Assembly (NCBI GenBank): GCA_002733605.1
Contig: NVWK01000011.1
Coordinates: 186,001-250,000, forward strand
Direction: 5' to 3'
DNA from: Robiginitomaculum sp.
GTDB lineage: Bacteria > Pseudomonadota > Alphaproteobacteria > Caulobacterales > Maricaulaceae
DNA length: 64,000 nucleotides
Part shown: positions 1 through 64,000 of the stretch, piece after piece
How the letters are laid out: each line of letters starts with the position of its first letter
How positions within the stretch are numbered: position 1 is the first letter of the stretch
Translations under genes and position numbers: made by a program
The notes under the pieces: model-generated
Databases searched by the model: none
Told to the model about the DNA's origin: nothing
Seen by the model: the letters and a program-made list of their open reading frames with translations, nothing else

Positions 1-139
1 TTGGCATGGTAGCTCCGGTGTTTATGTGCCCGTGTTTGTGTGCTTATGGGCCGAGCACTCTATGTAATGTGCTAAAAAGATAATGCAAGCCCGAACCAAG
101 GCTTGCATGCGCGGTATGTGCCTGCATAATCCTAGCCTT

Positions 140-598
140 ATGATGCACTATCAAAAAACCATAAAACTGGACAGACCAGAAGACACATCGGCTTTGGGCG
201 CGCGATTGAGTGCCTATCTGAAGGCGGGGGATGTCGTGGCTTTACGCGGGACTTTGGGGGCCGGAAAAACCTCGCTGGCGCGAGGTTTAATAGGGGCGTT
301 GTGCGGGGCAGAAGAGGTGCCCAGTCCGACCTACACATTGGTGCAAACGTACGCCGGGCCACAGTTCGATATTTGGCATTTTGATCTTTACCGATTGGAA
401 AACGAAGCGGATGTCTGGGAGTTGGGAATTGAAGACGCATTGGATACGGGTGTGTGTTTAATCGAATGGCCGCAGCGTATAGAGGGCTTGTTGTCCGGTG
501 CGGAGCTTACCATAGAGATTGTGTTTGAAGGCGAGGGTCGACGGGCACAGATCAGCGGAGACGAGAATTGGGGAGAACGGCTTGCCGGATTTAATTAG
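140..598 (+). CDS. tsaE: tRNA threonylcarbamoyladenosine biosynthesis ATPase TsaE
   Basis: TsaE is the P-loop ATPase that works with TsaB and TsaD in the cytoplasm to install N6-threonylcarbamoyl on A37 of ANN-decoding tRNAs. From the chosen start the protein is 152 residues, normal for the family. The Walker A motif GTLGAGKT lies at residues 37-44, followed by the family motifs SPTYTL and FDLYRL and a conserved IEWP segment. The frame is open back to an ATG at 83, but homology only starts at about residue 22 of that longer version, so the ATG at 140 (or 143) is preferred; neither has a clear ribosome binding site. The gene heads a close + strand run and its 3' end overlaps the next gene, the usual order in Caulobacterales and relatives. 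Confidence 0.9.
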   Translation: MMHYQKTIKLDRPEDTSALGARLSAYLKAGDVVALRGTLGAGKTSLARGLIGALCGAEEVPSPTYTLVQTYAGPQFDIWHFDLYRLENEADVWELGIEDALDTGVCLIEWPQRIEGLLSGAELTIEIVFEGEGRRAQISGDENWGERLAGFN

Positions 599-1667
599 GG
601 CCACACAGATTGACGTATTTTTGAGCGCACATGGTTGGGGCGATGCGGTGCGGACGCCTGTACCGGGCGATGCGTCTGCCCGCCGGTATGAACGTTTGGT
701 TTTGGACGGGAAAAAGGCGGTGCTTATGGATGCGCCTTCGGAAGAAGACGGCCCGACCTGTCCGCTTGGGGCTAGCCTCGCTGAGCGCAAAGATTTGGGC
801 TATGGGGCGCAAGCCATGTTGGCAGGGTCTGATCAGGCCGCTTTCGTGTGTCTGGCCAGCGCCCTGACCCGTCGCGGGTTTGCGGCCCCCCATATTTGGG
901 GCGCGGATTTGAGTGCAGGCTTGCTTTTGCTCGAAGATTTGGGGGATGATCTGTACGCGCCGGTTTTGAAGGCTGAGCCAGATCGTGAGGCGGATTTATA
1001 CCGCGAAGCCGTCTCGTGCCTCTCTGCGCTTTATCGCAGTAGTTTTGCGACCAGCCTGCAAGCCCACGGTGCAACATGGCAAGTTGGCACATATGACAAT
1101 ATGGCTTTGCAGGTGGAAGCGGATTTGTTTCTGGACTGGTATGCGCCTGAATTTGAAGCGCCGCTAGACGCGGACGCGCGCGCAGACTGGACACGTATTT
1201 GGACAGAGGCATTTTCGCATTTACAAGCCCACGCTACCGGTTTGGCGCTGCGGGATTTTCATGCGGAGAACATTTTTGCGCACAAGGACAGGGTCGGGTT
1301 GATTGATTTTCAGGACGCGCTGTTTGCCCATCCGTCCTACGATCTTGTGTCCCTGATCGAAGATGCGCGGCGGGATGTTGATCCAGCGTTGGCGGGGCCG
1401 TTGATTTCGCAATTTTGCCAACAGGTAGGGATTGTCGAGGACGATAGCTTTCACGCGGCCTATGCGGTGCAGGGCGCCCAGAGGAATGCCAAAATTCTCG
1501 GTATATTTGTACGCTTGGCGCGGCGGGATAAAAAACCCGGCTATCTTGATTTACTGCCGCGTGTGCGGGGGCATTTCCAAAACGATTTGTCACATCCGGC
1601 ATTGGCGGGTTTGAAGGCGTGGGTGCAGAAATATGCTCCAACTGCATTGGAGGTGTCTGATGATTAA
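582..1667 (+). CDS. amgK: N-acetylmuramate/N-acetylglucosamine kinase AmgK (aminoglycoside phosphotransferase fold)
   Basis: This is an APH-fold kinase of about 361 residues. With the next gene (MurU-like) it forms the anomeric MurNAc/GlcNAc kinase pair of the peptidoglycan recycling route that makes UDP-MurNAc without de novo MurA/MurB, a bypass that gives intrinsic fosfomycin tolerance in other proteobacteria. The catalytic loop RDFHAEN is at about residue 224-230 and the DFG-like metal motif IDFQDA about 16 residues later. A TTG at 582 has a strong purine-rich site (GGGGAGA) about 6 bases upstream and overlaps the tsaE stop by 17 bases; an ATG at 519 would overlap tsaE much more, so TTG is chosen. 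The specific sugar substrate is inferred from gene pairing. Confidence 0.8.
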   Translation: MPDLIRATQIDVFLSAHGWGDAVRTPVPGDASARRYERLVLDGKKAVLMDAPSEEDGPTCPLGASLAERKDLGYGAQAMLAGSDQAAFVCLASALTRRGFAAPHIWGADLSAGLLLLEDLGDDLYAPVLKAEPDREADLYREAVSCLSALYRSSFATSLQAHGATWQVGTYDNMALQVEADLFLDWYAPEFEAPLDADARADWTRIWTEAFSHLQAHATGLALRDFHAENIFAHKDRVGLIDFQDALFAHPSYDLVSLIEDARRDVDPALAGPLISQFCQQVGIVEDDSFHAAYAVQGAQRNAKILGIFVRLARRDKKPGYLDLLPRVRGHFQNDLSHPALAGLKAWVQKYAPTALEVSDD

Positions 1668-2367
1668 AACGGCAATGGTGATGGCGGCGGGACACGGCAC
1701 CCGCATGCGGCCCCTGACAGATAACACCTGCAAAGCTCTGGTGGTTGTGGACGGAAAAACCCTGATCAATCATATGCTGGATCGTTTACACACGGCGGGG
1801 ATTGAACGGGCGATTGTCAATGTGCATGCATTTGCGGATCAGCTGGAAGCGCATCTGAAGGCGCGTACGGGTGGGCCGAAAATTATCATATCGAATGAGC
1901 GTGACGCCCTGTTGGAAACGGGGGGCGGGGTCGTGAAAGCTTTGCCTTTACTGGGCACGGCTCCGGTTTTGATTTGTAATATAGATGCGGTCTGGATTGA
2001 ATTTGCGCCTGTGCTTTCGCAGTTGATGCAGGCTTGGGATGGGCGGATAATGGACGAGCTGTTTTTGCTGGCGCCGATCAATGATACGCTTGGTTACGCG
2101 GGTGCGGGGGACTTTGATCTGGCCGGGGACGGCAAGGTCAGTCGACGCACAGGGGATGAGGCGGACTATGTGTATGCGGGTGTGGAGATTTTTAAACCGA
2201 AATTGGCGCGTGGATTCCCGCAAGAGAAATTTTCGCGCACGAAAATTTGGGACACAGTGTTTGCGAAACAGCGTGCCTATGGGCATGTTTTGGCGGGGTT
2301 CTGGATGCATGTGGGGGATCCTGAAGCGGTCGGATTTGCCCGTGCGGTTTTGAAAGAAGCCCGCTAA
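1660..2367 (+). CDS. murU: N-acetylmuramate alpha-1-phosphate uridylyltransferase MurU-like
   Basis: This nucleotidyltransferase of about 235 residues belongs to the sugar-phosphate NTP transferase fold. The signature MAAGHGTRMRPLT with a downstream Lys (TCKAL) is at residues 8-26, and a metal-binding Asp lies in the NIDAV motif near residue 109. In the recycling pathway it converts MurNAc-1-phosphate, made by AmgK and a phosphatase, into UDP-MurNAc. The ATG at 1660 lies within the end of amgK (8-base overlap) with GGAGG about 8 bases upstream, indicating translational coupling. Generic mannose-1-phosphate guanylyltransferase annotations are common for this family; adjacency to amgK favours MurU. 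Confidence 0.8.
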   Translation: MIKTAMVMAAGHGTRMRPLTDNTCKALVVVDGKTLINHMLDRLHTAGIERAIVNVHAFADQLEAHLKARTGGPKIIISNERDALLETGGGVVKALPLLGTAPVLICNIDAVWIEFAPVLSQLMQAWDGRIMDELFLLAPINDTLGYAGAGDFDLAGDGKVSRRTGDEADYVYAGVEIFKPKLARGFPQEKFSRTKIWDTVFAKQRAYGHVLAGFWMHVGDPEAVGFARAVLKEAR

Positions 2368-2369
2368 AT

Positions 2370-5354
2370 ATGGCAGTCGCGGAAAAAACCCTGTTTGATG
2401 CGGATACGCCTAATGTGTACACCATGCCTGCCGGTGCCCCGTTTTTAAAACATTTGGCACAGGGGTTGAAAGCTTCGTTGGGCAAAGAGCTTTCTAACGC
2501 CATGATTTTACTGCCGACGCGCCGCGCGGTGCGCGAACTTACGGACGCCTTTCTAGATACGGATATGGGAGGGGCGGTGTTGTTGCCGCGCCTACGTACA
2601 CTTGCTGACATGGACGAAAACGAGCCGCCATTTGCGCCCGGCCCGATCGATATCAATGTGCCGCCTGCCATTGACGGGGTCAGGCACCGGTTTGAATTGG
2701 CGCAATTGGTGGTGCGTAAATTGCAGGTGGTTTCAGGCGAAGATGTTGAGCCGGACGCGGCCAGTGCATTGGCGATGACCGAACCGCTCGTTACTTTGTT
2801 GAGCGATTTGTCAATGGAAGAACTGGGACCGCAGGCTTTGCGGGCGCTTGACGAAGACATGGAGAGCTTGCCGGCCCATTTTCAAAATGCGGCCGAATTT
2901 GTAAAAATCATTGCCGAGTATTGGCCAGAGCATTTGGCAGCGCTTGGGCTTTCGGAACCGAGTGCGCGGCGGGTGGCGTTGCTGAATGCGGCGGCGAAAT
3001 TATGGGACGAGACGCCGCCGGATCATCCGGTGATCGTGGCGGGTTCAACCGGTACATTGGCGGCGACGGCAAGGCTGATTAAAGCGGTGTCCAAAATGCC
3101 CAAGGGTCTGGTCGTATTGCCCGGTCTGGATGTGCATATTGATGAGCAGGTCTGGAACGATATTGATGAGGATATTCAGCATCCGCAAGCATCGCTAAAA
3201 AACCTGATCAAGACGCTCGGCGTTGAACGGGCCGATGTTGCGATTTGGCCGGGGCTGAGGCTGTCCAGCAAAGCAAAAATGCGGGCCCGCATTTTATCGC
3301 AAAGCCTTATTCCGGCAAACTCCACGTCTGATTGGCCAAAGCGAATTGCATGGTTGCAACAAGGAGATAGCGCCGAAGATACGTTGGAAAACGGGCTGGA
3401 CGGGTTGTCGCTGATCGAAGCGAAAACCGAAGAGGAGGAGGCGGGCTTGATCGCGTTGATTTTGCGCGAAACGCTCGAGACGCCGGAGAAAACTGCGGCG
3501 CTGATTACACCTGACCCAGCACTGGCGCGGCGGGTACGGGCTAAATTGTCACGCTGGGGGGTGGAAGTGGATAGCTCGGCCGGCGAGCCTTTGGAGGAAA
3601 CCCTGCACGGGTCATTTTTGGCGCTGAGCGCCGAAGTGGCACTTGATCCGTTTGATCCTGTCGCCCTGTCAGGATTGGTGCGGCACAGACTTTTTGCACT
3701 TGAAAACAAAGCGCTGAGCGCATGGGAAGATTTGGAAAAGCGGGGGCTTAGAGGCCCGCGTCCGAAAACTCTCGTAGCACTAGAGGCCCGACTTGACGGT
3801 AAATGTGCCGAGGGCTTGGCCCTGTTTAAATCTGTGCAGGCGACACTTGCGCCTTTAAGCGCATTGTGCGGGGAGCGTGCAGAAGCGGGCGTGTTTGCGC
3901 GGACGCACACGGCTGTGCTCGAACAGATTGCGGGGGGTGCGAATAAAATATGGCGCACGGAGGCGGGCGAAAAAGCGGCCACCTTGATGGAAGAGTTGAT
4001 GGCTTACGGCAAACTCCTGCCTGAAGTGGACGGGCCTGCCTATGGGCGGTTGTTGAGCATGATGATGCGCGGACGTGTGGTGCGACCCCGCTACGGCACC
4101 GAAGTCCGTTTGCATATTTTGGGGCCGTTGGAAGCGCGGATGATTGACGCGGACAGGATTGTGCTGGGCGGGTTGAACGAGGGGGTTTGGCCGGCTCCGC
4201 CTGCGCCGCATCCGGTGTTGTCACGGGGCATGCGTCTTAAAATCGGGCTGACGGCACCAGAGCGGCGCTTTGGTTTGGCGGCTCATGATTTTGCGCAATT
4301 GGCGGCGAAACAGGATGTGATTTTAACCCGCTCTCAGCGCACAGGCGAAGGGCCGGGGGTGCAATCGCGCTGGCTGTGGCGGTTGACGACTTTGGTCAAG
4401 GGGGCGCAAAAAGAACACGCGTTGAAAACGGGACAACATTATCTGGACTGGGTAAGGGCACTGGATGTTGCGCCCGAACATCCAAGTTCTGCGCCGCGTC
4501 CGCAGCCACGCCCGAAACTGGAAGCGCGTTGGCCCAATCGGCGGCGTTTATCGGTGACGCAGATTAGCACGTGGGTACGGGACCCTTATGCGATTTACGC
4601 CAAACATGTATTGGGGCTGAGATCGCTTGATCCGCCCGATCAACCTTTGGGCGCGCGAGAATACGGAATTGCCGTACACAAAGCGTTGGAGACGATTGAT
4701 AACATTAGCGCCCCTAAACTGGCCGAGACATTGAAGATGGAACTCCGCCGTGCCGGATATGAAGAGCCTGCGTTTGCACGGCTAAATGTACGTTTGGAGG
4801 AGATGGCGGAATGGCTGGTCGGATGGGCGCGACACCGCCGTGCGGACGGGTGGCGACCATTTGCTGTTGAGACAAAAGGCGAGTTTGAAATATTTGGTGC
4901 GGGCGCACCCTTTGTCCTGTCGGGGATTCCTGACCGGATCGAAAAATGCGGGGATGAAATTTCTATACTGGATTTCAAAACAGGGACGCTGCCGACAGAG
5001 GCGATGGTGCGGGCCGGATTTGATCCGCAATTGCCGTTGTTATCGGTCATGCTCTCGGAAGGCTGTTTTGGGGCAAGCGGGCAGGCGACGGAATTGCGTT
5101 ATATCAAACCGAATGCACGCGGGATGAAAGCGCGAGATAAACAGATCAAATCCAGAGACTATGGTGCGCAGGACTATGCGCAAGAGGCGCTGGAGGCTTT
5201 GCGCAATCTGATCGCCTATTTTGACCGCGAAGATACGGCCTATTATTCGCAACCACGGGCACAATATGTGAACCGGTTCGGGGATTATGACCATCTGGCC
5301 CGTCGGGCCGAATGGGCGACACTTCAGGACAATGGGGGCGGCAATGACGGATAA
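2370..5354 (+). CDS. addB: Double-strand break repair protein AddB
   Basis: This is the 994-residue AddB subunit of the AddAB helicase-nuclease, the alphaproteobacterial counterpart of RecBCD, which resects double-strand breaks for RecA loading at Chi-like sites. The long N-terminal part is the degenerate helicase-like region (LLPTRRA near residue 48). The C-terminal PD-(D/E)XK nuclease domain shows SGIPDRIE and ILDFKTG near residues 850-872. It starts two bases after murU and its end overlaps addA by 11 bases, so the two subunits are probably made in equal amounts. No four-cysteine iron-sulfur staple like that of Bacillus AddB is evident. Confidence 0.93.
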   Translation: MAVAEKTLFDADTPNVYTMPAGAPFLKHLAQGLKASLGKELSNAMILLPTRRAVRELTDAFLDTDMGGAVLLPRLRTLADMDENEPPFAPGPIDINVPPAIDGVRHRFELAQLVVRKLQVVSGEDVEPDAASALAMTEPLVTLLSDLSMEELGPQALRALDEDMESLPAHFQNAAEFVKIIAEYWPEHLAALGLSEPSARRVALLNAAAKLWDETPPDHPVIVAGSTGTLAATARLIKAVSKMPKGLVVLPGLDVHIDEQVWNDIDEDIQHPQASLKNLIKTLGVERADVAIWPGLRLSSKAKMRARILSQSLIPANSTSDWPKRIAWLQQGDSAEDTLENGLDGLSLIEAKTEEEEAGLIALILRETLETPEKTAALITPDPALARRVRAKLSRWGVEVDSSAGEPLEETLHGSFLALSAEVALDPFDPVALSGLVRHRLFALENKALSAWEDLEKRGLRGPRPKTLVALEARLDGKCAEGLALFKSVQATLAPLSALCGERAEAGVFARTHTAVLEQIAGGANKIWRTEAGEKAATLMEELMAYGKLLPEVDGPAYGRLLSMMMRGRVVRPRYGTEVRLHILGPLEARMIDADRIVLGGLNEGVWPAPPAPHPVLSRGMRLKIGLTAPERRFGLAAHDFAQLAAKQDVILTRSQRTGEGPGVQSRWLWRLTTLVKGAQKEHALKTGQHYLDWVRALDVAPEHPSSAPRPQPRPKLEARWPNRRRLSVTQISTWVRDPYAIYAKHVLGLRSLDPPDQPLGAREYGIAVHKALETIDNISAPKLAETLKMELRRAGYEEPAFARLNVRLEEMAEWLVGWARHRRADGWRPFAVETKGEFEIFGAGAPFVLSGIPDRIEKCGDEISILDFKTGTLPTEAMVRAGFDPQLPLLSVMLSEGCFGASGQATELRYIKPNARGMKARDKQIKSRDYGAQDYAQEALEALRNLIAYFDREDTAYYSQPRAQYVNRFGDYDHLARRAEWATLQDNGGGNDG

Positions 5355-8300
5355 GGCCTATACACTTGCCACCGAAATGCAGCGGATGGCGGCAGACCCG
5401 ATGCATTCCGTATTCGTGTCGGCCAATGCGGGGTCGGGGAAAACCCGGGTGTTGGTCGCGCGGGTTTCACGCCTGTTGTTGGCGGGGACGTTACCGGATA
5501 AAATCCTGTGTCTAACCTATACCAAGGCGGCGGCGTCCGAAATGCAGGCGCGTTTGTTTGAGGCGCTCGGGTCGTGGGCGATTTTGGACGCGCAAGATTT
5601 AACCGAGGCTCTGAATGAATTGCAAGGGCAGGAGAAGGCGCGCAGTGAAGAGGATTTGGGGCGGGCGCGGCTTTTGTTTGCGCGGGCGCTGGAAACTCCC
5701 GGTGGGTTGAAGGTGCAGACCATTCATGCGTTTTGTGAAAAATTGCTGCGGCGGTTTCCGTTGGAAGCCGGGCTTGCGCCCGGAACTGACGCGATTGACG
5801 AGGCGGATGCACGGGCTTTGCAAGAACAGGTTTGGACGCGCATAGAGCGGACATCTGTGCAAAACCCGCGCAGTGAAATCGCTGAAGCGATTACGCTTTT
5901 GTCGATCCATAAAGGCGATGAAGATATGGAGCGGCTGTATCGCTGGGCGATGGGCAGTGTTTATAAAATGCAGAGCTGGCGTGAAGCGGGTGGGGTTGCG
6001 GCGTTGGCCGAGACGCTCGGAGTTTCGGTCGGGTTAAGTGTGGAGACGGCCAAAGCGCAGGCTTGGGAGGCGGCTCCGAAAGCGGAGATACATATCGCGG
6101 CCCGGGATATGCAAATGGGCGGTAAAACCGATCAGACCAAGGCGGATTGTATTTTTGCAGCGCTTACGGCCACGACACCTGCCGAGGCTTATCAACATTA
6201 TGAGCGGATGTTTTTTACCCAAAAAGGCACACCGAATGCGTCTATGGTGACGGGTAAGGCCGGTATGGGTATCGAGCTGTTCGGGAGCGCAAAGACCGGA
6301 TATCAGCCCGAAGCGTTACGGATGATTGCGGCCAAGGATCAGGTACAATGTGCACATGTGTTGGAGCTTACCAATGCGGTGTATGTAATTGCACAGGCGA
6401 TGGCGGATCAATACGCAGTATTGAAACTGCGGCGCAGGGTTATGGATTTTGATGATCAAATCCATTTGGCGCGGCGGCTGTTGCTCGATAGCGAGGCGGC
6501 GGACTGGGTGCGCTATAAATTGGACGGGGGCGTTGACCATGTTCTGGTTGACGAGGCCCAGGATACCTCCGGCGTGCAGTGGGATATTGTGGGGGCGCTG
6601 TCAGATCCGTTCTTTCAACCATCGCCCGATGCAGACCCGCGTAGGCCCCGCACCCTATTTGCGGTTGGAGACGAGAAGCAATCCATTTACTCCTTTCAGG
6701 GAGCGGAGCCGGAACTGTTTTTGGAAAAAATACAGGCGCTGAGCGAAAAGCAGACGGATACGCCGGAAGTGAAAATGTCGATGTCGTTTCGTTCGACAGA
6801 ACATGTTTTGGCGCTGGTCGATGAGATATTTTATCAACAGGGCGGCATCAAAGAAACTTTTGACGCGGGTACTTTTGCACCTGCGTCCGATCAGGGCGGG
6901 CATAGTGCCTACCGTGATGATCCGGGTTTGGTCGAGTTCTGGCCAGCGGTGAAAGCGCCGGAAAAACCGGAGGTGGAAATTGCGTGGGAGCCTGTGCCTG
7001 TCGATACCCCTTCAGCGCAATCGCCGCGCGAACAATTGGCGCGCGAAATAGCGGTGCAGATCAAATCGTGGCTGGACACAGACGAGCCGGTTTTTGACCG
7101 GGACGTAGGGGTGCGGCCGATGCAGGCGCGCGACATCATGATTTTGGTGACCAAGCGGACGGATTTTTTCGATGCGGTTATTCGTAATTTGAAAGAGCGC
7201 GGGGTTCCGGTTGCGGGCGCAGACCGGCTGACATTGACAGAGTCGATTGCGGTGCAGGATTTATTGTCTTTGGCGAAATTTACGCTTTTGCCTTCGGATG
7301 ATTTGTCGTTGGCAGAAGTTTTAAAAAGTCCGTTGGTCGGTTGGGACGAGGATCAATTGTTTGAGATTGCGTCTGGTCGGGATGGTCGTTTATGGCAGGC
7401 GGTGCCGGAGGGGGATGTGCGTGATATGCTGGTACATCTTCAGGGGTTGGCGCACCGCTTGGCCCCGTATGAATTTTTTGCGCGCACCCTTGCTTATGTT
7501 CCAAAGTCTGGCGGGGCCAGTCTTTTGCAAAACATATATACCCGTTTAGGTGTTGAGGCGGCAGATGCGATCGAGGCGTTTTTGGCGCGGGCCTTGGCAC
7601 ATCAACGCCATACGGCCCCGTCCCTGATCCGGTTTGTGCGCGACATTGAAAACGACGAGAATAAAATCAAACGCGAAATGGATACGGCCCAAAACGAAGT
7701 GCGGGTGATGAGTGTGCATGCGGCGAAGGGGCTGGAAGCGCCGGTGGTGATTTTGCCTGACACGACCCAGATTAAAACTGTGGGCAAGGATATCATTTAT
7801 CCAACTGGTGATGGGGGATATGTAATGCGGGTGGCGCAAGCCGAACAGCCAGAGGTTTTGAGCGGGATACAAGATCGCCAACAGGCTGCGAGTGCACGTG
7901 AGGCCATGCGGCTTTTATATGTGGCCCTGACCCGCGCTGAATCCCGTCTGTTGATTTGCGGGTTTGAAAGCCACGGCAAGGTGGCGGACGGCAGTTGGCA
8001 TCAGCGTATAGAGCGCGCGTTAACCGGGTTGGAGGCGCAAGAATTCGAGACGGTGTTTGGCGCAGGTTTGCGCTATGGACGGCGTCCTGAAGGGGTCGCG
8101 GGTCTTGCAAAAATTAAAGATGTGCAGGCGCAAAAATTTCCGGATTGGGCTAGAAAATTGGCGCCTCCGGCGAGACAAAAGGTGCGACATGTTTCACCTT
8201 CGCATTTGTTAGCGCCAGAGGAAGGGGTAGAACAGGATGTGCCTGTACGGTCACCACTTCTGGTCAAAACCGGTGAAACCGACAGATTTACGCGCGGTAA

Positions 8301-8802
8301 TCATATTCATAAATTGCTGCAAATTTTACCGGACCTGGATGTGTCCGAGAGACGCGCATCCGCGCAGGCCTATTTACAATCCCGGACGGCATTAAATGCG
8401 GATATGGTGCGAGAGATTAATACGGATGTTTTTGCGGTTTTGGAAAATGAAAAATTTGCAGACTTTTTTGCCAAGGGGTCACGGGCAGAAGTGTCTGTGG
8501 CGGGATGGACGAAAGCGTTCCCCAAGCATATCCGTTTGAGCGGCCAAATTGACCGGCTGTGTGTGTTGGGGGATACGGTCTGGATACTGGATTATAAATC
8601 CAATCGCCCACCGCCTGCGCACGAAAAAGACGTGGCGCCGATCTATGTGCGGCAGATGGCGGCCTATCGGGCGTTGGTCGCGGATATTTTCCCAGACAAA
8701 ATCGTGAAAACGGCTTTGTTATGGACGGACGGGCCGCATTTGATGGTTTTGTCGGACGCACTTTTGGACAGTGTGGACTGGGATGTGGTTTTGCCGCCTT
8801 GA
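5344..8802 (+). CDS. addA: Double-strand break repair helicase-nuclease AddA
   Basis: This is the catalytic UvrD/Rep-type subunit of AddAB, about 1152 residues. Walker A (NAGSGKTR) is at residues 28-35, helicase motif II reads VDEAQD, and motif III-like GDEKQSIYSFQGA follows. Late helicase motifs include VMSVHAAKGLEAPVV and LLYVALTRAE. A C-terminal RecB-family nuclease has SGQIDRL near residue 1065 and ILDYKSN near 1081. The ATG at 5344 overlaps the addB stop, a much better fit than the ATG at 5287. The family works at DNA ends with AddB in recombinational repair. Confidence 0.95.
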   Translation: MTDKAYTLATEMQRMAADPMHSVFVSANAGSGKTRVLVARVSRLLLAGTLPDKILCLTYTKAAASEMQARLFEALGSWAILDAQDLTEALNELQGQEKARSEEDLGRARLLFARALETPGGLKVQTIHAFCEKLLRRFPLEAGLAPGTDAIDEADARALQEQVWTRIERTSVQNPRSEIAEAITLLSIHKGDEDMERLYRWAMGSVYKMQSWREAGGVAALAETLGVSVGLSVETAKAQAWEAAPKAEIHIAARDMQMGGKTDQTKADCIFAALTATTPAEAYQHYERMFFTQKGTPNASMVTGKAGMGIELFGSAKTGYQPEALRMIAAKDQVQCAHVLELTNAVYVIAQAMADQYAVLKLRRRVMDFDDQIHLARRLLLDSEAADWVRYKLDGGVDHVLVDEAQDTSGVQWDIVGALSDPFFQPSPDADPRRPRTLFAVGDEKQSIYSFQGAEPELFLEKIQALSEKQTDTPEVKMSMSFRSTEHVLALVDEIFYQQGGIKETFDAGTFAPASDQGGHSAYRDDPGLVEFWPAVKAPEKPEVEIAWEPVPVDTPSAQSPREQLAREIAVQIKSWLDTDEPVFDRDVGVRPMQARDIMILVTKRTDFFDAVIRNLKERGVPVAGADRLTLTESIAVQDLLSLAKFTLLPSDDLSLAEVLKSPLVGWDEDQLFEIASGRDGRLWQAVPEGDVRDMLVHLQGLAHRLAPYEFFARTLAYVPKSGGASLLQNIYTRLGVEAADAIEAFLARALAHQRHTAPSLIRFVRDIENDENKIKREMDTAQNEVRVMSVHAAKGLEAPVVILPDTTQIKTVGKDIIYPTGDGGYVMRVAQAEQPEVLSGIQDRQQAASAREAMRLLYVALTRAESRLLICGFESHGKVADGSWHQRIERALTGLEAQEFETVFGAGLRYGRRPEGVAGLAKIKDVQAQKFPDWARKLAPPARQKVRHVSPSHLLAPEEGVEQDVPVRSPLLVKTGETDRFTRGNHIHKLLQILPDLDVSERRASAQAYLQSRTALNADMVREINTDVFAVLENEKFADFFAKGSRAEVSVAGWTKAFPKHIRLSGQIDRLCVLGDTVWILDYKSNRPPPAHEKDVAPIYVRQMAAYRALVADIFPDKIVKTALLWTDGPHLMVLSDALLDSVDWDVVLPP

Positions 8803-8854
8803 CGAATCGGCACACGATACCTAACTATGAATGACGCAGAAAAAGGAACGCCAC

Positions 8855-9175
8855 ATGCCTACCATTACCGTCACGGACGAAAATTTTAAATCCGAAGTTC
8901 TTGGATCAACCAAACCCGTCTTGCTCGACTTTTGGGCGGAATGGTGTGGGCCGTGTAAGCAGATGGCACCAGCATTGGAAGAGCTGTCCGAAGACCTGGC
9001 TGGCAAAGTTATTGTTGCCAAGGTTAATATCGAAGATAGTCCGGATACGGCGGTTGATTTTCACATTCGTGGTGTGCCGACTTTGATGATTTTTAAAGAC
9101 GGCGAGGTTGTCGCAACCAAGTCCGGCGCGATGACAAAAAACAAGCTTGCCGAGTGGTTGGCCGAACACAATTAA
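8855..9175 (+). CDS. trxA: Thioredoxin TrxA
   Basis: This is a 106-residue classical thioredoxin that reduces cytoplasmic protein disulfides and supplies electrons to ribonucleotide reductase, methionine sulfoxide reductase and arsenate reductases. The active-site motif WCGPCK is at about residues 30-35 and the cis-proline loop GVPTLMIFKDG at about 71-81. The ATG at 8855 has AAGGAA about 7 bases upstream; upstream in-frame codons to 8831 are not conserved. The gene follows addA by about 50 bases, as in many Caulobacterales. A perfect 11-bp hairpin lies just downstream. Confidence 0.96.
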   Translation: MPTITVTDENFKSEVLGSTKPVLLDFWAEWCGPCKQMAPALEELSEDLAGKVIVAKVNIEDSPDTAVDFHIRGVPTLMIFKDGEVVATKSGAMTKNKLAEWLAEHN

Positions 9176-9190
9176 GCGCAGGCTTGACGT

Positions 9191-9215
9191 CACCGTGTAG
9201 GCCTCCTACACGGTG
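9191..9215. terminator. Perfect 11-bp inverted repeat after trxA
   Basis: CACCGTGTAGG and CCTACACGGTG flank a three-base loop (CCT), starting about 16 bases after the trxA stop. There is no clear T run after it on the + strand, so it is not a textbook intrinsic terminator; it may stabilise the trxA transcript 3' end or modulate read-through. Its last three bases are the GTG at 9213 that could start the next gene. Confidence 0.5.
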
Positions 9216-10976
9216 AACATGGGTACATATTTTTCAAATAAAAGTTTTTTTCTGTTCCGTGCTTTTTTGACTGGCCGCACTTTTTTGACAGGGTTGGTTT
9301 TGGTGTGGGCGGGTCTCGTATATTCTCCGGCGGGCGCACAACAGGAAACGCCTCCGGCGCAACAGGACGCACCGGTTGAAGAAATAACTCAGGAAGAGGA
9401 AGATTCACAGCAACAGCTCGTCAATGCGCTTTTGTCTTTGAGCGAAAGCTTGCAAGCCCGTCGCGAGCGTTTGGACGCCCTAACGGTTGAGTTCGGCGCG
9501 CTGGAAGACGACATAGATAAAACGGCACAGGAAGCAGAAATAGAGGGCTTGGGCGAAGAGATTGTTCAAGCCGAACAAGAAATTGATCTCGTGGTTTTGG
9601 GGCTGCAAGCCCGTCAATATACTATAGACGGTACAGTGACAGAGAAGACCGAGCTTAAAGATGAAGTCGCGAAAATTTTCGAACCGATCATCCAGTCTTT
9701 AAAACGCGCGACAGAGCCAGCCCGACGTATGGAAGAGTTAAGGTTGCTGGCAGAACAGGCCGAGAGCCGTATTACGGTTGCGGATTTAACGTTAGAAAAT
9801 TTGAACATTTACCGCTCTGCCGAAACCGAATATCCGGCCGAGGTACAAGAGCGGCTGGATCGCTATCTCGAAATATGGGCTGAACGTTTGCAGGAATCGG
9901 AAAACCTTGCATTGGCTCTGGATGAACAACTTGCCAATGCCAAGCGCGCACAGGGCAATTCATTTAAGCAATTTTCACAGGATTTTGGTAATTTTATTAT
10001 CAATCGGGGGACCAGTCTTTTTCTGGCGCTTGGGCTTGGTATCGGATTTCTCTTATTGTGTCAGGGCATACATATGATCGCGGCCTATTATTACAGGCGT
10101 TCCCATGACGGGGTGTTATCAGCTGCCATGCGTGTATTTGCGATGATGCTGTCGATCATTGGTGTGGTTGGCGGGTTTATGATTGCCATTACGATCTTCA
10201 ATATTCGCCATGACTGGCTGATGCTGGCGATGAGCCTTTTACTGGGGCTGGGTATTAGCTGGACATTCGTCCGCTCGCTCCATTCCTTGTTGGAGCAGGC
10301 GCGGGTTTTGTTAAATCTGGGCGCGATACGTGAGGGTGAACGCACAGTTATTAATGGCATTCCGTACAAAATCGAGCGCCTGTCCGTGTATTCCAAATTT
10401 TACAACCCAGTCTTGAAAGGTGGTAATTTGATTTATCCGGTGCACGAGTTGCTTGGCATGCATTCGCGGCCCGTTATCAAGGGCGAGGTGTGGTTTCCGA
10501 CCGAAATAGGAGATTGGATTGTTCGGGATGGTCATCATTATCAGGTTATGGACCAAACCCCGGAACATGTTATTTTACAAAAACCGGGCGGCGCGGAAGA
10601 TTTTGTGCCGGTGGCAGAATTTTTGGGCACGCTTTTCGAAGTGATCACGAATGGATATTGTGCTAAATACAGGTTCGGTTTGGATTATAAACATCTCTCA
10701 GACGCGCGCGAAATTATCCCTAAAAAGATTAGCGCGGCGGTGAAAGCCCGGGTTGAAAAAGAGTTAGGCAAGGGCGCGATTATAGCAATAGACACGCGGT
10801 TTATCGCGATGGGTGACAGTTCATTATTGTTTGATGTAATGGTTGATCTTGGCCCGGGATATGGCAAACATTGGCGCAGAATGCAGAAATATATCAACTG
10901 CGCGGTTGCGGATATGTGCCTTGAAAACACATGGACAATTCCGTTCCCGCAACTGGTTATACATAAGGGGGCTTAG
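9213..10976 (+). CDS. MscS-like mechanosensitive channel family membrane protein
   Basis: This protein of 587 residues (585 from the ATG at 9219) has an N-terminal signal-like hydrophobic stretch ending near AGAQQ. An acidic, helical periplasmic region rich in Glu and Gln (about residues 45-255, likely coiled coil) follows. Three hydrophobic segments lie near 265-290, 307-330 and 334-353, and then a beta-domain-like region (GERTVINGIPYKIE) reminiscent of the MscS cytoplasmic domain. The family gates on membrane tension, but the C-terminal part is divergent, so channel activity is inferred. The start is uncertain: GTG 9213 and ATG 9219 both lack an obvious Shine-Dalgarno and sit on the hairpin downstream of trxA. 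It is convergent with folC, with a 4-base overlap of the 3' ends. Confidence 0.7.
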   Translation: MNMGTYFSNKSFFLFRAFLTGRTFLTGLVLVWAGLVYSPAGAQQETPPAQQDAPVEEITQEEEDSQQQLVNALLSLSESLQARRERLDALTVEFGALEDDIDKTAQEAEIEGLGEEIVQAEQEIDLVVLGLQARQYTIDGTVTEKTELKDEVAKIFEPIIQSLKRATEPARRMEELRLLAEQAESRITVADLTLENLNIYRSAETEYPAEVQERLDRYLEIWAERLQESENLALALDEQLANAKRAQGNSFKQFSQDFGNFIINRGTSLFLALGLGIGFLLLCQGIHMIAAYYYRRSHDGVLSAAMRVFAMMLSIIGVVGGFMIAITIFNIRHDWLMLAMSLLLGLGISWTFVRSLHSLLEQARVLLNLGAIREGERTVINGIPYKIERLSVYSKFYNPVLKGGNLIYPVHELLGMHSRPVIKGEVWFPTEIGDWIVRDGHHYQVMDQTPEHVILQKPGGAEDFVPVAEFLGTLFEVITNGYCAKYRFGLDYKHLSDAREIIPKKISAAVKARVEKELGKGAIIAIDTRFIAMGDSSLLFDVMVDLGPGYGKHWRRMQKYINCAVADMCLENTWTIPFPQLVIHKGA

Positions 10977-12268
10977 CCGAGCGCTAACGCTTCACCCGCC
11001 AGATACAAAGACCCGCATATTAGGATACGCGGCGGCATTTCCGTTTTAAGCGTACAGGCTTTTATTACGGCCTGCGTCAGTGTGTCGGCGGCGTAAGCTT
11101 CAAGCCCCCGGCCTTTGGCCATATCTATGAGACTGTCCGGCCCAATGGCGGCGTGATCGCGTATAGGCACGGCGATCAGGGCATGGGCAAGGCCTGTGAA
11201 CGCATCCAGAAAACCGGGCGCATCCTTATTGGCCAACATGCCCATGACCAGCACCAGCGGGCGCGGAGATTTGTTTTCGATTTCGGCCAATGCGGCCGCT
11301 ATGGCCCGGGCCGCATGCGGGTTATGTCCGCCGTCGAGCCAAAGCTCGGCCTGATGGGCGTTGGTGATTTCAAACAAAGGCCCGTGTGTTAGCGGGTGTA
11401 AACGGGCTGGCCAACGGGCGTTTGCAATGCCTTTGGCGATGGCGCGGTCATCGATGTGCAGGGTTTTGGCAATGGCGATGGCCAGTCCGGCATTGATCGT
11501 TTGATGGTCGCCGGTCAGGGCGGGGAGGGGTAAATCTAAAAGCTGGCCTTCATCTTCGTACACAAGGCGGCCTTGTTGGCGATAGCAATGGAAGTGTTCG
11601 TCAAGATTTTTTAAATCTGTACGGGCGGTGGCGGCTTCGGAACTTAGGACGGCGCGGACAAGATTGGTTTGCGGGGCCGAAAATGCAGGTGTGTGGGGCT
11701 TGAAAATGCCGGCCTTTTCACGGGCAATGCCGGCCAGATCGTTGCCCAGAAATTCCTTATGATCATAGTCGATGGCGGTGATGGCAATGGCGGCCGGTTG
11801 AGAGATCACATTGGTGGCGTCATAGCGTCCGCCCAGTCCGGTTTCCAGCAACAATAAATCTGCGGGATGCTCACTAAACGCTAAAAAGGCAGCGGCTGTC
11901 GTAGCTTCGAAAAACGACAGGGGTTTGCCGTCATTGGCGGTTTGTACCCGCGCCAGCGCGTCCAGTAAAACCGGTTCTTCGATCATTGCGCCCGCGAGGA
12001 CAATGCGTTCGCGAAAGCTGACCAGATGCGGGGAGGTATAGACATGGACGCGCAGGCCTTGAGCCTCGGCAATGGCGCGCAGGAAGGCCAGGGTCGAGCC
12101 TTTGCCGTTGGTGCCGGCAATGTGTACGGTTGGCGGCAGGCTGTCTTGGGGATTGCCAAGTGCTTTTAAAACACGCTCTATACGTTCCAGCCCAAGATCG
12201 ATTTTTTTGGGGTGTAAATGTTCGAGATGTTTAAGCGCGTCTTTAAGCTTAGCGCTGTCTTTATCCAC
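10973..12268 (-). CDS. folC: Dihydrofolate synthase / folylpolyglutamate synthase FolC
   Basis: This 431-residue Mur-ligase-fold enzyme adds glutamate to dihydropteroate and to folates using ATP. The P-loop GTNGKGST is near residue 52, and the ligase motifs LLETGLGGRYDATN and WLDGGHNPHAARA are intact. It starts with GTG, 15 bases after the accD stop and on the same strand, so accD-folC is an operon as in many proteobacteria. The spacer contains three near copies of GTGGATA, which look like codon repetition rather than a control element. Confidence 0.93.
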   Translation of the reverse strand: MDKDSAKLKDALKHLEHLHPKKIDLGLERIERVLKALGNPQDSLPPTVHIAGTNGKGSTLAFLRAIAEAQGLRVHVYTSPHLVSFRERIVLAGAMIEEPVLLDALARVQTANDGKPLSFFEATTAAAFLAFSEHPADLLLLETGLGGRYDATNVISQPAAIAITAIDYDHKEFLGNDLAGIAREKAGIFKPHTPAFSAPQTNLVRAVLSSEAATARTDLKNLDEHFHCYRQQGRLVYEDEGQLLDLPLPALTGDHQTINAGLAIAIAKTLHIDDRAIAKGIANARWPARLHPLTHGPLFEITNAHQAELWLDGGHNPHAARAIAAALAEIENKSPRPLVLVMGMLANKDAPGFLDAFTGLAHALIAVPIRDHAAIGPDSLIDMAKGRGLEAYAADTLTQAVIKACTLKTEMPPRILICGSLYLAGEALALG

Positions 12269-12283
12269 GACTATCCACCACCA

Positions 12284-13162
12284 TTATCCACCACTGGCAA
12301 GTTTGTTCGGTGTGCGGTTTGTCTGCATCAGTACGGACAGGATTTTGGCCAGAGTTGTGCGCATATCTTTACGGGCGACGACCTGATCGATCATGCCTTT
12401 GGCTTTCAGATACTCTGAGCGCTGGAAACCTTCGGGCAATTTTTCGCGAATGGTTTGCTCGATCACTCTAGGGCCGGCAAAACAAATCAGGGCTTCGGGT
12501 TCGGCCAGATGCACATCGCCCAACATGGCATAACTGGCGGTCACGCCGCCGGTCGTGGGGTCGGTCAGCACAACAATATAGGGCAAGCCCTTTTCGCGCA
12601 GCATTTGCACGCCGATGGTTGTGCGCGGCATTTGCATGAGGGACAACGCCCCTTCTTGCATACGGGCACCGCCAGCCGCCGTGAAAATTACCAAGGGAAG
12701 GTGGCGTTCAATTGCCTGTTCACACGCGGTGATAAAGGCTTCGCCTGCCGCCATGCCGAGAGAGCCGCCCATAAAGGCGAAATTCTGCACCAAAACGAGA
12801 GCGTCTACGCCTTCGATTTTGCCAACGGCCAAGGCCATAACGTCTTTGGTACCGGTTTTGGCACGGGCGGTTTTCAAGCGGTCTGTATATTTCTTGTCGT
12901 CTTTGAACTTTAACGGGTCGGTCGCCACATCGGGCAGTTCCAGCCGTTCGTGTTCGCCATCGTCAAATGTGTAGGCAAGCCGGAACTCTGGCCCGATCCG
13001 CATGTGATGTCCGGCGGGGGTGACGTGCAGATTTGCCGCCAAATCCGTATGAAAAACCATCTCTCCGGACTTCGGACATTTCACCCAGAAATTATCCGGC
13101 GTATCCCGCTTGGTAAAGATTTTCTTCACTCCGGGAGGTGTCAATTTTGATATCCAGTTCAT
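12284..13162 (-). CDS. accD: Acetyl-CoA carboxylase carboxyltransferase subunit beta AccD
   Basis: This is the beta subunit of the ACC carboxyltransferase (292 residues), which with AccA transfers the carboxyl group from biotin to acetyl-CoA to make malonyl-CoA for fatty acids. The crotonase-like core is clear ([37 protein letters not shown]). The N-terminal zinc ribbon found in E. coli AccD (four Cys) is degraded here: only one Cys remains (WVKCPKSGE, then VTPAGHH). Loss of these cysteines is seen in other alphaproteobacterial AccD sequences. The gene is upstream of folC on the same strand. Confidence 0.94.
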
Positions 13163-13335
13163 AGGGAGTGTTTAGCGGTTTTGGAATGTAGAGGCAAGAG
13201 GCATGTACGAGAGACGGGAAGGCCAGGCCTGATCGGGAATGTATAAAGAGGTGGTATGGAGTGCATACAAAAATGAAACTTGCGAGAACGTGCAGAAAAA
13301 TGTGAGTGTATTAAACGTTTAGGGGAGAATGCGGG

Positions 13336-13776
13336 ATGAAACTATTTGCGAAAATATTGCTGACGATTGCGGCCATACAATACGGCGTTATTCCGGTGAT
13401 TGTGGATTTAACCGACACCCATGTTTTTCATCATGGTTGGCCCCCGCACGCGCGATTCCATATGGTATGGTTGTTGATAATTGGCAGTAGTGTTGCGGCT
13501 TATGTTCTGGCTTTGCTGTGGGTGGTTGGTAAAGACAAAACAGAGAGCTTGCGCCATGCGGCTGTTTTGGGATGTTTGCCATTGATCGGGTTTTTTGCGT
13601 CTGCGGTTTTAATGGGTCGGTATGGCGGCTCTCTATCCGATTTGGAACACCCGATTCGGGTGATGGGTCTGGACGGAAATGTGGTGAGCTTTAGTGTGGC
13701 CGCCGTGTTGCAAATTACGGGTACGATCCTGATGTGGCGCCAAACTAAGCCGGGACTAAAAGAGACTAAAGTTTAG
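13336..13776 (+). CDS. Small four-helix membrane protein (DUF6640-like)
   Basis: This 146-residue protein is hydrophobic, with four predicted membrane helices at about residues 4-24, 42-64, 74-92 and 112-132. The motif DTHVFHHGWPPHARFH after helix 1 resembles the DUF6640 family, which I recognise only from that motif; no function is known. A purine-rich GGGGAGA lies about 10 bases before the ATG. It is the only + strand gene in this part, inserted between accD and the trp genes, and its 3' end overlaps the convergent GNAT gene by 11 bases. Confidence 0.6.
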   Translation: MKLFAKILLTIAAIQYGVIPVIVDLTDTHVFHHGWPPHARFHMVWLLIIGSSVAAYVLALLWVVGKDKTESLRHAAVLGCLPLIGFFASAVLMGRYGGSLSDLEHPIRVMGLDGNVVSFSVAAVLQITGTILMWRQTKPGLKETKV

Positions 13777-14218
13777 CCCGCAGTCGCACCATATCTATAC
13801 AGCGTATACCGTTTTCAAAAATGGGCTCATAATTGGCGAAGAAATTTTTATCAATGCTGTGGAGGCGAAACCCGCACTTTTGGTAGAGGGCCAATTGGCC
13901 AAGGGATGAATTTCCGGTGCCGACCTCAAGGGTTGTGGCACCCTTGTTTTTGGCCAGTGTTTTAATTTCGCTAATGAGCTGCTTCGCAATGCCTTTGCCT
14001 TGGTGAGCGTTATGAACCGCAATGTTTCTAAGCTCGAAACCCCCGTCTTGATGTGTAAGCACTGCGATACCGATAATTGCGGTGTTGTGGTTGGCCACAA
14101 GGATATCAGCGGTTTTAAGATACGCCCTAACAGCCGCTTCGTCTGGATCTGCATCCAGTAACAGGGCCATAATTTCGGGTGTGTATGGGCCTGAATAAGG
14201 GTGTATTTTTATACTCAC
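13766..14218 (-). CDS. GNAT family N-acetyltransferase
   Basis: This 150-residue GNAT-fold protein probably transfers an acyl group from acetyl-CoA to an amine. The acetyl-CoA binding motif A is visible as IAVHNAHQGKGIAKQLI, preceded by beta strands (IIGIAVLTHQDGGFELRNI), and motif B as LALYQKCGFR. It starts with GTG only 7 bases after the trpA stop on the same strand, so it is probably the last gene of the trpFBA transcript. The substrate cannot be told from sequence. Confidence 0.75.
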   Translation of the reverse strand: MSIKIHPYSGPYTPEIMALLLDADPDEAAVRAYLKTADILVANHNTAIIGIAVLTHQDGGFELRNIAVHNAHQGKGIAKQLISEIKTLAKNKGATTLEVGTGNSSLGQLALYQKCGFRLHSIDKNFFANYEPIFENGIRCIDMVRLRAKL

Positions 14219-14225
14219 ACGTCCC

Positions 14226-15017
14226 TCATAACCCGTGGGCGGCGTCTGCTAGTGATTTTACCAAGGCAAGGGCGGCGTCTTGACCATTTTTGTGGAAAGC
14301 ATCCACAATGGCTGTGCCGACAACCACCGCGTCTGCGTCTTTGGCGACACGGGCGGATTGTTCGGGGGTTCTGACGCCGAAGCCGACAACGACGGGCAGG
14401 CCGGATTGTTTGCGGATGCGGGTGACGGCGTCGGAAACGGCGGCGCTTTGGCCCAAAGCTTTGCCTGTGACGCCGGCGACGGATACGTAATAGATAAAGC
14501 CTCTTGTGTTCGCGCACACGATTGGTAGGCGGGCATCGTCCGTGGTTGGGGTGGCGAGCCGGATGAGGGCGAGATCATGGCTCTCGAATGCTGAACGAAG
14601 CTCTCCGTCTTCCTCGGGGGGTAGATCGACAATAATGGCCCCGTCTACGCCTGCGGCTTTGGCGGCGGTCGCAAATTCGGCGTAGCCCATATAGTGCACC
14701 GGATTGGCATAGCCCATGAGGATGATCGGCGTGTCCGCATTGGTTTTACGAAACTCTGTCGCCATTTTCAAAATGGTTTTCAGGGTGGTTTTGGCTTTGA
14801 GAGACCGCAGTCCGGCCAGTTCGATCACCGGGCCATCGGCGGCAGGGTCGGTGAACGGCATGCCCAGTTCTATGATGTCGACACCGGCTTCGGGTAGGGC
14901 TTTCATCAGAGCGAGACTTGCCTTGAAATCAGGATCGCCGCCCATCATATAGGCGACAAAACCGGATTTGTTTTCGGATTTTAGTTTGGCGAAAGTGGCG
15001 TCTATGCGTTTGGTCAT
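14226..15017 (-). CDS. trpA: Tryptophan synthase alpha chain TrpA
   Basis: TrpA (263 residues) cleaves indole-3-glycerol phosphate to indole and glyceraldehyde-3-phosphate and channels indole to TrpB. Typical TIM-barrel motifs are present: [18 protein letters not shown] with the catalytic Glu and Asp (the latter in DLPPEE), [13 protein letters not shown], and the phosphate loop [11 protein letters not shown]. Its ATG overlaps the trpB stop by 4 bases (ATGA), indicating coupled translation. Confidence 0.96.
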
Positions 15018-16207
15018 ATATCGACCCCCAACACATCTGCAATGGTGTTGACGTCTTTGTCACCGCGTCCCGATAAATTCATAATAATCAGACCGTCAGG
15101 GCCAAGCTCTTTGGCAAGATCAAGGGTGCGCGGAATGGCATGGGCGCTTTCGAGGGCAGGGATGATGCCTTCCAGTTTGGTACACATCTGGAAGGCTTCG
15201 ACGGCTTCATCATCGGTGGCCGAGAGATATTCGGCGCGTCCGATTTCGTGTAAATAGGAGTGCTCCGGCCCGATGCCCGGATAATCAAGTCCGGCAGATA
15301 TGGAATGGGCATCACAAATTTGACCATTCTCGTCCTGGAGAAGATAGGTGCGGTTGCCGTGCAAAATACCGGGCCTGCCGCCTTTCAAGCTGGCCGCGTG
15401 TAGGGGTGTGTCGAGACCGCGCCCTGCGGCTTCGACGCCGATCAGACGCACGTCACTGTCGGGGATAAATTCATGGAAAATCCCCATCGCGTTCGAGCCG
15501 CCGCCAATGCAGGCGACGATAGCATCGGGGAGGCGGTTTTCGGCCTTCAAGATTTGCTGTTTGGCTTCGCGGCCAATGATGGATTGAAAATCGCGCACCA
15601 TTTCAGGATAGGGGTGTGGGCCTGCGACGGTGCCTATGCAATAAAACGTATCCTCGACATTGGTGACCCAGTCGCGCAGAGCTTCGTTCATGGCGTCTTT
15701 GAGGGTGGCGGTACCGGAGGTGACGGAACGGACTTCTGCGCCCAGAAGCTTCATGCGAAACACGTTCGGTTTTTGGCGTTCAATATCGGTCGCGCCCATA
15801 AAGACAATGCACTGCATACCAAAGCGTGCGGCCAGAGTGGCGGTAGCAACCCCGTGTTGTCCGGCACCGGTTTCGGCGATGATGCGGGTTTTGCCCATGC
15901 GCCTCGCGAGCAGAAGTTGGCCAAGGCAATTGTTGACTTTGTGGGCGCCCGTATGGTTGAGGTCTTCGCGCTTGAGGTAAATTTTGGCGCCTTGTGCGTG
16001 CTCTGTCAGGCGCTCGGCAAAATACAGTGGGCTGGGGCGACCAATATAATGGGTGGCAAGATCGTCGAACTCTTTTTGATAGGCCGGGTCGGCGCGGGCA
16101 ATTTTATAGGCCTCTTCGAGGGCCAAAATCGGCGGCATCAATGTTTCGGCAACAAACCGGCCACCAAAGGCACCAAAGCGCCCGTTTTCATCAGGGTAAT
16201 TGCTCAT
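15014..16207 (-). CDS. trpB: Tryptophan synthase beta chain TrpB
   Basis: TrpB (397 residues) is the PLP enzyme that condenses indole with serine. The PLP Lys lies in the motif [11 protein letters not shown], the substrate loop is [12 protein letters not shown], and the phosphate-binding stretch is GGGSNAMG. The start follows trpF by 8 bases on the same strand and the end overlaps trpA by 4 bases, so trpF-trpB-trpA is one operon with coupled subunits. Confidence 0.97.
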
Positions 16208-16215
16208 GATTTTTC

Positions 16216-16857
16216 CTATGTATGGATGGCCTTCATCAGTTGCGCTATCAAAGCGTGATCTTTTACGCCAGCGCGGGCCTCAACACCAGAGGCGACATCA
16301 AATATTTTGGCATCTGTGTTTTGAAGTGCGTCTTTGATGTTGGCCGGGTTTAGACCGCCCGCCAGAATATAGGGTGTTTTGGGCGTAAACCCTTGTAAAA
16401 TCGTCCAGTCAAAAGCGGTGCCGTGCCCACCGCGCTGGGCCGTGTTTTTGGATGGTTTAGCGTCGAGGAGAATATACTCGACAAGGCCTTCATATTCGTG
16501 AACCGTTTTCAAATCGTCTTGCGTGCGCACCGGTACGGCTTTGATAATGTCCAGACCCGTCACGGCTTTGATGGCACGGACGCGGGCTGGGGTTTCGTCC
16601 CCGTGTAGCTGTAAAAAATCCGGGTTCATCCGGGTGGAGATTTGCATCAGAACATCATCGGTAGCATTGACGGTGACCGCGACCCGTTTGGCGAGGCCGG
16701 ATGCGGGACGGGCCAGTTCTACTGCGTCGCCGATACTGATCGCGCGCGGGCTTTCACACGCGATGATGAAGCCAAGAAAATCCGCACCGTGCGCGATGGC
16801 GGCTTCGACGTCTTGTGCACGGGTCAGGCCGCAGATTTTTACCAATGGGGTGCTCAT
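16216..16857 (-). CDS. trpF: Phosphoribosylanthranilate isomerase TrpF
   Basis: TrpF (213 residues) catalyses the Amadori rearrangement of phosphoribosylanthranilate. The catalytic Cys is in VKICGLTR (residues 6-13), and the general acid Asp and phosphate loops are in [14 protein letters not shown] and FDVASGVE. It is the first gene of the trpFBA(-GNAT) transcript. A strong terminator upstream of it ends the mscL transcript and insulates it; the approximately 40 bases between that terminator and the start must hold its own promoter. Confidence 0.94.
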
Positions 16858-16892
16858 AACGGTTTATATGCATGATGGTGGTGTTAAGCCAA

Positions 16893-16922
16893 TAAAAAAG
16901 GGTGTCCAAGGACACCCTTTTC
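16893..16922 (-). terminator. Rho-independent terminator of mscL
   Basis: GGGTGTCC and GGACACCC form a GC-rich hairpin with a tight loop. On the - strand it is preceded by an A run and followed by TTTTTT, the classical intrinsic terminator layout. It lies about 20 bases after the mscL stop and about 40 bases before the trpF start. Confidence 0.85.
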
Positions 16923-16942
16923 CAAGCTTATATTTTCAGGAT

Positions 16943-17332
16943 TTATTTTTTCAATAAATCGCGAATTTCTGCAAGCAGGACTTCTTGCGCCGGTGGGGCG
17001 GAAGGTGCGGCTTCTTCTTTTTTCTTGAACTTGTTCATGTTTTTGATGATCTGGAACAAGACAAAGGCGACGATCAGGAAGGCGATCAGGGCATTGATGA
17101 AATTGCCATAATTGATCGCCACTTCGGCTGTGTCGCCTTCGGCAGCTTGGAGGACGATTTTTAGGGCCGAGAAATCAACCCCGCCCATCAACAGACCGAT
17201 TGGCGGCATAAGCACATCCGAAACCAGAGACTTGATGATGGTGCCAAATGCGCCGCCCATAATGATGCCGACAGCCATGTCGAGCATATTGCCTTTGACG
17301 GCAAATTCTTTGAATTCTGAAATCATTCCCAT
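16943..17332 (-). CDS. mscL: Large-conductance mechanosensitive channel MscL
   Basis: MscL (129 residues) is the homopentameric emergency valve of the inner membrane, opened by membrane tension on hypo-osmotic shock. The N-terminal motif [24 protein letters not shown] with TM1, the periplasmic loop, TM2 ([21 protein letters not shown]) and the charged C-terminal helix are all present at the usual length. It stands alone on the - strand with its own terminator. Confidence 0.96.
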
Positions 17333-17468
17333 ATAACGTTCCCTTTAAAGTTGCTGTTGTTATGGGTTGTTCATACACCAATACGGGCTTGAAACAATAC
17401 CAATTTATGTGGAGCAGTAGGGAGGCGTGGAGATGCAAGGCGCGATGAAAGACAGGGAATAGACAAGT

Positions 17469-17759
17469 TTAGCCCTTGAGGGTTTTGTCTATTTTCTCGC
17501 GAATTTCTTTGCCAGCCCGGAAAAATGGAACGTATTTTTCAGGCACGGAGACAACGTCTCCGGTGCGTGGATTGCGTCCGGCGCGGGCTTTGCGGTAGCG
17601 CGGTGAAAATGTACCAAAGCCACGTAGCTCGACCCGTGCGCCCTTTTCAAGGGTCTGGGTGATGCTCTCGAGAACGGTTGCGACCACGCGTTCGACCTCT
17701 GTCGCGCTGAGGTGCGGGTTTTCGAGTTCCAAGGTTTCGATGAGTTCTGATTTAAGCAT
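17469..17759 (-). CDS. ihfB: Integration host factor subunit beta
   Basis: IhfB (96 residues) is the beta half of the IHF heterodimer, which bends DNA sharply at promoters, origins and att sites. The HU/IHF fold is complete: ELRGFGTFSPRYRKAR and the DNA-intercalating arm GRNPRTGDVVSVPEK with its Pro, then PFFRAGKEIREKI. The arm sequence favours IHF-beta over HU. In many proteobacteria ihfB follows rpsA directly; here three unrelated genes separate them. Confidence 0.9.
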   Translation of the reverse strand: MLKSELIETLELENPHLSATEVERVVATVLESITQTLEKGARVELRGFGTFSPRYRKARAGRNPRTGDVVSVPEKYVPFFRAGKEIREKIDKTLKG

Positions 17760-17789
17760 ATGTCTTTTTGACGGCTGAAACCGGTTTCG

Positions 17790-18227
17790 TCAAGAGGGGT
17801 CGGAAAGATTCAGGCTTACCAGCCGGGTCTTGATGTCATCGCGCGCGCTGCGGAAGCGGGCCAAAAGTGCATCTTCATCCAGTTTTGGACCCTCGCTTTC
17901 ATGAGGCGGTGCGGGGTCTGGCAAAGGCCAGTGCAAACGTTTGACGCGCCCGGGTACGACGGGGCAAACCTCATCTGCGCACAGGGTGATGATGATATCC
18001 ATTGCGTTGGTGTCGAGCGTATCTACGGATTTGGAGCTGTGGGCGGTGATATCAATGCCGATTTCGGCCATGGCTTTAACCGCGTAAGGATTGACGAAGG
18101 CGGGGGCAGAACCTGCGCTTTGTACATGGACGGGCGGGGTGGTGTCTTTGAACAGATTGCGGGCCAGGCCTTCGGCCATTTGGCTACGGGCGGAATTGGC
18201 AACGCACAGAAATAGGATGTTTGTCAT
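17790..18227 (-). CDS. Low-molecular-weight phosphatase family protein, ArsC-type arsenate reductase-like
   Basis: This 145-residue LMW-PTPase-fold protein has the P-loop C-V-A-N-S-A-R-S at residues 8-15 (CX5R) and the catalytic Asp in LPDPAPP. Two additional cysteines in the segment LCADEVCP are placed like the redox pair of thioredoxin-coupled ArsC arsenate reductases. It could reduce arsenate or dephosphorylate phosphotyrosine; the extra cysteines favour the former. Its ATG overlaps the stop of the membrane AraC regulator by 4 bases, so it is co-translated with that gene and not with ars transport genes, none of which are visible nearby. Confidence 0.72.
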
Positions 18228-19315
18228 GAAGGCCTCTTTTGTGTGCCCGTATTTTGGGCCTGAGTTTGAGTATGAGTTTGTGTTTGGTAGTCAGACGGGG
18301 ACATGTTTTCGCGAGCGCGAAATTCTTTGTTGAAACTGGATTTACTCCAAAACCCCGCGTCATACATGATGTCGATCATGGCCATTTCAGGATGGGCAGA
18401 GAGCAGGGTTTTGGCGGCGTTGACACGCAGGCCGTTCATATGGGCGGAATAGCTTTCGCCGTAAACCCGATTGATTGATTCCGACAGGCGGCGTCTGGAC
18501 AGGTTCAAGCGTTTTGCAATTGTGCCGAGGCCTAGGTTTTCTTGAGCGTAGAGGCGCTCGGTTTGTACCAGGTTTTCAAACGCAGTCACATTGGCTTTGT
18601 CGTCTTGGGACGGGGTTTGGGGGGCAGGGGTGTAGAGCCAGTCAAAGGGGGATGGGCGTTGCAGGGCGGCGCTGAGGACAATGGCGATCACACATAAATC
18701 CATGCACAAATTGATGAGCAGTGAAAGCGATCCTGTGAGTCCACGGCCACTGGCGATGTCGAAGATGACGAACCCTTCTATACAGACGGAGAGCGCCAAT
18801 AAAGCCGCAGACCCGATGAGGGCAAAATAATGTTTGTCCTTGCTTGCCCCCAAAAGTTCAAACTGTGTAGGGCCGCGTCTTGCCCGCCAGAGAAGGGCCA
18901 CGGCATAGGCGCTAAAAACAATGATGATGGCGAGATCAACATTGAAAATGAAAACGCCGGAAAACATTTGTGCGCCGATGATCAGGGCGGGGATCAAATG
19001 CAGGGTGTGTATTGGGCGAAGTTTAAAGTCCCAATCGCTGGCAGCGACGAAATATAAAAACATCAGAGGGCAGATAAGCAGGGCGAGCACGGGGCGCATG
19101 AGGCCCGGAAAACCTGCGCTTAAGCCGATCTTGCCGTTTGCGAGCATGAGACTGAGGAAACCATATTGAAAGGCAAACACAAAAAACAGGCTGCACAATA
19201 AAACACAGGGTAGGCGGTGACGGATAGGCTTTGTGCAGGCGCGCAACAAATGCAAGGCAAACAGCAAGCATGTGAACGAAACAGCATATCCGATGTTTTG
19301 CATGAGCATGGGCAT
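18224..19315 (-). CDS. AraC-family transcriptional regulator with membrane-embedded N-terminal half
   Basis: The N-terminal approximately 220 residues contain about seven hydrophobic segments (for example [43 protein letters not shown]). The C-terminal approximately 100 residues are an AraC/XylS double helix-turn-helix ([20 protein letters not shown], then [19 protein letters not shown]). It is therefore a one-component membrane sensor-regulator whose signal is unknown. The frame is open to a TTG at 19348; the ATG at 19315 is preferred because it starts just before the first membrane helix. It is divergent from a lipoprotein-like amidohydrolase (about 130 bases apart) and translationally coupled to the ArsC-like gene. 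Confidence 0.8.
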
Positions 19316-19444
19316 AAGGTTTTTTACGGCGGTCTTATCAAAAATCAAAGTGAATTTTTAATCCAGAAACGTGACCGTAAACGCGTTCGTGGGCGCGGGG
19401 TGTGAATGTTTTGCTTAAGCTTTGTGAAAGGTAAGGAGAAAACC

Positions 19445-20950
19445 ATGAAAACTATTTTGAAGACGGTCTTATGCATAGGGCTTTGTAGCGGGTGTCAGGC
19501 TCCCCAAATTCTAACCCAGAACGCACCGGTTGAAGGCGTGTTGATACAAAACGTAACACTTGTATCTGCGGAGCGTGACGGGGTGCGGGCGCATATGGAT
19601 GTATGGGTGCGCGAAGGTGTGATTGTCGAGATTGGGAAAAATCTGCCAGAGGCGGTGCGCACGATTGACGGGTCGGGGAAATTTTTAACGCCGGGTCTGA
19701 TCGACGGGCATACCCATTTATCAGAAGTGCCGGGCATGAGTGAAGAACACGAGGCGGCGTTTCCAGAAATTGCCAAGGCGGCGCGGGCACAAATCCCGCG
19801 AAGCTATTTATATCACGGGTTTACAACATTGGTGGATTTGAACGCCAGTGCGCAGGTGATTGGGCGCTGGAACACGGAACTCCTGCACCCGCACGCCTAT
19901 TTTTGCGGGATTGCACCTGTGTTTGATGGCTATCCGACCCAGTTTGTGCCCAAATCCATACGCTATAAAGTGGTGCCGAATTTTTTATATGACGACGCGC
20001 GCGCCGATGAATTTCCCGAAGGTGTTGATCCTGCAGAGCATAGTCCTGAAGCGGTAGTTGCGCGCATCAAAGCGGACGGGGCGATCTGTGTAAAAACCCA
20101 TTATGAGAGCGGGTTTGGTGGGCGCGGCAACTGGCCCGTGCCGAGTGTAAACCTGGTCCAGAATTTGGTTGCCACCGCACACGCACAGGGCTTGCCGGTC
20201 TTGCTGCACGCAAATTCACAAAGCGCACAGGCCTTTGGTGTCGCGGCAGGGGTGGATGCATTTGCGCACGGGATGTGGACGTGGGATGACAAGACATGGG
20301 ACGATAGGCAAGCGACCGTAGTGAACGACGAGGTGAAGCAAATTCTGGACGGGGCCATCGCCAAAGGTATTGGTATGCAGCCTACAGTGCAGGTTTTGTA
20401 CGGGGAGCAGGATTTGCAGGACCCTGATTATCTGGCGCGCCCGGAATTGAAATCCGTATTGCCGCAAAACCTAATCGACTGGTACGGCACGGAGGACGGG
20501 AAATGGTGGCAAGCGATTATACGCCGCAATAATCCGGTCGTGAAACCGGCTGTCGATGCGGGGCGTTGGGACGAGCTGGACGCGGCTCCGATTGCGCGGG
20601 TGTTGGCGGTGACGGAATATCTGGACACCCATGGTGGGCGGCTGTTGTTTGGCAGTGATACGCCGAGCGAACCAACATATGCGAACCCTGCGGGGCTGAA
20701 CGGGCGTTTGGAAATGCAGAGCTGGATAAAGGCCGGGGTGGCGCCGGAAACATTGTTTCGTGCTCTGACCCTTGGTAATGCGGAGTTCTTCGGGCTGGAA
20801 AAAATGCTTGGCAGTCTCGAGGTGGGAAAACGGGCCGATCTTTTGCTGATGGCGAAAAACCCGCTCACGGGTGTGGAGGCTTATGACAGTATCGAGCTTG
20901 TTGTTGTTGAGGGCCGGGTTGTTGCGCGGGTGGATTTGGCGGCGCGGTAA
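19445..20950 (+). CDS. Exported amidohydrolase family protein (possible lipoprotein)
   Basis: This metal-dependent amidohydrolase of about 501 residues has an N-terminal signal peptide with a lipobox-like GLCSGC, so it may be a periplasmic lipoprotein; the Cys at -3 makes the lipobox atypical. Metal-site motifs of the imidazolonepropionase/prolidase-type branch are visible: the HxH pair in DGHTHLS, Lys in CVKTHYE, His in LLHANS and FAHGMW, and Asp in LFGSDTPSEP. The substrate may be a small cyclic amide or dipeptide, but this is not determinable. The ATG at 19445 has AAGGAG 6 bases upstream. It is divergent from the membrane AraC gene, which could regulate it, and ends at the rpsA terminator. 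Confidence 0.8.
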   Translation: MKTILKTVLCIGLCSGCQAPQILTQNAPVEGVLIQNVTLVSAERDGVRAHMDVWVREGVIVEIGKNLPEAVRTIDGSGKFLTPGLIDGHTHLSEVPGMSEEHEAAFPEIAKAARAQIPRSYLYHGFTTLVDLNASAQVIGRWNTELLHPHAYFCGIAPVFDGYPTQFVPKSIRYKVVPNFLYDDARADEFPEGVDPAEHSPEAVVARIKADGAICVKTHYESGFGGRGNWPVPSVNLVQNLVATAHAQGLPVLLHANSQSAQAFGVAAGVDAFAHGMWTWDDKTWDDRQATVVNDEVKQILDGAIAKGIGMQPTVQVLYGEQDLQDPDYLARPELKSVLPQNLIDWYGTEDGKWWQAIIRRNNPVVKPAVDAGRWDELDAAPIARVLAVTEYLDTHGGRLLFGSDTPSEPTYANPAGLNGRLEMQSWIKAGVAPETLFRALTLGNAEFFGLEKMLGSLEVGKRADLLLMAKNPLTGVEAYDSIELVVVEGRVVARVDLAAR

Positions 20951-20959
20951 ATCTGCCAT

Positions 20960-20991
20960 AAAAAAACCCTCCGGCGAAACCGGAGGGTTAA
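20960..20991. terminator. Bidirectional terminator between the amidohydrolase and rpsA
   Basis: AACCCTCCGG and CCGGAGGGTT form a perfect 10-bp stem with loop CGAAA. On the - strand it is followed by a run of seven T, giving a strong terminator for rpsA. On the + strand the T run is short, so it probably also acts, more weakly, on the amidohydrolase gene. Confidence 0.85.
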
Positions 20992-21014
20992 AATGTTTGG
21001 ATTTAAGGTAAACC

Positions 21015-22709
21015 CTAATCTTTTTTCAGGGCCGCACCAAGGATATCTCCGAGGGAAGCGCCCGCGTCTGTGGAACCGTATTGTGCCACGGCCTCTTTCT
21101 CTTCAGCGTATTCAAGGGCTTTGATAGAGAGGGTTGCACGGTTGGTTTTGCGATCCATTTTGACGATAAGTGCGTCAATTTTGTCGCCAACAGCGAAGCG
21201 TTCCGGACGCTGTTCAGAGCGTTCACGGGACAGATCGGACTTGCGGATAAAGGCTTTGCCTTCATTGTCATCACCATAGGTGACTTCTACGCCGCCAGAG
21301 TTAACTTCGGTAACTGTACAGGTGACAGTTTTACCGCGTGTGGCACCGGGAACAGCGCCAGTGTCTTTGATGAGTTGTTTAACGCCAAGGCTGATGCGTT
21401 CTTTCTCGATATCAATCTCAAGAATTTTGGCTTCGACCATGTCGCCTTTGGTGTAATCTGCCAAAGCTTCTTCGCCGGATTTTTCCCAAGATAGATCAGA
21501 CAAATGGGCCATGCCGTCAATTTCGCCGTCAAGACCGATAAACAGACCAAACTCTGTGATCGAGCGCACTTCGCCTTTGATCGTAGAGCCGATCGGGAAG
21601 CGATCTGTGAAGCTATCCCAAGGATTATCTTGCAATTGCTTGATACCAAGAGAGATGCGGCGTTTCTCGGGATCAACCTCGAGAACGATAACGTCGATTT
21701 CTTGTGACGTAGACACGATTTTACCCGGATGTACGTTTTTCTTGGTCCAGCTCATTTCAGAGACATGGACGAGGCCTTCAACGCCTTCTTCCAGTTCAAC
21801 GAATGCGCCGTAATCGGCAATGTTGGAAACTTTACCGATGAGTTTTGTGCCAACAGGGTATTTCGCAACCGCTGCCAACCATGGATCTTCGGTCAGTTGT
21901 TTCATGCCAAGGCTGATGCGTTGGGTTTCTGGGTTGATGCGGATGATTTTAACTTTAACAGTTTGATCCACAGTTAGAACCTGACTTGGGTGGCTGACGC
22001 GACGCCATGACATGTCGGTGACATGCAACAGGCCATCAATACCGCCAAGATCAACGAACGCGCCGTAATCTGTGATATTTTTAACGATACCTTCGCGCTC
22101 TTCGCCTTCAGCCAGATTGCCAACAAGCTCTGCACGTTGTTCTGCGCGGCTCTCTTCGAGGATCGCACGGCGGGAGACAACGATATTGCCACGTGGACGA
22201 TCCATTTTCAGGATCATAAATGGCTGGTCTTCGTTCATCAACGGGCCAATGTCGCGCACAGGGCGGATATCAACTTGTGAGCCTGGCAAGAAGGCATTTA
22301 TGCCGCCAAGGTCGACGGTGAAGCCGCCTTTAACGCGACTGACGATTGCGCCGTTCACAGGTTTGCCGGATTTAAAGATTTCGTCCATTTTGATCCAGCT
22401 CTCTTCGCGGCGCGCTTTGTCACGGGACAGCACGGCATCGCCAAGGGCGTTTTCAATACGTTCGAGATAAATATCGACAGTGTCGCCAACGGCAACAGAT
22501 GTATCTTCTCCGGGGGTGTAAAATTCACGCATTGGAATGCGACCTTCGGTTTTTAGGCCTACGTCGACAATAACAATGTCTTTTTCAATTGCAGTTATGG
22601 TACCTTTGACAACAGTGCCTTCTGTCATTGAATTGGTCTCAAGGGCCGCTTCTAGCATTGAGGCAAAATCATCGGTGGTGGGATTGAGGGTTTCTTGAGC
22701 TGTGCTCAT
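21015..22709 (-). CDS. rpsA: 30S ribosomal protein S1
   Basis: S1 (564 residues) binds mRNA leaders and brings them to the 30S subunit. Six S1 (OB-fold) domains are recognisable by repeats such as KNITDYGAFVDLGGIDGLLH, SNIADYGAFVELEEGVEGLVH and RSITEFGLFIGLDGEIDGMAH, with the first two domains being the ribosome-binding ones. It lies downstream of cmk on the same strand with a structured leader in between. The usual downstream neighbour ihfB is displaced about 3 kb. Confidence 0.97.
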   Translation of the reverse strand: MSTAQETLNPTTDDFASMLEAALETNSMTEGTVVKGTITAIEKDIVIVDVGLKTEGRIPMREFYTPGEDTSVAVGDTVDIYLERIENALGDAVLSRDKARREESWIKMDEIFKSGKPVNGAIVSRVKGGFTVDLGGINAFLPGSQVDIRPVRDIGPLMNEDQPFMILKMDRPRGNIVVSRRAILEESRAEQRAELVGNLAEGEEREGIVKNITDYGAFVDLGGIDGLLHVTDMSWRRVSHPSQVLTVDQTVKVKIIRINPETQRISLGMKQLTEDPWLAAVAKYPVGTKLIGKVSNIADYGAFVELEEGVEGLVHVSEMSWTKKNVHPGKIVSTSQEIDVIVLEVDPEKRRISLGIKQLQDNPWDSFTDRFPIGSTIKGEVRSITEFGLFIGLDGEIDGMAHLSDLSWEKSGEEALADYTKGDMVEAKILEIDIEKERISLGVKQLIKDTGAVPGATRGKTVTCTVTEVNSGGVEVTYGDDNEGKAFIRKSDLSRERSEQRPERFAVGDKIDALIVKMDRKTNRATLSIKALEYAEEKEAVAQYGSTDAGASLGDILGAALKKD

Positions 22710-22737
22710 AATAAGTCTCCAGTATTTAATTTACGTG

Positions 22738-22780
22738 CCAACCGGTTGGTTCCAGTGGTCTAGTCCGACCCATTCGGACG
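22738..22780 (-). promoter_or_regulatory. Two hairpins in the rpsA leader
   Basis: Within the 103 bases between cmk and rpsA there is a perfect 12-base palindrome CCAACCGGTTGG and a stem GTCCGA / TCGGAC with a 5-base loop, both transcribed in the rpsA 5' untranslated region. In other bacteria S1 represses its own translation by binding its leader, so these may be an autoregulatory structure; that is inference from position. Confidence 0.4.
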
Positions 22781-22812
22781 TCTCAGTGTTCGAGCTGTAC
22801 CTAGTTTAAAGC

Positions 22813-23472
22813 TTATGTTGACCTTAAAACGGCATCAATGATTGATATTGCCATCTCGAACGCCGCGTCTATAGCCAAATTTGTCGTATCAAGCAAGTGC
22901 GCATTTGCAGCTGGTTTCAAGGGGGCCTCGGTGCGGTTCATATCGCGGTGGTCGCGCTCGATAAGTTGAGCCAGTACGTCTTCGTATATAATGTCCTCGC
23001 CGTAGCCGGTTAACTCAGAGTGTCGGCGCTGTGCGCGCACGTCCGGGGCAGCGTCTATATAGAGCTTTACGTCTGCATCAGGGCAAATGACGGTGCCGAT
23101 ATCGCGGCCATCCAATATGGCCCCTTTAAAGTTTTTACCTTTAACATTTTTCCCTGGGTTTTTTGCAAAATCTTTTTGGAAGGCTAGAAGTGCTTTTCGT
23201 ACCTCCGCATGTACGGCGATTTTTGAGGCGGCGGCTCCGATGGTGCCGCTTTTTAGCTCGGGATTGTCCAGATCAGACAGGGTCAGGGTTGCGGCCAGTT
23301 GGGCGCAGGCTTTTGCATCCTCAAGGGAGGTATGGCTGTTTAAGGCTTTGGCGGCGACGGCGCGGTAAATCTTGCCGGTGTCCAGACAGGCAAAGCCATA
23401 GTGCGCGGCCAGTTTTCTGGCCAATGTGCCTTTGCCCGAAGCAAAGGTTCCGTCTATGGCAATGACGCTCAT
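22813..23472 (-). CDS. cmk: Cytidylate kinase Cmk
   Basis: Cmk (219 residues) phosphorylates CMP and dCMP. The P-loop is IDGTFASGKGT at residues 6-16; the CMP-binding motifs LDTGKIYRAVA and LDGRDIGTVICPDAD are typical, as is the RAQRRHSEL stretch. It lies between aroA and rpsA on the - strand, the conserved aroA-cmk-rpsA order of proteobacteria. Confidence 0.95.
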   Translation of the reverse strand: MSVIAIDGTFASGKGTLARKLAAHYGFACLDTGKIYRAVAAKALNSHTSLEDAKACAQLAATLTLSDLDNPELKSGTIGAAASKIAVHAEVRKALLAFQKDFAKNPGKNVKGKNFKGAILDGRDIGTVICPDADVKLYIDAAPDVRAQRRHSELTGYGEDIIYEDVLAQLIERDHRDMNRTEAPLKPAANAHLLDTTNLAIDAAFEMAISIIDAVLRST

Positions 23473-23515
23473 AATGCCGCTCCTGTGGTTGGTCTCCGTT
23501 ACACCGCCCCTTCCG

Positions 23516-24847
23516 TTAAACCGCCCCTATAGACGCGCCAAGGCTGTGCATCAAATCAAAGAAATCGGGAAAGCTGGTCGCAATCATGCTGGCGTCATCA
23601 ATCGTAACCGGCGCGTCTGCGCCGAGGCCGAGAATAAGAGCGCTCATGGCGAGGCGGTGATCATGATGGGTTTTGATCGTGGCACCGCCGGCAACAGGGC
23701 CGCCGGTGACCAGCAGGCTGTCGCCTCTGATTTCAGCGCTGACGCCATTTTCAACCAATAAAGCATGGGTGCCGGCAAGGCGGTCGCTTTCTTTGACCCG
23801 TAATTCGCCTAGCCCACGCATTTCTGTCGTCCCTTTGGCGAAAGCGGCAATAACGGCGAGAATAGGATATTCATCAACCATGGACGGCACGCGGCTTTTG
23901 GGCACGCTGATAGCGGTGAGTTTGGAATGACGTACCTGGATGTCGGCGATGGTTTCCCCGCCTGAACGGCGGAAATTATCGGTGCGGACAAACCCGCCCA
24001 TTTCCGTCAAAACTTCAAACAGGCCGGTGCGCGACGGGTTCATCATGACGTTTTCAATGATGATGTCCGAGCCGGGCACGATAAGGGCGCTGGCGATCAG
24101 AAAGGCGGCTGAAGACGGGTCGCCGGGTACGGTGACGGGTACGGCTTTCAGCGGCGCCGGGCCTTGAATAGAGACGCGGGCGCCTTGGCCTTCGCGCTTA
24201 CGGGTGACGCTGACGCCAAAGGCTTCGAGCATGTTTTCTGTGTGATCACGGGTGATACGGGTTTCAATGATTTCGGTTCTGCCATTTGTGTTTAACCCTG
24301 CGAGGAGCAGGGCAGATTTCACCTGTGCGGAGGCATGGGGCGGGGTAAAGGAGATGGGGTTTAGCGCCCCGCCTTTGGTCTGGGTCAGGGGCAGGGTGCC
24401 TTTGCCCGATTTAAATTTCGCGCCCATTTCTGTGAGCGGATCCAAGACCCGGCCCATGGGACGAACCGACAGGCTGGCGTCACCGACATAATTGGCCTGC
24501 AGATCGAAGCCTGCGGCCGCGCCCACGATCAGGCGCGCGCCGGTGCCGGCATTGCCAAAATCAACCGGTGTTTTCGGGGATTTCCAGCCTTCCGGACCAC
24601 AGCCCGTGACATGCCATTCGCCGGGGCTGATATGTTGTACGTCTGCGCCAAATGCGCGCATGGCTTGCGCCGTATGCAGGATATCATCACCTTCCAGAAG
24701 GCCCGTAATCTGGGTCGTACCTTCGGCCAGCGCCCCTAAAATCAGGGCGCGATGGGAAATGGATTTATCTCCTGGTGCACGTACAGCGCCGCTGAGCGGT
24801 TTTTCCGGCTTTGAGGCCGTTTTGGCGTCTGTTTCGGTAATTTTCAT
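23516..24847 (-). CDS. aroA: 3-phosphoshikimate 1-carboxyvinyltransferase (EPSP synthase)
   Basis: AroA (443 residues) joins PEP to shikimate-3-phosphate in the aromatic pathway. Motifs APGDKSISHRA (residues 24-34), FGNAGTGARLI, DASLSVRPMGRVLDPL and ESDRL are present. The GDASLSxRPMGRV stretch resembles the class II (CP4-like) enzymes found in alphaproteobacteria, but the position that is Ala in the glyphosate-tolerant CP4 GNAAT motif is Gly here, so tolerance cannot be assumed. It leads the aroA-cmk-rpsA run and is divergent from the TIGR02300 gene. Confidence 0.95.
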   Translation of the reverse strand: MKITETDAKTASKPEKPLSGAVRAPGDKSISHRALILGALAEGTTQITGLLEGDDILHTAQAMRAFGADVQHISPGEWHVTGCGPEGWKSPKTPVDFGNAGTGARLIVGAAAGFDLQANYVGDASLSVRPMGRVLDPLTEMGAKFKSGKGTLPLTQTKGGALNPISFTPPHASAQVKSALLLAGLNTNGRTEIIETRITRDHTENMLEAFGVSVTRKREGQGARVSIQGPAPLKAVPVTVPGDPSSAAFLIASALIVPGSDIIIENVMMNPSRTGLFEVLTEMGGFVRTDNFRRSGGETIADIQVRHSKLTAISVPKSRVPSMVDEYPILAVIAAFAKGTTEMRGLGELRVKESDRLAGTHALLVENGVSAEIRGDSLLVTGGPVAGGATIKTHHDHRLAMSALILGLGADAPVTIDDASMIATSFPDFFDLMHSLGASIGAV

Positions 24848-25030
24848 CTTAAAACCTGTTTTTCGGGTTATTGCCTGTTATTCATGTGATTTGTTGGTTG
24901 ACTTGAGGTGTTGGTAGGCTAATCAACGGGTAGGCTCCGCCCTTTTCTTCTTAAGCAGTGTCTTTTAAAGAGGCGGGGCAGTATTACAAGAGTATACCGA
25001 AGCAGAACGCTAGTAAAACAGGAAAAATAC

Positions 25031-25471
25031 GTGGCAAAAGTTGATTTGGGCGAAAAGCAAGCCTGCCCAGAATGTGAAAAAAAGTTTTATGATCTGACCA
25101 AGCGTCCGGCCGTATGTCCGTATTGCTCTACCAGTTTTGATCCCAACGAGCTCTCTGCTCCTGCTCAACCGCTTAAAACCAACATGGACGAGCCAGAAGA
25201 AGAGGTTGTTGCAACTGAAACCGACGACGAAGCGGACGCGGATGAAGTGGTGGCTAAAGAGCTTGAGCTAGACGGCGACAGTGCCAGTTTTGGCGGATCT
25301 GAGAGCGGCGGCGATGATGGTGACGATACCGGCGACGCCCCTGATATGGACGGCTTCTCCAGTTCTGACGACGAGGACGAAGACGAAGCGACTTCGACCG
25401 ACGATGAAGAAGAAGACGTGACACCTCCAACCCAAAAGGAAGACGAAGAGCCTGAAGAAGTTGAAATCTAG
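25031..25471 (+). CDS. TIGR02300 family (FYDLN acid) zinc-ribbon protein
   Basis: This 146-residue protein has an N-terminal zinc ribbon with two CxxC pairs (CPECEKKFYDL and VCPYC) containing the family-defining FYDL motif. A long, highly acidic tail of Asp/Glu/Ser follows from about residue 55 to the end. It is widespread in Alphaproteobacteria, next to aroA, and of unknown function. It starts with GTG preceded by AGGAAAAA, and the overlap with the ribosomal/DNA-processing neighbourhood gives no clear role. Confidence 0.88.
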   Translation: MAKVDLGEKQACPECEKKFYDLTKRPAVCPYCSTSFDPNELSAPAQPLKTNMDEPEEEVVATETDDEADADEVVAKELELDGDSASFGGSESGGDDGDDTGDAPDMDGFSSSDDEDEDEATSTDDEEEDVTPPTQKEDEEPEEVEI

Positions 25472-25487
25472 GGTCTAATAGACCTAG
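25468..25487. terminator. Hairpin between the TIGR02300 gene and phoB
   Basis: CTA-GGTCT and AGACC-TAG form a short stem with one bulged G directly on the TIGR02300 stop codon, between two convergent genes. There is no T run on either strand, so it is only a weak terminator candidate. Confidence 0.3.
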
Positions 25488-25502
25488 GTAAGGCTTGGGG
25501 TT

Positions 25503-26186
25503 CTAATCTTCTTCATCCAGAGCATATCCTGCACTTCTTATGGTGCGGATAAGGTCTTTCTTGGAATGGGCGTTCAGGGCGCGTCTTAGGCGGCCAATGT
25601 GAACGTCGACCGTGCGGTCATCCACATAAATATCGGTACCCCAAACATGATCAAGCAGGGCGCTGCGGCTCCAGACTTTTTGCGGACGCTTGAGAAATGT
25701 TTTCAAGAGCCGGAACTCTGTCGGGCCGAGTTTGATATTGTGACCATCCCGATTGACCCTGTGGGTTTCCGTGTTCATGGTAATATCGGCGTAGCTAAGT
25801 TCTTTGTTTCCGACACCGCTTTTGCGGAGATTGGCCCCAATGCGGGCGATCAGCTCTTTAATGGAATGGGGTTTGACCACATAGTCGTCAGCGCCGACGC
25901 CAAGCCCGCGCACTTTGTCGTCTTCGGTGCCGCGCGCGGTCAGCATGATGACCGGAATTGATTTTGTATCCGGCTTGGTTTTGATCTGGCGACAGACCTC
26001 GATGCCGGACATGTCGGGCAACATCCAGTCTAGCAAGATCAGATCGGGTTTGTATTCTTGTGCCAGCAACAGACCTTCGTCTGCGGTGGGCGCGTATTTA
26101 ACCCGATAGCCTTCGGCTTCGAGATTGTATTGAAGAATTTGGGCTTGGGCCTGCTCGTCTTCAATGATGAGGATTAAAGGGTTCAT
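25503..26186 (-). CDS. phoB: Phosphate regulon response regulator PhoB
   Basis: PhoB (227 residues) is an OmpR-type response regulator. The receiver domain has acidic pocket residues near the N-terminus (IIEDEQ), the phosphorylated Asp in LILLDWMLPDMSG and the conserved Lys in VVKPHS. The winged-helix domain shows LGPTEFRLLKTFL and TVDVHIGRLRRAL. Its ATG overlaps the phoU stop by 4 bases. It closes the phoR / pstSCAB-phoU-phoB group and should bind the Pho boxes found in front of pstS. Confidence 0.95.
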   Translation of the reverse strand: MNPLILIIEDEQAQAQILQYNLEAEGYRVKYAPTADEGLLLAQEYKPDLILLDWMLPDMSGIEVCRQIKTKPDTKSIPVIMLTARGTEDDKVRGLGVGADDYVVKPHSIKELIARIGANLRKSGVGNKELSYADITMNTETHRVNRDGHNIKLGPTEFRLLKTFLKRPQKVWSRSALLDHVWGTDIYVDDRTVDVHIGRLRRALNAHSKKDLIRTIRSAGYALDEED

Positions 26187-26920
26187 GTCTCAGACTTATT
26201 TTCTATATCGTCGGGATTGACGATCATTTTACTGGTTATATCGCCTTTGATCCGTTTTTCCTGTGGCCATTCTCCGGTCACGAGGAAAATAATCTCTTGG
26301 GCGATTTCGGCGGCATGGTCGCCCATGCGTTCAATGTTTTTGGCAATGAAGAGCAGGTGCATACAACCGGAAATATTGCGGGTGTCTTCCATCATATAGG
26401 TAAGCAATTCGCGAAACAGGGTGTTGAGCATCTGATCCACGGATTCGTCTTGGGCGCGGATGATTTCGGCGGCGTCTATGTCGCGTTTATTATAGGCGTC
26501 GAGCACAGCGGTAATCATGTTTTGCACAAGCTCGCTCATGCGCACCAGCGTACTGACCGAGCCGATAAATGCGGCCGCTTTGGTAATGGTATTGGTGCGC
26601 CTCGCCATGTTTTTTGTGTAATCGCCAATGCGTTCCAGATGGGCGGCAATTTTCAGGGTCATGACCACATTGCGCAAATCGGCGGCAAAAGGCTGGCGTA
26701 GGGCGAGGACTTTAATGGCGGCGTCGTTAAGTTCCGCTTCCAGTTCGTTTATTTTCCGGTCGCCCATTAAGACCTGCTTGGCTAGACTGCGGTCACGTTT
26801 TTGTAAGGCGGTGGTGGCGACGATCAATTGTTGTTCTACCAAGCCGCCCATGGTCAGGAGCAGGCTTTCCAGATGATTGAGATCATCATTAAACGAGGTT
26901 ACAATATGGTCTTCATTCAT
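26183..26920 (-). CDS. phoU: Phosphate signaling complex protein PhoU
   Basis: PhoU (about 245 residues) is an all-helical protein with two PhoU repeats; it links PstSCAB to PhoR so that phosphate excess shuts the regulon off. The repeats show the E/DxxxD metal-site pattern ([27 protein letters not shown]; and [20 protein letters not shown]). The ATG at 26920 has AAGGAG upstream and follows pstB by 10 bases; a longer in-frame version would run into pstB. Confidence 0.94.
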
Positions 26921-26930
26921 AGAGAGCTCC

Positions 26931-27728
26931 TTAGCCGATCCGGCCGGAAATATAGTTCTGTGTACGCTGATCGTTGGGGTTGGTAAAGATGGCTTTTGTG
27001 TCGCCAAACTCGACCAGTTCTCCGAGATGGAAGAAGGCGGTTTTTTGCGAAATGCGGGCCGCTTGCTGCATGGAGTGGGTGACGATGACGATGGTGAAAT
27101 TTTCTTTCATGCTTTCCATCAGCTCCTCGACAATGGCGGTCGCAATCGGATCAAGCGCCGAACAGGGTTCGTCCATCAAGATGACTTGCGGCTGTACGGC
27201 AATGGCGCGGGCAATGCACAGGCGTTGTTGCTGGCCGCCGGACAGGCTAGTACCGGATTCGTGTAATCGGTCAGAAACTTCGTTATAAAGGCCCGCGCTT
27301 TTTAACGAGGCAATGACCATGTGTTCAAGCTCGGCCTTGGATTTTGCCAGACCGTGAATGCGCGGCCCATAGGCGACGTTTTCGAAAATGGATTTCGGGA
27401 AGGGATTGGCTTTTTGAAACACCATGCCGATGCGAGCCCGCAAGGCGACAACGTCGACTTTGGGATTATAGATGTCCTGACCGGCAAAGCGAATATCGCC
27501 AGTGACTTTGCAGGTTTGGATCGTATCATTCATACGGTTGAAACAGCGTAGAAATGTGGATTTCCCGCATCCGGACGGCCCGATCAATGCGGTGATCTGG
27601 TTTTCGGGAATTTCAAGACTGACGTTTTTGATGGCCTGCTTCTTGCCATAGAAAACATCAACGTTTTTCGCGCTCATGATGGAGGTGCTCATAACGGGCT
27701 GTTTTTTTGTAACTTCTGTACTGTCCAT
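26931..27728 (-). CDS. pstB: Phosphate ABC transporter ATP-binding protein PstB
   Basis: PstB (about 265 residues) is the ATPase of the high-affinity phosphate importer. Walker A is GPSGCGKST, the ABC signature [14 protein letters not shown], Walker [14 protein letters not shown], and the H-loop is VIVTHSM. The ATG at 27728 starts 11 bases after the pstA stop; an upstream TTG would overlap pstA. Expression is expected with the pst operon under PhoB. Confidence 0.96.
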
Positions 27729-27739
27729 AATCTGTCTCA

Positions 27740-29017
27740 CTACCAACGCCGCTCTAGTTTCTTGCGTAAAAACACGGCGAGTAAATTCATCAATACAAGG
27801 AAGACCAACAAGACAATGATGGCGGCGGAAGTGCGCTCGACAAAGCCTTTTTCAGGGCTGTCGGCCCAGAGGAAAATCTGCACGGGCAGGGAGGTTGCCA
27901 CATCGGTGACCGAGCCCGGAATATCAACAATAAAGGCGACCATGCCGATCATCAGCAGCGGCGCGGTTTCGCCCAAGGCCTGTGCCATGCCAAGGATGGT
28001 GCCGGTCAACATGCCCGGGGCTGCCAGAGGCACTACATGGTGAAATGTGGTTTGGGTTTTGCTGGCCCCCAGACCGAGGGCGGCGTCGCGAATTGTGTTG
28101 GGCACAGAGCGTAGGCTGGCGCGGGCCGCGATGATGATGGTTGGCAAGGTCATGAGCGCCAGCACCATGCCGCCGACAAGCGGGGTCGAGCGCGGTAGAT
28201 GGAAAACGCCGAGAAAAATTGAAAGACCCAGCAGGCCGAACACTATGGAGGGGACGGCGGCCAGATTGTTGATGTTGATCTCGATCAGATTGGTCAACCA
28301 GCTCTTCTTGGCATATTCTTCGAGATAGACGGCGGTGAGAATGCCGAGCGGGAAGGCGATGGCAAAACAGACCAGAAGGCTGAAGAACGTGCCAAGTGTG
28401 GCTCCTAGAATGCCGGCCATTTCTGGCTCGCGGGAATCGCCATTGGTGAAAAAGGCGGTGTTGAAGGTTTTTTTAATTTTGCCTTCGGCTTTCAGGGTGT
28501 CTACCCAGACAACATCGCGGTCTTTAAGCTTGCGCAGGTTCTCGTCTAAAGATGTGTCTATTTTGCCTTTCATATACAAATCAACATCGGCAGATGCGGT
28601 GACCCAGATATGGCGGCTTGTGCCGATCCATTCGGGATGGCCCTGGATTTGATCGGCCAGTTCATAAACCGCGCCGGAGCTGATCAGTTTATACAGGCGT
28701 TGTTTGTCTTTGCGCTGGGTGACATCTGGGAAAATTATGGACAGGCTTTGGGTCAGCAGAGGCTTTGTGTTGGCGCGGGCTAAGTCTTGCGGATTACGCG
28801 CACCGGTCGGATCAATGATCTGTTCGTCGAACTGGACGTCGAGATAGATTTTGGTTTGCGAAAACGCGCCTGCGCCGCGCAAAATAATCGCAAGAAACAT
28901 AAAGACCAGAAAGCCGAGGGACAGGCCGATCGCAATACGGCCATACCATTTAAAGCGGGCTTCTTTGGCGTGGCGTTTGCGCAAGCTTGGGGAGGTTGTC
29001 AGCTGATAGTCAGGCAT
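27740..29017 (-). CDS. pstA: Phosphate ABC transporter permease PstA
   Basis: PstA (about 425 residues) is one of the two membrane subunits. After TM1 ([19 protein letters not shown]) there is a long extracytoplasmic region of about 150 residues (to about 190), the DUF3333-like extension typical of alphaproteobacterial PstA. The BPD permease domain with about five further helices and the EAA-type loop ([21 protein letters not shown]) follows. The ATG at 29017 overlaps the pstC stop by 8 bases. Confidence 0.94.
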
Positions 29018-29978
29018 ATTTTTTCCGGTAGCTGTCGACAATTTTCAAAGCAATGATGTTGAGGCCCAATGTCAGGATAAACAGGAACAGGGCAATGGCA
29101 AAGGCGGCCAGGGTTTTGGCGCTATCAAATTCCTGATCGCCGGTGAGAAGGGTGACAATTTGCACGGTCATGGTGGTGACCGCGTCCAGCGGGTTTAAGC
29201 TTAATTTGGCGGCAAGACCTGCGGCCATGACCACAATCATGGTTTCGCCGATGGCGCGGGACATGGCGAGGAGCAGGCTGCTGACAATGCCGGGAGTGGC
29301 GGCGGGCAGTACGACTTTCTGGACGGTTTCTGCGTGGGTGGCGCCCATGCCGAGGGAGGCATCGCGCAGGGCTTGCGGGACAGCGTTAATGGCATCGTCG
29401 GAGAGGGAGGAGACAAAGGGCACCAACATGATGCCCATCACCAACCCGGCGGCCAGTGCACTTTCCGAGGAAATCTCGAACCCTACACTGGCCCCGGTGC
29501 CGCGCAGAATTGGTGCAACCACAAGGGCTGCAAAAAATCCGTACACGACGGTTGGAATGCCCGCGAGCAGTTCCAAGAGCGGTTTTATAACTGCGCGGGT
29601 TTTGGGTCGCGCGTATTCAGCGAGATAGACGGCGGACAGCAGGCCTAAAGGGGTGGCGACGGCCATGGCAATAAAGCTGATCAGGAGTGTGCCGGTCAGG
29701 AGAGGGATGACGCCAAATGCACCGCTGGAGCCGACCTGATCGGCGCGAATGGCGGTTTGAGGAGACCATTCCAGTCCGAAAATAAAATCCCCGATAGGGA
29801 TTTTTTCAAAGAACCGGAAGGCCTCGAAGGCGAGGGAGAGCACAATTCCCAATGTTGTGAGAATGGCCACCAGCGAGCACAGGATCAGAACCAGCTGGAT
29901 CAGAAACTCTATGATTTGCGTGCGGGCACGAGCGTGGCGCAGGGTCAGATCAAGAGGTGGTTTTGGCAGTGTGCTCAC
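29010..29978 (-). CDS. pstC: Phosphate ABC transporter permease PstC
   Basis: PstC (322 residues, GTG start) is the partner permease. Six hydrophobic segments are visible, with the EAA loop RDASLGMGATHAETVQKVVLP and the conserved QTAIRADQVGSSGAFGVIPLLTG-type periplasmic segment. The GTG start is 9 bases after the pstS stop, so the pst genes form one transcript. Confidence 0.94.
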   Translation of the reverse strand: MSTLPKPPLDLTLRHARARTQIIEFLIQLVLILCSLVAILTTLGIVLSLAFEAFRFFEKIPIGDFIFGLEWSPQTAIRADQVGSSGAFGVIPLLTGTLLISFIAMAVATPLGLLSAVYLAEYARPKTRAVIKPLLELLAGIPTVVYGFFAALVVAPILRGTGASVGFEISSESALAAGLVMGIMLVPFVSSLSDDAINAVPQALRDASLGMGATHAETVQKVVLPAATPGIVSSLLLAMSRAIGETMIVVMAAGLAAKLSLNPLDAVTTMTVQIVTLLTGDQEFDSAKTLAAFAIALFLFILTLGLNIIALKIVDSYRKKYA

Positions 29979-29987
29979 GACAAATCT

Positions 29988-31061
29988 CTAATCCAGTGTC
30001 AATGTCTCAAGGGCGAGGACGCTGGCTTTCCATTTTGCGTGCTCGCTTTCGTTCATCGGAATCAGACCTTTGTCGGCTAAATACCCATCTGTGCCGCTGG
30101 CGCGATCACTGAGGAATTCTGCCAGATATTCTTCAATGCCGGGTACAGTGCCGATATTGTATTTCTTGACGTAGAAATACAGGGAGCGGGAGACAGGATA
30201 GGATCCGTCGGAAATGTTTTCAAATGTCGGGGCCTGTCCATTGATGATGCTGCCCTGAACGGTATCGGCATTTTGATCGAGGAAGCTAAAGCCGAAAATA
30301 CCGAACGCATTCGGGTTGGCGTTTAATTTTTGTACGATCAAATTGTCATTTTCGCCGGCTTCAATAAAAGCTTCGTCTTCACGGATTGTGTGACAAGTGG
30401 CTTTATAGTCGTCTTTGTCGGTTTTCTTTAAATCCTTGATCCAGCCGAAGGTTTTGCAACCGCCTTCCATGGCCAGCTCGACAAAAGCATCGCGAGTGCC
30501 GGATGTTGGCGGTGGGCCCATCACTTCGATTTTAATCTCGGGCAGGGTCGGGTTCACATCATGCCATGTTGTATAGTCATTGGGTTTAAGAGCGCCATTG
30601 CCATCAGGCACGTTTTTGGCGAGGGCGAGGAACAGATCGCGGAGGCTTAGATCCATAAGCGCTGATTTGCGGGAATTTGCTAAAACAATGCCGTCATATC
30701 CAAGCTTTACTTCGACAATGTTCAATATGCCATTTTTCGCGCAAAGTGCGACTTCGGAGGCTTTAATGCGGCGTGATGCGTTGGTAATGTCGGGGTGATT
30801 TTCGCCGACACCGCTACAGAATAATTTCAATCCACCGCCAGAGCCGGTGCTCTCGACGATTGGGGTTTTAAACGAGGTTGTGCGGCCAAAATTTTCAGCC
30901 ACTGTCGTCGCGAAAGGATAGACGGTGGACGAGCCAACAATTTTAATCTGGGTGCGTGTTGTTGTTGGCGTCTCTGTTGTGGCTGTGTTTGAGGCCTCAT
31001 TGCCGCCGCAAGCCGCCAAGCTTAGGGCCAAAAGGCTGGCTGTCATAGTTTTATAAAACAT
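29988..31061 (-). CDS. pstS: Phosphate ABC transporter substrate-binding lipoprotein PstS
   Basis: PstS (about 357 residues) captures phosphate in the periplasm and is the first gene of the pst operon. The signal peptide ends in the lipobox LSLAACGG, so it is a lipoprotein. Phosphate-binding loops are visible as IVGSSTVYPF, ESTGSGGG and GPPPTSGTRDAF. The ATG at 31061 (MFYKTM) follows AGAGAG, and the longer frame upstream lacks a signal-peptide-like start. Tandem Pho boxes lie about 85-125 bases upstream of the ATG. Confidence 0.95.
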   Translation of the reverse strand: MFYKTMTASLLALSLAACGGNEASNTATTETPTTTRTQIKIVGSSTVYPFATTVAENFGRTTSFKTPIVESTGSGGGLKLFCSGVGENHPDITNASRRIKASEVALCAKNGILNIVEVKLGYDGIVLANSRKSALMDLSLRDLFLALAKNVPDGNGALKPNDYTTWHDVNPTLPEIKIEVMGPPPTSGTRDAFVELAMEGGCKTFGWIKDLKKTDKDDYKATCHTIREDEAFIEAGENDNLIVQKLNANPNAFGIFGFSFLDQNADTVQGSIINGQAPTFENISDGSYPVSRSLYFYVKKYNIGTVPGIEEYLAEFLSDRASGTDGYLADKGLIPMNESEHAKWKASVLALETLTLD

Positions 31062-31145
31062 AATGTCTCTCTGTTTATTGACGATAAGTATTTCGCGCTT
31101 GCGTATAGAAATACGCAAATTTCCTTATGCTTTTTCTACAGTTTG

Positions 31146-31185
31146 GTGACGTGTGTGTGACGGTTATGTGAAGAAAATATGACAG
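31146..31185 (-). promoter_or_regulatory. Tandem Pho box upstream of pstS
   Basis: Reading the - strand, four 7-base units at exact 11-base spacing run CTGTCAT, TCTTCAC, CCGTCAC and ACGTCAC. The Pho box consensus is two CTGTCAT-like repeats separated by 4 bases, so this is one strong box followed by a second, overlapping pair. It lies 85 bases upstream of the pstS start, the place expected for PhoB activation. The intergenic region also lacks any other gene. Confidence 0.85.
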
Positions 31186-31332
31186 TTGGTTTTGGAGAGA
31201 TACCGAGACATGTGTGTCTATGATCAATTGACCAATTCTATGACATTTACCCTTTGTGCGGTCATTGCGCGTGCAAAATCATGGAGGTCAGAGTTTTTCA
31301 GGTGGCGTAAATGGCGGGTTGCCCAGCCAGTT

Positions 31333-32394
31333 TTAAACCACAAGCATCACGGTCACGACCGTGCCTTCGCCGAGTGTGCTGTCGATGGCCAGTGTGGCGC
31401 GGTGGCGGTTAAGGATGTGTTTGGTGATGGCCAGTCCCAATCCGGTGCCGCCCATGTCGCGCGAGCGGCCTTTGTCGGCCCGGTAAAACCGTTCGGTCAG
31501 GCGGGGCAGATGTTTGGGGGCGATGCCTTCGCTTTGATCGCGGATGCGCACACAGACCCGGCCACGGTTTCCCGAGCCCGCACTTCCGGGCGGTCTGTGG
31601 GTTAACTCGATGTGCACCGGTGTTTCGGGTGTGGAGTATTTCAGCGCGTTTTCGATCAGGTTTTGGAACACCTCGGTCAATTCGTCAGGGTCTGCGGTGA
31701 CCGGAGGTAAATCTTCGGGGGGGTCGATCTGGACGCGGTTTTTATAGGCGTCCTTGCTTTCTACGAGCACCGTGGTGACGTGGCGGATCAGCCTGAGCAC
31801 ATCGACACTGCCTTCGGGGGCGAGATGTTCTTTCGCCTCCAGTTTTGACAGGGACAGTAAATCCCCCACTAGGCGTGACATGCGGCCGGTTTCGTCCTGC
31901 ATCAGGTTTAAAAACCTTTCGCGGGCTTTTTCGTCGTTGCGGGCCGGGCCTTGCAGGGTTTCCACAATGCCCATGAGAGAGGTCAGCGGGGAGCGCAACT
32001 CGTGGCTGACATTGGCGACAAATGTTGAACGGGATTTCTCCGCATCAATTTCGGCAGAGATGTCGATCAGGGTGAAGAGGATGGCACGGGTTTTATCTCC
32101 GGCTTCATTTTCATTTTTGGTGGAGAGAATGGCGGCGCTGGCTTTATAGGTGCGCGGGGTTTGTAGGCGCAGAACAAGTGTTGATGTGACGATCTTGCCG
32201 GTTTCTACGGCTTGGTTGAGGCAATTGACGGCGTCGGGCTGGCGTAAAATTCTGATAAAATCGGTGCCGGCCAAATCTTCGCCGAACAATTTTCTGGCAG
32301 GGGTGTTCGCACACGAGATGTTAAAGCCGGGCTCTAGAATAATGGCCGGATGGGGAAGGGCCTCAACGATGGTTTTCAAGAAAAACGGGTTCAT
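31333..32394 (-). CDS. phoR: Phosphate regulon sensor histidine kinase PhoR, soluble form
   Basis: This 353-residue histidine kinase has an N-terminal PAS domain (residues about 1-110), a HisKA dimerisation helix with the phospho-His in FVANVSHELRSPLTSL (about 129-144), and a HATPase_c domain with the N box (QNLIENALKYS) and G boxes (DQSEGIAP, GGTGLGLAI). Unlike typical PhoR it has no transmembrane segment, and an in-frame stop just upstream of the ATG rules out a longer N-terminus. Position upstream of pstS and co-orientation with phoB support the PhoR assignment. It may be held at the membrane by PhoU/PstB contacts. Confidence 0.88.
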   Translation of the reverse strand: MNPFFLKTIVEALPHPAIILEPGFNISCANTPARKLFGEDLAGTDFIRILRQPDAVNCLNQAVETGKIVTSTLVLRLQTPRTYKASAAILSTKNENEAGDKTRAILFTLIDISAEIDAEKSRSTFVANVSHELRSPLTSLMGIVETLQGPARNDEKARERFLNLMQDETGRMSRLVGDLLSLSKLEAKEHLAPEGSVDVLRLIRHVTTVLVESKDAYKNRVQIDPPEDLPPVTADPDELTEVFQNLIENALKYSTPETPVHIELTHRPPGSAGSGNRGRVCVRIRDQSEGIAPKHLPRLTERFYRADKGRSRDMGGTGLGLAITKHILNRHRATLAIDSTLGEGTVVTVMLVV

Positions 32395-32424
32395 GTGATC
32401 AGACTATACAATAGAAATCGGGCT

Positions 32425-33024
32425 TTAGTCGTGTGCGAACGAATTTAAATACAGCTCGCTCTGACGGGCGGTCTGCCAATATTTATGCAAGGACGGGTGA
32501 CGTTCATCGACGCAGGCTCCGTAGCGTTCTGCCAAGGCTAGTCTTGGCAGAAAAGTGCAATCGGCCATGGAAAATTCGCCGCACATGAACGGGCCAACGA
32601 AACCGGCTTCCAGCACGTCAAGGCAGGCACGCCACGCTTGGTCGCTTTTTGCAATCAGGTCTTTGTCTTGTTCGTCTTCGCTTTTGTCGCGGCGTTCAAA
32701 CACAAGTCCGCGTAAGGCGGGGCCAACACTGTTGTCGCTATAATAACACAGGCAGCGTACAGCGACTTTTCCGGCAGGGGTGGCGGGCAGTAATTTTCCG
32801 TCCGCCAGCGCATCATTGATATATTCCAGCAAGACGGAGGACTGGGCGATGACGAGATCGCCATCGACAAAAACCGGAATCGTGCCGGTTTTGCTCAATT
32901 TGATAATGTCGGGATGTTTTGTGCCGCGCTCTACAGGGATCATTTGTGGGCTCGCATTGGCGAACAGGAAGGCAAGTCTTACTTTCCAACAAAAAGGGCA
33001 GTCATCGCGGTGATAGAGTTTCAT
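32425..33024 (-). CDS. Glutathione S-transferase family protein
   Basis: This 199-residue GST has an N-terminal thioredoxin-fold domain with a glutaredoxin-like CPFC motif at residues 9-12 (MKLYHRDDCPFCWKVRLA) and the cis-Pro in TGTIPVFVDG. The second half is the helical domain (MADCTFLPRLALAERYG). Such proteins use glutathione for reduction or conjugation. The ATG at 33024 is chosen over a much longer in-frame version reaching 33189, because the extra residues match no GST. It follows the DsbA-like gene by 19 bases on the same strand. Confidence 0.82.
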   Translation of the reverse strand: MKLYHRDDCPFCWKVRLAFLFANASPQMIPVERGTKHPDIIKLSKTGTIPVFVDGDLVIAQSSVLLEYINDALADGKLLPATPAGKVAVRCLCYYSDNSVGPALRGLVFERRDKSEDEQDKDLIAKSDQAWRACLDVLEAGFVGPFMCGEFSMADCTFLPRLALAERYGACVDERHPSLHKYWQTARQSELYLNSFAHD

Positions 33025-33043
33025 GGGGTGTATCTTTTCTGCA

Positions 33044-33646
33044 TTAAATTTTTTGGGACGTTTTTTGGGCACCAAGGTGGGCGAGGTGTTCTTCGACAAA
33101 GTCCAACCGGTCATTGCCCCAAAAAATCTGGTCATCAATGACAAAGCTGGGCACACCGATGACGCCGTCGGTTTCGGCCTCTTGTGCATATGTGTCTAGC
33201 TGGGCGAGATTGGCCGGATCATCTGCGGCCGCACATAAGGCGTGTGCGTCCAGTCCAATTCGGGTGGCGATTTCGCTTAACACGTCCAGCTGTCCAATAT
33301 CTAGCCCTTCGCCCCATTCGGCGTGCATGGTTTCGACCAGATAGGGCTTCAACTTCCCTTGCGCCTGTGCGTAGAGGGAGGCGGCTCCTGCCCGGGTCGG
33401 GTCTGTGGTTTTGGGGGGCGGGTTCATTGGAATGCCGTAACGGGCACACCAACGGGCAAGGTCTTGGCGGGCAAGGGGGAGTTTTTTCACGACGCGGTCG
33501 GGTTTGGATCTGCCGTCCCAGCCGCCCAAAGGCCGCCATTGCCAATTTATATGAAAACGCTCATCCAGCCCGAACACCCGTTTGGAGACGAGGTAGCAAT
33601 AGGGGCTGCGGAAGTTAAAATAGAATTTTATGTCAACGGCGTTCAT
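33044..33646 (-). CDS. DsbA-like / 2-hydroxychromene-2-carboxylate isomerase family protein
   Basis: This 200-residue protein is of the kappa-class GST / HCCA isomerase type. The N-terminal motif FYFNFRSPYCY carries the GSH-activating Ser-Pro, and the C-terminal cis-Pro motif is GVIGVPSFVIDDQIFWG. Members isomerise glutathione adducts or act as oxidoreductases in aromatic degradation. It is immediately upstream of the GST gene on the same strand, so the two may be co-expressed for glutathione-dependent chemistry; the substrate is unknown. Confidence 0.8.
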   Translation of the reverse strand: MNAVDIKFYFNFRSPYCYLVSKRVFGLDERFHINWQWRPLGGWDGRSKPDRVVKKLPLARQDLARWCARYGIPMNPPPKTTDPTRAGAASLYAQAQGKLKPYLVETMHAEWGEGLDIGQLDVLSEIATRIGLDAHALCAAADDPANLAQLDTYAQEAETDGVIGVPSFVIDDQIFWGNDRLDFVEEHLAHLGAQKTSQKI

Positions 33647-34033
33647 CGGTACGTCCCAAGGTCTGTCCCGAACAAAAAGACCGTTTGAAATTTAGTGCCC
33701 AGCCTGCCATCCGGATATCCCATTTCCTCTAAACAAGGGCCGAACTATATGGCGCGTTTGTATAAAGTCAAATTGCAAATGTGGATGTATATGGATCGTC
33801 GCGTGTGTAGATCGGGTGCGCATAGGGTGTGGTTTGAGATCAAAGGGTTCAGACCAAATACGAAAGCAGGCATGAACACGGAATGTGCTTGCGTGGTTCT
33901 TGTGTGTATGCCATATCGTGCTCTCGCAAATGATGCCGTATAGTGGCCGTGTTTGCCATCTATATGATATATGGGCTTTTTGCCAAATTGCCACACCGGT
34001 CACCCCGGCATATTTCATTGAGACCCAGATTAG
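33647..34033. other. Gene-free spacer before tRNA-Ala
   Basis: No convincing coding sequence, hairpin or operator is visible in these 387 bases. The short open frames here overlap each other on both strands and lack ribosome binding sites. The promoter for the tRNA must lie in its right-hand part. Confidence 0.6.
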
Positions 34034-34109
<76 letters not shown>

Positions 34110-34197
34110 CCTGTCTCCGCAAAAATTGGAGATATATATCTTCTCTAATTAGTGTTGTAGTTTTCGTGGGTTAGCGGGGATGTTGCTCTGTTATGCT

Positions 34198-34231
34198 GCA
34201 CAAGAGCCGCCAAATAGCGTCTCATATAGGG
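34198..34231 (+). repeat. Left copy of the 34-bp imperfect direct repeat flanking the island
   Basis: Starts GCACAAGAG, then GCCAAATAG and GTCTCATAT separated by 2 and 1 bases. 29 of 34 bases match the copy at 50266-50299, in the same orientation, and weaker ungapped similarity continues about 26 bases to the right while the left edge is sharp. It lies 88 bases after the tRNA-Ala and just past the 3' end of the TetR gene, so an attachment-site origin is possible but not shown. Confidence 0.6.
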
Positions 34232-34260
34232 CATAATATGGGTTTGTCTCTCAGGGGTTT

Positions 34261-34863
34261 TTATGGGCGATAGCCTTTGAGCGCCGCAAGCGTCCAGGCG
34301 ACGACCTGGTTTTCATAGTCTTGTGAAACACGGGAGCCAGATCGTCCTAAGAGCCGTGTCATGCTACCGTTTATCGTATCGATCAGTAACCAGGATGCCA
34401 GTACGTCGTCAACGCCGGCATCTATGTCGCCCCGCGCGCGCCAAATGGAGATCAGCCGTGTTGAATACTTATTCAGCGGGTCATAAATTTCGTTCCACTT
34501 CAGCTGATTGAGGCCCGAGCTGCCGCCCGCATCGGCGGAGATGATGACATCTTCATATTGCAAGCAGGTACTGTAATAGGCAGAAATAACGCCTTTCAGC
34601 GTTACCTCCATCGCCTCGTTTTCTGGATCGCAGGTCGCATTTATCTCGTGCATTGCCTTGCCGATCAGTTCGCGACCAAGCTCTATGACAACATCCTCTT
34701 TGCCTGAGAAATAGAGGTAGAAAGTGCCTTGACTGACCCCGGCCTCCTTTACGATATCGGAGATACGGGCGAGCGAATAGCCTTTCTGGTTCAAAACTTT
34801 TCTTGCCGCGTTGAGAAGCTGCTTCTTGCGAACCCCAGTAGGTAATTTTCGACGTTTATCCAA
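34261..34863 (-). CDS. TetR/AcrR family transcriptional regulator of the catabolic island
   Basis: This 200-residue TetR-type repressor has the N-terminal HTH ISDIVKEAGVSQGTFYLYFSGKEDVV (about residues 34-59) and an effector-binding C-terminal domain with no recognisable family. It is divergent from the M81 peptidase operon. The 146-base intergenic region contains a TGACTGACAGTCA operator that recurs at two other promoter regions of the island, so this protein is the obvious candidate local repressor. The effector is presumably the imported substrate or a breakdown product. Confidence 0.85.
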   Translation of the reverse strand: MDKRRKLPTGVRKKQLLNAARKVLNQKGYSLARISDIVKEAGVSQGTFYLYFSGKEDVVIELGRELIGKAMHEINATCDPENEAMEVTLKGVISAYYSTCLQYEDVIISADAGGSSGLNQLKWNEIYDPLNKYSTRLISIWRARGDIDAGVDDVLASWLLIDTINGSMTRLLGRSGSRVSQDYENQVVAWTLAALKGYRP

Positions 34864-34935
34864 AAAATTAGTTCCCTTAACTCGATCGCTCCGCTCTTCC
34901 TAAACGAAAAAGAATGCTTGTGAAACTAAAAAGTG

Positions 34936-34964
34936 TATTGACTTGGCGATGCAATAAGTCAATA
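34936..34964. promoter_or_regulatory. Spaced inverted repeat between tetR and the M81 gene
   Basis: TATTGACTT and AAGTCAATA are perfect 9-bp arms separated by 11 bases. Each arm contains TTGACT reading outward into the island side or the tetR side, so they could be face-to-face -35 boxes of divergent promoters or a second operator. Confidence 0.4.
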
Positions 34965-34972
34965 AACCGTAT

Positions 34973-34990
34973 ATGACTGACAGTCAGTCG
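34973..34990. promoter_or_regulatory. TetR-type operator 1 (M81 peptidase promoter)
   Basis: TGACTGACAGTCA is a palindrome with a single central base, extended to GACTGACAGTCAGTC. It lies about 20 bases upstream of the M81 peptidase start. The same core occurs at 43356-43368 and, with one change, at 45985-45997. Confidence 0.75.
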
Positions 34991-35009
34991 GTTGTTTAGG
35001 GGGTGTGCA

Positions 35010-36533
35010 ATGGCGATAGAGGGAGCAAGTTTTAAGCTGTTTTGCGGTGCGGTTTCGCACGAGACCAATTCATTTTCCCCGATCCCGACCAGCATCGAAA
35101 ACTTTAAAAGCAATATGATGATTTATCGAGGGGCGCTCGGCCCATCGGACACGAAAGACTGGCCGGAACCTCTACAGGGATTTCGTGAAGAGGCTGCCGA
35201 GTTAGGTTGGACAATCGACCAAGGCTTGTGTGCATCGGCAACGCCGAGCGGGCCGTGCAACCGCGCGGACTATGAAATATTGCGCGATACTCTTATCGCC
35301 GACCTTTCCGCGGCCATGCCTGTGGATGCGGTGGCGCTGTGCCTGCATGGCGCAATGATGGCACATGGTTATCCTGACTGCGAAGGTGATATCATCGCGC
35401 ATGTGCGCCGGATCGTCGGGCCGGACATTCCGATTGGTGTTGTTCTAGATCCTCATGCACATCTTAGTGCCACCATGGTCGAGCAGGCGACTTTACTCAT
35501 CTTTTTCAAAGAATATCCACACACCGACGTGAAGGCGTCGGCGCGTGCTGTTGTCTCTCTTCTTGCGCGGAGCCTGCGCGGCGAAGTTACGCCGGTCGCA
35601 TCGCTCTACAATCCGCAGATGATTAGTATGTATTTTACGGACAAGCCGCCAATGCGCGATTTTGTCGACGCAATGATCAAAGCCGAAACCCGGTCGGAGA
35701 TCCTCTCCGTTTCGCTTGTCCATGGTTTTCCTTGGGGCGACACGCCCGACATGGGCAGTCGTATGTTGGTCTATTCTGACAATGACTCGGAAGCTGGCGA
35801 TGCGCTTGCTTCACGTTTTGGACAGCAATTGTATGAGTTGCGTCATGAAACCGCATACGAACTACCGGATGCTGGAGAGTTTGTATCTACGTTGAATGTC
35901 GGTGGCGGGCCGATCGTGCTAGCCGATGCGGCAGATAACCCCGGTGGCGGGGCTCCTGGAGATAATACAACTCTGATCCACTGCCTGCTTAAGCAAGGTA
36001 TTGAAAATATAGTCGTCGCGCCCTTTTGGGATCCTTGCGCTGTTGCGGATGCTTTCGCGCATGGTGAGGGCGCGAGCGTGCTTTTCCGTGTGGGTGGTAA
36101 GGTTTCGGCCTTTTCAGGCTTGCCTATAGATCGCGAGTTTGAGGTTGTCCGTCTGGTCGAGCGCGCCGAACAGGTGGTCGAAAATTGGCATTGGCCGATG
36201 GGACGGACGGCCCTTTTGCGCAGTGGTGGTTTGGAGATTGTCGTTACTTCCGAAAGGCTTCAGGCGATCAACACCGATGTTTTTACGTGTGTCGGTGTAG
36301 ATTTGGAGGCCAAAGATGTCATCGTTGTCAAGTCCGCGCAGCATTTTGTGCCAGCCTTCGAGCCGATAGCGCGAGAGATACACCAGCTTGCCGCGGAAGA
36401 TGGCTTGCTTCGGTTCGGAGATGCTAATCGCTACAAAAATTTGATACGGCCGATGTGGCCTTTCGACACAATACTTTTGGCGGGTTCGCTAGGGGATTGC
36501 CAGATTCAACCGCAGAAAAAGTTGAACAATTAA
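35010..36533 (+). CDS. M81 family metallopeptidase (MlrC-type)
   Basis: This protein of about 507 residues is of the M81/DUF1485 family named after microcystinase C. Conserved motifs are SHETNSFSP near the N-terminus, CLHGAM, VLDPHAHLS with metal-ligand His/Asp, NPGGGAPGDNT and KSAQHFVPAF. MlrC cleaves linear peptides and Adda-containing fragments in microcystin-degrading sphingomonads; other members are uncharacterised. The ATG at 35010 follows a GGGGG run. It is the first gene of a + strand operon with a TonB receptor, serine hydrolase and symporter, preceded by the TetR operator. Activity on a peptide bond is inferred. Confidence 0.85.
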   Translation: MAIEGASFKLFCGAVSHETNSFSPIPTSIENFKSNMMIYRGALGPSDTKDWPEPLQGFREEAAELGWTIDQGLCASATPSGPCNRADYEILRDTLIADLSAAMPVDAVALCLHGAMMAHGYPDCEGDIIAHVRRIVGPDIPIGVVLDPHAHLSATMVEQATLLIFFKEYPHTDVKASARAVVSLLARSLRGEVTPVASLYNPQMISMYFTDKPPMRDFVDAMIKAETRSEILSVSLVHGFPWGDTPDMGSRMLVYSDNDSEAGDALASRFGQQLYELRHETAYELPDAGEFVSTLNVGGGPIVLADAADNPGGGAPGDNTTLIHCLLKQGIENIVVAPFWDPCAVADAFAHGEGASVLFRVGGKVSAFSGLPIDREFEVVRLVERAEQVVENWHWPMGRTALLRSGGLEIVVTSERLQAINTDVFTCVGVDLEAKDVIVVKSAQHFVPAFEPIAREIHQLAAEDGLLRFGDANRYKNLIRPMWPFDTILLAGSLGDCQIQPQKKLNN

Positions 36534-36558
36534 AAAACTAATCAGGGAGAAAGCAACA

Positions 36559-38772
36559 ATGAAAACAGTATTGAGAAGTAAAAAATGTGGAAACAGAGTT
36601 TCGTCAAAGGGATTTGCCGTCAATCGGCAACTGCCCGTAAATATTGCGGTCAGTGTGTTCGCGGTCTGCATTCCGGGGGTTGGGTTGATGGCTCAGGCGC
36701 AAACGCCGCCGACCGCGTCGGAGGCAGAGCAAGACCAAATCATCGTTACCGCCCGCCGTCGTGAGGAATTGCTTTTCGAAGTCCCGATTTCAATGACCGT
36801 TATTTCGGGCGAAGAAATTGCAGCGCGAGGCGCCAATGATCTCCGTGACTTGGAATTTGCAGTACCTAATATATCGTTCAACGGTGTCGACAACAATGTT
36901 GGCCCAGAAATCGCCATACGCGGAATTGGCAGCGATGCGCGTAATATCGGATTCGAAACCGGGGTCGCGGTCTATGTCGATGGCGTATTTACAGGCAGGC
37001 CGAGTTCTTATAACTTTGACTTGCTTGACGTTGAACGGCTGGAAGTATTGCGAGGGCCGCAAGGCACATTGTTCGGTAAAAATGCGACGGCCGGCGTCAT
37101 TAACGTCACCACGCATCGTCCCGGGGATGAACTGAGGGGTATGGCTGAGTTGCAGTACGGAAATTACGATCACTTTATTGTACGCGGCAGCGTAAGCGGG
37201 CCGCTTTCACCGACCGTTTCTGCGGGCGTCGGCGGGTTTCGCAGGAGTCGCGGCGGATATCAGACAAACACATTGACGGGAGAGGACCTTTACACTGATG
37301 ATAGTTGGGGTGGTCGTGCTCAACTGCGATTCAGACCTAGAGCTGATCTCGATATACTTCTGTCGGCGGACGTCGGGATCGATGATTACATACCTAATAT
37401 AAATGAACTAGAACCGGGCAGCTTTGGCTTTTCCGAGGCGCCGAATAATCGTGAGGCCAGTGTTGATGCGCCTGTATTCCAGACTCGCGATATGTGGGGC
37501 ACAAGCCTGTCGGTTGACTACGAGTTGACAAACAGTTTAGCCCTGACCTCGATCACGGGGTATCGCTCGACCGATACCGAATTCCTGTCGGATGGTGATG
37601 GTACATCGTCGCCGTTTCTTACCTCCAACTTTGTCGAGACGCAGGAGCAGCTTACTCAGGAGGTAAGGCTCTCCTCACACTTGGGCGGCTCAGTGGAGTT
37701 CACAGCTGGCTTCTTCTTTCTCTGGCAAGACGTTGTCGCCGATCGTATTTCAGCGATTCCGCCAAATACACTTGTTGGCCCGACGGGTATCGCGGTGACC
37801 CTTGATGCCACTGTTGAAACGATAAACTATGCGCCGTTTGCAGAGGTTGACATCAACCTAACCGATGCGCTCAGTTTCACAGCTGGCTTGCGTTATTCGC
37901 ATGTTAAGAAGGATATCGACATGGATCTTGTCGGGTCTCCTGCTTTCAACATCATTACCTTAAGCACACAAGAAAGCCGGAGTGACGACGCTTTGTCGTT
38001 CACGTTTGGGCCGTCATATTTGGTCAGTGAGAATGTCAATATTTATGCTCGTATCTCTCGTGGCTTCAAGGCGGGAGGCTTCAACGCCGACTTTGTCTCG
38101 TCGAGCAAGATCACTTTTGACTCTGAAACTGTGACCAACTATGAATCCGGTCTAAAATTCGTTAGTGACGACAATCGGCATTCAGTCAACATCGCGGCCT
38201 TCTATATGGATTATCGCAACTTGCAGGTGATACGTTTCGAGCAATTAGCGGGCTTTATTATCACAAACGCCGGTAGTGCAGATATTTATGGTGTGGAAGT
38301 TGACGCTCACTTCGAGCCGTTCGATGGTCTTTCGATCAATGCGGCGGTGGGATATCTTGATGCGACTTTCGCTAGCTTCAAGGATGCGGGGGGGCCCGGG
38401 ATAGATTTTGACGGAAACAGTTTTGCCAATGCGCCTCATTGGACATTCAGTACATCAGCGCAATATGAGCATGCGTTAGCCAGTGGCAGTACTCTCTTTA
38501 TCCGCGGGGAATATTCCCACCGTGCCAGCAACTTTTCACGTACGGAGAATGATCCAAACAGCTTCATTGATGGGTTCGGCTTATTGAATGCTCGTGTCGG
38601 TTATCGCTTTTTAGATGATAGTATGTCGATTGAATTTTGGACACGTAACTTGGCTGATAAGGAGTATATCAATGATCGCGGTACGCCGGTTCTTGGTGGT
38701 CTTTTGGGGCAAACGGCGCGTAATTTCGGCGCGCCGCGGACATATGGTATCCGTCTTGCGAAACAATTCTAG
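36559..38772 (+). CDS. TonB-dependent receptor
   Basis: This outer-membrane receptor of 737 residues has a signal peptide ending near AQAQTPP and a TonB box-like IIVTARRRE at about residues 57-65. The plug domain has VYVDGV and LRGPQGTLFGKNATAGVINV, and the 22-strand barrel ends in an aromatic C-terminus (RLAKQF). It is of the catabolite-uptake type abundant in Sphingomonadales and Caulobacterales. It lies 25 bases after the M81 gene and immediately before the serine hydrolase, so it probably imports the substrate of the island across the outer membrane. Confidence 0.93.
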   Translation: MKTVLRSKKCGNRVSSKGFAVNRQLPVNIAVSVFAVCIPGVGLMAQAQTPPTASEAEQDQIIVTARRREELLFEVPISMTVISGEEIAARGANDLRDLEFAVPNISFNGVDNNVGPEIAIRGIGSDARNIGFETGVAVYVDGVFTGRPSSYNFDLLDVERLEVLRGPQGTLFGKNATAGVINVTTHRPGDELRGMAELQYGNYDHFIVRGSVSGPLSPTVSAGVGGFRRSRGGYQTNTLTGEDLYTDDSWGGRAQLRFRPRADLDILLSADVGIDDYIPNINELEPGSFGFSEAPNNREASVDAPVFQTRDMWGTSLSVDYELTNSLALTSITGYRSTDTEFLSDGDGTSSPFLTSNFVETQEQLTQEVRLSSHLGGSVEFTAGFFFLWQDVVADRISAIPPNTLVGPTGIAVTLDATVETINYAPFAEVDINLTDALSFTAGLRYSHVKKDIDMDLVGSPAFNIITLSTQESRSDDALSFTFGPSYLVSENVNIYARISRGFKAGGFNADFVSSSKITFDSETVTNYESGLKFVSDDNRHSVNIAAFYMDYRNLQVIRFEQLAGFIITNAGSADIYGVEVDAHFEPFDGLSINAAVGYLDATFASFKDAGGPGIDFDGNSFANAPHWTFSTSAQYEHALASGSTLFIRGEYSHRASNFSRTENDPNSFIDGFGLLNARVGYRFLDDSMSIEFWTRNLADKEYINDRGTPVLGGLLGQTARNFGAPRTYGIRLAKQF

Positions 38773-40761
38773 ATGCACCCTCGCTGTAACTTGCTTGGCA
38801 GAATGATGGTGATTGTTGCGCTGTTTAGAGCCGTGCTGGTAATGAGTTTTATTGGCGCGGTATCGTTAAATATTGCTGTGGCGCGTGAAATACCTAGTTC
38901 TGCAAGCGTGGTAAATAGTGAGGCACAGGTGTTGGGGTCTTGGCTCGATACTGTTCTTTCAGAAGCCATAGACCAGCGACGCGCATCGGCCATAGCCGTG
39001 GTTATGGTCGAGGATGGCGAAGAAATTCTCAGGCGTGGCTATGGATTTGCTGATGTGGACGAGCAAAATCCCGTCGACCCTGGGCGTAGCCTTTTCTCTA
39101 TTGGATCCATCTCTAAGAACTTCACAGCAACTGCCGTCATGCAGTTACTCGAAAATGGCCAAATTGAATCGCTAGATGATCCTGTCAATCGCTACTTGCG
39201 CCGGTATCAGTTGCGCGACGTTGGTGGTCGTGTAGTTAATATCCGCGATCTTCTGACCCATCGCGGCGGCTTCGCGGATTCGTTTTACGGGTTAGCAACT
39301 CTTCGTGAATATGACTTACCGATTTCGGCTGCCGAGATTGCACAGCGTATGCCCGAGCAGGTCCGAGCGGCGGGCGAGACTGTAGTTTATTCGAATGCCG
39401 GTTACGGATTACTGGGCATAATGGTTGAAGATATCAGTGGTGAAACGTTACCCGCTTATTTCGAACGCCATATATTCACTCCGCTTGATATGCAGGACAG
39501 CTTCGTGAGGACCTCGCCCGAAATTCCTGCTCTCTATGTTGATCCTCAAAATAATCTGCCAGACGGGCACTCGGAATCAATTCCCCAGAATTGGGCCTAT
39601 CATCCCTTTATAGCGAGTTCGGCTGCTATTGTTGCGACAGCCGACGATCTTGCACGATTCGCTCAGGCGCACCTACAAGCAGAAAGCGCGAACGTGCCTG
39701 ATCTTGTCAGCAGTCATAGTGCGCGCTTGATGCATAGCCGGCTTGTTTCCAACCATGAGGCGGTCAGCGGTTTCGGACTCAGTTTCGTGATCCATGAACG
39801 GCAGGGTGTGCGGGTTTTTGAAAATGCGGGTTCTGGTCCTGGTTTCCAGGCACTTATGATTACGGTTCCCGATCGCCAGATTGTCGTGATCGTGTTGATC
39901 GCCGGATCGCGTTCGGCTGCCGAGGAAGGGGAGGCTGCAGGTTTACACATGTTCGAGATCCGCGATGCTTTTCTCCGCCGCGCAATTGGTGATGTGGTAG
40001 ACTCCGATAACAACGCTAGCGCTGAGATAGAATTATCTGGTTTCGCAGGCGTTTATCGTAACCAGCGTCGGCCTTACGGAACAGTTGAGAGTCTGATTAA
40101 TCCGGGCAGTTTTATCGAGGTGGTTGTCGGTGCACACGATACGCTTACCATAAACGGCGAAACAGGGTATCGGGAAGTCGCGCCCGGTGTGTTTTGGAAA
40201 GCTGGAATTCCGGCACTTGTTACAAGCGTAGGCAGTTCCGGTCTTTATGCATTTCTTTCAAGTGCGGAGGGCCAGATTATAGGTGTGACACCGGAGCTTA
40301 GTATTGATGTGTTCCAGCGTACGTCCCGATCAGTGTCTGATGTGCTGATCTGGGCCGCCCTCTTTGGTTTCCTTGCTTTGACGGGTCTCGGGGCTAAAGT
40401 TTGGAAAAGCAAGCGCAGCACGGTGCGCGCCGCGGGTTGGTTCGGTGTTGGGCTAGGTCTGGCAATTCTTGGTCTCATCATAGCCATTGCTTGGCCTATC
40501 CTTACTGGTGCCAACCTTATTATGGACCTGGCAATGACAAAGGTAACGACCTTCATCATTCTTATTGTCATTGCCAATATCGCGGCCCTGATGGTCTTCG
40601 GACTTACGATTGTTATGGCGTATGAGTTGAACGCGAAGCTTGCAGGTAGATCCGAGCAAGGCTGGGCGAGCCTGACTCACTGGACAATTGTTTGGCTTGG
40701 CGGGGTTGGCTTGATGTTCGTTCTTGCCTGGTTCTCACTCATCGGGATCAATCTTCCATGA
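38773..40761 (+). CDS. Serine hydrolase (beta-lactamase / S12 family) with C-terminal membrane domain
   Basis: This protein of about 662 residues has an N-terminal signal-anchor. The S12 catalytic domain shows the SxxK motif in SIGSISKNF at about residue 112 and the YxN motif in VVYSNAGYG at about 207, with GSGPGFQ as the likely third motif. Four hydrophobic segments follow at about 519-540, 553-582, 590-618 and 634-660. Family members include D-aminopeptidases, esterases and the peptidase MlrB; the active domain probably faces the periplasm. The start is uncertain (38773 or 38803). It is sandwiched between the TonB receptor and the symporter, so processing of the imported compound in the periplasm is likely. 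Confidence 0.82.
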   Translation: MHPRCNLLGRMMVIVALFRAVLVMSFIGAVSLNIAVAREIPSSASVVNSEAQVLGSWLDTVLSEAIDQRRASAIAVVMVEDGEEILRRGYGFADVDEQNPVDPGRSLFSIGSISKNFTATAVMQLLENGQIESLDDPVNRYLRRYQLRDVGGRVVNIRDLLTHRGGFADSFYGLATLREYDLPISAAEIAQRMPEQVRAAGETVVYSNAGYGLLGIMVEDISGETLPAYFERHIFTPLDMQDSFVRTSPEIPALYVDPQNNLPDGHSESIPQNWAYHPFIASSAAIVATADDLARFAQAHLQAESANVPDLVSSHSARLMHSRLVSNHEAVSGFGLSFVIHERQGVRVFENAGSGPGFQALMITVPDRQIVVIVLIAGSRSAAEEGEAAGLHMFEIRDAFLRRAIGDVVDSDNNASAEIELSGFAGVYRNQRRPYGTVESLINPGSFIEVVVGAHDTLTINGETGYREVAPGVFWKAGIPALVTSVGSSGLYAFLSSAEGQIIGVTPELSIDVFQRTSRSVSDVLIWAALFGFLALTGLGAKVWKSKRSTVRAAGWFGVGLGLAILGLIIAIAWPILTGANLIMDLAMTKVTTFIILIVIANIAALMVFGLTIVMAYELNAKLAGRSEQGWASLTHWTIVWLGGVGLMFVLAWFSLIGINLP

Positions 40762-42125
40762 CGGCGGGCAGTAATAAGAGTAATGAGGGCCAATTAACCC
40801 GCGCGACACTGCTCGCTTTTTCCGCGCCCGCATTGCCAATTGCGATGATGCACATACCTGCGGGTGCAGTCATACCCGGGTTCTATGCCAGCCATACCGG
40901 CATTTCTCTCGCTACCATCGGCACGATTTTCCTAGCAACACGCATCTTCGATGCGGTAAGCGACCCAATGATCGGCTATTGGAGTGATCGCTCAAATAGC
41001 CGCTTTGGCAAGCGCAAGCCATGGCTTGTTGTCGGTGCCTTGATTTCGGCGATCGCTATCTATTTTTTGTTCACACCGCCGCCTACTGCCGGCGGCCTCT
41101 GGCTGTTGGTCTGTTTTCTATCGCTATATTTTGGTTGGACAGTAATGGAGATTCCCTATCGCGCCTGGAGTGCGGAATTATCAAATGATTATGGTGAACG
41201 CACACGCATATCAACTTATATCGCGACTTTTGGAGTGTTAGGCACGATTGCCTTTATGAGCGTGCCGCTCTTGCCGATGTTCGAGACGAGCGAGATCGGA
41301 TCCGACACACTGTCTGTCATGGCTGTGCTCATTATTGCCCTCTTGATACCGTTGGTCGGAATTGCCGTCTGGCGTGTCGACGAGGGCAAAGGGCTGGCGA
41401 GTGGGCGTACGAGTATCAAAGAGGCACTTAAGGCATTCCGAACCAATGTGCCATTCAGGATTTTTGCCGGAGCTTATATATTTGGGGGGCTGGCCAACGG
41501 CCTCTTCGTTGCGCTCTTTTATATCTATGTCGACAGTTATTTGATGCTCGGCGCGCAGTTCGCCATCCTTTATCTGTGTAACGCGCTGTCCAACCTTATG
41601 AGTGTTCCAATTTGGTATCGGGTGATGGGGTCGATCGGAAAGCATCGGGCGCTCGCGCTGAGTTGGCTGCTCTATGGCCTGTTGTTACCGGCAATGGTAC
41701 TGACAGTTAAACCCGGTGCCGATGCATTCGTACCCATGATTGTTTTTGCAATTGCTATCGGGTTTTCGGAAGCGGCTATCCGCATATCGCCCTTCGCGTT
41801 GGTTGGCGACATCGCCGATTATGATTTGATGAAAAGCGGGGTAAATCGCGTGGGTAGTTATTTTGCTCTATTGATATTTGTCGCAAAAATGAATTTCGCT
41901 GTTGGCGGGGCGGTTGGTTTCTTGATCCTAGGTTGGGTAGGCTATCAGGTCAGACAAGTAAATGACGGTCTTGCCGACGGAGGCCTATTCTGGGCAATAG
42001 CCGGTATTCCGGCCATTCTCTACGCTTTAGCGGCATTGCTCATATATCGGTATCCTTTAACCGCCGAACGGCATGCCCGCATTCAAAAGATTATAGTGCG
42101 CCAGCGTGCACGCCGTGATGACTAA
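40758..42125 (+). CDS. MFS transporter, GPH (MelB-like) cation symporter family
   Basis: This inner-membrane transporter of about 455 residues has 12 hydrophobic segments. The GPH hallmark is DAVSDPMIGYWSDRSNSRFGKRKPW near residue 60, followed by a second RISPFALVGDIADYD motif. Members import sugars, glucuronides or other organic anions with H+ or Na+. The ATG at 40758 overlaps the previous stop by 4 bases. As last gene of the M81 operon it likely carries the periplasmic product of the serine hydrolase into the cytoplasm. Confidence 0.88.
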   Translation: MTAGSNKSNEGQLTRATLLAFSAPALPIAMMHIPAGAVIPGFYASHTGISLATIGTIFLATRIFDAVSDPMIGYWSDRSNSRFGKRKPWLVVGALISAIAIYFLFTPPPTAGGLWLLVCFLSLYFGWTVMEIPYRAWSAELSNDYGERTRISTYIATFGVLGTIAFMSVPLLPMFETSEIGSDTLSVMAVLIIALLIPLVGIAVWRVDEGKGLASGRTSIKEALKAFRTNVPFRIFAGAYIFGGLANGLFVALFYIYVDSYLMLGAQFAILYLCNALSNLMSVPIWYRVMGSIGKHRALALSWLLYGLLLPAMVLTVKPGADAFVPMIVFAIAIGFSEAAIRISPFALVGDIADYDLMKSGVNRVGSYFALLIFVAKMNFAVGGAVGFLILGWVGYQVRQVNDGLADGGLFWAIAGIPAILYALAALLIYRYPLTAERHARIQKIIVRQRARRDD

Positions 42126-42151
42126 AGCGGGGTGAGCGGGTCGGTTAACGC

Positions 42152-43318
42152 TCAGAGTTTCCCGGCGGCGTCTACCGGCCAAATCTCGACAAGCATGTCT
42201 CCGCGCACGCAGTGATAATAACCAAACAGGTTCACCGTCGGGTCGCAATGCGGGATGATCCCTTCAATTTTCGTCCCGTGTGACAGGCTGGAATACTCGT
42301 CTGGGAGTGAAATTGAGCCATGTTCATCGCCCATATAGCCGTAGGTTGATCCTTCTGGCGCCCCTGAAACGATAGTCGGGTTTCCGCCATCAAATGCGAG
42401 ATGCTTGAGGCCCGCGTCAACGGTCACTTGGCCGATCTGGTTCGCGCTAATTACCATCATTTGGACGAATAAGGACGAATGGAATTTTGGAGACTGTGGC
42501 CTTTCTACTGCATGATACTGGGCGTCCATAAAGACGTAAGACCCTGCTTGGATCTCAGTAAACAGTCCGGAGGCAATGTCCTGCTCGATGGTGCCTGTGC
42601 CGCCGCCGCTGACAATTTTGACCTTTCTTCCAAGGGCCTGCTCAATCGCATCAAGAGCGTTTTGGAGAATTACATAGCCGCTGTCGGTCGCGGTTGCCCG
42701 GGCGTCTGCTTTTTCAATGTGTTGTGACATGCCATCGTAGAATTGCACGCCAAGAAATTCTAGATGGGAAGCCTTTTCAACCGTTAACGCCAGTTCGACC
42801 GAAGCAACGGCATTAGCTGTACCGGTCCTTCCAATACCCGGATCGATGTCGACCATGATTCCTATCCGCCGTTTCGTTTTTCTGGCGACCTCTGCAACAG
42901 CATTAGCGGCCTCGAGTGAGTCCAGCGAAAGCGCCAACTGTCCGGTAATCGGTAAATCTGCCAGATGAGCCATTTTGGCATCACCCGCGATAGGCGATGT
43001 GATGAGGATATTATCAATGCCGCCCAAGAGAAAGGTCTCTGCCTCATCGAGCGTCGCGCAACAAAGCCCTACGGCGCCATGCTGCATCTGGAGGCGGCCA
43101 ATGGCAACTGATTTGTGCGACTTTGCGTGTGGACGCAGGGCGATGTTGTTTGTTGCCGCATGGTTCGCCATCAGTGCGATGTTGAGCTCCAACCTGTCGA
43201 GGTCGAGAATAAGCGCAGGCGTCTCTAAGGCAGAGCGCGACCCCGCCTTGCCGATTAGGCCCTGATGATATGTATTACGAAACCGCTCTGTAGCGTGTCG
43301 GATGATTGTTTCACTCAC
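42152..43318 (-). CDS. Fold-III PLP enzyme, D-threonine aldolase / D-serine dehydratase-like (DSD1 family)
   Basis: This protein of about 388 residues has an N-terminal TIM-barrel with the PLP-binding Lys in RPHAKSHKS and the C-terminal metal-site stretch IIPHCDPTVNLFGYYH. Members cleave D-threo-beta-hydroxy-amino acids or dehydrate D-serine. GTG at 43318 is chosen because AAGGAAATC lies just upstream; the longer in-frame version is not conserved. It is convergent with the symporter gene and divergent from the C45/P450 operon, sharing that operator region. The substrate here is inferred to be a D-amino acid or beta-hydroxy amino acid. Confidence 0.78.
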   Translation of the reverse strand: MSETIIRHATERFRNTYHQGLIGKAGSRSALETPALILDLDRLELNIALMANHAATNNIALRPHAKSHKSVAIGRLQMQHGAVGLCCATLDEAETFLLGGIDNILITSPIAGDAKMAHLADLPITGQLALSLDSLEAANAVAEVARKTKRRIGIMVDIDPGIGRTGTANAVASVELALTVEKASHLEFLGVQFYDGMSQHIEKADARATATDSGYVILQNALDAIEQALGRKVKIVSGGGTGTIEQDIASGLFTEIQAGSYVFMDAQYHAVERPQSPKFHSSLFVQMMVISANQIGQVTVDAGLKHLAFDGGNPTIVSGAPEGSTYGYMGDEHGSISLPDEYSSLSHGTKIEGIIPHCDPTVNLFGYYHCVRGDMLVEIWPVDAAGKL

Positions 43319-43353
43319 GTTGATTTCCTTTTTGGTTTGGCAATTCAAAAGTA

Positions 43354-43371
43354 ATTGACTGACAGTCAATC
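43354..43371. promoter_or_regulatory. TetR-type operator 2 (DSD1-like / C45 divergent promoter)
   Basis: TGACTGACAGTCA, identical to operator 1 in its 13-base core, extends to an 8-bp-arm palindrome ATTGACTG-A-CAGTCAAT. It lies about 36 bases from the GTG of the PLP enzyme and about 95 bases before the C45 gene, so it can control both directions. A further GTCAAT-GG-ATTGAC inverted repeat lies at 43398-43411. Confidence 0.75.
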
Positions 43372-43461
43372 AGTATGTATTATGAGACTGTCATTAAGTC
43401 AATGGATTGACATTGGCCAGCCACTTCTTGACCACTCGCTGATAAATGAAAGAAAAAGAAA

Positions 43462-44610
43462 ATGGATACAAACAAGCTGCCTATCTTGGCGCTTCGCGGG
43501 ACACCGCGGGAACGGGGCCAAATTCATGGAGAGGCAATGCGCGATAAAATTACGGAGGTTCGTGCAAACCATGACGCATTCCTCGCCTTTTATTTTGGCG
43601 TCGATCCGCAAAAATATATCGCAGATTTCATGGAGCGTGCAGATTTTCTCCCGTCGATCCGGGCCTATGCGCCAGATCTGCTCGAGGAAGTAGAAGGGCT
43701 GGCCGAGGGTGCCGATTTGTCCTTCGACGAGGCGTTCCACATGCAGCTTATCGATGAGGAATGGGCATATGGTTTCTACCACCACCGCGCCGTCGAACAG
43801 AATAAATGTACTGCGCTTGGCGCCCGCAATAGGGATGGCCTGCCTACTGTTGCTGGCCAGAATGTGGATGTGCCCGCATATATCGATGGCGCGCAGGTCC
43901 TATTGACTCTTGAGGATGAGCGTACGGGCGAATTGTCCTATGTTTTTAGCTATGCTGGTCTGATCGGCCTGATGGGGATGAACGATGCTCCGCTCGGCAT
44001 TTGCTGCAATACTATCAATCAACTCGAAACCTCCATGACTGGACTCCCGGTCGCATTCATTGTCCGTTGTATACTGCAGTGTCGATCCTTCGATGAAGCA
44101 CAGAATTTCATTGCACGCGTACCTCATGCTTCAGGCCAAAACTACCTTCTATCTTCGCCAAATCAAGTCGGGACTTACGAATGTTCAGCCAATAATGTTA
44201 CTGAATTTCATGCAGACGCGGACGGTCAGCATGTTTATCATACCAATCATGCGCTTGTGAATGACGACCAGAAGAGTTATCGCGGTCTGCTCGATGGTCT
44301 ATCGGTAACGAGCAGCAACAAGTTTGCAAATTCGCGGGCGCGACTGGATTCAATTGCGGAACGGATGGTCGCTGCTGATGGTGCTATGACGGTTGAAAAG
44401 GCGAAGGCGGCACTGCGTTCTCGCGATAACCGCGACCATCCTATTTGCCGATCCCGCGCGGATACACAGGACAGTTTTATCGGCTTCACAGCGGCTTCAC
44501 TCATCTATGAATATGCAGACGAACCGTGCCTTCACCTTGCTTCGGGTCCGCCCGACGAAACCGTTTATCACGTATTTGATTTCAAACGGAAAAGTTTAAA
44601 CAATGACTGA
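43462..44610 (+). CDS. C45 family autoproteolytic acyltransferase/hydrolase
   Basis: This 382-residue protein is of the penicillin acyltransferase-like C45 group (N-terminal nucleophile fold). The putative self-cleavage site is Lys-Cys in NKCTALGARNRDG at about residue 114, which would expose the Cys nucleophile; PTVAGQNVDVP and GLIGLMGMND are further family motifs. C45 members hydrolyse or transfer N-acyl groups, from 6-aminopenicillanic acid to N-beta-alanyl amines. An AT-rich AGAAAAAGAAA precedes the ATG. It overlaps the P450 start by 8 bases. The amide substrate is unknown. Confidence 0.82.
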   Translation: MDTNKLPILALRGTPRERGQIHGEAMRDKITEVRANHDAFLAFYFGVDPQKYIADFMERADFLPSIRAYAPDLLEEVEGLAEGADLSFDEAFHMQLIDEEWAYGFYHHRAVEQNKCTALGARNRDGLPTVAGQNVDVPAYIDGAQVLLTLEDERTGELSYVFSYAGLIGLMGMNDAPLGICCNTINQLETSMTGLPVAFIVRCILQCRSFDEAQNFIARVPHASGQNYLLSSPNQVGTYECSANNVTEFHADADGQHVYHTNHALVNDDQKSYRGLLDGLSVTSSNKFANSRARLDSIAERMVAADGAMTVEKAKAALRSRDNRDHPICRSRADTQDSFIGFTAASLIYEYADEPCLHLASGPPDETVYHVFDFKRKSLNND

Positions 44611-45826
44611 TCAACCAGATGAAGTTTCCCACGTGGCCGATTATCCGATCGGTGCGTCGATTACCGAGGATGAGCTCTTTCGCGACCCTTATCGGCAATA
44701 TGCGAAATTGCACGCAGATGAGCCAGTTTCGTGGATCGCTGATCTCAATATGTGGTACGTCGTGAAATACAATCACGTCACCGAAATACTGATGGATCCC
44801 GATCGTTTCACGACAGCTTTTGATCGCTCTACCGTCCGCGACACTTTTGGCGACCAGATGTTGTCCGTTGAAGGTTCGCTTCATCACAAATATCGAAAGA
44901 CGATGCGTGGATCGTTTCGGCCTAAGGCGGTAAGGGATAATGCTGTAGCCGGGATTCGGGCGAACGCAAACGAACTCATCAATGCATTTTCCGGGCAGAG
45001 TGAAGTTGAATTACGTACTCATTTCGCGAGTATTCTGCCGGTCCTAACAATGCTATCTACGTTTGGTTTACCTCGGAGCGACTTTGATAAGTTGCGGGTT
45101 TGGTATAATTCTTTCGAGGCATCGCTTGCAAATTTCAAGTGGGACGAAGCTATACGCCGAAGGGGCCATGAGGCAGTCGCCGCTTTTCATACCCATATGC
45201 AGTCCGCGATCGAGCGGGCCACGGCCGGGGAAGTCCCTGATTCTCTTTTGGCAAGCCTCGTGTCTCAAATGCCCGACACCCGGTTGTCCGATGAAGAGAT
45301 ACGTCTCAACGCACTGATCGTATTCTTCGGCGGCATTTCAACGGTTGAAGCGTTGATCTTGAACAGTGTCTGGATGATCGGTACCCACCCTCAGGTCCAT
45401 GGACGATTGGGAGAGGACCCATCTCTATTACCGCGTATCATAGACGAAGTTGCACGATGGCGTTCGCCGGTGCAATCGGCGATAAGGCATGTGACGCGAG
45501 ATTTCGAATTCCATGGACACATGTTCAGGGAAGGAGAGGTCGTTTGCTGCATGCTTGGCGCGGCCAATCGCGATCCGGCCATTTTTCCAGATGCCGATAA
45601 AGTTAATATAGATCGCCCCCGCGAACAGAAGCATCTAGCGTTCGCACAAGGGCCTCATATGTGCCTCGGCATGCATCTGGCGCTTACTGAGGCTCGGATT
45701 GCAGTTGAATGCCTTTATGAGCGCCTGCCCGGATTGACAATCAAGATGGATAAGTCGCCTGAACCTGTAGGTTACGAATTCCATCAGCCGGAAGCTTTGT
45801 ACATAGAATGGAAACCCTCGGTATAG
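44603..45826 (+). CDS. Cytochrome P450
   Basis: This bacterial cytosolic P450 of 407 residues has the heme-ligand motif FAQGPHMCLGMHLA at about residues 350-363 and the ExxR motif in DEVARWRSP. The I-helix GGISTVEAL has the conserved Thr but Ser in place of the usual acidic residue. It would hydroxylate or dealkylate the imported compound. No ferredoxin or reductase gene is in the island, so electron transfer must come from elsewhere. The ATG at 44603 overlaps the C45 stop by 8 bases. Confidence 0.93.
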   Translation: MTDQPDEVSHVADYPIGASITEDELFRDPYRQYAKLHADEPVSWIADLNMWYVVKYNHVTEILMDPDRFTTAFDRSTVRDTFGDQMLSVEGSLHHKYRKTMRGSFRPKAVRDNAVAGIRANANELINAFSGQSEVELRTHFASILPVLTMLSTFGLPRSDFDKLRVWYNSFEASLANFKWDEAIRRRGHEAVAAFHTHMQSAIERATAGEVPDSLLASLVSQMPDTRLSDEEIRLNALIVFFGGISTVEALILNSVWMIGTHPQVHGRLGEDPSLLPRIIDEVARWRSPVQSAIRHVTRDFEFHGHMFREGEVVCCMLGAANRDPAIFPDADKVNIDRPREQKHLAFAQGPHMCLGMHLALTEARIAVECLYERLPGLTIKMDKSPEPVGYEFHQPEALYIEWKPSV

Positions 45827-45980
45827 TCGGCGCCATAACGTCATAAAATTCGTAATACGGGCAGGGGAATAACTAACATCGCCTGGACGTTTGCGGCGCT
45901 CAAAGCTATCGCCCATAAAAACCCGAATTCCTTAAAAATGGGGCTATAAAACAGAAAAACTCTTGACGTGGTATCGTTTA

Positions 45981-45998
45981 TGACTGACTGTTAGTCAT
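45981..45998. promoter_or_regulatory. TetR-type operator 3 (amidase promoter)
   Basis: On the - strand the core reads TGACTAACAGTCA, one base different from operators 1 and 2, with the same right flank GTCA. It overlaps a TATAAT sequence (45998-46003) about 20 bases before the amidase ATG, so repressor binding would block that promoter. Confidence 0.72.
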
Positions 45999-46022
45999 AT
46001 AATGGCAACGGATGGATCTTAA

Positions 46023-47483
46023 ATGAAATTAAGCGAATATATAAAGCTCGACGGACATGACTTGGCCGCACTCTGCCGAAGTGGCGAAGTCTCGGCGAGC
46101 GAAATTTTTGATTGTGCGCGCTCTGCCATCAAATCGCTCAACAAGCGCCTCAATTTCCTCGTCGATTGGACGCCCGCCGAATCTGCTCGCGCCTTGGACA
46201 ATTTGAACGACAACATGCCGTTCATGGGCGTGCCAATTTTGCTCAAGGACGTTGGTGCAGGGATTGCTGGAGTCCCACAGGAACTGGGTTCGCGACTCGC
46301 AAAAGGCAGGCGTACGGGTGAGGATGCCGAGATCGTTCGGCGGCTTCGTGCCGCTGGCCTGGTCATTGCGGCGCGTTCTACTACGCCAGAATTCGGCGCG
46401 TCTTTCACCACTGAATCGATCGCCACCGGAATAACGCGCAACCCGTGGAATCCGGAAAAATCAACGGGTGGTTCGAGCGGCGGAGCCGCCGCTGCGGTGG
46501 CCGCGCGCGTGGTACCAATTGCTCATGCAGGGGACAGCGCGGGTTCCATACGAATTCCGACCCATTGTTGCGGGCTGTTCGGTTTCAAACCTTCGCGCGG
46601 GATCAATCCGGTGGGCGCTCATGCAGGCGAAATCAATAGCGGGTTGACCGTGTCGCATGTTGTGACCCGTAGCGTCCGCGATTCCGCTGCGGTACTGGAT
46701 GCAACGGCGGGCGGCGATCCCGGCTGTCGCTACGCAACTGCGCTGCCAGCTCGGTCGTTTGCTGACGCTGCTTTGACAAAACTTCCCCAATCGAGAATCG
46801 CTCTCTGCACGACTAACCCTTTCGGTGGCCCGGTCTCCAGCGTCGTCAAGGATGCGACCGAGAAGATGGCGCAGATATGTAGCGAGGCAGGACATATTGT
46901 TGAAGAGGTCACCCCACCCCTGTCTCCGGAAGAATTTATTAGTGACATGGAGATCGTCTGGTCAGCCAATATCTACCATGCAGTCGAGAAACTGCGCGGC
47001 AACGCGACGGCCAGCGATATTGAACGTCTTGTGGAGCCAGCCAATCATGCTGTTTATTTGCGTGGAGCCCAAATTTCGGCGGGCGAACTGCTGGGAGCGC
47101 TTGACGGCATGAACCTGTATAGCCGACGTCTGGCTGCCTTTTTTAGCAATCATGACATCTTGCTCACGCCGACACTGTCTCAGGTAGCCCCCGATCTCGC
47201 GACATTCGATACCGATCGCGAGGTTGCCAACGTGACCGACTATCTCTTCGAGCTCTTCCGTTTCGCCCCCTTCACGGTCCAATGCAACGTGTCTGGTCAG
47301 CCGGCGATGAACATTCCGTGCGGACTTAGTTCTGATGGATTGCCGGTCGGGGTGCATTTTTCTGCGCCGTATGGTGAAGATTCAACGCTCTTCGGGTTGG
47401 CCGGCGCGCTAGAGCGCATGGCACCTTGGCGTGATCTACTCCCACCAATTAACGCTGGCAACTTGGAAGGAGCTGCGCAATGA
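46023..47483 (+). CDS. Amidase signature family protein
   Basis: This 486-residue amidase has the Ser-cis-Ser-Lys triad: Lys in [10 protein letters not shown] (about residue 76), the cis-Ser in [10 protein letters not shown] (about 155) and the nucleophile in [12 protein letters not shown] (about 177). Members hydrolyse amides from simple aliphatic to peptidic or aryl. It heads the third + strand unit, after operator 3, and is coupled to the ammonia-lyase gene by a 4-base ATGA overlap. The physiological substrate is unknown, though its position suggests a nitrogenous intermediate. Confidence 0.88.
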
Positions 47484-48724
47484 CCGATACTGCAGGGAAT
47501 GTGCAGCTTGTGGCTAACCCCAACCTAGACAAAACAAAGCGCTTTTCCGCCTTCGATCATAGCGTTGTCGGCATTGGCGCTCCCGACAAGGTCAAGAGGT
47601 TCCTTGGCCATTGTCCCGCCTATATCCCCACCCCGACACTGGAGCTTCCGAGTCTTGCTGAGAAAATGGGCTTGGGTCAAATCTATCTAAAGGATGAGTC
47701 GCAAAGATTTGGTATAGGTAGCTTTAAAGCATTGGGTGGGATCTACGCCGTCATGGAAGTTTTGCGGCAGCAAGTAGAAGCCAAGCTTGGCGCACCGCTG
47801 GACCCATCATGTATATTGGATAGTGATGTGCTCGCTATGGCGAAAGTGAAGAGCTTTGTGTGCGCGAGCGATGGAAATCACGGACGCTCGGTCGCAGCGG
47901 GCGCAGCTCTTATCGGCGCCAATTGCATTGTCTTCTTGCATGAAAATGTGAGCTCGGCTCGCGCCTGTGCGATCTCGAAACTCGGTGCCAGAGTGGAGCG
48001 GGTCGCCGGGACCTATGAAGATTGTGTTGAGGCCGCTGAACACGCGGCGGTACGGAACGGATGGACGTTAGTCCAGGATACGTCCGAAGACCCGAAGAGC
48101 CCGATCCCTGCGCTTATAACGCAAGGTTATACGACAATCATTTCCGAAGTACTGGAACAGCTGGAGGATTCCGGTAATCTGCCGCCTTTTACCCATCTTT
48201 TCGTGCAGGCCGGTGTCGGGGGCCTTGCCGCATCGCTTATCGGGCATCTGCATGCGCGCTACGGCGAAAAAGCACCGACGTCGATCGTTGTTGAGCCAAA
48301 CCTTGCTTCTTGTTTGTTGGAAAGTTGTAATTCTGGAAAGCTGGTCGAAGTGCCATTTGGTGGCGCCACAGCCTTTTCTATGCTGGAATGTATGGTGCCT
48401 TCCGCGTACGCTTGGCACATTCTTGACAGCAGTGCAGATTTTTTCATGGGCGTACCCGACACTCTCGCATCGGAAGCAATGCAGGTTCTGGCTTTTCCGC
48501 AAAAAGAAGACCCGCCGATTGTTGCGGGTGAATCAGGTTCGGCTGGGATTGCCGGTTTGATAGGCATCATCCGTGAAACGCGCTTGCGAGAGCAAGTTGG
48601 GCTCTCCAAAAATTCGCGGGTCCTCATTATCAATACTGAAGGTGCTACCGACCCAGGTTTATACAAGAAGATGGTGGGACGCTCCGCCGTGGAAATTATG
48701 GGTGGCAAAACTGACAAGAAATAA
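47480..48724 (+). CDS. dpaL: Diaminopropionate ammonia-lyase-like PLP enzyme
   Basis: This 414-residue fold-II PLP enzyme has the PLP Lys in the motif FGIGSFKALGG and the loop CASDGNHGRSVAAGA; the second half has VGGLAASLIG and GESGSAGIAG. The FGxGSFKALGG / DGNHGR pair is characteristic of diaminopropionate ammonia-lyase, which converts 2,3-diaminopropionate into pyruvate and two ammonia, rather than ordinary threonine deaminase. It overlaps amidase by 4 bases and precedes the aldehyde dehydrogenase by 11, so it forms one operon. Confidence 0.83.
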   Translation: MTDTAGNVQLVANPNLDKTKRFSAFDHSVVGIGAPDKVKRFLGHCPAYIPTPTLELPSLAEKMGLGQIYLKDESQRFGIGSFKALGGIYAVMEVLRQQVEAKLGAPLDPSCILDSDVLAMAKVKSFVCASDGNHGRSVAAGAALIGANCIVFLHENVSSARACAISKLGARVERVAGTYEDCVEAAEHAAVRNGWTLVQDTSEDPKSPIPALITQGYTTIISEVLEQLEDSGNLPPFTHLFVQAGVGGLAASLIGHLHARYGEKAPTSIVVEPNLASCLLESCNSGKLVEVPFGGATAFSMLECMVPSAYAWHILDSSADFFMGVPDTLASEAMQVLAFPQKEDPPIVAGESGSAGIAGLIGIIRETRLREQVGLSKNSRVLIINTEGATDPGLYKKMVGRSAVEIMGGKTDKK

Positions 48725-48735
48725 GGAACAAAGCT

Positions 48736-50169
48736 ATGCCGAATACAGAAAAATTTTATATAAATGGCAAATGGATAACCCCACAATCTGATCGTCGCAC
48801 CGAAGTTATCAATCCGGCCACGTTGCAACCAGCCGGCAAGATTGCACTCGGGTCAAAAGAAGATGCAGAAATGGCTATTGCTGCCGCCCGCAACGCATTT
48901 GACGATTATTCGACCTGGTCGTGCGAACAACGCCTAGATCTTATGGGCTCGATCTTGTCTGTTTACCAAAGGCGCATCGGCGAAATTGCAGCCGCGATAT
49001 CAACTGAAATGGGTGCCCCACTCAAAAACCTTGCAGAGCCTGCTCAAGCAGCAACAATGCTTGGGCATTTGGAAATCAATATGAATATATTGAAGCACTA
49101 TCAATTTCATGAAGACCAAGGCTCAACGCGTATTCAACGCGAACCAATTGGTGTTTGCGGAATGATCACACCTTGGAATTGGCCCATCCATCAAATCGGT
49201 GCAAAAGTTGCACCAGCTTTAGCGGCTGGATGTACAATGGTACTCAAGCCAAGCGAACTTGCCCCTTTATCTGCAATCCTTTTTGCCGAGATCATGGACG
49301 AAGCCGGTGTTCCCGCAGGTGTATTTAACCTTGTGAACGGAGACGGCCCAACGGTGGGTAGCGTTCTTGCATCCCACCCGGATATCGATTTTGTGTCCTT
49401 TACGGGATCGACACGTGCAGGTGTTCTTGTCTCAGAAGCCGCTGCGCCGACAGTCAAAAAAGTAGCCTTGGAACTCGGTGGAAAGTCCGCGAATATTTTG
49501 CTCGAAGATGCAGATTTTGAAACTTCTGTGCCCGAGGGTGTTGCTGCTATGCTGATGAATAGCGGGCAAAATTGCAATGCACCGTCTCGTATGTTGGTCC
49601 CACGGACTCGTTTGGCGGAAGTCGAGGAACTGGCAAAAGCCGCCATGAAAGTAGTTGTTGGCGATCCTGTGGCTGAGGATACGGCGATGGGACCTTTGGC
49701 GAATAAACCGCAATTTAAAAAAGTTCAATCAATGATCCAAAAGGGCATTGATGAGGGAGGTAAAGTGATCTGTGGGGGTGTGGGCAAACCTGATGGCCTT
49801 GACCAAGGTTATTTCGCCAAGCCAACAATTTTCAGTAATGTGACAAATGATATGGCGATAGCTCGCGAAGAAATATTCGGTCCAGTACTTTGTATTCTTC
49901 CTTACGATAGCGAAGACGATGCTGTGAGCATTGCCAACGATAGTGATTACGGGCTGTCAGGCTATGTTTCAAGCAATGACCGAGCACGCGCAAAAGCAGT
50001 TGCCGCAAAACTCCGCACTGGGAATGTCCATCTCAACGGGGCTGATCCGGATTTCATGGGTGCCTTTGGAGGGTATAAGAAATCAGGTCTTGGCCGTGAA
50101 TGGGGAAAGTTTGGTTTCGAAGAATATTTAGAGGTCAAAACCATTTTTGGACACAATGACGGCGTTTAA
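48736..50169 (+). CDS. Aldehyde dehydrogenase family protein
   Basis: This 477-residue NAD(P)-dependent aldehyde dehydrogenase has the catalytic Glu in LELGGKSANI (about residue 248), the nucleophilic Cys in SGQNCNAPSR (about 282) and TPWNWP, FTGSTRAG and EEIFGPVL motifs. A good AAGGAAC site precedes the ATG. Its base composition is more AT-rich than the amidase and ammonia-lyase upstream, closer to the paa genes downstream. It would oxidise an aldehyde to an acid, possibly the aldehyde left by the P450 or by retro-aldol cleavage; specificity is unknown. Confidence 0.9.
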   Translation: MPNTEKFYINGKWITPQSDRRTEVINPATLQPAGKIALGSKEDAEMAIAAARNAFDDYSTWSCEQRLDLMGSILSVYQRRIGEIAAAISTEMGAPLKNLAEPAQAATMLGHLEINMNILKHYQFHEDQGSTRIQREPIGVCGMITPWNWPIHQIGAKVAPALAAGCTMVLKPSELAPLSAILFAEIMDEAGVPAGVFNLVNGDGPTVGSVLASHPDIDFVSFTGSTRAGVLVSEAAAPTVKKVALELGGKSANILLEDADFETSVPEGVAAMLMNSGQNCNAPSRMLVPRTRLAEVEELAKAAMKVVVGDPVAEDTAMGPLANKPQFKKVQSMIQKGIDEGGKVICGGVGKPDGLDQGYFAKPTIFSNVTNDMAIAREEIFGPVLCILPYDSEDDAVSIANDSDYGLSGYVSSNDRARAKAVAAKLRTGNVHLNGADPDFMGAFGGYKKSGLGREWGKFGFEEYLEVKTIFGHNDGV

Positions 50170-50265
50170 ACGACTTGAAGGCATTGTCAGAGGAAAGTAA
50201 CTCGTTTGCAAGATATGATTTTGGTATGAATCTAAAGCGGAGATATATATTATTCTTGAATGAAC

Positions 50266-50299
50266 GCACAAGAGAGGCCAAATAGTGTCTCATATGAGG
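50266..50299 (+). repeat. Right copy of the 34-bp imperfect direct repeat
   Basis: Matches the copy at 34198-34231 at 29 of 34 positions (blocks GCACAAGAG, GCCAAATAG and GTCTCATAT). It lies about 96 bases after the aldehyde dehydrogenase stop and just before the 3' end of the PaaR-like gene. It marks the right side of the island. Confidence 0.6.
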
Positions 50300-50317
50300 T
50301 GTGTTCTGAGTTTTTCT

Positions 50318-50341
50318 ATCTGCTCTTCGGCAGATTTTATT
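50318..50341 (+). terminator. Possible terminator of the amidase operon
   Basis: ATCTGC and GCAGAT form a 6-bp stem with loop TCTTCG, followed by TTTTATT on the + strand. It lies about 150 bases after the aldehyde dehydrogenase stop, just before the end of the convergent TetR gene. Confidence 0.5.
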
Positions 50342-50936
50342 CAAAAGTCTGATTGGTAAATCCGTTTAGAAAAGTTTCACAAATCATAGCAGAAAATTTT
50401 TCGATAGAGAGGTTGCCATCTTCTTCAAACCAAGTGTGTGTCCAGTTCAACATGCCAATAAACATCATAGTGACTGGGAATTGCAATTTTTCCTCTAATT
50501 TGGGGTTTAACTCTACTAACGTATCAAAAATAGCTTCTACGGGTTGGCGTAAACTGGCAGCAATTTGATCTCTTTGTGCTTGAGGTAGGGCGTCTAGCTC
50601 ACCCAAAATTAATTTGTGTTGTGCTCGAAACTTCACGTTAATGCGTAAAAAATGACGTGCGTATTTTTCAAGTCGTTCTTTTGCATCTAATGTGGGCTCT
50701 TTAATTATAGGTAAAAACGTATTCACAAGAGTTTGAGCGTGTTCGTTGAGAATTTCATACAAGACTTGCTCTTTTGAAGGAAAGTAGTGATAGAGGCGAG
50801 ATTTTGACGTGTTACAAGCCTTGGCAATATCGGTGATAGACGTCGCATGGAAGCTTTGTTGAGCGAATAATTGTGTGGCGACCTGCAATATATGCTCTCG
50901 TTTTTTTTTGTAGTCGTTCGCTTGTGGTCTCGCCAT
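50337..50936 (-). CDS. TetR family regulator, PaaR-like
   Basis: This 199-residue TetR repressor has the HTH ITDIAKACNTSKSRLYHYFPSKEQVL (about residues 34-59), and the C-terminal domain resembles TetR proteins that control phenylacetate genes. It points toward the island and lies 0.4 kb from paaZ. A TetR-like operator (ACCGAACGGACGGT) is found in the divergent paaG-paaJ promoter region rather than in front of this gene, so it may regulate in trans. Role in phenylacetyl-CoA sensing is inferred from neighbours. Confidence 0.75.
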   Translation of the reverse strand: MARPQANDYKKKREHILQVATQLFAQQSFHATSITDIAKACNTSKSRLYHYFPSKEQVLYEILNEHAQTLVNTFLPIIKEPTLDAKERLEKYARHFLRINVKFRAQHKLILGELDALPQAQRDQIAASLRQPVEAIFDTLVELNPKLEEKLQFPVTMMFIGMLNWTHTWFEEDGNLSIEKFSAMICETFLNGFTNQTFE

Positions 50937-51313
50937 AATCCATCCTTATTTATATCTGATTAGCCGATTCTTGATCGCAACAAAAGTGATAAACATACCC
51001 ATATCTACACTTTAGTTTTTTAATATTGTTGTTTTACCGAAGTTAGATTGGGATTTCTGTTGCTGTAAAGCAATTTGAGAAGAGGCGCTCGCAACACTTT
51101 TGTGTGCGAGGACTGTCTTCATGAGAAGGCTCTCAAATTGATCTACAGATTCTGCTCGGCCTATACGTGTGTAATCATGTGCGTCAAACTTTCCGGTAAG
51201 ACGGAGGGCTTTCATACGCCTGTACGGGAGAGGGTTTTAGTCGGCTTAACTGTAGAGCCTGTAGGGCGGGTATCGATAGTTTTTCAGCGTCGTCTAATAA
51301 TGGGATATAGTCT
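50937..51313. other. Spacer between the PaaR-like gene and paaZ, with a possible gene remnant
   Basis: No confident gene is visible. A 67-codon open frame on the - strand (51012-51215) reads protein-like (MKALRLTGKFDAHD...) but has no recognisable family, has an in-frame stop just upstream and lacks a good ribosome binding site, so it may be a decayed end of a lost gene. The paaZ 3' end is at the right edge. Confidence 0.35.
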
Positions 51314-53359
51314 TTAAGCATCTCTATTTTCGATCGCGTTCATCGTCAAGAGATCGTATGTAGCAACGAGTTCATCATTTTGATTAAGCAATTCAACATC
51401 CCACTTAACTTCGCCGTATTCATCATTGCGTTTCTTTTTGGTTTTTGCTGTGAGTTGCACTCTGATTGAATCGCCCGGAGATACAGGTGTGAGAAAACGG
51501 AGATTTTCTAGCCCCGTGTTGGCCAGTACGGGGCCAGGAGCGGCATCCACAAAAAGGCCCGCAGCGAAAGAAATAAGCAGATAACCATGGGCAACGCGTC
51601 CAGGAAAGAAAGGGTTAGCTTTTGCAGCTTCTTCGTCCATATGGGCGTAGAAATTATCTCCCGTAAATTCTGCGAAATGTTCGATGTCTTCCAGTGTAAT
51701 TATCCGACCTTTCGTCAAAAGCGTTTTGCCAATTTCTAGATCATCGAAGTTAAACCGGAACGGATGGGCACCATCTGTGGTTCGCAGCGCGCCTTTCATC
51801 CAGACTTTTGTTGCGCCTGTAATGAGCTCAGGGGTTCCTTGAATAGCGGTACGTTGCATATAATGTTTGATCCCCCGAGCGCCGCCCATTTCTTCACCAC
51901 CACCCGCACGACCAGGGCCACCATGAACGAGTACGGGGAGGGGAGAGCCGTGGCCCGTGCTTTCTTTGGCATTGTCACGATTGATCATGGCAATGCGGCC
52001 ATGGAAACAGGCAGACCCTAAAACGATCTCGCGGGCTACATTGGGGTCATAGGTAAAAATGGACATAACCAGAGAGCCAAGACCTTCGTTACATAGACGT
52101 ATGGCATCTGCCATGTTCTGATAGGGCATCAGAGTTGAAACAGGGCCAAAGGCTTCTACCGAATGGATGCTCGGCGCTTCCCAAGGTGTGTCGCAACGTA
52201 GTAATATTGGAGATAAGAAAGCACCATCATTGTCATTGGCTTCAACTACATCAACTTTATCAGGGTTACCAAAAACAATCTTCGCCTCTTTTGAAAGTTG
52301 TTTAACTTTGTTGCGTACATCTGTGCGTTGCGACTGACTGACCAGTGCGCCCATGCGGACGCCTTCTGCATCAGGTTTGCCGACTTTGATGGTTTCTAGC
52401 CGCGCTATAAGTGCGGATTGAGCTTCGTCCATTAGGGCTTCGGGAACGAATGCGCGGCGAATGGCTGTACATTTTTGTCCCGCCTTAACAGTCATTTCAT
52501 TGACGACCTCTTTAATAAAAAGTGTGAATTCTGGAGAGTCGGCTGTAGCGTCTGGGCCAAGAACCGAAGCGTTGAGGCTGTCTTGTTCTGCGACAAACCG
52601 TACACTGTTTTTGATGATATTTGGATGGGTACGTAATTTGGTGGCTGTAGAAGCCGAGCCTGTAAAGGACACAACATCCTGACAGCCCAGATGATCGAAT
52701 AAATCACCAGTACGACCGACAATGAGTTGGAGCGCGCCTTCAGGCAGAACACCAGACTCGATCATAATGCGTACAGCGTGTTCGCATAGATATGAAGTGG
52801 AAGTGGCTGGTTTCACAATTGAGGGCATGCCCCCAATGAGAGAAGACCCCAGCTTTTCGAGCATCCCCCAAACTGGGAAATTGTAGGCGCCGATGTGAAG
52901 GGCCAGACCTTGCATTGATGTATAGATATGTTGCCCCATCCAAGTGCCGTTTCTGGAAATCTGTTCTGGCGGGCCATCTATAATTACATAATCATCGGGG
53001 AGTTCACGGCGGGCTTTTGACGAGGTCGAGAAAAGGGTCATACTTCCCCCTTCAATGTCAACCCAACCATCACGGCGCGTGGCACCTGTATGTGCGTTGA
53101 GCGCATATAACTCGTCTTTACGCTCATTAAGCGCCAAGCCAAGGGCTTTGACCATATAGGCACGTTCGTGGATTGTCATAGCGCGTAGAGCAGGACCACC
53201 TACATCACGAGCATAGTCCGCCATGGCTTTGAAGTCAGTCCCACTAGAGCTGGTTTGGGCTACAGTTTTGCCTGTGACAGCAGAGGGAATGTCCACTAGG
53301 TCAGATTGGCCTTTAGCCCATTTTCCTGAGACATAGTTTTCGAGAATAATAGCAGACAT
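51314..53359 (-). CDS. paaZ: Bifunctional PaaZ: oxepin-CoA hydrolase / 3-oxo-5,6-dehydrosuberyl-CoA semialdehyde dehydrogenase
   Basis: PaaZ (681 residues) opens the oxepin-CoA ring of phenylacetate degradation and oxidises the aldehyde formed. The N-terminal about 520 residues are aldehyde dehydrogenase-like (VAEQDSLN with Glu, GQKCTAIRR with the Cys nucleophile, EAFGPVSTLMPY), and the C-terminal about 150 are a MaoC-like hydratase domain (FAEFTGDNFYAHMDEEAAK). It is on the - strand downstream of paaG with 40 bases between, so the two are probably co-transcribed. Confidence 0.93.
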   Translation of the reverse strand: MSAIILENYVSGKWAKGQSDLVDIPSAVTGKTVAQTSSSGTDFKAMADYARDVGGPALRAMTIHERAYMVKALGLALNERKDELYALNAHTGATRRDGWVDIEGGSMTLFSTSSKARRELPDDYVIIDGPPEQISRNGTWMGQHIYTSMQGLALHIGAYNFPVWGMLEKLGSSLIGGMPSIVKPATSTSYLCEHAVRIMIESGVLPEGALQLIVGRTGDLFDHLGCQDVVSFTGSASTATKLRTHPNIIKNSVRFVAEQDSLNASVLGPDATADSPEFTLFIKEVVNEMTVKAGQKCTAIRRAFVPEALMDEAQSALIARLETIKVGKPDAEGVRMGALVSQSQRTDVRNKVKQLSKEAKIVFGNPDKVDVVEANDNDGAFLSPILLRCDTPWEAPSIHSVEAFGPVSTLMPYQNMADAIRLCNEGLGSLVMSIFTYDPNVAREIVLGSACFHGRIAMINRDNAKESTGHGSPLPVLVHGGPGRAGGGEEMGGARGIKHYMQRTAIQGTPELITGATKVWMKGALRTTDGAHPFRFNFDDLEIGKTLLTKGRIITLEDIEHFAEFTGDNFYAHMDEEAAKANPFFPGRVAHGYLLISFAAGLFVDAAPGPVLANTGLENLRFLTPVSPGDSIRVQLTAKTKKKRNDEYGEVKWDVELLNQNDELVATYDLLTMNAIENRDA

Positions 53360-53399
53360 GTGTCGCTCCTTGAGGCGGGTTTTATAGTGGGGAGAGGGG

Positions 53400-54194
53400 T
53401 TATTGGCCTGAGAAAACAGGCTTGCGCTTTTCTAAAAATGCAGACACGCCTTCGGCATAATCTTTGGAATTCCCTAACATCCGCATTGCGTCACGTTCTA
53501 AATCAAGTTCTTCTTGTAAAGTGTTGAGGGCTGATGTGCGAATACGTTTTTTTGTCTCGGCTAGACCTTTAGTCGGGCCTCCTGCAAGTCGTTTGGTGAG
53601 AGCTGTGGCTTCTTCGAGGAGTTTTTCATTCTCGACAACACGATAGATCATGCCCCAGTTTTCAGCCTTTTCCGCAGAAACAGGCTCTCCTGTGAGGGTA
53701 ATGGCCATGGCGCGGGCTTGCCCCACAAGTCGGGGGAGAATCCAAGAACCTCCAGAATCAGGGATAAGACCAATGTTGGCAAAGGACTGGATGAATTTGG
53801 CGCTTTTGGCCGCGATGACTATGTCACAAGCAAGTGCAAGGTTTGCGCCTGCACCCGCCGCAACACCATTGACCGCACAAATAACGGGAATAGGCATCTC
53901 AGAAAGCCTGCGTACCATTGGGTTCCAGTATGTTTCGCATGAATACCCGAGGTCGACAGGTTCTGAGCCGGGGGCTACGGCGCGATCATTTAAATCTTGT
54001 CCTGCGCAAAACCCGCGACCAGAACCTGTGAGTAACAATGCACGTATGTTTTGGTCATTTTCAATTTGAGAGAGCGCGGATTGCATTTCTTCATGCATTT
54101 CAACTGTGAAGCTATTTAATCGGTCAGGTCTATTTAAGGTCAAAATCGCGGTGCCGTCCTCGATCTGTAATGAAATGGTCTTATATTTGGCCAT
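53400..54194 (-). CDS. paaG: 2-(1,2-epoxy-1,2-dihydrophenyl)acetyl-CoA isomerase PaaG
   Basis: PaaG (264 residues) isomerises the phenylacetyl-CoA 1,2-epoxide to oxepin-CoA. It is a crotonase with the oxyanion-hole motifs SGRGFCAGQDLNDR and CAVNGVAAGAGANLALACD, and FANIGLIPDSGGSWILPRLVG with the PaaG-type Asp. The ATG at 54194 follows a Met-rich upstream frame; AGGGAAAAAAC lies just before it. A TetR-like operator sits between its -35 and -10 candidates. Confidence 0.9.
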   Translation of the reverse strand: MAKYKTISLQIEDGTAILTLNRPDRLNSFTVEMHEEMQSALSQIENDQNIRALLLTGSGRGFCAGQDLNDRAVAPGSEPVDLGYSCETYWNPMVRRLSEMPIPVICAVNGVAAGAGANLALACDIVIAAKSAKFIQSFANIGLIPDSGGSWILPRLVGQARAMAITLTGEPVSAEKAENWGMIYRVVENEKLLEEATALTKRLAGGPTKGLAETKKRIRTSALNTLQEELDLERDAMRMLGNSKDYAEGVSAFLEKRKPVFSGQ

Positions 54195-54250
54195 GTTTTT
54201 TCCCTCGTTCACAATCATGATTTGCTTTTGTTCTGCGATCAATATAATAA

Positions 54251-54264
54251 ACCGAACGGACGGT
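54251..54264. promoter_or_regulatory. TetR-type (PaaR-like) operator in the divergent paaG / paaI-paaJ region
   Basis: ACCGAACGGACGGT is a near palindrome of the ACCGnnCGnnCGGT type. On the - strand it lies just after TTGACC and before TATTATATT, so it would block a paaG promoter; it is also 20 bases before the + strand paaI start. Confidence 0.6.
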
Positions 54265-54283
54265 CAATTAAAGAGTTTTAAAA

Positions 54284-54445
54284 ATGGGAAACCAAGACGA
54301 TCAAGCACAGGCGATCGCGCGTCATATGTTATCTCAAGAAGAGGTGGCTTGTGTGTGGGGACATATTTATGAAGGTCGGGTCGTGGCTATTTTTCAAGGG
54401 CTATCACGAACACTCCGTGGCCGTATTCTCGAAGAGGAAATCTAA
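54284..54445 (+). pseudogene. paaI remnant: phenylacetyl-CoA thioesterase with large internal deletion
   Basis: This 53-codon frame starts at ATG 54284 and its TAA overlaps the ATG of the thiolase (TAATG). Residues about 1-26 (DDQAQAIARHMLSQEE) resemble the N-terminus of hotdog thioesterase PaaI and residues about 28-53 (YEGRVVAIFQGLSRTLRGRI) resemble its C-terminus, where family members read DGRxxALFRGKSxRIxG. The middle about 80 residues, including the catalytic HGG region, are missing, so it is an in-frame deletion. It may still act as a leader for thiolase translation. A thioesterase activity is not expected. Confidence 0.6.
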
Positions 54446-55647
54446 TGTCTGTTGCTTATATTTGTGATGCGATCCGTACACCCATTGGTGCATTTGGGGG
54501 GACGTTGTCAACAATTCGTACGGATGATTTAGCCGCTATCCCGCTTAGGGCTTTGAAGGCGCGTAATCCAAAAATTGATTGGGATGCAGTGGATGACTTA
54601 ATAATGGGCTGTGCCAATCAAGCCGGTGAAGATAATCGCAATGTCGCCCGAATGGCAGCATTATTGGCTGACCTCGGGGATAAAGTGCCTGGCACGACTG
54701 TGAACCGTTTGTGTGGTTCTGGCATGGATACGATTATGATGGCTGCCCGTGCAATCATGGCTGGAGATGCGGATATGATAATTGCTGGGGGCGTAGAGAG
54801 TATGACGCGCGCACCATTTGTGATTCCCAAAGCCACTGGCGCATTTTCCAGAAATGCAGAAATTTATGACACGTCGATTGGGTGGCGTTTTACGAACCCG
54901 AAGCTCGAAGCGGAGTTTGGTGCCGACCCCATGCCTAAAACAGCTGAGACTGTGGCCGAAGAGTTTAATATTAGTCGGGAAGACCAGGACTTGTTTGCAA
55001 AATGCAGTCAAGAGAAAGCGGAAGCCGCTATTAAATCTGGCCGTCTTGCGAAGGAAATAATCCCCGTTATTATCCCGCGCCGAAAGCAAGACGATCTTGT
55101 TTTTGATACTGATGAACATCCCCGCAATAGCCCATTGGAGATTCTTGCCAAGTTACGACCCATCGTGAAGCCGGGAGGCACTATTACGGCCGGTAATGCA
55201 TCAGGCGTTAATGACGGTGCAGCAGCTGTGATTGTTGCATCCGAAGCGGCTGTGAAACGGCACGGATTGACCCCGCGTGCACGATTTGTTGCGGGCGCAG
55301 TTGTTGGTGTACCACCTCGTATAATGGGGATCGGACCCGGGCCAGCTTCGCAACGGGTACTTGCTAAAGCCGGTTATGATGTTCGAGATATGGATGTTAT
55401 CGAAATTAATGAAGCGTTTTCTTCACAATCATTGGCAACTCTGCGCATGTTAGGGTTGGGCGATAACGAGCCTCATGTTAACCCGAATGGCGGTGCCATT
55501 GCTCTTGGACATCCTCTTGGCATGTCGGGTACGCGGATCGTCATGAGTGCCATTGAAGAACTTCATCAAGCCAACGGACAGAAAGCACTCGCGGCAATGT
55601 GTATTGGTGTTGGACAAGGAATCGCTTCAATTTACGAGCGCGTTTAG
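54445..55647 (+). CDS. paaJ: 3-oxoadipyl-CoA / 3-oxo-5,6-dehydrosuberyl-CoA thiolase (PaaJ/PcaF type)
   Basis: This 400-residue thiolase cleaves the beta-ketoacyl-CoA end products of phenylacetate (and of beta-ketoadipate) breakdown. The acylated Cys is in NRLCGSGMDTI (about residue 90), the basic His in NPNGGAIALGHPLGMSG and the second Cys in AAMCIGVGQG. Homology is to the PaaJ/PcaF group; the phenylacetate neighbours favour PaaJ. It is divergent from paaG and translationally coupled to the paaI remnant. Confidence 0.87.
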   Translation: MSVAYICDAIRTPIGAFGGTLSTIRTDDLAAIPLRALKARNPKIDWDAVDDLIMGCANQAGEDNRNVARMAALLADLGDKVPGTTVNRLCGSGMDTIMMAARAIMAGDADMIIAGGVESMTRAPFVIPKATGAFSRNAEIYDTSIGWRFTNPKLEAEFGADPMPKTAETVAEEFNISREDQDLFAKCSQEKAEAAIKSGRLAKEIIPVIIPRRKQDDLVFDTDEHPRNSPLEILAKLRPIVKPGGTITAGNASGVNDGAAAVIVASEAAVKRHGLTPRARFVAGAVVGVPPRIMGIGPGPASQRVLAKAGYDVRDMDVIEINEAFSSQSLATLRMLGLGDNEPHVNPNGGAIALGHPLGMSGTRIVMSAIEELHQANGQKALAAMCIGVGQGIASIYERV

Positions 55648-55848
55648 CAGAAACTCCGAACCAAATATCTCCAAGCTCTGAGGTCAGATCATTAATCTCA
55701 TACTCTGTCAATTTACAAATAGATTGCGTACTCTCAAATGAATATTCATCGTTTCGTTTAAGTCCACCATTCCTGAACTTGACCCGTCAAAAATTTGAAC
55801 AAGCCTTATGGTGTTGATTTAGGTCTGTGCAATTCGGGCATTTACCAC

Positions 55849-57309
55849 TTACTCATCGTCCATTTTCTCTTTTGCATAATCGGAAGCTTTGAACGCCATC
55901 GCGATGCCCATTATTGTTCGGTAGCCGAGGCCGTTAAAATGTTTGTCAAACCGTGTGACTTGTTTGTCCAATTCGACTCTGGTGATGAAGCGACCACCAA
56001 CGACCAGAAAGTTCCAATCACGCACGGCCTGCAAATCTTTGCGTGGGTCAGATGTTAGGAGGAGCATGTCGGCATAAGCGCCTACTTTCAAAACACCTAT
56101 CTTGTCTTTATCGATATAGTACCCATTTATGGTCGTGGCCGAAGCGAGGGCGTCTTCTGTGCTTTCAAAAACCTCGCCAAGAATATCAAGCTCGATGAGG
56201 AGAGATTCGCCCGGGACCACATAGGGCATAATCGTGTCCGTCCCCGCGAGAATATCGATGCCATTCTCATGTGCCGCCTTCACAAACTTTTTCGAGTTCT
56301 CGATTGCGAGCAAACGTGCGTCAATTTCTGTTTGGTTGCTTGGGTGCCATGCAACGGTTTGAAACGCCATGTTCCAGAACTCTGGTAAATGTTGCATGCC
56401 CTCGGTTGGCGGGAAACGTTTTGCATCGGCTGCGATCAATCTCATTTGGTAATTGGAAAGTGTTGGCGTGAACGAAATATTGTTGGCCTTGGCAATGTCG
56501 AGCGCCTGTATAAAACCTGCTTCGCTCAAGGCATTCATATCCGCATCGCTGTAATCGCGACCATATACAGGGCGACTGCCATCAATATAAGGGACACCTG
56601 TCAAATGTTGCACTTGCATATTGTGCACACCCGCAAGTCCCACAGCATGTGGTACATGGCCTATCACTGGAATATTCTGGAGCGCCGCTTCTTGCCGGAT
56701 CGCCTCAAAGGCGGGTTTGCTAATTTCATTATAGACCTTGATACAATCAACGCCTTTTGCGGCGAGCATACGGACAATACGCACACCGTCCTGCGCCGTT
56801 GTTGCGACTTGTGAAAAAGCCCAGCCGGGTGGGTCGCCATCAATCACAGGGCCACAACTATACATGCGCGGCCCCACCAGTTTTTGCGTATTCAGGTTTC
56901 GAGCGAGAGCTATAACGCTTTCTTCAGACTGGCCTGTATCACGCACACTGGTCACCCCATATTTCAAATACAAAAGCGAAAATAATTCCTGATTGCCGAA
57001 CGCGATTTTTGGCGGTGTATGGATGTGGGCATCAATCAAGCCCGGCATTACAAAACACTCGGGGCAAACCGCAGGATCATCTCCTGCTTGTGTGGGGTGT
57101 ATGTCTGTAATCACACCGTCTTTGATAATGATTGTCTGGTTTTCCAGTACCGGAGCGCCGGGGTTCAGGATGTTCACCCCCGTTATCATACGGTCTGAAC
57201 GCTTTGGTAGTTTGGCAGAAGGCGGCTTTAACGACATGAATACAATCAGCGCTAACCCCAAGATTATGCCCGTCAGATATATGGTAATTTTTTGCATCCA
57301 TTTTTTCAT
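55849..57309 (-). CDS. Amidohydrolase family protein, membrane-anchored or exported
   Basis: This 486-residue metal-dependent amidohydrolase has an N-terminal hydrophobic signal-anchor (ITIYLTGIILGLALIVF). The metal-site motifs are VMPGLIDAHIHTPP (HxH), CIKVYNE, IGHVPHA, VQHLTGV and ILAGTDTIMP, typical of Xaa-Pro dipeptidase/imidazolonepropionase-like amidohydrolases. The substrate is unknown. The ATG at 57309 is chosen as the start just before the hydrophobic segment. It is convergent with the thiolase gene and lies downstream of a membrane LytTR regulator on the same strand. Confidence 0.8.
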   Translation of the reverse strand: MKKWMQKITIYLTGIILGLALIVFMSLKPPSAKLPKRSDRMITGVNILNPGAPVLENQTIIIKDGVITDIHPTQAGDDPAVCPECFVMPGLIDAHIHTPPKIAFGNQELFSLLYLKYGVTSVRDTGQSEESVIALARNLNTQKLVGPRMYSCGPVIDGDPPGWAFSQVATTAQDGVRIVRMLAAKGVDCIKVYNEISKPAFEAIRQEAALQNIPVIGHVPHAVGLAGVHNMQVQHLTGVPYIDGSRPVYGRDYSDADMNALSEAGFIQALDIAKANNISFTPTLSNYQMRLIAADAKRFPPTEGMQHLPEFWNMAFQTVAWHPSNQTEIDARLLAIENSKKFVKAAHENGIDILAGTDTIMPYVVPGESLLIELDILGEVFESTEDALASATTINGYYIDKDKIGVLKVGAYADMLLLTSDPRKDLQAVRDWNFLVVGGRFITRVELDKQVTRFDKHFNGLGYRTIMGIAMAFKASDYAKEKMDDE

Positions 57310-57485
57310 GTCAGCCCCCCCCGTCAAACAACCAAGGCCATTAAACAGCTATTTGCAGGTAATGTCTATGGCGCCCACAAAGCGGTTACATCGACGATGA
57401 GCATGCAGATCACCCAAACCCACCCCATTATTTTTCGCTGAAATATATCAGCCAAATAAAAACAGGCCGCGGATAAGCCTGCTTA

Positions 57486-58361
57486 TTAGGGAATGTGTTT
57501 TAACAATTGCCGGAATTCTGATAACTTCCGGCGGCTTAAAGGCGCTTCGTCACCATTTGAGAGTTGAACTAAAAACCCGCTTGTTTCTTTTTGCGGCTTA
57601 ATGGCAACGACATGGTGACCATTTACCAATGCGCTTCGGTGTGAACGCAAAAAGTCGCTTGATGCCATTTCTTTTGCAATATGGGACAAGGTTTTCCGGA
57701 TCATTAAAACCCCCCGGATTGTGTGCAGTTCTGCATAATTTCCTGCGGATTTAATCCAGAAAATATCGGAATGGGCGACAGACCAAGTCTTGCCGTTTTG
57801 GCGAATTTCATATCTGGCCATTTTGGGCGTGTCGTCATCTTTGGGGGCCACGATAAAGAATAAAATGCTTGCGATGATGAGGCTGTAGGCGATCCACCAT
57901 AGGCCAATATTGCCAAGCCAGACTTCTCCGAACCGATGCATTGCATGTATCAGGCCTGTATTCGGGTTGCTTGGCGGGAAATACATGATTTTCAAAATAC
58001 TGGAGAGAACCAGTAAGTGAATGGCGGACAGGAATATGCCGAGACAGGACAGCTTTAAAAGCAAAAATTGCCAATTTAAAGCCTTATGCTTCATGCTTCG
58101 GACGGACGTTTTCCAAGCTATCCAGGGTATGAAAACCCAAAGGCTGTAAAAGAAAAGCATTAAAAGTAATTGTTGTTTCGTACTTACGTTCGGTGCGCGG
58201 GCTGTCCAATATGCCGATATTTGCACGGCTTGAAAAACATAGAGGATAAAGGGGATAATGGTTGCGTAGAGCCAAAATACAGGGTTCCAGTGGAGCCGGT
58301 CGCTCTCCACCTTGCGTAAGGTTTCATTGTTAAATGTTTTTTGTAGAACTTTGATCAACAT
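57486..58361 (-). CDS. LytTR-type DNA-binding regulator with N-terminal membrane domain
   Basis: This 291-residue protein has about four hydrophobic segments in the first 180 residues (for example FWLYATIIPFILYVFQAVQI, LLLMLFFYSLWVFIPWIAW and IGLWWIAYSLIIASILFFIV). A C-terminal LytTR domain follows (IFWIKSAGNYAELHT, FLRSHRSALVN, LVQLSNGDEAPLSRRKLSEF). It is a membrane-bound one-component regulator; the signal is unknown. The ATG at 58361 has AGGAA just upstream. It precedes the amidohydrolase on the same strand by 176 bases and may regulate it or the divergent exported protein gene. Confidence 0.8.
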   Translation of the reverse strand: MLIKVLQKTFNNETLRKVESDRLHWNPVFWLYATIIPFILYVFQAVQISAYWTARAPNVSTKQQLLLMLFFYSLWVFIPWIAWKTSVRSMKHKALNWQFLLLKLSCLGIFLSAIHLLVLSSILKIMYFPPSNPNTGLIHAMHRFGEVWLGNIGLWWIAYSLIIASILFFIVAPKDDDTPKMARYEIRQNGKTWSVAHSDIFWIKSAGNYAELHTIRGVLMIRKTLSHIAKEMASSDFLRSHRSALVNGHHVVAIKPQKETSGFLVQLSNGDEAPLSRRKLSEFRQLLKHIP

Positions 58362-58619
58362 ACATTTCCTGTATAGCATAACTTTGGGAAGTGCCTATTT
58401 ATTACAATACCGCTCATCATAAATTTTTGACCATTCACCATCAATTACAGCCGTTTCGTCACAACCGGTTTAGAAAAAGAACGTGTTTTGGGAACGGGGT
58501 TGTACGTAAAGAGCGCCTACACTCATAATTTGACCTTCCGTCACTTTGTGCTCGCCACCCCGCCTCAATCGGCCCGTAGTGCCTTTATCGTTACACGCAA
58601 CCGCTACAAGGATCGCACT

Positions 58620-58650
58620 ATGGCACAAACTATGGCACAAACTATGGCAA
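58620..58650 (+). repeat. Tandem 12-bp repeat over the start codon
   Basis: ATGGCACAAACT occurs twice and then partially, each unit encoding Met-Ala-Gln-Thr in frame. The extra Met codons can each serve as a start, so copy-number slippage would alter the N-terminus without changing frame. Confidence 0.7.
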
Positions 58651-59543
58651 CTAAATTTCTTATGAGGCCGCTCATTGGCATTATGGCAACGGCATTGTTT
58701 TCTCTCAGCGCAGGGGCACAAGAAGCACTCTCTAAAGCGGACACAGAAAAACCGGTTACTCTGTGCGAGGCGTGTATTGATGTCATGACAGCAACACAAA
58801 TTGCAAATGCGTTTTGGGACGAACTTGCCGTGCAGCCCGATTATGACAATCAGGTTGAAATTGTTTCAAAATATCTGAATCTCATAACGTTCGATCTGAA
58901 AAACATGCCGGAATCAAGACTCGAAAGACTGGCGCTTGGTGAAGGTGCGTATTTAACATTTCAGGTTCAGGAGGCGAACGCGTATTTTTCATCTCTACTG
59001 GAAGGCAATGATTTAATTTCTGCACATGCATGGGAGCGAATGTTGCAAATTACGAACAGGGCCTTGGGTGAAAATGAAAAAGCATTGGAAATGCTTAATC
59101 AGCATTACGGTAAATTTGCACTTACTGACAAAATATACCGTGGGCGATATCAACAAGTTTCCAATTTTGCATACCAATATGTGCAAGATAAAGAGCCCGA
59201 AAAAGCCGTTGCGCTTATAGAGAAAGAGCTTCGTGCCTTGCCGGAAAATGCGCCCTATTCATCCTATGCATTACTGCCCAGCTATAAGAAATTCATAGAC
59301 GCATCTTCGCGGAAAGACGCACTACATATGTTTGTGCAGAAGAGGCTTTCCAAGCTACAAAAATTGAACCGAAAATGGGAAAAAGAAAAAGATATTGCTG
59401 GTCACGATCCTATTCTCAATGGCGAAATGCCGGATTGGTATTGGCGGACGCAGTCTGTGAAAAAGGACGAATCCCTACGGGCGGCCCGCAAGCGGCAGTT
59501 GACCAAACTGATTGGTAATCTTGAGACATGGCTTGGAAATTAA
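58620..59543 (+). CDS. Exported TPR-like protein of unknown function
   Basis: This protein of 307 residues has a signal peptide (PLIGIMATALFSLSAGAQ) and a helical, Gln/Glu-rich body with loosely repeated helical hairpins (ANAYFSSLLEGNDLISAHAWERM, ENEKALEMLNQHYG, DKEPEKAVALIEKEL), suggesting a TPR-like fold. I do not recognise the family. The ATG at 58620 has AAGGA 8 bases upstream. Three ATG-GCA-CAA-ACT units repeat at 12-base spacing at the very start, giving several possible initiation codons. It is divergent from the LytTR regulator. Confidence 0.65.
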   Translation: MAQTMAQTMATKFLMRPLIGIMATALFSLSAGAQEALSKADTEKPVTLCEACIDVMTATQIANAFWDELAVQPDYDNQVEIVSKYLNLITFDLKNMPESRLERLALGEGAYLTFQVQEANAYFSSLLEGNDLISAHAWERMLQITNRALGENEKALEMLNQHYGKFALTDKIYRGRYQQVSNFAYQYVQDKEPEKAVALIEKELRALPENAPYSSYALLPSYKKFIDASSRKDALHMFVQKRLSKLQKLNRKWEKEKDIAGHDPILNGEMPDWYWRTQSVKKDESLRAARKRQLTKLIGNLETWLGN

Positions 59544-59620
59544 AACCTACAAGGTAGGCGCAAATGCACAGAAAATAAAACGTATCAAACTTTGATTTTC
59601 CTTACCCTTGCGCCTGCCTT

Positions 59621-61612
59621 TTAGGGTTTTACACCAAGATGTTTTTCTAAAAACTCGGTTTGACGTCGATAATAGAACAGCCGGTTTTTTAATTTGCGCC
59701 AGCCATGGCCTTCATCGGGGATGCGGATATATGTTACATCGACACCATTGCTGCGCACAGCGCGCACCATGGTTTCCGTCTCGGCGATATCGATGCGGGG
59801 ATCCATAACGCCGTGGGAAAACAGGACGGGCACTTTGATTTGATCGGCTTGACGGATGGGTGAGTTTTCCGTGTAAAACTCTCTCCAGTAAGGATCGCTA
59901 ATATCCCCGTATTCAACGATGTCAGATGCTTTTAGGGCAGGGGAGGCAACTTCCAATGCGCTCACCCAATCGGCAACGCTATAGCGGGAAACGCCGGCCG
60001 CAAACGCATCGGGATAGGCGGCCAGAACAGCGTTGACGACATACCCGCCATAAGACCCGCCCGAAACGGCCGCGCGGGACGTGTCCACACGATTGTCGGT
60101 TTTAAGATAGGCCAACATGTCAATGAGATCTCTGACACTGTCGAGACGTTTTTCCTTATCATCAAGTTGGCTATAATTACGACCAAACCCTGAAGAGCCC
60201 CTGACATTGGGTTGAAATACGGCAATGCCATTGCCAACAAGATATTGTAGGGGGCCGTTATAATATGGGCGGGCTTGCTCGGTGGGGCCGCCGTGAACCT
60301 CAAAAACAACCGGAGGCAGTGTGCCTTGCGCATTTGGCTCGGGCATGTAGAGCAGTCCTTGCAACATGACGCCGTCCCGTGCCGGCATGTGCACACTCAC
60401 CGGCTTTACAAGCTTGTCAGTAGATAATCCGGCATAGTTAGAGGCATATATGCGAGTGGGTTTGAGCGTAAGAAGATTGATATGATAAATATCGCCAGGT
60501 CGATTCCATGCGTTGACCCGCACAATTATATCATTGGTTCCGGGTATATCATCCGTTCCGGGCGCACAGCTCAAGCTATAGACGCCTTCCGGCAATAAAG
60601 AGGCGGTGGTGGTTTCTTTCGTTGAAAGAGCATATGTATGCAGGCTATCAAACCCGTCTTCGTTTTTGGTAAATGCGATTAGTTCCGAATGGGCACCACA
60701 CAATGTTATGTTCTCTATATCAGCACCGGTTTCGTACAATGTTTCAATAAGCCCGCTGTTAAGTGTGTATTTTGAGAGCGCTGTAAATTCCCGATCTTTA
60801 TTGGTCGCAAAGTAAAAGGCCTGACCATCGGCCTGCCAAACGACGCCTTGCGATGTGTGGTTTGCTCTTGATTTCGGTTTTGAAACTGTTGTGAGTTGGC
60901 CGCTCGTGACTTCAAGTAAATAAAGGTTGTCGGCATCCTCGCCCACCGTTTCCGAGACAACTAATTTGCTGCCATCAGGCGAGACGGCATTGACAAAAAA
61001 CCCGTATTTTCCTTCATAGATACGGCGGGATACCCCTGTCGTTGTATCAGCAACATAGATATCGAAATCAAGCCCGTTACGCTCTGTCGAGGCGTAGGCA
61101 ATACTTTGGCCATCATTTGAAAATCCGCCAAAAACCCGAAACCCTCCTTTGGCGGCGGGCAAAAGCATACGCTCTGAAACGCCGTCGGCAGAGATTATGT
61201 AATAGCTTTCTTGCTCATTACCGTCATTGTCCGCACCATAAACCAAAGCCTGACCATTCGGAGTCCAGTGAAAAAAGGTGACACCGTTACCAAAGGTGAG
61301 TTGTTGCGCCGCACCGCCCGATTTAGCCATAACATAGAGCTGCGGTTGTCCGGTGATAGAACTTTGATAGGCCACACGCGTACTGTCCGGAGACAGCGCC
61401 GTAGGCCCCGCGCCGCGCGCCATAAGGTAGCGGGCAATATCGGCGGGCGCATCGCCTGCAAGGCCAGCCCGGATGCTTTCCTCCTGCGGCGCGATAAACT
61501 CAGGAGACAGTTTTTCTCCGGCAGTGTCTTTTCCAGAATTTGAAAGTTGCGGTGAACAGGCGACCAGCGGAACCAGTAATGCCGTCTTCAATACGCGTGA
61601 TAAAATTTTCAT
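59621..61612 (-). CDS. S9 family prolyl oligopeptidase, lipoprotein
   Basis: This 663-residue enzyme has a signal peptide with lipobox LVAC. A propeller domain (repeated Q-L-T-F, ALVYGADNDGN, YASTERNG) is followed by an alpha/beta hydrolase domain carrying the catalytic Ser in GGSYGGY (about residue 510), Asp in SHGVMDPRID and His in DEGHGWRKLKNR. S9 enzymes cleave short peptides after Pro or other residues; the lipoprotein signal places it in the periplasm or outer membrane. It stands alone on the - strand. Confidence 0.9.
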   Translation of the reverse strand: MKILSRVLKTALLVPLVACSPQLSNSGKDTAGEKLSPEFIAPQEESIRAGLAGDAPADIARYLMARGAGPTALSPDSTRVAYQSSITGQPQLYVMAKSGGAAQQLTFGNGVTFFHWTPNGQALVYGADNDGNEQESYYIISADGVSERMLLPAAKGGFRVFGGFSNDGQSIAYASTERNGLDFDIYVADTTTGVSRRIYEGKYGFFVNAVSPDGSKLVVSETVGEDADNLYLLEVTSGQLTTVSKPKSRANHTSQGVVWQADGQAFYFATNKDREFTALSKYTLNSGLIETLYETGADIENITLCGAHSELIAFTKNEDGFDSLHTYALSTKETTTASLLPEGVYSLSCAPGTDDIPGTNDIIVRVNAWNRPGDIYHINLLTLKPTRIYASNYAGLSTDKLVKPVSVHMPARDGVMLQGLLYMPEPNAQGTLPPVVFEVHGGPTEQARPYYNGPLQYLVGNGIAVFQPNVRGSSGFGRNYSQLDDKEKRLDSVRDLIDMLAYLKTDNRVDTSRAAVSGGSYGGYVVNAVLAAYPDAFAAGVSRYSVADWVSALEVASPALKASDIVEYGDISDPYWREFYTENSPIRQADQIKVPVLFSHGVMDPRIDIAETETMVRAVRSNGVDVTYIRIPDEGHGWRKLKNRLFYYRRQTEFLEKHLGVKP

Positions 61613-61701
61613 GTTGTCCTCCCAATCCTGTCACTTTATCGACGAAACCTTGATTTATCAAGTCTTCCAAAGTGAGGCAGTACATCAGCTTGAACGTCTT
61701 C

Positions 61702-61890
61702 TTAACAATGTTCGCTTGCAGGCTGTGCTTCCTGTTCTAGTTTCTGCAATCTGGTTTCGAGTAAATGTACTCGTTCAAAAAGATGTGCCATAGGATCGTA
61801 ATTTACGGCCTCATCGATTGTATCTAAGCTTTTTCGAATTTTTACCAAAAGAGTTTGTTTTGGTGGCAAAGGGGATGTTTTGAGTGTCAT
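61702..61890 (-). CDS. Small hypothetical protein
   Basis: This 62-residue protein from the ATG at 61890 has Lys-rich N- and Glu-rich C-terminal parts and a short coiled-coil-like helix (AHLFERVHLLETRLQKLEQE). AAAGG lies about 8 bases upstream. No family is recognised. It follows the four-helix membrane gene by about 70 bases on the same strand, so it may be part of that transcript. Confidence 0.45.
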   Translation of the reverse strand: MTLKTSPLPPKQTLLVKIRKSLDTIDEAVNYDPMAHLFERVHLLETRLQKLEQEAQPASEHC

Positions 61891-61963
61891 GGTGACAGCC
61901 TTTCTGATGTGGGACGTTGGGCTTATGTGGGATGTTGAGGGATTGTGTGTTTGGCGCAGAATT

Positions 61964-62440
61964 TTATTTGGCTTTTCTGCGTCTGAGAAGGCGTGAAAAC
62001 ACCATGAAATGTGAAACAAGCAACAGTGGGACAAAGAATGTCGGGATGAACCAAGCTGCGCGAAAATATGACACGGCCTCGGCCTGACGCAGAGCGTTGA
62101 TGAGATCGAGCGTCCCAACGACATTGAAAACCCATATCAATGGCAGGGTAATCCGCCAGTGTTTTCGTAAGGCGATAAGAGATATAATGGCAAGCATGGC
62201 ACTGAGCCAATCTCCATATCCGGCGCTGGCGGCAAAGGTTGTCGAAAGGCCCTCGCCGCCAACATTCGGCACCATGAAAGTAAGGCCAATATAGCGCAAA
62301 GCATGAGGAAGAATGAGCAGGCCAAGTGCCGCGTAAAGAGGTTTTTTGTCAAGCCATGGTCCCACATACCATTTTGCGGCATAGGCATATACGAGCAAGC
62401 TCATGAAAAACTGGGTTAAGAAAATTGTTAAAGTATCCAT
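61964..62440 (-). CDS. Four-helix membrane protein of unknown function
   Basis: This 158-residue protein has four hydrophobic segments at about residues 4-20, 36-56, 78-90/95-115 and 126-150. It ends in a basic tail (LLRRRKAK). No family is recognised. A perfect 12-base palindrome (GTGTATATACAC) lies about 75 bases upstream and is almost the same as one in front of the MarR gene, so it is probably regulated by that repressor. Confidence 0.6.
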   Translation of the reverse strand: MDTLTIFLTQFFMSLLVYAYAAKWYVGPWLDKKPLYAALGLLILPHALRYIGLTFMVPNVGGEGLSTTFAASAGYGDWLSAMLAIISLIALRKHWRITLPLIWVFNVVGTLDLINALRQAEAVSYFRAAWFIPTFFVPLLLVSHFMVFSRLLRRRKAK

Positions 62441-62516
62441 TGTTTTAGTCCAAATGTTTTGACGCCTTTAAAAGATCCAGAATTTAAGGGGCGTTGTGCC
62501 TTAAACTGGAATATAA

Positions 62517-62528
62517 GTGTATATACAC
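62517..62528. promoter_or_regulatory. MarR-type operator upstream of the four-helix membrane gene
   Basis: GTGTATATACAC is a perfect palindrome followed on the + strand by CTTTAT. It matches GTGCTTATACAC before the MarR gene at 10 of 12 positions, with the same CCTT flank. Confidence 0.65.
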
Positions 62529-62597
62529 CTTTATAAATATGCATTTTCATTTCAGAAAAATATAAGGAAAAATACCTAGATGTGAGGGGTGGTGATT

Positions 62598-63044
62598 TTA
62601 TATAGCCGTAATGTCTGTAAGTTCTTGAAGGTTTGATCGAAGTTCTGAAATTTTACTCTGTCCCATTTTGCGCTCAACACTTATTTGAGCCTTGTGCCAA
62701 TAAGGGTACGCAGCATCAAGTTTTTCAAATCCGTCGTCTGTTAGGGTTATAACCCGTTGCCTTAAATCGGTTTCTCCAGCCTCTATACTCACCCAGCCAT
62801 TTCGGACCAACACGTTTAGATTTCGGGTCAGGCCTGTCCGTTCCAAAAGAAGCTTGTCTGCGAGCATGGTAAGTTGCATTGGGCCTTTATTGGCCAAAGC
62901 TGCCAGAATTGTAAATTGAGTTGGCTTAATGCCCACATCACGCAATGCGTGTTCATAAAACTGTGTAATTTTTCGGGCGGTTTTGCGCAACATATTGCAC
63001 GAGCAATCTGCAAGCAATTCATATCTATCGTTTGTCTTTGTCAT
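62598..63044 (-). CDS. MarR family transcriptional regulator
   Basis: This 148-residue winged-helix regulator has the HTH QLTMLADKLLLERTGLTRNLNVLVRNGWV and the beta wing with DLRQRVITLTDDG. MarR repressors bind palindromes in their own promoter and release on ligand binding. The ATG at 63044 has GGAAACAGG upstream. The matching operators before this gene and before the neighbouring membrane gene support autoregulation and control of that gene. Confidence 0.88.
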   Translation of the reverse strand: MTKTNDRYELLADCSCNMLRKTARKITQFYEHALRDVGIKPTQFTILAALANKGPMQLTMLADKLLLERTGLTRNLNVLVRNGWVSIEAGETDLRQRVITLTDDGFEKLDAAYPYWHKAQISVERKMGQSKISELRSNLQELTDITAI

Positions 63045-63085
63045 GCCTGTTTCCAAATGTGTGTCTGCCTGTTTTACATCAATAT

Positions 63086-63097
63086 GTGCTTATACAC
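63086..63097. promoter_or_regulatory. MarR-type operator upstream of marR
   Basis: GTGCTTATACAC, followed by CTTATTTTT, lies about 42 bases upstream of the MarR ATG. It is an imperfect palindrome that is nearly the same as the site at 62517-62528. Confidence 0.6.
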
Positions 63098-63243
63098 CTT
63101 ATTTTTCAAGACCGCATTGTGATTTAAATTTAATCATTGATTTTCAAGTGGTTTTGTCGGCCTTAAGCCCTCTTGTGACATACGCGCTTCAAAATGCTAT
63201 GCGCGCGGCGGGACAAGTTCTAAGGGGCTGGAAAAAATTGAAA

Positions 63244-64000
63244 CTATAACCCTGCCCCGTGATCGAAGTCCTTCACATGCACGCTAACGGTTGTGCCGGT
63301 GTTGGGGTCTGAGTTTATTCCGAATCTATGGTTTAAAGCTTCGCAAGCTTTTTTGACTTGATACAGACCGAGGCCTGTCCCGCTCGACAAATCTCCCTTT
63401 TGATACGGCTTGAGATAGGTTTTGATCTCGGCCTTTGTCATGAACGTCCCTGTATTCTGAATGTTGATTTCAACGGCATCGCCGTCTTGATGACATGCGA
63501 GCGTCACACTGCCTTGCTGTGTGTGCTTAAGTGCGTTTGAGACGAGGTTGCTGACAATGCGCATTAACGCGATCGGATTTGAAAACACATCCAGTTCCTG
63601 CGGGGCATACTGAAACGCCAAGCCTTTGGATTTGGCTTCATCCTTGAACATGGCAAAAACATTGTCGGTTACGGCGGTGACTTTGAATATCTCGCATTGC
63701 ATTTCAGAGCTTTCGTCCTGATTTGACGCAGGCGGGCCGAGATTATCACGGGCCAATGTTTCCAGATAATCAAAAGCATTTTGCATTTGTTGCGCTTTAG
63801 AAGCGTCCATTTTTTTGATGTCGCCCAGGCTTGTGCGTAAGGACGTTAAGGGTTGAAGGATATCATGGCTGACAGAAGAGAGGCGTTCCCGGCGCATTTC
63901 CGCTTGACGGCGGGCTTTCTGGTAAGAGTTCTCCGACTCTCGCAGAGCGCCACTGAGGCGCAATTGTTCTTGCACCGCTTTAAATTCTGATTGCAGGGCG
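63244..64000 (-). CDS. Sensor histidine kinase, C-terminal part (truncated by the window end)
   Basis: The frame is open to the right edge of the window, so the N-terminal sensory part lies outside. The visible 251 residues contain a helical linker, the HisKA phospho-His in VSHDILQPLTSL and the HATPase_c domain (SNLVSNALKHT N box, QNTGTF, SSGTGLGLYQVKKA). It would autophosphorylate and signal to an unseen response regulator. Confidence 0.9.
   Translation of the reverse strand, partial: ALQSEFKAVQEQLRLSGALRESENSYQKARRQAEMRRERLSSVSHDILQPLTSLRTSLGDIKKMDASKAQQMQNAFDYLETLARDNLGPPASNQDESSEMQCEIFKVTAVTDNVFAMFKDEAKSKGLAFQYAPQELDVFSNPIALMRIVSNLVSNALKHTQQGSVTLACHQDGDAVEINIQNTGTFMTKAEIKTYLKPYQKGDLSSGTGLGLYQVKKACEALNHRFGINSDPNTGTTVSVHVKDFDHGAGL

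Follow-up and report, generated by a model that had tools for sequence, protein, structure and literature searches.

What is the 53-codon open reading frame (ORF) that ends on the start codon of a thiolase gene in Robiginitomaculum sp., and why is it still open? The initial annotation of the window, that is, the whole stretch of 64,000 nt that was analyzed, had read it as paaI reduced by a recent in-frame deletion of about 80 residues, with PaaI signatures at both ends and the residual frame surviving perhaps for translational coupling to the thiolase. We found that it is very probably a pseudogene of paaI in a remodelled paa cluster, with paaK decayed beside it, in what looks like ordinary pathway trimming. 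The relic and the gene that follows it comprise these features:

54284..54445, + strand: paaI relic, 53 codons plus TAA (two-block alignment to intact orthologues)
54284..54373, + strand: N-terminal piece, PaaI residues 1-30 (tblastn, two-block alignment)
54374..54442, + strand: C-terminal piece, PaaI residues 122-144, GRVVAIFQGLSRT... (tblastn, profile, alignment)
54434..54437, + strand: GAGG, probable thiolase Shine-Dalgarno within the 3′ end of the relic (hybridisation energy, sequence position)
54445..55647, + strand: 3-oxoadipyl-CoA thiolase of the PaaJ/PcaF type (NF006551, 652.8 bits, cut-off 605; TIGR02430, 634.4 bits, cut-off 597)

The ORF started with ATG, and the last base of its TAA was the A of the thiolase ATG (54445), such that frame, start and the TAATG overlap were all in place as annotated. 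Neither Pfam nor NCBIfam returned a family for it at E ≤ 10, and its likeness to solved structures came down to three chance matches against a single unrelated protein (E 0.78-0.9), so that its identity rests on relatives. In tblastn searches of the window locus with PaaI from L017, residues 1-30 were matched at 50% (E 0.025) and residues 121-143 at 65% (E 3.7e-4). The best collinear two-block alignment to PaaI from L018 broke at residue 30, the second block being offset by 91, and scored 147, against a mean of 40.7 (sd 4.9) and a maximum of 60 for 1,000 shuffled versions of the relic, which bears out the proposed similarity to PaaI at both ends. Relic codons 1-30 corresponded to residues 1-30 and codons 31-53 to residues 122-144, leaving 91 codons absent, rather than the 80 or so first supposed. 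MAFFT placed HIYE, the four residues that precede the joint, to the right of the gap instead; the spacing of WG..YE favours assigning them to the left piece. PaaI ancestry was evident from the collinear similarity together with the operon position, and the alignment to intact orthologues supports reading 54284..54445 as a paaI from which 91 codons (273 nt) were removed internally and in frame, as the annotation had it.

The block that was removed, residues 31-121, contains DMLNGH, HGG and LADTA, the last of which is the catalytic-aspartate motif by alignment. In T. thermophilus PaaI the catalytic residue is Asp48, located within the conserved motif (PMC2698920). Having lost the NGH, HGG and LADTA motifs, the relic product cannot be a thioesterase, and hydrolysis of phenylacetyl-CoA would not be expected of a protein without the active site. 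Compared with the known PaaI hot-dog thioesterase (TIGR02286; E. coli PDB 1PSU and 2FS2; T. thermophilus 1J1Y), to whose solved chains the intact L017 protein matched, the relic represents the two ends and stands before the thiolase just as in 29 intact relatives, but it is without the 91 central residues and their catalytic-aspartate motif, matches no Pfam or NCBIfam family and has no score over the curated TIGR02286 cut-off.

With the thiolase as query, we gathered loci from the best 80 of 504 relatives, from 59 family genomes (13 with a thiolase match at 1e-100) and from 398 order genomes (61 with a match at 1e-150). After removal of nine duplicate rows these yielded 140 distinct thiolase loci, the window locus included, 135 of which had at least 500 nt of upstream sequence. 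A PaaI-like match (E ≤ 1e-3) was present within 1,000 nt upstream of the thiolase at 39 of the 140 loci: 29 were intact (match at E ≤ 1e-30 with an open frame of 390-520 nt), six were distant homologues (34-38% identity), one was truncated where its contig stops (L115), and three were broken, namely those of the window, L021 and L035. Such a match was absent upstream at the remaining 101, among them L019, with a thiolase identity of 80%. The nearest intact paaI among the loci examined were those of L005/L017 (one and the same sequence) and of L018, whose thiolases share 82% and 81% identity with that of the window; the encoded PaaI proteins were 144 and 148 aa long, respectively, and scored above the TIGR02286 cut-off of 118.9 bits (129.2 for L017 and 126.8 for L018). 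Both of the two loci with the most similar thiolases had an intact paaI upstream. Full-length paaI before the same thiolase was thus present at 29 of 140 loci, and intact genes at this place speak for reading the relic as a pseudogene. A short form conserved in many species had been named as the contrary case; no other locus of the 140 had the same joint. The other two broken genes also preceded the same thiolase, that of L021 (3573-3994) being frameshifted and ending about 206 nt ahead of it, and that of L035 (2997-3249) having an internal deletion and being out of frame near its start. The L035 joint adjoins in-phase AREG repeats of L027 but fits them inexactly. Separately, L006 (635-1508) held two intact paaI copies in tandem ahead of the thiolase.

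A second full PaaI elsewhere, the other contrary case raised, was likewise not found in the assembled genome (one draft assembly of 14 contigs, 90.81% complete). There, the orthologue profile recovered no full-length PaaI, only one partial match (1.2e-6) and the C-terminal piece of the relic (E 7e-4), missing the N-terminal piece. Searches with TIGR02286 gave three distant hot-dog proteins at 34.3, 31.2 and 30.8 bits, against the cut-off of 118.9, and these were rejected as PaaI. Two of them were above the cut-off of TIGR00369 (general hot-dog thioesterase), one having MenI as its best named subfamily, under that model's cut-off, and the third was matched by no NCBIfam model at 1e-8. These two generic hot-dog thioesterases might take over the work of PaaI. 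Contig C1 of the same assembly likewise has a distant hot-dog protein behind a thiolase gene (L003, 1300-1806).

Bacterial pseudogenes can arise by deletion between short direct repeats, and in the closest intact genes such a repeat was likewise present where the relic has its breakpoints; what differs here is that the repeat is in codon phase and the frame remains open. In L018 paaI, CGAAGATGG occurred at either breakpoint, its two copies being spaced by 270 nt and in phase with each other; it was the longest direct repeat in the gene, ranking first of 20 repeats of at least 6 bases that were at least 60 nt apart. The same place in L005 paaI held GAAGACG, ranked third of 22 repeats. A repeat of at least 7 bases was present at the breakpoints in nine of 29 orthologues, in phase in seven of these nine, and because it was present in only these nine, we infer, rather than observe, that the deletion in this lineage occurred by repeat mispairing; the actual loss, 273 nt, exceeds the L018 repeat spacing by one codon. 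Given a breakpoint repeat in codon phase, the in-frame outcome needs no selection.

The course of events would then be as follows. The phenylacetyl-CoA thioesterase gene paaI, first before the thiolase in relatives, would have lost its centre when two short direct repeats, codon-phased and encoding the similar turns YEDGG and GEDGR, mispaired. Ribosomes probably still read the relic, ending at TAATG as they would on full-length paaI, and the peptide need not function. The frame may still be open because the event is fairly young and because of where the relic sits: bigger deletions between the thiolase start and the probable promoter region would cost thiolase expression. The locus is a clear case of an operon gene gutted with its neighbour untouched: because the joined stretches are codon-phased, the deletion spared the frame, along with the intergenic region upstream and the ribosome site of the next gene.

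The retained pieces bear on the age of the deletion. Synonymous sites were saturated (pS 0.79 and 0.87), precluding a dN/dS value, with pN below pS. Over the retained codons pN was 0.323 between the relic and L017, 0.298 between the relic and L018 and 0.117 between L017 and L018, the thiolase values for the same three pairs being 0.120, 0.132 and 0.082. The excess lay in the N-terminal piece, where the relic shared 15 and 16 of 30 residues with the two intact relatives, which shared 26 of 30 with each other; this faster divergence speaks for a pseudogene. In the C-terminal piece, it shared 15 and 14 of 23, the intact pair sharing 16 of 23, so that no faster drift was apparent, which speaks against one. 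Eleven C-terminal columns showed conservation of about 90% or higher across the 29 orthologues; the relic kept ten of them and had R at the 11th, as do L005 and L018. Residues unseen in other orthologues numbered four of 25 in the N-terminal piece and three of 23 in the C-terminal piece; since two of the 29 intact genes equalled or exceeded these figures for each piece, they do not prove decay. Taken together, the relic fits a fairly young pseudogene, and the data leave room for weak selection on its 3′ part. The claim that the deletion was recent has moderate support from the open frame and the conserved C-terminal columns; the N-terminal piece has drifted.

Further paa genes and a regulator gene were present on the opposite strand, across a divergent intergenic region:

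54251..54264, + strand: near-palindrome ACCGAACGGACGGT between paaG and the relic, shared in most of its bases by L017 and L018
53400..54194, − strand: paaG (TIGR02280, 385.1 bits, cut-off 345.15)
51314..53359, − strand: paaZ (TIGR02278, 992.4 bits, cut-off 562.8)
51184..51321, − strand: paaK remnant, a 45-codon ORF between paaZ and the TetR gene, PaaK residues 5-44 followed by a stop
50337..50936, − strand: TetR-family regulator adjoining the paaK remnant (family-library match)

The 45-codon ORF was 57.5% identical to PaaK (E 3.7e-7 in the window), with an alignment score of 102 against a shuffle maximum of 42 (n = 30). No remainder of the gene was recognized, and the assembled genome contained no PaaK match at E ≤ 0.001. 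The gene order in G005 is paaK, paaZ, paaG / paaI, paaJ; paaK likewise lies beyond paaZ in L018, and in L162 it is followed by a TetR gene whose product is 33% identical to the TetR of the window. What is new here, judging from these alignments, is that paaK, the ligase gene opposed by PaaI, is also a remnant in the same cluster, and this is the more telling result. Epoxidase genes were found elsewhere in the genome, comprising PaaA as well as PaaC and PaaD over their cut-offs, with PaaE slightly under its own (403.9 vs 420.8). The pathway thus retains PaaA, C, D and E, PaaG, PaaZ and the thiolase, whereas the ligase forming phenylacetyl-CoA and the thioesterase undoing this step are both gone, which suggests a different entry into the phenylacetate pathway. 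Loss of paaI along with the decay of paaK would leave the phenylacetyl-CoA pool without the ligase/thioesterase pair by which it is controlled.

The pseudogene reading has to be weighed against other accounts of the ORF. Selection could have retained it as a leader, with ribosomes that end at TAATG restarting on the thiolase and the open frame averting polarity. The TAATG overlap and open frame fit this, as do the undiminished C-terminal piece, the fact that 23 of 468 single substitutions (~5%) would make a stop and none has occurred, and the tight spacing in relatives, the paaI stop being placed at −12 to +8 relative to the start of the thiolase at 24 of 29 intact loci. Yet that spacing predates the deletion, being the same with full-length paaI, and L102, L111 and L116 do with paaI-thiolase gaps of 141-163 nt. 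Moreover, the thiolase has a Shine-Dalgarno of its own that is quite ordinary (−5.9 kcal/mol, in a range of −4.3 to −9.6 across 26 loci compared, the window and two broken loci included), L021 keeps its thiolase behind a frameshifted paaI, and a third of deletions would be in frame by chance on a simple expectation, a share that the in-phase repeat raises. We regard a selected leader as unlikely: translational coupling, proposed in the annotation, is not supported as a special reason for the survival of the relic, although it may operate here and in relatives alike. The own ATG, the open frame and the retention of the conserved FQGLSR motif could instead speak for a functional small protein, an idea that we consider extremely improbable: the hot-dog protein is without its active site and is short of 91 of its residues (about 144 in all), the Shine-Dalgarno at the relic start is weak (−2.4 kcal/mol) and the same short form was present at no other locus of the 140. 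An assembly or sequencing artefact hiding a full-length paaI could be imagined in a draft of 14 contigs at 90.81% completeness, but the joint is single, clean and in frame, the kept N-terminal codons have drifted and paaK of the same pathway is degraded nearby too, leaving an artefact with a slim chance.

A tentative but more plausible account links the two losses, that of paaI being a consequence of that of paaK. PaaI reverses the PaaK reaction according to a review (PMC9493321), and once free phenylacetate could no longer be re-activated by the ligase, its release by a thioesterase would be wasteful, phenylacetyl-CoA coming from another source, for example, an indolepyruvate-type ferredoxin oxidoreductase. 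Both genes are broken in one cluster here. Across the genus, where the PaaI profile matched five of 14 genomes, the seven PaaA-bearing genomes in the order sample included four with both PaaK and PaaI and three with neither (the Robiginitomaculum sp. of the window, G047 and G343; Fisher p 0.029), although these genomes are not independent and the PaaK match of G011, which is among the four, is interrupted by a stop. An order-wide dependence of PaaI on PaaK was not significant: the 73 PaaA genomes among 398 divided into 23 with both, five with PaaK only, 29 with PaaI only and 16 with neither (p 0.12), G074, of which L021 is a contig, being counted as having PaaI despite its frameshift. Among the 50 genomes with a completeness of at least 90%, p was 0.056, and neither family f4 nor family f5 showed any association on its own (p 1.0 for each). 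Because species are not independent, the association is only a lead. Further, L020 has an intact paaI with TetR after paaZ and no paaK between, and some other ligase might stand in for PaaK. This genome (L166) encodes an indolepyruvate ferredoxin oxidoreductase of the long form (open frame of 1152 aa), and one lay about 3.5 kb from paaA in PaaK-less G074 (L167, 14956-18000, − strand); overall, it was found in three of six PaaK-less genomes tested (G000, G074 and G210) and in one of five with PaaK (G057). Set against this, about 29 kb separate it from paaA in the present genome, and it was not found in G047 or G343, the two others with neither PaaK nor PaaI. That this enzyme feeds the pathway with phenylacetyl-CoA is a hypothesis. 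A doubtful extension would combine both ideas, such that the PaaK/PaaI valve on the phenylacetyl-CoA pool was dismantled since phenylacetyl-CoA arrives ready-made (e.g., from phenylpyruvate via the ferredoxin oxidoreductase) and the paaI frame was then re-used as a leader setting thiolase translation.

Trimming of the paa cluster, the reading that we prefer, has parallels in the remodelled paa clusters of marine Alphaproteobacteria (PMC13186573), with which it has the loss and fragmentation of paa genes in common. In the accessible portion of that paper, pseudogenes figure only as a check in annotating cluster genes and no paaI or paaK remnant is described, and no title or abstract opening returned by the literature searches described a paaI relic of this kind.

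Lastly, the near-palindrome ACCGAACGGACGGT is possibly a candidate regulator site. We liken it, purely by analogy, to a TetR-type operator. A pattern derived from it had two matches in the window, both at that site, which is not above chance (mean of 1.04 in shuffles, 27 of 100 with at least two). At the same place upstream of paaI, 12 of its 14 bases were shared by L017 and 13 of 14 by L018.
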